Shown here in pieces: positions 1 to 35,266 of a stretch of 35,266 nucleotides of DNA. A program made the translations under genes and the position numbers. The notes beneath the pieces were generated by a model, which ran no database searches, had not been told where the DNA came from, and saw nothing but the letters and a program-made list of their open reading frames with translations. This stretch comes from Pyrinomonadaceae bacterium (GTDB taxonomy: Bacteria; Acidobacteriota; Blastocatellia; Pyrinomonadales; Pyrinomonadaceae), in assembly GCA_023717605.1 (NCBI GenBank), contig JAMQPH010000679.1, positions 1 through 35,266 of the forward strand. Direction: 5' to 3'. Numbering within the stretch: the first letter of the stretch is position 1; each line of letters opens with the position of its first letter.

Positions 1-3000
1 TTGGTCTCGGTCGTACTCCACGGCCATCCGCTCCGGCCCAAATCTCGCTTGTTCTTCGAAGAGTTCGGCCACCGTCTTCTCCACCTCGAACGGACACGCG
101 GTTTGGTTCCACTTAACGAGCACTTGCTCTCGCTCAGCGCCACTCATAACCGGCAGCTCACTCAACCGCTGCCCGCAATCTTCCACGATAGCCTCAACCA
201 ACGACTCGAAATTGCGCAGCATCCGCTCAGCTGTCTCACCCTCGAACAAATCGCTGTTGTACTCGATGCTCAGCTCAATGCCCTCTCCGATGGCCTTTGC
301 TTCGAGCACCAGGTCGAACATCGCGACACCTTCGGGCGCGGGCAACAACTCGATTTCCAGTTGCTGCACCCGTTTTGGCTCCACTGTTTCCTGCAGCACA
401 AACATCGCTTGAAACAGCGGCGTGTGACTCAGTGCCCGCTCCGGCTGCAGTACCTCTACCAACTTTTCAAACGGCACGTCCTGATGGTCGTAAGCTCCCA
501 GCGCCGTCTCCCTTACCCGACCTAACAGCTCTGCGAAACTCGGATTTCCCGAGAGGTCAACGCGCAGCGCCAGGGTGTTCACGAAGAACCCTACCAACCC
601 TTCGATCTCCGGTTGCGTGCGATTGGCAATCGGCGCCCCGACAACCAGGTCAGACTGTCGCCCGTAACGGCTGAGCAAAACTGCGAACGCCGCCAGCAGC
701 GTCATGAAGAGCGTCGCGTCATGTTTGTGAGCCACTCCCGTCAGCGCTGCAGTAGTACGCGGCCCCAACGATAGCTTGCGCCTCGCACCCGCGAACGTCT
801 GCACCGGGGGCCGGGGGTGGTCCGTAGGAAAATCCAGCAGCGCGGGCGCTCCCTGCAACTGTTCCTTCCAGTAGCTTAGTTGGGCCTCCAGCGCCGCCCC
901 TTGCAGCCATTCTCTCTGCCACACCGCGAAATCGGCGTATTGCAGTGGCAACTCCGGTAGCGGCGATAGCCGTTCTCTTGAGTTAACCTGCGAGAAGTTT
1001 TCATAGAGTACCGCCAGCTCTTCCATCACTACGCCCATGGACCATCCGTCGGTGACGATGTGGTGCATGGTCAGTACCAGCAGATGTTCCTGCTCAGCCA
1101 CTCGCACCAGCAACGTCCGCACCAGTGGTCCATTCGCAAGATCGAAGGCATACCGCGCCTCGCTTTGAATCAATATTTCGGCCTGCTGATGACGCTTACA
1201 GTCAGACTCGCGCCGAAGATCGATTGAGGGCAACTCCATCCGCTCAGGCGCTGGCAAGATCTTCTGTGTCGGCTGGCCATCAACCGAAGGAAAGACCGTG
1301 CGCAACGATTCGTGCCTGTGAATGATCTCGCCGAGGCTGTCGGCGAGTGCCCGCTGGTCCAGCTCACCCCGCAGCTGAATCGGGAAGGTAAGGTTGTAAT
1401 GGGATTTTCCGGGGTTCAGCTGATCGATGAACCATAGCCGTTGCTGGGCGAAGGAAAGCGGTAGCTTTGCATCGCGCCGAACGGCACCGAGAGGCGGTGC
1501 CTGCAGTTCTCCTCCGGCTCGCGTCGCCCTCTTGATGCTAACCGCCAACGAAGCCACGGTAGAATCTTCAAAAAGCTGACGCAGCGGCAGCTCAACTTGA
1601 AAAGCGATGCGCAGCCTCGTGATCACCTGCGTGGCCAGCAACGAATGTCCGCCGAGTTCGAAGAAGTTGTCCTCCCGACCGACCCGACTTACGCCCAGTA
1701 CTTGTCCGATGATAGTTGCCACTACCTCTTCAACCGCATCTCGCGGCGCCACGAATCCGGTCGAGAGCTCTGGTCTCTGCTGATCGGGCGCCGGCAATGC
1801 GCGCCGATCCACCTTGCCATTGGCGGTGAGCGGTAGTTCACCCAACAGCATGAAGGCCGCCGGGATCATGTAATCCGGCAGCTTTGCTTTCAAAAAGGTC
1901 CTTAATTCCCGTCGGGCAGGCGCCGGCTGTTGGGCCACTACATAGGCCACCAGCCGCTTGTCACCCGCAACGTCTTCTCTGACGATCACGGCCGTCTCAC
2001 GAACCGCCTCGTGATCATTTAGCGCCGCCTCGATCTCGCCGAGCTCGATGCGATATCCGCGCAACTTCACCTGACTGTCGATCCGACCTAGAAATTCTAT
2101 CTCACCGGTGGGCAGGTAACGCACCAAATCGCCGGTGCGATACAAGCGCTCTCCCAACTCGCGGCTGAACGGGTTAGGTACAAACTTTTCCGCGGTCAGC
2201 TCCGGGCGGTTCAAATAACAGCGCGCCAACCCGGCACCGCCTGTGTACAACTCACCCTCTTCTCCAACCTCCACCGCTTCCAGCTGCTCGTTGAGTACGT
2301 AAACCTGGGTACGGCTGATCGGCCGGCCGATGGGCACGGTGCTTTCTCCCACCGCGCTGACAGATTCCATTCCGTAGCAGCAGGTGAACGTGGTGTTCTC
2401 TGTTGGTCCATACCCATTGATCAACTGCTTTAGAGGCAGCCTCTCCAGCGCCTTCTTCACATGCTTTGGCGACAGCACGTCGCCGCCGGCCAACAAGTAC
2501 TTAAGTCCGTCCAAATCTTCAATGTTCTCGTCCACCATTTGGTGAAAAAGCCCTGCCGACAACCACAGCGTCGTTACTCCATGTTGCCGCACCACCTGGC
2601 CCAACTCGCTCAACGACAGTTGACCCGGCGGACAAATCGCCAACCGTCCTCCATTTAGCAGTGGTGCCCACAATTCCAGCGTCGAGGCGTCGAAAGACAC
2701 CGGCGCAAACTGCAGGAACACGTCAGTCTTCGCGAACTCGAGGTAGTTTGTGTTCCTGACCAACCGGACCACGGCACGATGATCGATGCAAACCCCTTTC
2801 GGGCGACCGGTTGAGCCGGAAGTGTAGATAACGTAGGCCAGGTGGTCAGCAGAAGTCGTCTGCGGAGGATTCTGCTCGCTGAATTCATCGCCGCACTCCG
2901 CCGGGTTGTCGAGACAAATGAGCTGTGCATGATGGTCTGGGAGTCGCTCCCTCAGGTGCTGCTGTGTCAGCAGTACGGACAGATTCGTATCTGAGATCAT

Positions 3001-3393
3001 GAAACTAAGCCGCTCAGTGGGATACTGCGGATCGAGGGGCACGTAGGCGCCGCCGGCCTTCAGAATACCCAACAACCCCACCACCATCTCGATCGACCGC
3101 TCGACGCAGATTCCCACCAGGCAATCTGCTCCTACTCCCAAAGCTCGCAGCCGATGCGCTAGTTTGTTGGCTCGAGCGTTCAGTTCGCCATAGGTCAGCG
3201 ATTGATCCTGGAAAGAGATAGCAATTGCATCCGGCGTGCGTGCCACCTGGGCCTCAAACAAATCCTGGATGCTATGACCATTGGCACTAAGACCAGGCTT
3301 ACACTCCCGGCGCAACCGCGGTGCATGGTGGCTTTGATCGCTGAGGTGCGACGAAATCAAAAATGGTCGATCGGAAATGGACAAATTATTCAT
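1..3393 (-). CDS. NRPS3, nonribosomal peptide synthetase A-PCP-C-A(partial), runs off left edge
   Basis: Incomplete NRPS gene; about 1131 codons are visible and no stop is reached. The ATG at 3391-3393 shares one base with the PKS3 stop (TGATG), and the frame stays open to base 1. Domains: a 40-residue leader, an adenylation domain (about 41-540; P-loop YTSGSTGRPKG near 190-200), a peptidyl carrier domain (FFELGGHSLL, phosphopantetheine Ser584), a condensation domain (active-site HHIVTDG from His777), and the first 30 or so residues of a second A domain. Specificity residues read by hand against GrsA are DALWLGGTF(K); by memory the nearest codes are valine-type (DAFWIGGTFK), so an aliphatic residue is likely but not certain. 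The protein starts with A and has no condensation domain to receive the chain from PKS3; the leader does not resemble a C-domain remnant. The C domain resembles that of NRPS2, suggesting common descent. Confidence 0.93.
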   Translation of the reverse strand, partial: MNNLSISDRPFLISSHLSDQSHHAPRLRRECKPGLSANGHSIQDLFEAQVARTPDAIAISFQDQSLTYGELNARANKLAHRLRALGVGADCLVGICVERSIEMVVGLLGILKAGGAYVPLDPQYPTERLSFMISDTNLSVLLTQQHLRERLPDHHAQLICLDNPAECGDEFSEQNPPQTTSADHLAYVIYTSGSTGRPKGVCIDHRAVVRLVRNTNYLEFAKTDVFLQFAPVSFDASTLELWAPLLNGGRLAICPPGQLSLSELGQVVRQHGVTTLWLSAGLFHQMVDENIEDLDGLKYLLAGGDVLSPKHVKKALERLPLKQLINGYGPTENTTFTCCYGMESVSAVGESTVPIGRPISRTQVYVLNEQLEAVEVGEEGELYTGGAGLARCYLNRPELTAEKFVPNPFSRELGERLYRTGDLVRYLPTGEIEFLGRIDSQVKLRGYRIELGEIEAALNDHEAVRETAVIVREDVAGDKRLVAYVVAQQPAPARRELRTFLKAKLPDYMIPAAFMLLGELPLTANGKVDRRALPAPDQQRPELSTGFVAPRDAVEEVVATIIGQVLGVSRVGREDNFFELGGHSLLATQVITRLRIAFQVELPLRQLFEDSTVASLAVSIKRATRAGGELQAPPLGAVRRDAKLPLSFAQQRLWFIDQLNPGKSHYNLTFPIQLRGELDQRALADSLGEIIHRHESLRTVFPSVDGQPTQKILPAPERMELPSIDLRRESDCKRHQQAEILIQSEARYAFDLANGPLVRTLLVRVAEQEHLLVLTMHHIVTDGWSMGVVMEELAVLYENFSQVNSRERLSPLPELPLQYADFAVWQREWLQGAALEAQLSYWKEQLQGAPALLDFPTDHPRPPVQTFAGARRKLSLGPRTTAALTGVAHKHDATLFMTLLAAFAVLLSRYGRQSDLVVGAPIANRTQPEIEGLVGFFVNTLALRVDLSGNPSFAELLGRVRETALGAYDHQDVPFEKLVEVLQPERALSHTPLFQAMFVLQETVEPKRVQQLEIELLPAPEGVAMFDLVLEAKAIGEGIELSIEYNSDLFEGETAERMLRNFESLVEAIVEDCGQRLSELPVMSGAEREQVLVKWNQTACPFEVEKTVAELFEEQARFGPERMAVEYDRDQ

Positions 3394-6300
3394 CACGCCC
3401 TCACTCTGCTTCCCTGCTGTAGTCTCTTCTGGAGCTCGGCTTCGATCTCATCCTCGGAGAGCTGCTCAAGCAGCTTGAGAATTTCGGCCTCTTCGTCATC
3501 CGCGTGCTCGCTGGTAAGTTCGGCCATGAGCAGCATCAGTCCGGCAATCGTGGGCGACTCAAAGAAGTTGCGCAAAGGTATCTCCACGTACAACTTCTCA
3601 TGCAGGCGAGGAATGAGTTGGGTTGCCAGGAGCGAGTCTCCTCCCAGCGCAAAAAAATTGTCATGAATACCGACCTGATCAATACCCAGCGTCTCCTGCC
3701 AGACTTGGGCCATGCTTTGTTCCATCTCATTTCGCGGAGCTTCATAGTTGGGCAGTGCCGGACGTGGATGGCGCTGCAAGTAGCCGGCGATTCCGTTGGC
3801 TTCATTGCCTTGCTCTTCACGCCGCGCCCGACGCTTGAGCCACTGATTGATACGGGCCGAAAGATCGGCCGTCGAAACAATCAATTGCGGCATTAGCCCG
3901 CAGACCTCGAGGGCGCGGGCAAACACAGCCAGGCCTTCAGCAGGTCGAATGGCCATTGACGCGATGTCGTTCTCTGGGGTGATTGATTCGTATGAGTCAG
4001 CGGCCGCGGCGCCTTCAGCAATTTGCCATCCATCCCAATCAATGCTCAGCCAGCGGTTCCGGCCCAGGGCGAATTGCTGCTGCGCAAAGGCGTCCATGTA
4101 CAGATTGGCTGCTGAATATGCGGTGAAGCCGAGGCCGCCCAGGACTGATGAGAGTGAGGAAATGGCGATGCAAAAGTCTGTCTCGTTATCCCGCAATAGC
4201 TGGTCAAGCACGCATAAGCCGAGAGCTTTGGAACGAAATTGCGCCTCGCATAGCTCTGATGTCGTCTGGCCGATCCCCTGGAGCCACTCTTCCCCAACCA
4301 GTCCTGCAGCGTGGACCACGCCATTGATACTTCCAAACCGCGCGCGACAGTGATCCATCACCGTGCGCATCTGCGCCTCGTCGGCGACGTCCGCCTCCGC
4401 AACATAGACATCCGACCCTAGTTCCTCAATCCGTTGCACGCCTCTAATGGCTCGGCTGATCCGATCCTGCGAATCGTGCGTTGAGAGCCATTCATTCCAG
4501 TCGGCGCGCGCGCCCAGGCCAGAACGGCCTATCAGGACCAGTTTCACTCGCGCTTGCCGGGCTAGAAAGGTCGCCAGCAACAGACCAATCCTTCCCAAAC
4601 CTCCTGTGACGAGGTACACGCCTCCATCTCGTACGCGCGAGTGAGCCTGTGCAGCAGGTAGCTTGAGGGGCTCGAACGACTGCACCCACCTGCGCCCGCC
4701 GCGATAGGCGACCGCCCGGGACTGTCTCGACTCAGCCGTAATTTCGGCCCAAACACTGTCCGTCACGCTCCTGTCGAAGAGCACAACATCCACGCTGCGA
4801 CAGGTGATGTGCGGATATTCCTGCGGAATCACATTGCAGGCTGCCAACACGGTAGCCTGCGCAGGGCATACGTCCTCGCTACCGCTGATGGAGTAAGCGT
4901 TGGTAGAGACAACCGAAACCTGCACTCGGTTTTTGACGCGAAGCTCGGCTAATGCCTGAGTTAGAAAGAGCAGACTATAGAACCCCATCTGTTGAGTGGC
5001 CGCGAAAGATTCCAGTGCCGACTGCGAAGCTCCGCTTTCGCTGACGCTCCACAGGTGGACAATCTCTTGCGGAAGCAGATCGCGTTCAGCGAGCGCTTTG
5101 AAGAGACTTACGTAGTCTGCACCCCGCTCTGGATTAATCGTGAGAGTACGATCATCGACCTGCTCAAAAACGTCGCCGGCCAGTACCGTCACAACCTGGT
5201 GGCCCTGCTGTTCCAATCGCTGGATCAATTGCTCGCCCACCCCGCATTGATCGCCAAAGACCAGCCAGTTTTTCTGATCACCATTTTGACTCGCCGATGT
5301 CTCGACCGAGGCCTTGAAAAGCGGCTCACCCTGTTTCCAAACAGGAGTGTAGAACCAGTCGCTGATGTCCTGACGGCGTTGGAGTGCTCCGTGCTGCACA
5401 CTCGCGGGAACGCTGGTTGCGGTAGGTTCGATCCAATAGCGCTGGCGTTCGAAAGGGTAAGTTGGCAGGGGAACGCGGCGCCGTCGTTCGTTTCCGTGAA
5501 AGCCATGCCAGTCGATCTTGGCGCCGGCGATCCAGAGTTGGCCCAACGTCTTCAGCAGATAGCCCGCTTCTGATTGCTGTTCATGACGGTGCGGTAATGA
5601 CGAGCAAATAGTTGGTTGCGCACCATAGGGTTCATGTCTTCTCGCCTGCGCGGACAGCGTTTGGCCTGGTCCAACCTCGAGCAGCAGACAATTCTCTTGT
5701 TTTGACAATTCCCGCAGATTATCGGAAAAACGAACCGTGTGACGCAGGTGCCTGGACCAGTACGCCGGGTCGGTCGCCTCTTCTCGGGTGATCCAGGTTC
5801 CTGAGAGGTTTGACTGGTAAGGAATGGAAGGCGCGTTAAGTTCGACTTTGCGAACTTCTTCGGTAAAGCGCGCCAGCATGGGCTCCATCATCGTTGAATG
5901 AAAGGCATGCGACGTCTCAAGGCGCCTGCAGGTCACGCCTTTCCCTGCCAGGTCCTTGTCCAATCTCTCGATATCCCAGGTTGGTCCGGAAACAACGCAC
6001 TGAGTTGGTCCATTGATCGCTGCCAACGATAGCTCCCCACCAAGGTAAGGCTGAATCTCTGTCTCCGTTAATGGAACCGCGAGCATTGCGCCGTTCGCCA
6101 TCGCTTGCATCAATCGACCGCGCAGGGCAACCAGATGCAACGCATCTGCAAATGAAAAGACACCCGCCAAACAGGCTGCCGTGTACTCGCCGATACTGTG
6201 GCCCACCATCGCCGCGGGATGCACACCCCACGACATCCACAGTTTGGCCAACGCATACTCCGTGACAAACAGCGCCGGCTGCGTCACCGCGGTCTGATTC

Positions 6301-8102
6301 AGCTCCGACGTGTCTTTTGCTGAGACTTCAGCGCGGGGATACAGCAGATGGCGCAGGTCAAGATTTAGATCTGATTTGAGCAGTTCCGCCGCGCGATCGA
6401 CCTCCTGGCGGAAGGCTGGTTCGCTATCGTATAGCTCTCGGCCCATTTGAACGTATTGCGTTCCCTGACCGGGAAACATGAACACTACTGAGGCACTCCC
6501 GCCTTCCTGAACGCCGCTCACCACGGACCGCGGATCGCCTGACTGTAAAGCGCGGATCGCATCATCAAGATCGCGACAAACAATTGCACTGCGCTCTTTG
6601 AAGGCCTTGCGTCCCACGTGCGTTGTGTAAGCGGTGTCGGTGAGGTTGCCCGATCGATCTTGTTCGAAGTGGTCAGCGAGCTTTGATCTTACGGCCGCCA
6701 ATGCCTCGCTGGTCCTGGCCGAAAGGGTTAACAGCTGCCAGGCTCGGGAAGGCTCAGACGGTTCCGAGACGGTCGCTTCCTCAAGAACTACATGGGCATT
6801 GGTTCCACCGATGCCGAAAGAGCTCACCCCCGCGCGGCGCGGAGATCCATTCGTTCGCCACTCGTCGAGAACGGCATTCACATAAAAAGGACTGTCGACA
6901 AAATTGATCGCCGGATTAGCTTGCTCAAAATGCAGGCTGGGCGGGAGCTGACGATACTCAAGCGACAGCGTCGTCTTGATCAAGCCCGCGACGCCGGCCG
7001 CAGTGTCCAAATGGCCCACATTGGTTTTGACTGAGCCAATTGCGCAAGACCTCTCGCTCACAGCTCGCGACGCGCCCTCCTGAAATGCTTGAGTCAAAGC
7101 CGCGATCTCAATTGGATCGCCGAGTGTGGTCCCCGTTCCGTGCGCCTCCACATAGCTGATTGAGGGCGGTTCCACACCGGCCGCCGCGTGCGCCATGGCA
7201 ATCACTTCGGCTTGGCCCTCGATGCTCGGCGCTGTATAACCCACTTTTGCCGCGCCATCATTGTTGACAGCCGAGCCTTTGATGATTGCGTGAATACAGT
7301 CGCCGTCGGCCAGAGCGTCTTCCAAACGTTTGAGCACTACGACCCCGGCGCCGCTGCCGCCGATGGTGCCGCTGGCTTGTTCGTCAAACGCGCGGCAATG
7401 ACCATCGTGGGACGCAATTCCACCCTCTTGATATTGATAACCGCGCTTGTTGGGCAGCCGGATTGAGACGCCACCAGCCAGGGCCATATCGCATTGATAA
7501 CCGAGCAGACTCTGGCAGGCTTGATGGACCGCAACCAGCGAGGTTGAACAGGAGGACTGGACAACTACACTTGGTCCCTTCAGATTCAGCTTGTAAGAAA
7601 TGCGCGTCGCTAAGAAGTCTTTGTCATTGAGCAGGACCAATTGGTAGGGATCGGTGGATCGCAAAACGCTCTCATTCCTAATGATGTTGTTCAGCAGATA
7701 GGCATTCAACCCCGTGCCCGCATAGACACCGATCAATTTTGGATAGGTTTCCGGATCGTAACCAGCACTTTCCAGTGCTTCCCAGGAACATTCCAGAAAG
7801 ATGCGTTGCTGGGGGTCCATCAACTCCGCCTCGCGGGGATAGATGCCAAAGAAGGAAGCATCGAACAACTCGATTCCCTCCAGCACTCCAGCGGCCTTCA
7901 CATAGTTCGGTTCCCGCAGCTTGGCAGGATCTTCGCCGGCGTCGATCAATTCTTCGTCACTAAGCGAAGTGATCGACTCGACTCCGTCACGCAGGTTTTG
8001 CCAGAAGGCCTGAACCGACGCCGCCCCCGGAAATCTTACGCTCATGCCAATGATGGCAATCTCCATCCCCGTTGGGGTGTAGTTTTCCACTGGATCGCTC
8101 AT
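3393..8102 (-). CDS. PKS3, type I polyketide synthase KS-AT-KR-ACP
   Basis: 1569-residue single-module PKS that would extend the NRPS2-bound aminoacyl chain by one C2 unit and reduce the keto group. Ketosynthase about 13-440, with active Cys185 in SSCSTSLVA and His321 and His364 in EAHGTGT and NVGHLD. Acyltransferase about 540-850, with GHSIGEY (Ser636) and the malonyl-type motif HAFHS at 732-736. Ketoreductase about 1160-1370, with VTGGLGRIG and catalytic Tyr1329. The carrier domain has the PCP-like motif FFALGGDSLL (Ser1490). There is no DH, ER or methyltransferase, so the expected product is a beta-hydroxy unit. The KR lacks the LDD signature of B-type ketoreductases, so its stereochemical class is open. 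The C-terminus is an acidic helix containing LSEDEIEAEL, similar to the ends of PKS1 and PKS2. The ATG overlaps the NRPS2 stop as ATGA, implying translational coupling. Confidence 0.95.
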   Translation of the reverse strand: MSDPVENYTPTGMEIAIIGMSVRFPGAASVQAFWQNLRDGVESITSLSDEELIDAGEDPAKLREPNYVKAAGVLEGIELFDASFFGIYPREAELMDPQQRIFLECSWEALESAGYDPETYPKLIGVYAGTGLNAYLLNNIIRNESVLRSTDPYQLVLLNDKDFLATRISYKLNLKGPSVVVQSSCSTSLVAVHQACQSLLGYQCDMALAGGVSIRLPNKRGYQYQEGGIASHDGHCRAFDEQASGTIGGSGAGVVVLKRLEDALADGDCIHAIIKGSAVNNDGAAKVGYTAPSIEGQAEVIAMAHAAAGVEPPSISYVEAHGTGTTLGDPIEIAALTQAFQEGASRAVSERSCAIGSVKTNVGHLDTAAGVAGLIKTTLSLEYRQLPPSLHFEQANPAINFVDSPFYVNAVLDEWRTNGSPRRAGVSSFGIGGTNAHVVLEEATVSEPSEPSRAWQLLTLSARTSEALAAVRSKLADHFEQDRSGNLTDTAYTTHVGRKAFKERSAIVCRDLDDAIRALQSGDPRSVVSGVQEGGSASVVFMFPGQGTQYVQMGRELYDSEPAFRQEVDRAAELLKSDLNLDLRHLLYPRAEVSAKDTSELNQTAVTQPALFVTEYALAKLWMSWGVHPAAMVGHSIGEYTAACLAGVFSFADALHLVALRGRLMQAMANGAMLAVPLTETEIQPYLGGELSLAAINGPTQCVVSGPTWDIERLDKDLAGKGVTCRRLETSHAFHSTMMEPMLARFTEEVRKVELNAPSIPYQSNLSGTWITREEATDPAYWSRHLRHTVRFSDNLRELSKQENCLLLEVGPGQTLSAQARRHEPYGAQPTICSSLPHRHEQQSEAGYLLKTLGQLWIAGAKIDWHGFHGNERRRRVPLPTYPFERQRYWIEPTATSVPASVQHGALQRRQDISDWFYTPVWKQGEPLFKASVETSASQNGDQKNWLVFGDQCGVGEQLIQRLEQQGHQVVTVLAGDVFEQVDDRTLTINPERGADYVSLFKALAERDLLPQEIVHLWSVSESGASQSALESFAATQQMGFYSLLFLTQALAELRVKNRVQVSVVSTNAYSISGSEDVCPAQATVLAACNVIPQEYPHITCRSVDVVLFDRSVTDSVWAEITAESRQSRAVAYRGGRRWVQSFEPLKLPAAQAHSRVRDGGVYLVTGGLGRIGLLLATFLARQARVKLVLIGRSGLGARADWNEWLSTHDSQDRISRAIRGVQRIEELGSDVYVAEADVADEAQMRTVMDHCRARFGSINGVVHAAGLVGEEWLQGIGQTTSELCEAQFRSKALGLCVLDQLLRDNETDFCIAISSLSSVLGGLGFTAYSAANLYMDAFAQQQFALGRNRWLSIDWDGWQIAEGAAAADSYESITPENDIASMAIRPAEGLAVFARALEVCGLMPQLIVSTADLSARINQWLKRRARREEQGNEANGIAGYLQRHPRPALPNYEAPRNEMEQSMAQVWQETLGIDQVGIHDNFFALGGDSLLATQLIPRLHEKLYVEIPLRNFFESPTIAGLMLLMAELTSEHADDEEAEILKLLEQLSEDEIEAELQKRLQQGSRVRA

Positions 8103-11100
8103 ACCGAAACCATCCTTTGACTCAACGACTTTCTTTGTTGGCCCAACGCTGCCCTCTGTTTCTGCGCCCGCTGCTGTCGCTGCTCGGCAAGTTCGTGGGC
8201 CTGCTCCATTGCAGACCTGTCTCCGGACCCTTCACTCAGGTGCCTGGCCAGGGCGCCAATCGTCGGATATTTAAAAAGCGTGATTAGAGCGAGATCACGA
8301 TTACAGGCCTGCTGCAATTGAGTATGAATCCGGAGCAGCAGGAGCGAGTGACCTCCGAGGTCGAAAAAGTTGTCGTTGACACCCACTTTCTCGACATGGA
8401 GCGCCTCACGCCAGATGGCCGCGATTCGCTCTTCGAACTCGTTTTGTGGGGCAACATAGTCTGCGTCCGCAACTGTTCGCCGGCCCTCGGGCGCACTTAG
8501 AGCCTTCTTATCCACTTTTCCGTTCGGCGTGAGGGGCAACGCGTCCATAGTCATGATCACAGAAGGCACCATGTACTCCGGTAGCTTCTCTTTGATGAAG
8601 GCGCGTAACTCCGAAATGTCAGGGACCTTGCCCACCACCGGGACCACGTAAGCAACCAGACGCTTTTCACCTGACGGATACTCATGAGCTTTGACCGCTG
8701 CCAGGTTTACGGCCTCATGCGCCATCAGGAGGCTTTCAATTTCACCGAGCTCGATGCGATAGCCGCGCACCTTCACCTGGTGATCGAGGCGTCCGAGATA
8801 CTCGATGTTTCCGTCGGCCAGATAAACTGCCAAATCGCCCGTCCGATAGAGTCGGCTACCGGGCTGTTGGGAGAATTGGTTTGGAATAAACTTCTCTGCG
8901 GTCAAATCCGGCCGGTTCAGATACCCACGCGCCAGGCCGGCGCTGGCGACATGGAGCTCACCGGCGACACCGAGCGGCGTCGGGTTGCCAAACTCGTCCA
9001 GGATATAGATTTGTGTATTGGCAATCGGGCGGCCAATTGGTGGCCCCTGCGGGTAATCGGAGGAACACTCCAGCATCGTGGCGCAGACAGTGGTCTCGGT
9101 TGGTCCATAAGCGTTCCAGAATCGACGTCCAACGGACCACCGCTCGGCGATCTCAGAGCTGCAGCTTTCACCTGCCGATATGATTGTCTGCAGCGCAGGC
9201 AGATCCTCACTCCGAAGCACGGCCAGGAGCGAAGGCGGCAGAGTCACCACCGTAATAGCCTGATCGCGTAAAACGCGAGTCGCATCGGAGCCATCCCAAA
9301 GAGACGCGCTGCCACCGGCGAAACAGAGTGTCCCTCCAGTCAGCAGGGCCATAACGGTCTCCCAAACGGAAGCGTCAAAGCTGAATGAGGAGAATTGTAA
9401 AACGCGGCTTCCCGTTCCAACTCCAAAAGCGTTCTGCTGCGCCGTTCTTAAGTTAGCCACGCCACGATGCTCGATCATCACTCCCTTCGGTCTACCGGTC
9501 GAGCCAGATGTATAGATCACATAGGCAAGATTGCGCGGCGTCGTGATCGGGCCGGGATTGCTATCAGACTGCAGCTCGATGCTTTCTCGATTAGCGTCGA
9601 GCAGCACGACAGGTTCGTGAGCGAGCGGTCCTTCTGGCGTGGTGCGTGCATCCGTTTGCGGCAAAATATCGATCAACGATTTCTGTGTCAGGAGCAGCGA
9701 GGCCCGCGAATCTTCCAACATGAATTGCAAGCGATCACGTGGGTAGGTCGGGTCCAAAGGCAGGTAGGCGCCACCCGCCTTTAGAATGCCCAAGATCCCT
9801 ATCGCCATATCCGCCGACTGGTCGACGCTGATTCCCACAATCACATCAGGGCCCACTCCCAGTGAGCGTAGATGATGGGCCAGTTGATTGGCGCGGCGGT
9901 TGAGTTCACCGTAAGTTAGTGGCTCCCCTTCGTGGTCCACTGCCACCCGCTCGGGAGCGATTCGCACCTGCTCTTCGAACAGCTCTGGTACGGTTTTCTG
10001 GTCCTCATAACCACACGTCGTCTGGTTCCATTCGACCAATATCTTTTCCCGCTCTGATACGCTAGTCACGGGCAATTCGCTTATCTGCAGGTTCGCATTC
10101 TTAGCAAGCCTCTCAACCAACGCCTCGTAGTTTCGCAGCAGCCGCTCCGCCGTCTCTGCTTGGTACAACTCGCTGTTGTACTCCAGGCTCAAGGCAATAG
10201 ATTGACTCTCCTGCCGCGCCTCGAGTACCAGGTCAAACTTCGCGACGCCCTCGGGAGCCGCCAGCAATTCCATCTCGAGACCGTTGACCCGTCGCGGCTC
10301 GACTGTCTCCTGCAGCATGAACATCACTTGAAACAGGGGTGTGTGACTCAGCGATCGATCTGGCTGCAAAACCTCCACTAACTTTTCAAACGGCACATCC
10401 TGATGCTCGTAGGCTCCGAGCGCCTGCTCTCTTACTCGCCCCAGCAGTTCGGCAAAGGTCGGATTTCCCGACATATCGACGCGCAGGGCGAGCGTATTTA
10501 CGAAGAACCCCATTAGTGCTTCCGTCTCAGGCTGCGTTCGGTTTGCTATTGGAGTGCCGACCACCAGGTCAGAGGCTCCAGAGTAACGGCCCATCAGGAC
10601 CGCAAATGCGGACAACAACGTCATGAAAAGCGTCGCATCATGCTGGCGAGCGACGGTTGCGAGGGCCTCAGAAGTACTCGCTGAAAGCCGCAGCTGCCGT
10701 TTGGCACCAGCGAATGACTGGATAGGCGGGCGAGGGTGGTCGGTGGGCAACTCCAGCAGCGCTGGCGCGCCTTGCAACTTCTCCTTCCAATAAGACAGTT
10801 GCTGCTCGAGCACCGCGCCCTCTAGCCACTCTCGTTGCCATACGGCATAGTCGGCGTACTGAATGTGCGGCTCCGCTAAGGACAACACCTGATTTTGTGA
10901 AGAGGCCTCGTAAAGCGAACTTAGCTCGTTGATCATCAAGCCCATCGACCAGCCGTCGGTGATAATGTGGTGCATGGTGAGGGCCAGAAGATGTTCTTCC
11001 TCGTCAAGTCGCACCAGCAGCGTCCGCAGCAACGGTCCCTGAGCGAGATCAAAGGGGCGGCTGATCTCTTCGAGAATTAGTTTCTGCGCTTGTTGTTCTC

Positions 11101-11524
11101 GTTCCCGCTCCGCAACTAACTGGAGATCGATAGTGAGCAGACTGCATGGACTAGCAGCCGAGACTGTCTGCAGGGGACGCCCCTCAATACTCGGGAAGGT
11201 CGTGCGCAAGATCTCGTGACGCCGAATGATCTCGGTAAGGCTAACCTCGAGCGCGGCCACGTTAAGGGGTCCTCTTAATCGCAAACTTAACGGCGCATGA
11301 TAGACGGGGTTCTGCGGGTCCATCTGGTGGAGGAACCACTGACGTTCCTGGGCAAAGGTGAGCGGTGCAGGAGAACTGGAATCGCAGCGGCGCGAAATCG
11401 TTTGCCTCTTGGGCGCCCCGCTGTTGGTGGCAATTGATCCCCGCTGGTCTCTGGTCAACCGTGCCAACAGTTCCAGTTTTGCTGAGGAGAGGTTCGTGAG
11501 GCGTTGGGAAAGCTCGTTCATCAT
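8099..11524 (-). CDS. NRPS2, nonribosomal peptide synthetase C-A-PCP, predicted phenylalanine
   Basis: 1141-residue one-module NRPS. An N-terminal helix (about 3-27) of the kind seen before in-trans C domains precedes the condensation domain (about 50-480; intact HHIITDG, His185/His186). The adenylation domain spans about 510-1015 (YTSGSTGRPKG near 671-681, YRTGDL near 893-898). The PCP motif is FFDLGGHSLL with Ser1060. Specificity residues read by hand (Asp717, Ala718, Trp721 and onward) give DAWTIAAVC(K), matching the phenylalanine code as remembered from GrsA/TycA-type domains. The last 40 residues form a Gln/Arg-rich helix (about 1105-1135) typical of NRPS proteins handing over to a PKS, and PKS3 follows with an ATGA overlap. 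Two tandem ATG codons (11524, 11521) could serve as start. The gene begins 44 bases after the AsnB-like gene. Loading of Phe followed by PKS3 would give a statine-type unit. Confidence 0.95.
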   Translation of the reverse strand: MMNELSQRLTNLSSAKLELLARLTRDQRGSIATNSGAPKRQTISRRCDSSSPAPLTFAQERQWFLHQMDPQNPVYHAPLSLRLRGPLNVAALEVSLTEIIRRHEILRTTFPSIEGRPLQTVSAASPCSLLTIDLQLVAEREREQQAQKLILEEISRPFDLAQGPLLRTLLVRLDEEEHLLALTMHHIITDGWSMGLMINELSSLYEASSQNQVLSLAEPHIQYADYAVWQREWLEGAVLEQQLSYWKEKLQGAPALLELPTDHPRPPIQSFAGAKRQLRLSASTSEALATVARQHDATLFMTLLSAFAVLMGRYSGASDLVVGTPIANRTQPETEALMGFFVNTLALRVDMSGNPTFAELLGRVREQALGAYEHQDVPFEKLVEVLQPDRSLSHTPLFQVMFMLQETVEPRRVNGLEMELLAAPEGVAKFDLVLEARQESQSIALSLEYNSELYQAETAERLLRNYEALVERLAKNANLQISELPVTSVSEREKILVEWNQTTCGYEDQKTVPELFEEQVRIAPERVAVDHEGEPLTYGELNRRANQLAHHLRSLGVGPDVIVGISVDQSADMAIGILGILKAGGAYLPLDPTYPRDRLQFMLEDSRASLLLTQKSLIDILPQTDARTTPEGPLAHEPVVLLDANRESIELQSDSNPGPITTPRNLAYVIYTSGSTGRPKGVMIEHRGVANLRTAQQNAFGVGTGSRVLQFSSFSFDASVWETVMALLTGGTLCFAGGSASLWDGSDATRVLRDQAITVVTLPPSLLAVLRSEDLPALQTIISAGESCSSEIAERWSVGRRFWNAYGPTETTVCATMLECSSDYPQGPPIGRPIANTQIYILDEFGNPTPLGVAGELHVASAGLARGYLNRPDLTAEKFIPNQFSQQPGSRLYRTGDLAVYLADGNIEYLGRLDHQVKVRGYRIELGEIESLLMAHEAVNLAAVKAHEYPSGEKRLVAYVVPVVGKVPDISELRAFIKEKLPEYMVPSVIMTMDALPLTPNGKVDKKALSAPEGRRTVADADYVAPQNEFEERIAAIWREALHVEKVGVNDNFFDLGGHSLLLLRIHTQLQQACNRDLALITLFKYPTIGALARHLSEGSGDRSAMEQAHELAEQRQQRAQKQRAALGQQRKSLSQRMVSV

Positions 11525-11568
11525 GTGCTCTTTCTTTTGGGGGAGGCCTGATACCTGGTTGAGGTGGA

Positions 11569-13443
11569 CTAAACTTCCTGAAGTGCAAGTTCCGACTGCT
11601 CAGAACTCGATTCAGCGCCGCTTGATCCGTTAAGCTTGTGCCACTGTTCCAGCACATAGAGCGTCCAGACGGCATAACTATCAGATGGACCATAGTTGTT
11701 GACGAACGGGATGAGACGGTCCGGGTCGAAATATCCACGGGAGAGGGCCTCATCTGACAGCAAGACATTGCTTATCTCCGCGCGCAACGAAGTTGCCAGC
11801 CAGTTCTCCAGCGGCACCGCCAACTCCTTTTTCTGCCGCTGGGTGATCGCCGGAGGCAAATACTTTTGGGCAACTCGCTTCAAGATTCGTTTCTCCTGGC
11901 CGTCGGCCAACTTATGCCGGGTACCGATGCCGGAGACAAACTCGACCAGCTTTTGATCCAACATCGGACAGCGCACTTCCACGGAATGGGCCATTGAAGC
12001 GATATCAATCTTTACCAGTTGGGCGTCGCTCAACCAGAAATTGCAATCCACTTCCATAGCCCGGCTGAGCCGATCGCCCAGATGGGCGTTCCGACCGAAT
12101 CGCTCTTGCAGGTAGTTGACCGGAAAGTCAGCCGGCAGGTGACTCCAGAAATCGCGCGAGTAGATCTCGCGCTTAACAGAGTCGCGCAAACCGTCGGTAA
12201 GCACCGATTGGTACTCGGCTGAAATATCGCCATCGGCTTTCGCGAGCAGCTTAAGATCAACTTTGCCTGAAAGACGGTGATGGTTCGGCAGGTCCGGCAT
12301 GGCGGCAAAAATCTTGTAGCGGTTATAGCCGCAGAATAGCTCGTCAGCCCCATCGCCCGTCAGAGCCACGGTCACGTATTGCCGGGCAAGCCGATTCATG
12401 AAGTAGCAGGCGATTGCCGAAGGAAAGGCATACGGCTCGCCGAATTTGAGCAACAGTTCGTCAAAAACGCTGAGCGCCGACGCGGGCGAGATGAGAGATT
12501 GATGATGTATCGTCCCGCAGTAATCCGATACCATCTTGGCGTAATCGAGCTCGTTAAAATTCCGATCCGCGAACCCAATCGAGAAGGTATGCATGGGCTC
12601 CTGGATCATCTGCGACATGATCGAGACGATCAAACTGGAATCCAAGCCACCGCTCAAGAGAGCACCGAGCGGCACTTCACTTTGTAGTCGCACCCTCACA
12701 GCATCAACCAGCAGCTCGTCGATGGTCTGTATCAGCTCCGCTTCCGTCTTCTCCTGATGTCGCTCGGTGAAGTCGAAGGACCAGTATCGCTGCTCGGTCA
12801 TGCGTCCTCGCTCAAACACCATTGCCGTGCCGGGCTTCACCTTATGAACGTCGCGATAGATAGTCAGCGGCGCCGGAATAATGCGAAAACTAAGGAAGCG
12901 ATCGATTGCTTCTCGATTAATCTCCTTATTGATTTCCGGATGGGAGATGAGGGCGCCAATTTCTGAAGCAAAGACCACCCCGCCGGACGAGGTCTCCGCA
13001 TAATTGAGAGGCTTCTTGCCGGCACAATCGCGCGCCAGAATAAGGCGGCGGTGGACATCGTCGTAGATGGCCAGCGCAAACATGCCCCGCAGCCTCTTCA
13101 GCGACTCGATTCCCAACCTGTCGTATAGATGAACGATGACCTCGGCATCGGTGTTGGTCTGGAAGACATACCCTTCCTTTTCCAGCCATTCCTTAAGCTC
13201 GATATAGTTATAGATCTCGCCATTGAAGACGCAGGTTGCCCTCTGCAATGGGCTATGCACCGGTTGCGAGCCGTTGACAACACCAATTACTTTGAGTCTT
13301 CTGATGCCGAGGACCAGATGCGGCAGGAAATGGTAGCCGCCTTCATCCGGGCCGCGATGGACCAGGAGATCGCACATTCTGGACACGTTCTCGGGCGGGA
13401 CGTTGCCGTTTCCGAAATTCATCTCACCAGCGATTCCACACAT
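11569..13443 (-). CDS. asnB: Asparagine synthase (glutamine-hydrolysing) family amidotransferase
   Basis: 624 residues. The start is set at the ATG at 13441-13443 because the mature protein must begin Met-Cys2 (MCGIAGE), with Cys2 as the N-terminal nucleophile that releases ammonia from glutamine; a longer in-frame extension to 13521 would bury this cysteine. The class II glutaminase domain is about 1-210. The synthetase domain carries the ATP PP-loop SGGLDSS (264-270) and GDGADELFCG further on. Housekeeping AsnB converts aspartate to asparagine by an acyl-AMP step. Inside an NRPS/PKS operon, homologues are usually thought to amidate a pathway carboxylate or build a nonstandard amide residue; the substrate here is unknown. 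A usually Arg-containing ARDRxGKKPL segment reads ARDCAGKKPL (about 137-145). The gene starts 10 bases after the PaaK-like gene, so the two are probably co-translated and may work together. Confidence 0.93.
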   Translation of the reverse strand: MCGIAGEMNFGNGNVPPENVSRMCDLLVHRGPDEGGYHFLPHLVLGIRRLKVIGVVNGSQPVHSPLQRATCVFNGEIYNYIELKEWLEKEGYVFQTNTDAEVIVHLYDRLGIESLKRLRGMFALAIYDDVHRRLILARDCAGKKPLNYAETSSGGVVFASEIGALISHPEINKEINREAIDRFLSFRIIPAPLTIYRDVHKVKPGTAMVFERGRMTEQRYWSFDFTERHQEKTEAELIQTIDELLVDAVRVRLQSEVPLGALLSGGLDSSLIVSIMSQMIQEPMHTFSIGFADRNFNELDYAKMVSDYCGTIHHQSLISPASALSVFDELLLKFGEPYAFPSAIACYFMNRLARQYVTVALTGDGADELFCGYNRYKIFAAMPDLPNHHRLSGKVDLKLLAKADGDISAEYQSVLTDGLRDSVKREIYSRDFWSHLPADFPVNYLQERFGRNAHLGDRLSRAMEVDCNFWLSDAQLVKIDIASMAHSVEVRCPMLDQKLVEFVSGIGTRHKLADGQEKRILKRVAQKYLPPAITQRQKKELAVPLENWLATSLRAEISNVLLSDEALSRGYFDPDRLIPFVNNYGPSDSYAVWTLYVLEQWHKLNGSSGAESSSEQSELALQEV

Positions 13444-13453
13444 AGTTGAAGCC

Positions 13454-14659
13454 TTATCTTTTTTGAATGAAAGTCTTTTTGGCTGCCTGCGACAGTTCTT
13501 CAACGGCCACCGGGCAGACATCGATATCCCGGACCAGCGAAGATTCGATCAGTTGCTTCACGTCGGGATTTAACTGTTTGATGAAGCGCTTGATCTGTTC
13601 ACCTTTCTCGAACGTGAAATCACCGGAGCAGATCTTGATGACAAACTTTCGCGGATCCTTATGGACTTCGAAGCGGCCTCCCGGCAGATAAGTGTTAACC
13701 GCTTCGCTAATATCGTAGAGGCTGATCTTTTCACCATTCTTGAGCTCTTCACCGAGGCGTCCAATCATGCGCTCGAAGGTAAAGGCGTAGCGGCCCTGAC
13801 ACTTCCTCCAGCCGAAGCCCTCAATCAGATCATTGGTTACAAAACGGATCGCCGGAAAAACAGTGCGGTTCTTTGAAGTGAGGGTCAGGATCTCGGCGCG
13901 GCCCGGCTCAACCGCCTCAAATAGAACTGAGGGAGCAACGGTTTCCGGGATGATGTGATCATCAAAGTGATAATAGCCACAGACGAAACATTCGTAGGCA
14001 ATCGAGCCGACCTCGATACTACCAATGATATCGAGCAAGTCAGTTCTTCCCAGACCGAATACGTCAACAATGTGTTTCTTCCATGCTCGGGATGCGACAT
14101 CGCCTACGACAATGATTTTCTTGGGATGGAAAGCAATCTCGCCGGTTTGAATGATGCTATCCAGGATCATCGGCATGGTGAACAACACGTCCGGGCGATG
14201 CTTGTTCAGCAGTTCGATATGTTCGGCCACGGGTCTGCGATAATCGATATGAAAACTCTCCAAACCGAGCTCCCCGAAGATTTCGGCGGACGACGACGCG
14301 GCATGTCCCGTTCCTAAATCCGAACAGGCCACCTTGCAGTCGAAGGTAAGGAAGCGGGAGAAGATCTTTTTTCGCTGGGTCACATAATCTAGATGATCAC
14401 GAGTCGAATAATGAATTTTCTTGCGCGCCCCGGTGGAGGTGCCGGACGTCTGATAGATTTGGGTGCCTGCCGATATTGGACCATCGGCGTCGTAGTAATG
14501 CTTTGTCAGCAGCGCTTCATCGATCAACGGTAGTCTGGATGGATCCTGCGTGTCATCGTAGCCACAGCGCGCAACGATCTCGTCATACCAGCGAACATTG
14601 TGTCGCACGGTTGCCACAATCTGTTCGAACTCGCTCCTGTAGTTATCGATTGTGACCAT
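13454..14659 (-). CDS. PaaK / coenzyme F390 synthetase-like adenylate-forming enzyme
   Basis: About 401 residues from the ATG at 14657-14659. This start is preferred over an in-frame TTG at 14701 or ATG at 14692 because a clear AAAGGG lies 8 bases upstream. The protein has the ATP-binding loop YQTSGTSTGARKK (69-81) and the later segment RMIGRLGEELK expected of the phenylacetate-CoA ligase (PaaK) / CapK branch of adenylate-forming enzymes. That branch is shorter than ordinary acyl-CoA synthetases. A segment YECFVCGYYHFDDH has the Cys/His pattern seen in relatives and may bind metal. It is not an NRPS A domain and has no carrier domain. It presumably activates a carboxylic acid as an acyl-adenylate, for transfer to CoA, a carrier protein or an amine. 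The substrate cannot be read from sequence. Its place between NRPS1 and the AsnB-like gene suggests a tailoring or building-block role. Confidence 0.85.
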   Translation of the reverse strand: MVTIDNYRSEFEQIVATVRHNVRWYDEIVARCGYDDTQDPSRLPLIDEALLTKHYYDADGPISAGTQIYQTSGTSTGARKKIHYSTRDHLDYVTQRKKIFSRFLTFDCKVACSDLGTGHAASSSAEIFGELGLESFHIDYRRPVAEHIELLNKHRPDVLFTMPMILDSIIQTGEIAFHPKKIIVVGDVASRAWKKHIVDVFGLGRTDLLDIIGSIEVGSIAYECFVCGYYHFDDHIIPETVAPSVLFEAVEPGRAEILTLTSKNRTVFPAIRFVTNDLIEGFGWRKCQGRYAFTFERMIGRLGEELKNGEKISLYDISEAVNTYLPGGRFEVHKDPRKFVIKICSGDFTFEKGEQIKRFIKQLNPDVKQLIESSLVRDIDVCPVAVEELSQAAKKTFIQKR

Positions 14660-14762
14660 ATTTTTGGCCCTTTGGTGATTTCCTGAAGGCATGGAGAGCA
14701 AGGGAGAGCGTGCCTCGCATGGTGAGATATAGAGGCGCCGGAAGACCGAACGCGACTTGCAT
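14643..14762 (-). CDS. Possible 39-residue small ORF between NRPS1 and the PaaK-like gene
   Basis: An ATG two bases after the NRPS1 stop opens a 39-codon frame that ends in TAA just inside the start of the PaaK-like gene, in a different frame from it. The peptide has a hydrophobic first part (MQVAFGLPAPLYL) and a basic tail (FRKSPKGQKYGHNR). No family is recognised and there is no good ribosome binding site, although re-initiation after NRPS1 is possible. It could be a chance frame in a 105-base gap. Confidence 0.15.
   Translation of the reverse strand: MQVAFGLPAPLYLTMRGTLSLALHAFRKSPKGQKYGHNR
14668..14673 (-). promoter_or_regulatory. Ribosome binding site deciding the PaaK-like start
   Basis: On the minus strand AAAGGG is followed by 8 bases and then the ATG at 14659. 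No comparable purine run precedes the upstream TTG (14701) or ATG (14692), so translation most likely starts at 14659. Confidence 0.55.
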
Positions 14763-14764
14763 GG

Positions 14765-17700
14765 CTAGGTTGTCAGAAGCTTATTGACCTCAGCGTCTGA
14801 GAGTGTCTCCAGTCGATCCAACATCTCAACGAGACTGGCTTTGTCCACTCCGGATAATTGCTGCTGCAGGACTCTCACGGACATGCCTGCCGCGGTTGGC
14901 GCTTCAAAGATGCTGCGCAGTGGCAGTTCGATCTCGAACGCCTGCCTGATTCGCATTACGAGTTGAGTGGCTAATAAGGAATGGCCGCCGGCGTCAAAGA
15001 AGTTGTCGTTGACGCCAACTCGCGGAAGACGTAAGACGTCGGCCCACATCTCCGCGAGTCTCTCTTCCATCTCGTTACGGGGCGCGACAAAGGAGTTTTC
15101 GTCTACGAGTGCATGCTGCTCGAGCTTCGCGAGTGCGTGCCGATCCAACTTGCCATTCACGGTCAGCGGCAGTGACTCCACCTGCACAAAGCCGACCGGC
15201 ACCATGTATTCGGGAAGGCTTCGCCTCAGGTGGTCCTTGATCTCGGACAATTGCAGTGGAGCGGGGGTGGGATTGGCCACTACGAAAGCGACCAGACGTT
15301 TGTCACCGGCCCCCTGATCATCGACGACTACAACCGCTTCTTTCACCCCCCGAGCTGCGGACAGTACGTTTTCGATTCCGCCCAGCTCAATGCGGTGCCC
15401 GCGAATCTTTATTTGATCATCGACGCGACCGAGGAATTCGACATTGCCGTCCGGCAAGCGGCGCGCCAGATCGAAAGTACGATAAAGCCTGCCGCCTGGT
15501 GTCTCACTGAAAGGATTAGGGACAAAGCGCTCGGCTGTGAGTTCTGGCCGGTTCAAGTAACCGCGGGCCAGCCCAACGCCTGCTACATAAATCTCGCCGG
15601 GCACTCCCAAAGGTACCACCTGATGCGCTTCATCCAGCAGGTGCAACTGCATGTTTGAGAGCGCCCAGCCAATGTTCGGCTTTTCAGGGGCAGCTTTGAT
15701 CCAGCAGACCGCTGAATTGATGGTGCACTCGGTTGGACCATAGACGTTAAAGAAATCGATCCGGGAATTGCCGGCCAGAAGTTGCCAGAGTTGCTCGTCG
15801 ATGGCCTCGCCACCCACCAACACCAACCGCGTCGCGAAACCGGGCCGCGAAAGCATGCCAGCGTCGATCAAAAGCCGCAGTTGTGAGGGCGTGAAATCCA
15901 GGACCTCGAGCTCGTTAGCCTCGACATATGTCAGCAGTTCCGACGGATCCTGCCGGACCTCTTCAGGGATCACGTGAACCGTGTGTCCAAATAAGAGCAG
16001 CATGAGGCGCTCAACGCAGCCATCAAACGCGAGCGGCGCATTCAAGCTGACGTTGAGACGCCTCCCGGCGTACTCTCGATAGATCGCCTCCTGGTGCGCG
16101 AAAGCCAGATTGATCGCCGAGCGGTGTTGGATCATCACGCCCTTCGGCTGCCCCGTGGAACCCGACGTGTAGATCACGTAAGCCAGGTTCTCCGCGCGTA
16201 CTTCACTCTCCGGATTGTCGACGCTTTGTCGCTCGATCTCAGCCCTGTCTCGATCGAGACAAATGACCGCGGCACCATGCTCAGGTAAAGAGTCCGCCAA
16301 CTTCTCCCGGGTCACCAGCGCGGTCACTTCGGCATCCTCGATCATGAAGGCGAGACGCCCACTCGGATATTGCGGGTCCAACGGCAGGTAGGCTGCGCCC
16401 GCCTTGAGAATGGCCAGCACTGCCACGACCATCTCGACCGATCGTTCGAGGCAGAGGCCCACCACCTGATCCGGACCCACTTTGAGAGAGCGTAACGTGT
16501 GGGCCAGTTGATTGGCGCGAGCGCTTAACTCTCGATAAGTGAGTGATTGATCCTTGAAAACAACGGCCACCGCCTCCGGCGTTCGCGCGGACTGTGCTTC
16601 AAATAGCCGGTGAATGCATTGTTGGACGGGATATGGAGCTTCAGTCTCATTCCATTTGGCAAACTGTCGGCGTTCCGTGGCCGTCAAGAGCGGTAAAGCC
16701 CGAACGCGTTTACCTGGGTCGGCGACGATGCTCTCTAACAGGGTTCGATAATGATCGCCAAACCGCTCGATGGTGGCAGCATCAAAGAGGTCCGCGTTGT
16801 AAGGCACGGAGGCCGCGATCCGGCCGCCACCTTCTACGAGCATCATGGTCATGTCCACCTGCGACACCCGCTCGTCAACCTCGAAAGCCTCCATGGCCAG
16901 CCCACCCGTATCCAGCAACGACTCGTTTTCAGCAAGCAAGATCGCCTCGATTGGTGATGTGTCGTCACTCGTGGCGTCGGCGAAACGAGAGCGCTGCAGC
17001 ACGAACATCACATCACAGAGCGGCGACCGACTGCTGTCGCGTGTGGGTTGGAGACGTTCAACCAACAGCGGGAATGGGTAATCCTGATGATCAAGAGCGC
17101 CGAGAACAGACTCTTGCACCTGAGTGAGAAAATCTCTGAAGGTCAGATCCGCTGACAGGTCAGCGCGCAGCACGACTGGATTCGCAAAATACCCGACGAT
17201 GTTTTCGAATTCGACGCGCCCTCGCGCCCCCATCGGAGAACCAATCAGAATATCGTCCTGACCCGAATAGCGGTGCAGCAACGCCTGAAAAGCAGCCAGC
17301 AAAAGCATGTACAACGTCACGCCTTCGGCTTGGGCCAGGGTGTTGAGTTGTTGGCTTAGCTCCCGGCCAAGTTCAAACTTGTGGACCGCGCCCCGATATG
17401 TCTGGACAACTGGCCGGGGCCGGTCGGTCGGCAGGTTCAGCGCGGGCAATTCTCCACCGAGTTTCTCGCGCCAATAAACCCAGTGCTCTTCACCCTCAGC
17501 TCCCGCCAACATCTTTGTCTGCCAGCGAATAAAGTCGCTGTATGAGAACTTGAGCGGAGCGAGCGGCACACTGGCGCCCGCTTTCTCTGCGGCATAGACA
17601 GCAAAGATCTCATACATGAGAATCGCGATTGAGGGAAAGTCGATGACAATATGATGTGTGGTTAGCAGCAGCACGTAATCCTTTGGGCCACTGATAAAAA

Positions 17701-18160
17701 GCGTCGCGCGCAAAAGCGGACCATGCTCCAGATCAAACGGACGGTGTGCTTCCTCAGCCACCCGCTCGCGTAGTTCGGTTTCGCTCCAGCCCGCTGCAGG
17801 CGTCACCTCAAAGTGGGTCTGGCAGTGCTCGTGCACCTCCTGCAGGTGCTGTCCATTGCGCACTCCATAAGTAGTTCGCAGAGAGGGATGGCGATCGACC
17901 AGCGTCTGAAACGTGCGCTCCAGCGCGGGAACGTCCAGAGTTGAACGGATTCGGCCTGCGTACATCAGATTGTATGCAGGGCTCGTCGGATCGAGTTGGT
18001 GCAGGAACCAAAGGGCGCGCTGCCCGTGCGACAACGGGTGAGACGATGTCGATTGCGTGGCCTTTTCGCGCAGCAGATTTGCCAGACGCTCACGCTTTTC
18101 TTCAATAGAAGGCCGCGACGGCGTCGATGGCTGGAGGGCAAGGGCCGATCCGTTACTCAC
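14765..18160 (-). CDS. NRPS1, nonribosomal peptide synthetase C-A-PCP with atypical motifs
   Basis: 1131 residues starting at a GTG that shares one base with the PKS2 stop (TAGTG). It should couple the polyketide acyl chain of PKS2 to the first amino acid. The C domain (about 40-480) has HHIVIDF (His169, His170, Asp174) where the usual motif ends in DG; Phe175 replaces Gly, something I recall from C domains that accept polyketide chains. The A domain (about 515-1010) has YTSGSTGQPKG (664-674), but its YRTGDL motif reads YRTFDL (Phe896) and ELGEIE reads ELGGIE (Gly928). Specificity residues by hand are DGEDLGVIN(K). The framework resembles Glu/Gln-type domains, but acidic residues at two pocket positions could instead favour a basic side chain, so no substrate is assigned. 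The PCP motif is FFDAGGHSLL (Ser1061). The C-terminal tail ETLSDAEVNKLL resembles those of PKS1 and PKS2. Confidence 0.93.
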   Translation of the reverse strand: MSNGSALALQPSTPSRPSIEEKRERLANLLREKATQSTSSHPLSHGQRALWFLHQLDPTSPAYNLMYAGRIRSTLDVPALERTFQTLVDRHPSLRTTYGVRNGQHLQEVHEHCQTHFEVTPAAGWSETELRERVAEEAHRPFDLEHGPLLRATLFISGPKDYVLLLTTHHIVIDFPSIAILMYEIFAVYAAEKAGASVPLAPLKFSYSDFIRWQTKMLAGAEGEEHWVYWREKLGGELPALNLPTDRPRPVVQTYRGAVHKFELGRELSQQLNTLAQAEGVTLYMLLLAAFQALLHRYSGQDDILIGSPMGARGRVEFENIVGYFANPVVLRADLSADLTFRDFLTQVQESVLGALDHQDYPFPLLVERLQPTRDSSRSPLCDVMFVLQRSRFADATSDDTSPIEAILLAENESLLDTGGLAMEAFEVDERVSQVDMTMMLVEGGGRIAASVPYNADLFDAATIERFGDHYRTLLESIVADPGKRVRALPLLTATERRQFAKWNETEAPYPVQQCIHRLFEAQSARTPEAVAVVFKDQSLTYRELSARANQLAHTLRSLKVGPDQVVGLCLERSVEMVVAVLAILKAGAAYLPLDPQYPSGRLAFMIEDAEVTALVTREKLADSLPEHGAAVICLDRDRAEIERQSVDNPESEVRAENLAYVIYTSGSTGQPKGVMIQHRSAINLAFAHQEAIYREYAGRRLNVSLNAPLAFDGCVERLMLLLFGHTVHVIPEEVRQDPSELLTYVEANELEVLDFTPSQLRLLIDAGMLSRPGFATRLVLVGGEAIDEQLWQLLAGNSRIDFFNVYGPTECTINSAVCWIKAAPEKPNIGWALSNMQLHLLDEAHQVVPLGVPGEIYVAGVGLARGYLNRPELTAERFVPNPFSETPGGRLYRTFDLARRLPDGNVEFLGRVDDQIKIRGHRIELGGIENVLSAARGVKEAVVVVDDQGAGDKRLVAFVVANPTPAPLQLSEIKDHLRRSLPEYMVPVGFVQVESLPLTVNGKLDRHALAKLEQHALVDENSFVAPRNEMEERLAEMWADVLRLPRVGVNDNFFDAGGHSLLATQLVMRIRQAFEIELPLRSIFEAPTAAGMSVRVLQQQLSGVDKASLVEMLDRLETLSDAEVNKLLTT

Positions 18161-21100
18161 TAGGCTATCTCCTCCTCAGTTTCGAGTTCATTGAGCAGTT
18201 GATCGACCTGTTCATCTGAAAGCTCGTGGAAGTTGGCGAGCAGTTGGGCGGCTCGTGATTTATCGAGCAAGTTGTCGTCTGCAATTGGCTCGGCTTGTTT
18301 CTGGTGATGGCTGTTGGAGTTTGAAGGGCCGCTCGCGGTGGGCGGATCAGTCATGATTTGCTCTAAGAGTATGGTGGTGAGTTCCGCGACGGTGGGCCCT
18401 TGCAAGAGGACCACCATCGGCAAGGTCACGCTCAAATGAGCCTCAATCCGGTTTTTGATCTCCACGCCCATCAGTGAATCGAGACCCAACGAATTGAGGG
18501 AGATATCCAAACGCAGCTGCGCAGGGTCGAAGCGAAACACGCCCGCGATCTGTTCGCGTAGAAATGAATCCAGCGCCGCGGGTCGTTCTTCCGGCGAAAG
18601 GCCCAAAATGGCTTCCCGGGTCAACCCCAGGCTTTGCACCTGGCTCTCTTCCGCGCTGCTGTCCTCCTGGGCCACTTCAGCCAGAAGTGGTGAGCGGCTG
18701 AGAGAAGAATAGAACATTCTCCACACTTCCCAATCGATGGGCATCACCGCCACCTGCGCTCTATCCTGTCGCAACAGTTTGCCGAGGACTTCCAAGCCGT
18801 GGGCTGGCTTGATGCTTTCTATGGTCTTCAATCCGCCACGAGTCGATCCGGCTTCGGCCCGCGCGGCCATTCCCACATCCGCCCATGGTCCCCAGTTAAT
18901 GCTGAGAGCCTTTTGGCCGCGCCGCTGCCGGTAATGGGCAAGCGCATCCTGATAAGCATTTGCGGCGGCGTAGCTGCCCAGTCTGGGCGAGCTCAAGAGC
19001 GAAGAGGCGGAAGAGAAGCAGACGAAGAAATCGAGATCCTCGCGGTCGAGCAGGCGATGAAGTAACCAGCTTCCGGCCACCTTCGGCCGCAACACGCGCA
19101 TTAGTTCTTCGGCCTCGAGCTCGACCAGAGTCTTATCAAGGAATTGACCTGCGGCGCAGATAACACCGCGGATGGTCGGCCACCCTTCACGACGGTAGCT
19201 CTCCAGGAACGAGGCCAACTGGTCCTCATCGGCGATATCCACAGCAGCGTGATGAACGCTTGCACCGAGTCGCTCCAGCTCTAGTACGGCCGCGACCTGA
19301 CGCGCCAGACTGGTTTTATCTTCGACCCCGCTCCATTCCGAACGCGGTGGCAGCGCGGTGCGCCCAAGTAGAATGAGCCGTCGCGCACCCTGTTGGACCA
19401 TCCAGCGAGCAACTTCCAAACCGAGGTCGCCCAATCCGCCCGTGATCAGATAGCTGCCATCGGCTCGCCACTGCTGCCCGACCAGTTTCGTAAGCTGCGA
19501 CTGTTGGCGTACTAGCCGAGCGACATAGCGGGTACCCTGGCGAAAAGCAATTTGATCTTCGTTATCGGCGCGGTCGAGCTCCGCACACAGTTCAGCGGCT
19601 GCCTCATCAGCCGCAGCCTCAGGGTCAAGATCAATCAGGCCACCCCAGAGGTCCGCGTGCTCTCCCGAGATCGTGCGGCCCAGTCCCCACAGCGGCGCCT
19701 GCGCCACAGCCAGGCCGTCGCCTGAGCCAACTGGCTGAGCGTTTTGAGTGATCAACCAAAGCCGCGGTTTCTCACGCCATCTTTGGTCCACCAATCCTCG
19801 CAGCAGATGGAGCAAACTGCCGCAGTTGCGCAACTGGTCCAGATCGAGCGACGAAGCCGTGGCCACTTCTGTAGGTTGAGTATCAAGGCCCCAGAGATAA
19901 ACGATGCCGCGACACGCACCCTCGGACTTAGCGATCAACGAATCGAGCAGTTGGCGCATGTCACTTAGTTGGGCCGGCCGGATGGTGAACGACTTGTCGC
20001 TCATCCGTTCTTGCTTTTTGCCGGCAAACACTGACACGCAATTCTCACCCTGCATTTCCAGACGCGAGGCCAGCGCTTTACCGACACCGTGCTGGTCAGC
20101 AAAGATGATCCAAGTCCCCGCCTCATCTCTGGAAGCGGGCCGCTCGGTCTCTTCCGCTCGCGCCCTGGGTTGCCATTGAAGTTCGTACAACCATTCATCA
20201 AGGTTCTTCAGATTTTCACCCTGGGGTTCATAATCCAAGCGCTGGGCCCGCGCCCCGGTGATCTGTACCGCCACCTCACCATCGCCGTTGAAAAGTGTGA
20301 GGTCGCCTTCGAAGATATCCGCGCTCTCTGACTGCGAACGACGGGTAGCGTGACTCCATAGTGCGGTGCCCGGCCGGCAATGGACCTGCAAGCGCTCTAT
20401 CCTCACCGGCATCAGTGCCCGACCTTCATCTGCCGCGGTTGCTTCGCCTTGCAATAGCTGACTCCAGCCAACCTGCAAACAGGCATCAAATAGCGCCGGA
20501 TGAAACTGATAAGCGTGCGCTTCGGCAGCTATTTTTTCGGGAGCATGAATCTCAGCCAGCGATTCACCGTCACGCTGCCAGAGTTTTCGAATTCCCTGGA
20601 AGGTGGGACCATATTGAAATCCCCAATGTTCAAGCCGGCGATAGAAATCTGTCCCCTGCAACTCATCGCAACCGGCTTGAATCCTTGCGGTCTCCAATCT
20701 CTGCTGTGGTTGGCGATCGCCCGCGAGACTGATTTCCCCCGCCGCATGTAAGACCCACCGCTGCTGCTGATGTTGAGCTTCAGCTGAACGGCTGTAGATC
20801 TCAAAAGAAGCTTCGGCGTTGGCGCCAAGAGTCAGGACCAACTGTACGAGGCGGGCACCCCGCTCCGGCAGGAAAAGGGCTCGATGAAAATCTACGTTGC
20901 GGAGAATCGTTGAGCCTTCGCCAAGAATCTCTTGCGCCGCAGATAATGCCATCTCCAGATATGCCGTTCCCGGCAGCACGATCGCGCCTTGAATCTGGTG
21001 ATCAACAAGATAGGGCAAGTGCTGACGGTCCAGGACCGTCTCCCAGAGGTGTATGCCGCCGGACGCCAAAGTGGAGTGATGGCCCAACAGTTTGTGACCC

Positions 21101-23988
21101 TGTCCATTCCCGCCGGCAATCGCAGACACCAAATGTGCATGGCCGTTGCTGGGAGCGGTTTCCGCCCAGTATCGCTGTCGTTGCCAGGCGTACGTCGGTA
21201 GGGCGACACTTCTACCGCCCTGGTTCACTTCTTCCCATTTTGGCGTAAAGCCATTTACATACAGCTGGCTCAATCCGGTGAGCAACTGCTCGCTTTCATC
21301 CATCGACCGCCGTAGCGATCCTATGACCACCGGCTCGGTTGCTCCACCACCCCAAGCGGGCTGCCCGCTTGGGGACCCCGGGGTTGTCTGGGATGCGAAC
21401 CGCCGCGCTATTTGTCGGGTCGCCGCACACAACACTGGATGCGTTCCCACCTCCAGATACGCTGTATGCCCCGCGCTTAACGCTGCCTCAACTGCCTCGT
21501 TGAAGCGCACTGTCATACACATCTGCCGACCCCAGTAACTGGCCCCATAGTCACCAGCGACAGCTTCGCGACCACTCAGCGTCGAATAGATTGGCAGTTG
21601 CGCCGGCCTGATCCTGATCTCGCTCAGCGCGGACACTAACTCTTCCGCAAAACCATCCATTTGCCGGCTATGAAAGGCGTAGTTGCCGGTGAGCATCCGG
21701 CACTCGACGCCGCGCGAGCTCAACTCGTCCACCGCTGAGGGCATGGCCTCCACTTCTCCACTGATCACGCTGGTTGTTGGACCGTTACAGGCCGCCAAAC
21801 TAAGCCGCCTTCCGTAACTGTTGATAAGTTCTCCGGCGGTCGTCTCGTCCAGCTCAACGGAAGCCATACGTCCCAGTCCCGTAGCCTGCTGCATCAGCCG
21901 GCCTCTTTCACAGACAACCATGATGGCGTCTTCGAGACTGAGTAGCCCTGCCACATGCGCGGCGGCCACTTCGCCGATGCTGTGGCCGATAACGGCTGCT
22001 GGTTCGACACCCCAGGCGCGCCATTGCGCCGTAAGCGCAAGCTGCAAGGCAAAGATCGCGGGCTGGGCAATCTCTGTCTGGTGCAATCGGGAAGCAGCTT
22101 CGTTGGCGAAGAGCTCGTCGATCAGTGACCAGGTGACCTGGGAACGCAGCAACTGGTCACACTGCTCGATGCTCGATCGAAAGGGGTCGAGATGCATTAG
22201 CCCGCGACCCATGCCCGGCCATTGCGTCCCCTGACCTGAGTAGATAAAGACGGGTTTGCCGAAAGAGGGGCGTTTACGGCCAGTTACGACAGCGGGGTGT
22301 GGTTGAAACAGCGACACCGAAGTTCCGGCGCCGGCAGCCGCCTTGGTCGGGGATACCGAGTTCAGAAATTGAGCGACCTGCTCGCTGGATCGCGCGGCGA
22401 ACGCTAGTCGGAAATCATGGTGGTTGCGTCCCGCGCCGACGGTATGACAGAGATCTGACAATTCGATCCCGCTTGCTTCCGCTGAGGTTAAGAAGCTGTA
22501 ATAGCCGCCTGCCAGCGCTCGCAATGCTTCCTCGCTCTGAGCTGAAAGCGCGAACAACTGCGCCGGAGCACGCTCGTAATTTCGCGAGACCAACCGGGGG
22601 CCTTCTTCAACAACAAGGTGGGCGATCGTGCCGCTCAAGCCGAACGAACTAACACCGGCCAGCCGCGGTTTGTCGGTGCGGGGCCAGGGCGTCACTTCGC
22701 GCGGGATTATCACATTTGTATCGCCAAGGGTGATGTGCGGATTCAGTTCATTGATATGCAGGTGAGGAGGAATTTCTTCGTGCTGCATGGAGAGCACGAC
22801 TTTGATCAAGCCTGCTATGCCCGAGGCAGGTTCAAGATGTCCGATGTTCGTCTTAAGTGAACCAACGAGCAAAGGCTGCTCGGTTGTACGTCCCTGGCCC
22901 AACACGGCACAGAGAGCATGCATCTCAATCGGATCGCCAAGCGGAGTGCCGGTGCCATGGGCTTCGACGTAGCTGATCTGCGATGGCTCGACCCTCGCGC
23001 TCTTCAGGGCCTCGCTAATGCATCCCTGTTGTGCCGAACCGCTGGGCACGGTAAAACCACTGCTTCGTCCGTCATGATTAACAGCCGAACCGCGAATCGT
23101 TGCTAATATCCGGTCACCATCGGCGAGCGCATCTGATAGTCGCTTGAGCACGACGACACCGCATCCCTCACCGCGAACGTAACCGTCGGCGGCAGCGTCG
23201 AAGGTTCGGCAGCGACCGGTGGGAGACATGGCCCGGGCCCGGCTCAAATAGATGTGGAGGTCCGGCGCGAGAATCAGGTTAACGCCACCGGCAACTGCGA
23301 CCGGACACTCTTCATTTCTAAGACTCTGACAAGCCAGGTGGATAGCCACTAACGACGAAGAACATGCTGTGTCAATTGCCACACATGGTCCCTGCGTGCC
23401 AAGGACATATGACAACCGGCCACAGGCCGAACACGGTCCATTGCCTGACCCGTAGTAACTATCAATGCGCGAATAGTCGCCGAGCGTGATCAGGTGATCG
23501 TAGTCATGCGTCATCATGCCGACAAAGACGCCGGCCTTAGTGCCGTGGAGCTTGTGCGGCGCCTGGCCAGCGTTCTCCAATGCTTCCCAGGTGACCTCCA
23601 ACAACAACCGCTGTTGCGGATCCATACTTAGAGCTTCACGGGGCGAGATTCCGAAGAAGGATGGTTCAAACTGATCCACGTTATCGAGAAAGGCGCCCCA
23701 GCGCGTATACATTTTGCCTGGCGCGTCGGGGTCGGCGTTGAAATAGGCATCCATGTCCCAACGACCGGCGGGCACTTCGCTTATTGTGTCCACTCCATTA
23801 CGCAGCGTTTGCCAGAGGCGGTCGGGACTGTCTGAAGAACCCGGAAAACGACAGCCGATGCCGACAATAGCAATCGGCTCGCTCTTCGAGCGTTCGGCGG
23901 CCGTGACCTTCGCCTGCATTTCCTCGAGCGCCAGCAGTGCCTGTTTGACAGGCGATAGAGTGTTAGTCCGTTCTGAGGTGCTACTCAT
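18160..23988 (-). CDS. PKS2, type I polyketide synthase KS-AT-DH-KR-ACP
   Basis: 1942 residues; the ATG overlaps the PKS1 stop by four bases (ATGA). An N-terminal helix (about 10-34, [18 protein letters not shown]) is a typical coiled-coil docking segment. KS about 38-465: Cys209 in [10 protein letters not shown], His344, His384; the usual GTNAH reads GTIAH (453-457). AT about 578-860: Ser670 in [10 protein letters not shown], motif YAFHS (770-774), mixed but more malonyl-like than methylmalonyl-like. DH about 967-1250: [10 protein letters not shown] (His997) and Asp1168 in DACLQ. KR about 1510-1710: TGGLGDLG, Tyr1673. [13 protein letters not shown], Ser1838. No ER or methyltransferase is seen, so the module should make a trans-enoyl unit. 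Between the AT and its C-terminal linker it carries about 21 residues absent from PKS1, encoded by a palindromic repeat. The tail contains [12 protein letters not shown] before NRPS1. Confidence 0.95.
21344..21381. repeat. Coding-sequence palindromic repeat, copy 1 (in PKS2)
   Basis: A 38-bp element containing a perfect 11-bp inverted repeat, CCCCAAGCGGG at 21350-21360 and CCCGCTTGGGG at 21364-21374, with a 3-base loop. It lies inside PKS2 at the end of the AT domain and encodes the extra segment around residues 870-882 ([13 protein letters not shown]), absent at the same place in PKS1. It aligns without gaps to copy 2 at 33 of 38 positions (counted by hand), yet is read in a different frame. 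Confidence 0.75.
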
Positions 23989-26900
23989 CTCATACCCTCG
24001 GTGAATGATAGTTTCTCAGCCAGCAACTGCATGGCTTCATCCTCGGACAGCTCCTCGATCTGCTGCCGCCGCCCAACACTGCCGTTGTCTACCACCCCAG
24101 CGCTACCCGCTTGAAGACCCGGGTCCGAAAAAACCATGTGCTCGGGACTTGAACTTTCAAGCTGAAGTACTGCTGTGAGCAGATGCCTCGCCAGACTCTC
24201 AATAGTGGGATGATCGAAGACGACGGTCAGGGGAATGGACTGCGTCAGGCTGGCTTGAATGCTGCGACTCAATTCGACGGCCATCAAAGAATCCATTCCC
24301 ATCTCGAACAGACCACGCTGTGGGTCCAAGTCGTTTGCTTGCGTGTGGCCCAGGACTCTACCGACGGCACTCCGAACGTGGTCTACTAGGAGGGACATTC
24401 GTTCCCGAGCTTCGGCTTCATCGAGCCGCTGCCGGAAGCTGGCCGCTGACGTCGGTCGCCCTTCATTGTCAGCAGGCTGTGCGGCCTTCGCGCCCGTGAA
24501 AACGGCCAAAGCCCGTTTGCCTGCCGCGCTTAAGGGCATCACGCCCACCTGAGTCGAAACCACACCCAATAGTCTCTCCAGCGCCTTGATTCCCTGCTCC
24601 GGGGCAAGGCGCTTCAGGCCGGACAAGGCAAACTGCTCCTTCTGGCCGGGCTGACCGGCGGCCATCCCCACTTCCGCCCACGGTCCCCAGTTAATGCTTA
24701 AAGCGGGAACGTTGCTGAGACGGCGATGCCATGCCAGACCATCCAGGAAAGCATTGGCTGCTGCGTAGTTTCCTTGCCCGGGTGAACCAACAAGCGAAGC
24801 GAGCGACGAGAAAAGAATGAAGAAGTCCAGAGGCGCAATAAGTGTAGCTTGATGCAAGTTCCAGGCGCCGGCGATTTTGGGCGCGGCAACTTGGTTGAAC
24901 CGCTCCTGGTCCAACTGCAGCAAGATGCCATCGTCCAACGCACCCGCGGCATGGACCACGCCGCGCAACGGCGGCATGTCTAGCGCCATCTTGGCCAATA
25001 CCATGCGCACGTCTTCGTCGCGAGTGACGTCGCCCCGCAGGAGCATTACTCGCGCGCCGGCTCGCTCCATGAAGTTGATCTTTTGCTGAGCTTCCGCCGA
25101 GGCCGCGTTTCGTCCCAACAACACCAGGTGACGTGCTCCCTTCTCAATCATCCAGGCCGCCACTAACAACCCCAGGCCGCCGGCGCCCCCGGAAATCAGG
25201 TAGCTGGCATCAGCACGAATCGGGACAGCCGATTGTTTTTCTTCCTCGGTGGGGGTGTGCGCCGCCAGATTTGCTACGCGGCCGACATACAGGGTCTCGT
25301 CTCGGAGAGCAAATTGAGTTTCACCTTGTGGGTGCCGCAACAGGTCGCACAGAGCCCGTGCTTCATCCAGGCTGTCACCGTGAGCTCCGTCAAGGTCCAC
25401 CAGGCGGCATCTCAGCTCCGCGTGCTCGTGGCGAATTGTTCTTCCCAGCCCCCAGATGGCTGATTGCCCAATCGACAACTGTTTATCTTGCGGGCCGGTG
25501 TACTGCGCGCCGCGAGTAACGAGCCAGAGTGGTGGCGCTTCGCGAAACGCCGCGCGGACGAGACCCTGGACCAGATGCAGCACACTCAAAGCTCCCAGCT
25601 CCTGGGCTCGCTTGAGCGAGTCAAGAGTGGTCTTTTCCGGTCGAGCCGCGTCCATGGCCCAAAGATGCACAACGCCGCGGCAGACAAGACCGTGACTGGT
25701 AAAAGCATCATGCAGCACTCGCTGTACTTGTTCGGGGGCCAAGGGATTGATCTGATAGCTTCCCATCTCATTGCTGCGAAAAGAATCAGCGGCTGTTACC
25801 AAGATGCTGGTCTCACCTCGCACCGCCAACTCCAGCTTCAGTGCTTCGCCCGCGCCATCAGCGTCGGCAAAGATCAACCACTTGCCCGGTCTGTTTGAGC
25901 CGACTTCTGCCTCAGGCCTTACGAATGAGGCTTGCGGTTCCCATCTCAATTCATAGAACCAATCGCTCTCGTCTTCATTCGCCCGCGGCAGAGCGCCTTG
26001 TACCTTTTGCGCCCTTAGCCCCTCGATTGCGGCGACGAGATTGCCGTCCTCATCGAACAGAGACACGTCGCCGGCGACGGTCGCCTTACCGTTACCCACC
26101 ACCCCGGGCGGGCTGCCGGCTTGGCTACCCCGGTCGCCGTTGACCACCACCGCCTGATTGCCAAGTTGGGCGTGACCCCAACGACCAGAATGCGGGTTAT
26201 CAAGCAAGCGAATCCTGTCGATCCCCACCGGCAAATAGGTCTCGGAGGTATCGGAGTTCGCGCCATTCAGTTGTCCTGGCAAGGTGCTCGCGAGAATCTG
26301 AAAGCAAACGTCCAACAGCGCTGGATGAAGCAGATAATCTCTTGCTTGCGCTTTGACTGTGTCCGTCGGTTCGAGGCGCGCTACTGCCTCCTGCTCACCC
26401 CGCCAAAGCTGCTCAACACCCTGAAAACTGTGGCCATACTGCAAGCCACGCTGGGCAAGCGCTTCGTAAAATTCTGTGCCTGACACCGTCTGTGCACATC
26501 TGCGGCGAACGACTTCGAGGGCCGCCTCGTCGTCTACGCGCGCGGGCTCGGCACAACCATTTCGCATCTTCCCACGGGCGTGTAGGGTTGCTTCCTGCTG
26601 CGGACCGCAGTGATCTGGAAGCTGACTTAGGAAGCGAAAGGAAATCTGCTGCAGTTCGTCGCGCGTGGCTACCAGTTGCAGTCGCAAGGTGGACCGCTCC
26701 GGAATCAACAGCGCTTTTTCAAACTCTATCTCCTCGATCATGTGCTTTCCGACGCCAAAGAGTTCGTTGGCCGCGGCCAGAGCCATCTCGACATAGGCAG
26801 CCGCCGGAAAAATGACGCTGCCGCGAACACGATGGTCTCCCAGGTAAGGGAAAAACTCAGTATTGAGGTCTGTCGCCCAGAAATAAGTTTCAGCGTGAAC

Positions 26901-29690
26901 GGCCGACTTAAGGCATTTACCCAGCAGCGGATGAGTCGCTTGCTCGCCGCCCAGGCCCGGAATTCTTCGTTGCATTGCGTCCTGTCTGGATTGCTTCCGG
27001 TCTGTACTGAAGTGCCCCTCAAAGAAGTAGCGTTGTCGTTGCCAGGCGTATGCCGGCAGCGCGACGCTTTGCCCTCCAGGATTAACGTTGGGCCACTGTG
27101 GCGTGCAGCCGCTCACGTAGAGTTGGCTCAACCCACTGAGCAACTGCTCGCTCTCGTTCATTGAGCGCCGCAACGAGCTCACCACCACTGCTTCTGCTCC
27201 CACGATCTGTCGCACTGCTGCGCACAAAACCGGATGCGGGCCAACCTCAACATAACCCGCATGGCCCGCATTGCACGCTGTCTCGACCGCCTCTTTGAAG
27301 CGCACGGTCGTACACATTTGCCGGCCCCAATAGGCGGCTTCATAGTCTCCCGGCGTGCCCGCAAGTTGCCCACTCACCGTCGAATAGATCGGCAGCTGTA
27401 ACGAGCCGGTGCTGATCTCACCGAGCGCGGCCGCCAACTCCTCCGCAAGACCCTCCATTTGCCGGCTGTGAAACGCATAGTTCACCGGCAGCATCCGGCA
27501 GGAAATCCCCTGCGCGGCCAATTCGCCAACCAATGCGGTAACCGCATGCCCTTCGCCGCTGATCACGCTTGTCTGGGGAGCGTTGCAAGCAGCCAGGCTT
27601 AGTCGTCCCTCATATCTCACGATCAGTTGTTGGGCCGCTGCTTCATCGATCTCCACGGAAGCCATGCGTCCCTTGCCGGTAGCCTGCTGCATCAAACGAC
27701 CGCGATGAAAAACGATTCTGATCGCATCCTCCAAATTGAGCAGTCCCGCAATCTGCGCCGCAGCCACTTCGCCGATGCTGTGGCCGATAACCGCAGCCGG
27801 CTCGATACCCCAGGCGCGCCATTGCGCAGTGAGGGCGAGTTGCAAAGCGAAAAGCGCAGGCTGGGCAATCTCTGTCTGGTCCAAACGTGAAGGGCGGGAG
27901 GCCTGATCAGCCAACAACTCATCGATCAGGGACCAATCGGAGTAGGCGCGCAGTAGTTGGTCACACTGTTCGATGGTCGAACGAAAGGGCTCAAGGTGCA
28001 TCAGTCCGCGGCCCATGCCGGGCCACTGCGTTCCCTGGCCCGAGTAGATGAAGACGGGCTTCACGGCAACAGCACGCTTACGGCCGCTCACCACAGCCGG
28101 ATGGGGTTGAGACTTCAACACCGAATCGAGCACTTCCGCAACTTGCCCTATGGACCGAGCGGGAAAAGCGATCCGGTAGTCATGATGGCTGCGCCGCTCA
28201 GCTAACGTATGGCAAAGGTCTGGCAATGAGACCGAAGCGCCCTGATCTGTTAGATATTGGTGATAGCGCTGCGCGAGTTCAGTAAGAGCCTCGGGACTGC
28301 GTGCCGAAACCGTAACCAAGCGGGGGAAATCTTTCTCAGTCACAGTGGCTTCGGTGCGGGCGGCGGCGGCGGTTGCGGGAGATCGCGGCGTCTCTTCTAC
28401 AACGACATGAGCGTTGGTGCCACCCAGACCGAATGAGCTGACACCGGCCAGCGCCAATTGTCCATCGTTGGGCCAGGGCGCCAACTTTTCCTGAACGCGA
28501 AGCGGCAGCTCTGCAAACGCGATGTAAGGATTGGCCTTCTGGTAATGCAGACTTGGGGGAATCTCGCGATGTTTAATCGCCAGCGCGGTTTTGATCAAGC
28601 TGGCAATGCCGGCTGCAGACTCCAGGTGACCAAAGTTCGTTTTTACGGAACCGATGGCGCACAGTCTGCCCGGCTCCCGTTCGGTCGACAGGACAGTACC
28701 CAATGCTTTTGCTTCGATCGGATCGCCGAGAGGCGTGCCGGTCCCGTGGGCCTCAACGTACTGAACTGTAGCGGGCGAAACGCCGGCCCGGCGGTATGCC
28801 TGACGAAGAACCGCGATCTGCGCCCAACGATTCGGCGCCGTCAACCCATTGCTGCGACCGTCCTGATTGACGGCACTGCCGCGAATCACACAGTAGATGC
28901 GATCCTGGTCAGCCACCGCATCTGACAGCCGTTTCAGTACCACGACACCAGCGCCTTCGCCGCGGACGATGCCGTCGGCGCGCGAATCAAAGCTCTTGCA
29001 GCGTCCATCGGGTGCGTTCAAATTCGCCTTGGCGTAAAAGATGCTCATTGTCGGTTCCAGCATCACGTTTACGCCGCCCGCGATAGCAATCGGCGCAGAT
29101 TCCTGTTGCCAAAGGCTCTGACAAGCGAGATGAACGGCTACCAACGACGAAGAGCAGAGCGTATCGACAACCAGACTCGGGCCCTGCAGATCGAGAAGAT
29201 AGGAGATGCGGTTGGCTATGATCGCCGCTGAACTGCCGGCGCCTAGATAGGGATCCACCAGTTCGGGATAAGGCATGTGACGCTGGGCATGATCGTCATT
29301 CATCACGCCGACAAAGACGCCCGTACGCGACCCAGACAATTGCTGCGCGGTCTGGCCCGCATCTTCCAGCGCCTCCCAGACTACTTCCAGCATGAGTCTC
29401 TGTTGCGGATCCATACGCACCGCTTCGCGCGGCGAGATGCCAAAAAAGTGCGGGTCGAAGTGGTCCACGTCGGCCAGGAATCCACCCCAACGGGCGTTTG
29501 TCTTACCTGGAGCTTGCGGGTCCACATCGTAGTAATCAGCGAGCCTCCAGCGACTCGGCGGGACTTCGCTGATCGCATCGACACCGTCGCGCAGTAAATG
29601 CCAGAACGCTTCCGGATTCTCAGCCCTGGGGAAACGACACCCGATACCGATAATCGCGATAGGCTCCATTTTTCTCATTTTCTTTGCCAT
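23985..29690 (-). CDS. PKS1, type I polyketide synthase KS-AT-DH-KR-ACP
   Basis: 1901 residues from the ATG at 29690, which shares one base with the ACP gene stop (TAATG). The frame opens further to 29807, but those 39 codons overlap the ACP gene and do not look like PKS. ATGs at 29678 and 29669 are alternative starts. KS about 8-430: Cys179 in DTLCSSSLVA, His315, His355. AT about 546-830: Ser638 in [10 protein letters not shown], motif YAFHS (738-742), probably malonyl. DH about 918-1235: HRVRGSVIFP (His953), Asp1127 in DVCFQ. KR about 1495-1680: SGGAGGLG, LDD (B-type) at 1585-1587, Tyr1642. ACP: GMDSLMAVEL, Ser1801. No ER is present, so this module should extend the ACP-bound fatty acyl group by C2 and dehydrate it. 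Two linkers, DH-KR and the one after the ACP, carry copies of the palindromic repeat. The tail has EELSEDEAMQLL. Confidence 0.94.
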   Translation of the reverse strand: MAKKMRKMEPIAIIGIGCRFPRAENPEAFWHLLRDGVDAISEVPPSRWRLADYYDVDPQAPGKTNARWGGFLADVDHFDPHFFGISPREAVRMDPQQRLMLEVVWEALEDAGQTAQQLSGSRTGVFVGVMNDDHAQRHMPYPELVDPYLGAGSSAAIIANRISYLLDLQGPSLVVDTLCSSSLVAVHLACQSLWQQESAPIAIAGGVNVMLEPTMSIFYAKANLNAPDGRCKSFDSRADGIVRGEGAGVVVLKRLSDAVADQDRIYCVIRGSAVNQDGRSNGLTAPNRWAQIAVLRQAYRRAGVSPATVQYVEAHGTGTPLGDPIEAKALGTVLSTEREPGRLCAIGSVKTNFGHLESAAGIASLIKTALAIKHREIPPSLHYQKANPYIAFAELPLRVQEKLAPWPNDGQLALAGVSSFGLGGTNAHVVVEETPRSPATAAAARTEATVTEKDFPRLVTVSARSPEALTELAQRYHQYLTDQGASVSLPDLCHTLAERRSHHDYRIAFPARSIGQVAEVLDSVLKSQPHPAVVSGRKRAVAVKPVFIYSGQGTQWPGMGRGLMHLEPFRSTIEQCDQLLRAYSDWSLIDELLADQASRPSRLDQTEIAQPALFALQLALTAQWRAWGIEPAAVIGHSIGEVAAAQIAGLLNLEDAIRIVFHRGRLMQQATGKGRMASVEIDEAAAQQLIVRYEGRLSLAACNAPQTSVISGEGHAVTALVGELAAQGISCRMLPVNYAFHSRQMEGLAEELAAALGEISTGSLQLPIYSTVSGQLAGTPGDYEAAYWGRQMCTTVRFKEAVETACNAGHAGYVEVGPHPVLCAAVRQIVGAEAVVVSSLRRSMNESEQLLSGLSQLYVSGCTPQWPNVNPGGQSVALPAYAWQRQRYFFEGHFSTDRKQSRQDAMQRRIPGLGGEQATHPLLGKCLKSAVHAETYFWATDLNTEFFPYLGDHRVRGSVIFPAAAYVEMALAAANELFGVGKHMIEEIEFEKALLIPERSTLRLQLVATRDELQQISFRFLSQLPDHCGPQQEATLHARGKMRNGCAEPARVDDEAALEVVRRRCAQTVSGTEFYEALAQRGLQYGHSFQGVEQLWRGEQEAVARLEPTDTVKAQARDYLLHPALLDVCFQILASTLPGQLNGANSDTSETYLPVGIDRIRLLDNPHSGRWGHAQLGNQAVVVNGDRGSQAGSPPGVVGNGKATVAGDVSLFDEDGNLVAAIEGLRAQKVQGALPRANEDESDWFYELRWEPQASFVRPEAEVGSNRPGKWLIFADADGAGEALKLELAVRGETSILVTAADSFRSNEMGSYQINPLAPEQVQRVLHDAFTSHGLVCRGVVHLWAMDAARPEKTTLDSLKRAQELGALSVLHLVQGLVRAAFREAPPLWLVTRGAQYTGPQDKQLSIGQSAIWGLGRTIRHEHAELRCRLVDLDGAHGDSLDEARALCDLLRHPQGETQFALRDETLYVGRVANLAAHTPTEEEKQSAVPIRADASYLISGGAGGLGLLVAAWMIEKGARHLVLLGRNAASAEAQQKINFMERAGARVMLLRGDVTRDEDVRMVLAKMALDMPPLRGVVHAAGALDDGILLQLDQERFNQVAAPKIAGAWNLHQATLIAPLDFFILFSSLASLVGSPGQGNYAAANAFLDGLAWHRRLSNVPALSINWGPWAEVGMAAGQPGQKEQFALSGLKRLAPEQGIKALERLLGVVSTQVGVMPLSAAGKRALAVFTGAKAAQPADNEGRPTSAASFRQRLDEAEARERMSLLVDHVRSAVGRVLGHTQANDLDPQRGLFEMGMDSLMAVELSRSIQASLTQSIPLTVVFDHPTIESLARHLLTAVLQLESSSPEHMVFSDPGLQAGSAGVVDNGSVGRRQQIEELSEDEAMQLLAEKLSFTEGMR
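24089..24123. repeat. Coding-sequence palindromic repeat, copy 3 (PKS1 C-terminal linker)
   Basis: A 35-bp relative of copies 1 and 2, three bases shorter and with 30 of 35 aligned positions equal to copy 1 by hand count. It encodes about residues 1857-1868 (PGLQAGSAGVVD) in the linker after the ACP. It is read in the same frame as copy 2. The palindrome is partly decayed. Confidence 0.55.
26096..26133. repeat. Coding-sequence palindromic repeat, copy 2 (PKS1 DH-KR linker)
   Basis: A 38-bp sequence matching copy 1 at 33 of 38 positions. It encodes part of an approximately 19-25 residue insertion (around 1186-1199, GDRGSQAGSPPGVV) between DH and KR of PKS1. PKS2 lacks this insertion at the same place. 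Its inverted repeat is imperfect compared with copy 1. Confidence 0.65.
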
Positions 29691-29992
29691 TAGACGGCGA
29701 CAGCCGGCGATGGCCGCTGCTGTAATTCTTCCGCCAAGTGCTGGGCCAGAAGTTCGATCGATGGGTAATCCCAGGCGAGAGTTGGTAAGAGCCGCATCCC
29801 GAGCCAATCTTCCAGATCGCCCGTCAGACTGACGGCCGCCACCGAGCTTAGACCATAGCTGGCGAAAGGCTCGCCCACATCGATGTCAGACGGTCTAAGG
29901 TCCAGCGACTTGGACAGGTTGGCGATCAACCACTGTTGAATGCTTGACAGAGTAAGGGTTCTGTCTACTGCGAGTGTCTGCGTAGCGTGCAT
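29690..29992 (-). CDS. Stand-alone acyl carrier protein
   Basis: 100 residues, typical for a discrete carrier protein. The phosphopantetheine site is in YGLSSVAAVSL (about 47-57), where the second Ser of the pair aligns with the modified Ser of GxDS; having Ser in place of Asp is, as I recall, common in carriers paired with fatty acyl-AMP ligases. It is expected to take the acyl group from the ligase encoded two genes upstream, present it to the dehydrogenase, and donate it to the PKS1 ketosynthase. A purine-rich AGAAGAGAGAAG precedes the ATG by 6 bases. Its stop overlaps the PKS1 start by one base. The 169-base gap before it holds a long inverted repeat. Confidence 0.92.
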   Translation of the reverse strand: MHATQTLAVDRTLTLSSIQQWLIANLSKSLDLRPSDIDVGEPFASYGLSSVAAVSLTGDLEDWLGMRLLPTLAWDYPSIELLAQHLAEELQQRPSPAVAV

Positions 29993-30022
29993 TTGAAGCT
30001 TCTCTCTTCTGCGAAGTGCTGT

Positions 30023-30130
30023 CAGAACCGGGAGCGATAGCGACCGGGTGAGTTTTCGGGTTTAGCGTTTTTCGGGAAACGGCAAGGCTTTTGATGTCGA
30101 CGCGAAGGGTCGCTACCGCTCCCGGTTCTG
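30023..30130. repeat. Intergenic inverted repeat with 23-bp arms
   Basis: The arms are 30023-30045 and 30108-30130, complementary at 22 of 23 positions (one A opposite C), and separated by 62 bases. It sits between the dehydrogenase and ACP genes within the operon. No T-run follows on the minus strand, so it is not a standard terminator. It could be a REP/MITE-like element or an RNA hairpin affecting downstream expression. It is not related in sequence to the repeats in the PKS genes. Confidence 0.7.
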
Positions 30131-30161
30131 GGTTAGGTGTTGTTAAGGGGTTCGCGAACGG

Positions 30162-31937
30162 CTAGGCTAATTGCAGGGGGACGATGGAAAAAAGTCGACC
30201 GTCCTGATACAGACGTAGCAGTTCGCCGGTTGCATCTTCACGATATGAATCGCTGAGCGGCTGGTGCTGCGGGACCACGCCTCTCAGAATCCGGTCTAAA
30301 CATAGGACCAGCCAGGAACCCTCGGAAATGAAAGTTGAGAAACTGTCACGGTTGTAAATCCACATCAGCACGCACGCGGCCGCCGCATGTAGCTGGCAGT
30401 GTAGTTTGGCCAAGTCGAAGAGTTCGGGGGATTGGTTAAACGGGCTTCCGGCGCGGTTTTCGATTTTGGCCAGCCTCTGGTCCATGTCCCCAACGGCATT
30501 TATTAATTCGTTAACCAGGGATCTTATATTTTCGAGCAGCGCCCTATCGATTGGTCCTGCAACGGTAATTTGACCCAGCTTCTGTGCGGCAATCTCCAAG
30601 CCCTTTAATATGTCGTCGTTACCGCGGTTGGCTAGCTCGAGCCTCTCAGCAGCAAGGCCTGGCAGCGGTTGCACTAGCGAAAAGATCGTTTCCAGGCGAG
30701 CACGCGTTTCAGCACTGGCGCCAGCCGGGTTGTTCCTGTCGCCTTGACGCCGATCAGCTAATTGCTTGAGCTGCTGGGCGATACTGTTCAAGTTGATAAT
30801 CGTGCTGCCATCAAAGACGCTGGCGATGGCCTGATCACGCAGCATTTTTTGGAAGATGCCCCAGTCATGACCTTCGCGCAAGTAATGCCGCGCTCCCAAC
30901 AACACGCTCAGATTTTTCATCACCTCTTCGACCAGCGTTGGCACGTAATACTTGGCCACGGCCGACCAGACGCTCAGTTGTTCCGGAGCCGCAGCCACTG
31001 CTCTGGCTGCTGACATAGCCACACAGTCGCCAATCAATAGATCGATAAAGGCATCGACCAAAACCTTCCGGGTGTGCGGTATGGAGAAGATCGAAGAGCC
31101 ATAGAGCCGGCGTGAAAGGGCGAAGTTCATGGTTGTGCGCAGCGCCGTATCCGCCGCTCCTAAAGAGAGCGCCGGCACGATGATGCGCGTGAGCTGAAAC
31201 CCTTTGAGCATTAGCTCGAGACCGGTTCCCTCGGCGCCGATAAGCGCCTGGTCCGAAATAAAAGCCCCGTGAAACTCGATGCCCCCTATCTCGGCGCCGC
31301 GCAGCCCGTGAGTCTTGATCTTGGGCAAGCAGGTGAAGGAGGCCGGGTCAAGCAAACCTTTTTCAACCAGAAACAGCGAGAAACCGCGTGGTCCACCCTG
31401 GGGCTTGGTGCGGGCAAAGACAGTCATCGCAGCACTCCGGGTGGCGTTATTGATCAGCCATTTTTCACCAGAAAGAAGATAACCGCCTTCGACTTTTACC
31501 GCTTCAACTTCTGTGGACAAGATGTCGCTGCCGTGCCCCCTTTCTGTGAGGGCCAGCGCCACACGGGCGCCACTGCCGATGATCTCGCGCAACCGGTCCC
31601 GCTGGGCGGTAGTGCCGGCCAGCCAGGTAGTGACCGCCCCGAGATAGGAGGTCACGTGCGTCACGGCTACCGTGAAATCACGGCGCGCGACCACTTTGAC
31701 CAACTGGACCAACTGGTCCAAAGAGGCTTGCCGGCCGCCGCATTCGACGGGCACGTAGTAGTCTTGTAGTCCCCAGGCTTCCAGTAACCGGCACGCCTCT
31801 TCCGGATACGTTTCCGCTTCATCCAGCTCAACCGCTTGCTTGAAAGAGAAAACGTGCGCCGTGTTTAAAGGATCTCCGAGATGCTGTTCCAGCGATTCGG
31901 CCAGGCTTTGTTGCGCCGGAGCGTATGCATGTTTCAC
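30162..31937 (-). CDS. Acyl-CoA dehydrogenase-like acyl-ACP desaturase with C-terminal extension
   Basis: 591 residues from the GTG at 31935-31937, which overlaps the ligase stop as GTGA and has GGAG 8 bases upstream; the frame opens further to a GTG at 31979 but this would overlap the ligase gene by 46 bases. The FAD-dependent acyl-CoA dehydrogenase core (about 20-400) shows ALTERGHGSD, LSGEKWLINNA and FDGSTIINLNS. The last is the form seen in members associated with PKS/NRPS clusters in place of the YEGT motif of fatty acid oxidation enzymes. About 190 extra residues follow the core, making it longer than ordinary 380-residue family members. By analogy with lipopeptide pathways (for example friulimicin LipB), it probably introduces a double bond into the ligase-activated, ACP-bound fatty acid. 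The C-terminal part is not recognised. Confidence 0.88.
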   Translation of the reverse strand: MKHAYAPAQQSLAESLEQHLGDPLNTAHVFSFKQAVELDEAETYPEEACRLLEAWGLQDYYVPVECGGRQASLDQLVQLVKVVARRDFTVAVTHVTSYLGAVTTWLAGTTAQRDRLREIIGSGARVALALTERGHGSDILSTEVEAVKVEGGYLLSGEKWLINNATRSAAMTVFARTKPQGGPRGFSLFLVEKGLLDPASFTCLPKIKTHGLRGAEIGGIEFHGAFISDQALIGAEGTGLELMLKGFQLTRIIVPALSLGAADTALRTTMNFALSRRLYGSSIFSIPHTRKVLVDAFIDLLIGDCVAMSAARAVAAAPEQLSVWSAVAKYYVPTLVEEVMKNLSVLLGARHYLREGHDWGIFQKMLRDQAIASVFDGSTIINLNSIAQQLKQLADRRQGDRNNPAGASAETRARLETIFSLVQPLPGLAAERLELANRGNDDILKGLEIAAQKLGQITVAGPIDRALLENIRSLVNELINAVGDMDQRLAKIENRAGSPFNQSPELFDLAKLHCQLHAAAACVLMWIYNRDSFSTFISEGSWLVLCLDRILRGVVPQHQPLSDSYREDATGELLRLYQDGRLFSIVPLQLA

Positions 31938-33757
31938 GGCCACAGCTCCAGGGAGTTGTTGAGATAACCCTCGCGACACGCATGACGCTGAGTCTTGCCA
32001 CTCGAGGTCTTGAGGAGTGAGCCGGCTTTTAGCAACACAATATCGAGCACCTGAAGCTCATGATCCTCAGCAACAGCGCGACGCACGGCTTTGACAACTT
32101 CGCCGGGATTGAGCTGTGGTCGCCGTTCGCTCGGCGCTTGGGCGCTGGTTTGACCCAGCCCGGCGCGGTAATGAGGTTCGATTTCGGCAACGATGACCAG
32201 ATGCTCACTCTCCTTAAGCTCGACCGAAAAGGCAGCACAGCAACCAACTCGCAGTGCCGGATGGCTGAGCTCAACCGTCTCCTCGATATCGTGCGGATAG
32301 TGATTGTGACCGCCGATAATGATCAGATCTTTGAGACGTCCGGTGACGAATAGTTCACCACCATTGATGAACCCGAGGTCCCCCGTACGCAGGAACGGGC
32401 CGGGATCGCCATGCTTAATTGCGGCGCCGAAAATGCGCTGATTTTCTGCGGTTCTGTTCCAGTAGCCCTGGGCAATGCTTGGACCAGCAACCCAAATCTC
32501 ACCTACCTCATTAGGCGAACACTCTACTTCCGTCTGCGGATTGACGATAGCAATCGTCGTATCGAGAACAGTGTGTCCACTGCTAACCAGGGTGCGCCTA
32601 TCGTGCTCTGCGGCGGTAGCAACAATCACCCGGTTCATTCCTAATCCACGCGCGCTAATGCTTTGGTACACTGGAGGCTCGTCGCGATTGGATGAGGTGA
32701 CCTTCAACGTCGCCTCCGCTAGACCGTAACCCGGGCAGAATGTACTCGTCTTAAACCCGCAGCGAGCGAAGGCGGCCGCGAAACTCTCGAGCGTGTCGTG
32801 GCGCACTGGTTCGGCGCCGTTGACCGCCACCCGCCAACTACTTAGATCGAGCTTCTGTTTTTGTTCCTCGCTAACTTTTCGCACACACAATTCATAAGCG
32901 AAATTAGGCGCAGCACTGTGAGTTCCCTGATAGCGCGTAATCGCCTGCAGCCATCTGAAGGGCCGCTGCAGAAAATATACCGGCGGCATCAGGTAGGCAG
33001 GTATGCCTTTATAGAGAGGGTGGATCACGCCGTAGATCAGTCCCATGTCGTGAAAGTGTGGCAGCCACGAAATGATTGCGCTGTCGGGTGTGTGCACCCA
33101 AGCCCGATCCAACTCTGCTGAGTTCTGGAGGATATTGGCGTGAGTCACCATCACTCCCCGGGGCACCGCGGTCGACCCCGAGGTGTACTGCAGAAAGGCC
33201 AGGAGGTCGCTGGTTACTTCCGGCTCCTGCCATCTCTCGGCGAGGTCGCGATCAAGGGTGTCAGTGGCGATCCAGCGGATGGTTTTTAGCTCTGGCGTCT
33301 GTGCGCTTAGCTTTTCCACTGCCGCAAGAATTGCCGAGGTCGTTAGTACGACTGACGGCAGGGCGTCCTTGAGAATGGCCTCCAGCCTGGTCACAGGTTT
33401 GTTCGGTCGCGGTGCTGGGGCTGGAACGGCAATGAAACCACCGTATTGGCAACCCATGAACGCCGTTACGAAATCCAGACCCGAGGGATAGAGCAGTAAC
33501 ACGCGATCGCCGGTCTTCGCGAAGGCCTGCACACTCACGGCTATGGCTCGTGCGGCGCGATCCAGTTCGCCATAAGTGAGCTGCGTTTCCTCTGTTTCTC
33601 CATCAGCAAGAAACGTGTACGCCCGTTTATGTGGTTGCTGAAAAGCGCGTTGACGTAAGAGGTCGAGCAGAGTTGTCGGTTTCGAGTAGTCTTCGACGCA
33701 ATGAACAAACGTCGACTGCCCTTGGTCAAGTGTTGAGGTGCTCTGGTTTTCGTACAT
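31934..33757 (-). CDS. Fatty acyl-AMP ligase (FAAL)
   Basis: 607 residues, the normal length of this family. It activates a fatty acid with ATP to the acyl-adenylate and transfers it to a carrier protein, starting the assembly line. Motifs: FLQYTSGSTAVPRGV (188-202, P-loop), WLPHFHDMGL (231-240), GYGLAEATLKV (343-353), LRTGDLGF (456-463), and VTGRLKDLIIIGGHNHYPHD (471-490), the last characteristic of FAALs. The overall match is to FAAL rather than CoA ligase because of this C-terminal motif and the carrier protein nearby. There is no fused carrier domain. The ATG at 33757 has no strong ribosome binding site. The gene is followed by the dehydrogenase (4-base overlap) and then the ACP, a set typical of lipopeptide and lipo-polyketide starter loading. 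Chain length cannot be predicted from this sequence alone. Confidence 0.95.
   Translation of the reverse strand: MYENQSTSTLDQGQSTFVHCVEDYSKPTTLLDLLRQRAFQQPHKRAYTFLADGETEETQLTYGELDRAARAIAVSVQAFAKTGDRVLLLYPSGLDFVTAFMGCQYGGFIAVPAPAPRPNKPVTRLEAILKDALPSVVLTTSAILAAVEKLSAQTPELKTIRWIATDTLDRDLAERWQEPEVTSDLLAFLQYTSGSTAVPRGVMVTHANILQNSAELDRAWVHTPDSAIISWLPHFHDMGLIYGVIHPLYKGIPAYLMPPVYFLQRPFRWLQAITRYQGTHSAAPNFAYELCVRKVSEEQKQKLDLSSWRVAVNGAEPVRHDTLESFAAAFARCGFKTSTFCPGYGLAEATLKVTSSNRDEPPVYQSISARGLGMNRVIVATAAEHDRRTLVSSGHTVLDTTIAIVNPQTEVECSPNEVGEIWVAGPSIAQGYWNRTAENQRIFGAAIKHGDPGPFLRTGDLGFINGGELFVTGRLKDLIIIGGHNHYPHDIEETVELSHPALRVGCCAAFSVELKESEHLVIVAEIEPHYRAGLGQTSAQAPSERRPQLNPGEVVKAVRRAVAEDHELQVLDIVLLKAGSLLKTSSGKTQRHACREGYLNNSLELWP
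31946..31949 (-). promoter_or_regulatory. Ribosome binding site deciding the dehydrogenase start
   Basis: GGAG on the minus strand, 8 bases before the GTG at 31937 and inside the end of the ligase gene. It supports the GTGA-overlap start over the upstream GTG at 31979. Confidence 0.5.
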
Positions 33758-33874
33758 AGAGTGTTGGCTCGCGGGGTGTATGAATGTGAGAATCGTGTAG
33801 AGAGAGAGTTCGGGCTTAGCTTGCCACTTGCCGGACTATTTGCAATCGGAGACTGGACTGGAGATTGGACAGTC
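33758..33874. other. Intergenic gap between permease and FAAL
   Basis: 117 bases, the second longest spacer in the transcription unit. It contains a short CT run (GA run on the plus strand near 33799-33807) and, at the permease stop, a weak 6-bp stem GGACTG/CAGTCC (33855-33860 with 33870-33875) without a T-run. No convincing promoter or terminator was found, though a promoter for the biosynthetic genes could lie here. Confidence 0.4.
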
Positions 33875-35116
33875 CTATTCGTAACGAAAACGCCATAGAC
33901 CAAAAGTAAGAAACAGAAGGGTAAAACCCATTAGCACAGCGATCTCCGGCAACACTGCATTGAGCGACTGGCCACGAATAATAATGTCCTGAAATCCATC
34001 CATGGCCCATGCCGTGGGAAACGTATGTCCGAGTAGACGCAGCCAGGGCGGGACACCATCGAGCGGCCACCAGGCGCCGCCGAGCGCCGAGATAGTCATT
34101 ACAACCAGACTCGCCAGGGCGTCTGCTTGAGCGACTGTGCGGGCAACAGTCGCTAGCAGAATCCCCAAGCTAGTGGCGACAAAGGCAAAGCTGAGGACCA
34201 TTAGAGCCAGCGCGATCGGCGAGCGTCCCCAATTAACATTAAAGAAAATCGCGCCCGCCGTGATGAGCAAGGTCATCTGCACCACTCCAGTAAAATAGAT
34301 GCCCAGGAGTTTACCCATGAGGATGCTGAACTTGCTCACCGGCATCACCAACAGACGACGGAGCGTGCCGCGGCGCCTCTCCATAATCAGGATGTTCGTG
34401 CCACTCACCATGAACAGAAGTGAAAACATCACCAGCATTCCCGGGGAGCTTTGATTGACTCCACTCGAGCCGGGCAGTCTGGCCGGATCCTCTGGCGCTC
34501 GGGTCATGCCCTGACCGGCCTGCGCTTCTCGCAAACCCTCGCTCTTTTCCAGTGAATCGAGCAGATGCTGCACGCCAGTTTCGTTTCGCGACGTCTGATT
34601 GTGCCCGCCGCCATTTAGTTTGCCCTGTGGCACGGCGGCTTGAGCTGCCATCCTTGCATCGTTGACCAACCCTGCAAATCGTGTCGCCGTGCGTTCGAGG
34701 AAGTGTACTGCCAATTGTGAGCCGCTTGTTGCTGGTTGAGGTGCTACAACTTCGAGCGCAGACTTCTCCCCGCGCAGACACGCTGCGGTGAAGCCCGCAG
34801 GTATGATCAAACCGGCAGCTGCCTCACCGCGGCTGACAGAGTCCTGCAATGCAGGAAGACTGGCGATCTGAATCTGCCAGTGTTCATCCTTCTTCAGGGT
34901 GGCAATTAGACGAACGCTTAGCTCGCGGCCATCTTCGTCAACTACCCAGATCGACTTTTGACCCGCAGGGTCGGAGGTACCAGCGATCTTCGCCTTGCCC
35001 ATCAGCGCCGTAAAGAGCAGCGGCATGATCAGGGAAAAAATGAAGACGCTGCGGTTGGTAACTACCAGCTTGATGTGCAGTCCAGCGACGGTCAGAATAT
35101 TTTGAAGCATAGCCAT
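33875..35116 (-). CDS. ABC-2 type transporter permease
   Basis: 413-residue membrane protein of the ABC-2 exporter family. It has one N-terminal transmembrane helix (about 22-40, FIFSLIMPLLFTALMG), a large polar loop presumably outside the membrane (about 45-225), then roughly five hydrophobic segments (about 225-410) including the segment ERRRGTLRRLLVMPVS between helices, typical of this family. The loop holds a low-complexity Gly/Gln/Asn stretch. The starts at 35116 (MAM) and 35110 (MLQ) are both possible, and no clear ribosome binding site separates them. No ATPase domain is present, so it needs a partner protein, expected upstream beyond the right edge. Its position at the head of the biosynthetic genes, on the same strand, suggests export of the product or self-protection, which is inference. 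Confidence 0.9.
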   Translation of the reverse strand: MAMLQNILTVAGLHIKLVVTNRSVFIFSLIMPLLFTALMGKAKIAGTSDPAGQKSIWVVDEDGRELSVRLIATLKKDEHWQIQIASLPALQDSVSRGEAAAGLIIPAGFTAACLRGEKSALEVVAPQPATSGSQLAVHFLERTATRFAGLVNDARMAAQAAVPQGKLNGGGHNQTSRNETGVQHLLDSLEKSEGLREAQAGQGMTRAPEDPARLPGSSGVNQSSPGMLVMFSLLFMVSGTNILIMERRRGTLRRLLVMPVSKFSILMGKLLGIYFTGVVQMTLLITAGAIFFNVNWGRSPIALALMVLSFAFVATSLGILLATVARTVAQADALASLVVMTISALGGAWWPLDGVPPWLRLLGHTFPTAWAMDGFQDIIIRGQSLNAVLPEIAVLMGFTLLFLTFGLWRFRYE

Positions 35117-35266
35117 AGGGTCTGTCGGGCCGTTTATGCGGTGATGCGACGTTGAAATTTCCAGAGCTGAGGACGGCCCCGCTGGGACTGCTGACCAAAG
35201 ACGGATTATGACTCGCAGAAAAGCCGGGCTGACTTGTGGAGAGGGGATGGGAGGTAGAAGTGCCGG
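35117..35266. other. Right-edge segment without a recognised gene
   Basis: 150 bases upstream of the permease. The permease frame is open here to the edge but lacks a start codon, and the translation is Pro/Ser-rich and unlike the family's N-terminus. Whether a promoter or the end of another gene lies here cannot be decided. Confidence 0.4.

Follow-up and report, generated by a model that had tools for sequence, protein, structure and literature searches.

A mobile hairpin of about 37 bases in some soil Acidobacteria, found in REP-like palindromes and in frame within genes

Why do two sister polyketide synthase (PKS) genes carry similar short DNA segments at different places and in different codon phases? 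The DNA analyzed here (the window) is a 35,266-nt stretch from a Pyrinomonadaceae bacterium, contig C520 (JAMQPH010000679.1) of a 7.38-Mb genome in 909 contigs. It holds a mixed NRPS/PKS cluster with two sister KS-AT-DH-KR-ACP genes on the minus strand, PKS2 (18160..23988, 1942 aa) and PKS1 (23985..29807, 1940 aa). A preliminary description had proposed that a small mobile palindrome entered these megasynthase genes three times. The coordinates and sequences of its three segments were confirmed, all on the plus strand: copy 1 in PKS2 (21344..21382; residues 869-882, near the end of the AT domain match), copy 2 in PKS1 (26096..26134; residues 1225-1238, DRGSQAGSPPGVVG) and copy 3 in PKS1 after the ACP (24089..24124; residues 1895-1907). 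We observed that the unit is 39 bp and not 35-38 bp as first given; copy 3 measures 36 bp through a 3-nt deletion. Copies 2 and 3 share a codon phase and copy 1 is in another, as had been described.

Copies 1 and 2 are identical at 33/39 bases and match the family form at 38/39 and 34/39 bases, respectively. A core pattern allowing up to 3 mismatches matched only these two copies in the window, compared to a mean of 0 in 100 dinucleotide shuffles of the window. This is far beyond chance. Copy 1 folded into an intact 11-bp stem (hairpin core 21350-21374, plus strand) with a CTG loop, in agreement with the 11-bp hairpin and 3-base loop proposed earlier (−14.8 kcal/mol, z −3.7; 0/200 shuffles as good). 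The family fold was gone in the decayed copy 2 (z +0.96) and in copy 3 (z −1.12), which has lost the stem. A covariance model built without the window copies recovered copy 1 (63.6 bits, E = 2.2e-15) and copy 2 (28.9 bits, E = 9.2e-6) and missed copy 3. Copy 3 was the best other match in the window when the family consensus was the query (score 37, best of 60 shuffles 35) and when copy 1 was the query (38, best shuffle 35). With copy 2 as query it scored only 27, below the best shuffle (34). Because it stands above the shuffles with the consensus and below them with copy 2, we regard copy 3 as a probable, not certain, decayed copy of the family. At gathering scores Rfam gave no match in the window, and plasmid records gave no match to copy 1 plus its flanks.

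The preliminary description expected further copies in the host genome, and these were found. The core pattern matched this genome 8 times, two of them in the window. The covariance model gave 12 matches, comprising 6 strong ones (copy 1 among them), copy 2, one weak match (E = 0.022) and 4 reverse-strand echoes; one genomic copy, on contig C92, belonged to the model set, and its score is not independent. Another genome, G001, had 46 core-pattern matches. The core occurred in 9/16 genomes of the genus, the window's own included, and in 17/99 genomes and 3/29 genera of the family. Across the phylum it was present in 5/396 sampled genomes, all five from the same family. A scan of named genome contigs returned at least 115 stretches, and all 115 titles among the matches listed read Acidobacteria, Blastocatellia, Pyrinomonadaceae, Chloracidobacterium or Luteitalea. 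Viral contigs held zero exact core matches. Three copies (L104, L117 and L148) lie in a metagenome-assembled genome titled Luteitalea sp. Dino_bin50, inside a GGCGCCCC/GGGGCGCC palindrome and with AA at either end of the copy. Either the range of the element is wider, or this bin is mislabelled or mixed. The hairpin of about 37 bases is real and mobile, and has spread through some soil Acidobacteria as many dispersed copies.

We collected 147 distinct oriented copies, 86 of which match all 24 fixed positions. The plus-strand consensus reads N-S-C-A, CCCC, four variable bases, GGG, the CTG loop, CCC, four variable bases, GGGG, ACCCCG, S and N. The arms differ between the 147 copies yet match within each copy. 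Covariation was assessed in 37 sequences, part of 60 chosen for diversity with the window copies left out. In these, 91.5% of cells were paired, and changes on both sides occurred in 66 cells (25.0 in shuffles) and in 7/13 pairs. The covariation score was 0.320 compared to 0.086 in shuffles, and fell to 0.052 or 0.028 when the partner was slid by one base. The outer pair was C-G in 70 and G-C in 38 of 118 distinct sequences, and therefore a short second stem closes across an asymmetric A/ACCCC internal loop. This loop and second stem may mark recognition by a protein. Arms that match within a copy and differ between copies could also come from replication slippage or from template switching at hairpins, one arm serving as template for the other without a dedicated enzyme. 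Templating by itself does not, however, explain the conserved CTG loop, the ACCCC bulge or the outer pair.

We compared the insertion sites in the PKS genes with their homologs. The earlier proposal placed all three copies in permissive linkers, which does not hold for copy 2; its residues fall inside the Pfam PS-DH match (1095-1271) and not in the DH-KR linker. The sister PKS does lack the segment at sites 1 and 2, as proposed, but what is missing exceeds the element: 21 residues at site 1, and 11 + 8 residues in two gaps at site 2. The element accounts for only part of the extra length at both sites, and therefore other indels add to it. The alignment was made without the plasmid PKS homologs (1317 records). 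In it, the element peptide at site 1 occurred in none of the 17 other aligned rows, in a few of which (such as L253, L256 and L258) the aligner put other residues there. At site 2 it occurred in none of only three other covering rows (PKS2, L244 and L245), and for site 3 few homologs were available. Homologous PKSs with these linkers at sites 1 and 2, which the preliminary description had named as a refuting outcome, were thus not seen among these rows. Old insertions of the element, and not functional linkers, would explain the odd segments in both PKS genes.

To place copies relative to genes across the family, we used a dicodon score. Among the 147 copies, 13 scored as coding, 118 as non-coding and 16 lay too near an end, compared to 1246/3000 random positions that scored as coding; the thresholds miss true in-gene cases such as window copy 1 and nadC. 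The element is depleted in genes but present there. Twelve of the 13 coding-scored copies are antisense to the gene, and the nadC copy, outside the 13, is sense. Copies lie inside the Pfam domain match of nadC (L178), of a DUF3417 protein (L127) and of a Ser/Thr kinase (L137). In three other genes the copy lies between domain matches or at the end of one: a transketolase (L051), an AMP-binding enzyme (L118) and an AMMECR1/LigB protein (L159). In these Pfam-supported genes the element is read in at least four strand-and-frame combinations. Both strands and several frames are read, and therefore the DNA is the conserved part, as had been argued from the window, and not the peptide. In the L137 kinase reading frame (1-1503, minus strand), about 38 residues (82-119) are unaligned against kinase structures, and this stretch holds a REP plus the hairpin. 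In L013 (G000:C564) a copy lies in frame just after a putative signal peptide, in an open frame of 540 residues with no Pfam match.

These counts bear on whether the segments might instead be convergent Pro/Gly-rich linker peptides. The PKS peptides at the element do have the appearance of flexible linkers. The spread over strands and frames in Pfam-supported genes speaks against convergence, and it is already refuted by the non-coding copies (118 of 131 classifiable), which leave it a vanishingly small chance.

The cleanest proof of insertion, by comparison of orthologous sequences, is presence and absence in nadC. Here a 12-column gap relative to PDB 1x1o coincides with the element. Among best matches in the genus (two genomes, G001 and G002, gave none), exactly 39 extra in-frame bases were present in 4/14 genomes (G010, G007, G005 and G006) and absent in 10/14, the window's own included. 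Relative to the intact form, the four copies keep 39, 36, 36 and 34 of the 39 bases, and 11, 8, 10 and 8 of the 11 stem pairs. We read this as probably one inherited insertion in which the hairpin decays while the frame stays open. Copies 2 and 3 in PKS1 look like nadC in this respect, with a hairpin that seems to be decaying in a frame that is open.

We searched the retrieved loci for empty sites by joining the 12-nt flanks of each copy. An uninterrupted site was matched for 93/145 copies, some on a single loose match, and for 52/145 none was found. Shuffled flanks gave 16 matches, ten of which were swaps within one REP family. The empty sites include unrelated palindromes (GCCCTCCCTNACGGTCGGGCT, GGGAAGGTGGGCTTGCCCCCGC, GCGGACGGGACGTCCGC, GCAAACTAACAGTTTGC and GAAAGCCATAGGCTTTC). 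The host repeat REP A, with the core GGGAGCGGTAGCGACCGG, occurred uninterrupted 42 times at up to 1 mismatch in 1.42 Mb of retrieved loci, overlaps included. In 25 listed cases it was interrupted at one point by the hairpin; these include repeats from overlapping loci and represent about 16 distinct places. Within 300 bp of a filled REP A we observed an uninterrupted inverted REP A in 18/33 copies, and a direct-orientation one in none of the 33. The window has an uninterrupted inverted pair of its own between PKS1 and the next gene (30032..30047, plus strand, 1 mismatch to GAGCGGTAGCGACCGG; 30106..30121, minus strand, 2 mismatches), and 4 REP A matches at up to 3 mismatches compared to 0.45 expected. 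Overall, the element lives mostly in non-coding repeats, many of them REP-like palindromes. The earlier proposal that a mobile palindrome enters megasynthases in frame thus finds support for mobility and for in-frame entry into genes (nadC), and none for a preference for megasynthases. As side observations, G065 (about 6.0 Mb) has 289 exact REP A cores, compared to 11-82 in the other 16 hairpin carriers, and L091 (G001:C36), on a 4.4-kb contig with a hairpin copy of its own, has six REP A, in both orientations, in a span of about 1.4 kb.

Insertion points were then related to the fold of the host palindrome. A perfect flank stem of at least 6 bp was found in 23/143 copies (3.3 expected). On folding, at least 6 pairs formed across the junction in 75/143 copies, compared to 51.4 (maximum 67) in shuffled pairings. 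Among 14 folded host palindromes, the insertion point was in the loop in 5 (one of which hardly folds), 1-3 nt off it in 5, 4 nt from it in 1, and not at the apex in 3. Apex targeting is real for part of the copies, and hence partial.

The association with REPs raises the possibility that certain REPs contain the hairpin as a built-in second storey, which spreads only with them and by their own machinery. In keeping with this, REP A accounts for 33/144 copies and another REP family for 13, and the exact REP A core was found in 17/17 hairpin-bearing genomes compared to 26/82 others. However, REP A is wider than filled REP A (43 compared to 15 of 99 genomes, and 9/29 compared to 3 genera), and the hairpin also occurs in several unrelated palindromes and at sites with no visible REP, in nadC and the PKS genes. 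Since nadC already weakens it, we hold such a built-in storey to be very unlikely.

To define what is inserted, we measured the net gain at filled REP A. The gain was 39 bp in 21/25 listed cases, 40 in 2 and 42 in 2; the usual gain at known empty sites is 39 bp. Slippage or template switching could account for the many insertion sites that are palindromes, but the net gain is too constant for it, and with the conserved loop, bulge and outer pair we find it an improbable source of the family. We tested all left/right position pairs in the flanks for dependence, with no site chosen beforehand. In 144 copies the top three were the complementary outer pair and, at spacing 39, the identities −5/34 and −6/33. 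Among the 98 copies that lie in neither REP A nor REP B, −5/34 was still second and −6/33 dropped to fifth. Both bases of a 2-bp direct repeat agreed in 73/144 copies (shuffle mean 27.5, maximum 41). With one copy per flank cluster they agreed in 20/62 (mean 10.1, P = 1e-4), and flank singletons gave a weaker signal (14/51 compared to 8.8, P = 0.022). The alternative spacing 34 agreed in 15/62 cluster representatives, and this signal probably comes from the element's own C-rich end (CCCC). The duplicated bases are most often CT or CC. The window copies have no perfect 2-bp repeat in their flanks (copy 1 CC/GT, copy 2 CC/CG). Given the identities at spacing 39, the 39-bp gain is therefore best interpreted as 37 bp together with a 2-bp duplication of the target, and we infer that the repeat is a mark of transposition.

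We next consider the candidate mover. The hairpin could be a REP proper, mobilized by a RAYT (Y1 transposase); the preliminary description had advised a search for a RAYT or other transposase gene associated with the family. Y1 genes are common: 14 matches in the window's genome (10 over cut-off), and matches in 27/30 relatives. The three Y1-free genomes (G009, G013 and G067) lacked both REP A and the element, a suggestive pattern in a small sample. The conserved internal loop would suit single-strand recognition. Against this, no Y1 gene was tightly flanked by the element in 14 loci of the window's genome or in 50 further stretches; 13 of these 50 came from element-free genomes, some share a gene with another stretch, and four or more were picked because the element was on the contig. 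Strong copies occurred in 5/50 Y1 stretches, at distances of about 0.7 kb or more, and one Y1 gene has a copy on each side, at 0.9 and 7.8 kb. L205 was considered as a Y1 gene flanked by REP A and was rejected: both REPs lie on one side, ~0.9 kb off. Y1 genes also occur in genomes that lack the element. The position table of 147 copies has no conserved GTAG or CGTC tag, and GTAG occurs as part of host REP A, not of the hairpin. Y1 transposition is not known to leave a target duplication, which does not fit the candidate 2-bp repeat. Mobilization of the hairpin as a REP by a RAYT is thus unlikely.

How does the hairpin compare with known systems? Elhai et al. in 2008 reportedly described very small mobile hairpins of cyanobacteria that nest in other repeats; by that description they resemble the present hairpin, and they belong to another phylum. 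In the parts of the sources on which this comparison draws, GTAG/CGTC-tagged REPs are 20-40 bp dispersed palindromes, mostly intergenic and some in frame in genes, and a few families (T. roseum GTAG-23, A. variabilis GTAG-15 dimers) are reported inserted within palindromes (PMC3733652). The hairpin resembles REPs, as far as these parts describe them, in being short, in many copies, mostly non-coding, sometimes in frame and nested in palindromes. It differs in having no GTAG/CGTC tag, in entering many palindrome families, in its 2-bp flank repeat, and in that no REPtron was found for it among the Y1 stretches examined. Rickettsia palindromic elements (RPE) are described as palindromes of about 150 bp that have a conserved peptide and lie in frame in genes which are likely still functional (PMC3733652, PMC10969869). 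Like RPE so described, the hairpin lies in frame in conserved genes and is absent from homologs (nadC, transketolase, PKS); unlike them it is 39 bp, read in several frames, mainly in host repeats, and in another phylum. Full insertion sequences are described as targeting REPs at a fixed position (PMC1525189). The fixed REP position is shared; the hairpin is 37 bp and gene-free, whereas those are full IS elements. MITEs, given as 70-300 bp (PMC3733652), are by these accounts likewise non-autonomous and hairpin-forming, with a candidate target duplication (PMC3733652, PMC10969869). The hairpin is smaller than such MITEs and its arms are hypervariable; across the set it shows the candidate duplication, which is weak in singletons and absent at the window's copies. 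In the same phylum, Koribacter versatilis has TIR repeats with tyrosine transposases (PMC3733652). These are likewise a repeat family of the Acidobacteriota, tied to a Y1-type transposase; compared by description only, the hairpin differs in not lying at the ends of the Y1 genes examined.

Intragenic REPs, Rickettsia elements, IS in REPs and a few REPs inside palindromes are thus already in print (PMC3733652, PMC10969869, PMC1525189). The portions covered of the open-access literature on REP, RAYT and palindromic elements of Acidobacteria held no report of this hairpin family; subscription papers lay outside this scope. Measured against the sources as far as they were drawn on, the hairpin works like a REP or an RPE, without the REP tag and without the size and peptide of an RPE.

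Taken together, we consider it likely that the element is a non-autonomous mobile hairpin of ~37 bp, inserted in trans with a 2-bp duplication, favoring REPs and usually preserving the frame in genes. A protein supplied in trans would recognize the hairpin by its 11-bp stem and the 2-bp outer stem across the A/ACCCC internal loop, and would insert it with a 2-bp target duplication; we infer both this enzyme and a single-strand step. Preferred targets would be other palindromes (REPs), with insertion at or near the apex in a considerable share of the host families. Insertions in genes would usually keep the frame, because 37 + 2 = 39 is divisible by three and stops are rare in the unit, after which the hairpin would decay while the frame stays open. 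Stop codons occurred in 32/708 frames of 118 distinct sequences, compared to 30% in random 39-mers, and this low content is partly an effect of GC content. A stronger proposal, to which we would give a little short of an even chance, is that this 37-bp hairpin is among the smallest transposable units: moved in trans by an enzyme that would read its stem and ACCCC bulge, preying on REPs near their apices, preserving the frame and feeding 13-residue segments into proteins.

In this family a minimal mobile hairpin nested in REPs can be counted, and it comes with orthologous presence and absence in nadC, a candidate duplication and a length that preserves the frame. This makes it possible to test what moves REP-like palindromes that have no visible RAYT partner, and how often such units add segments to proteins.
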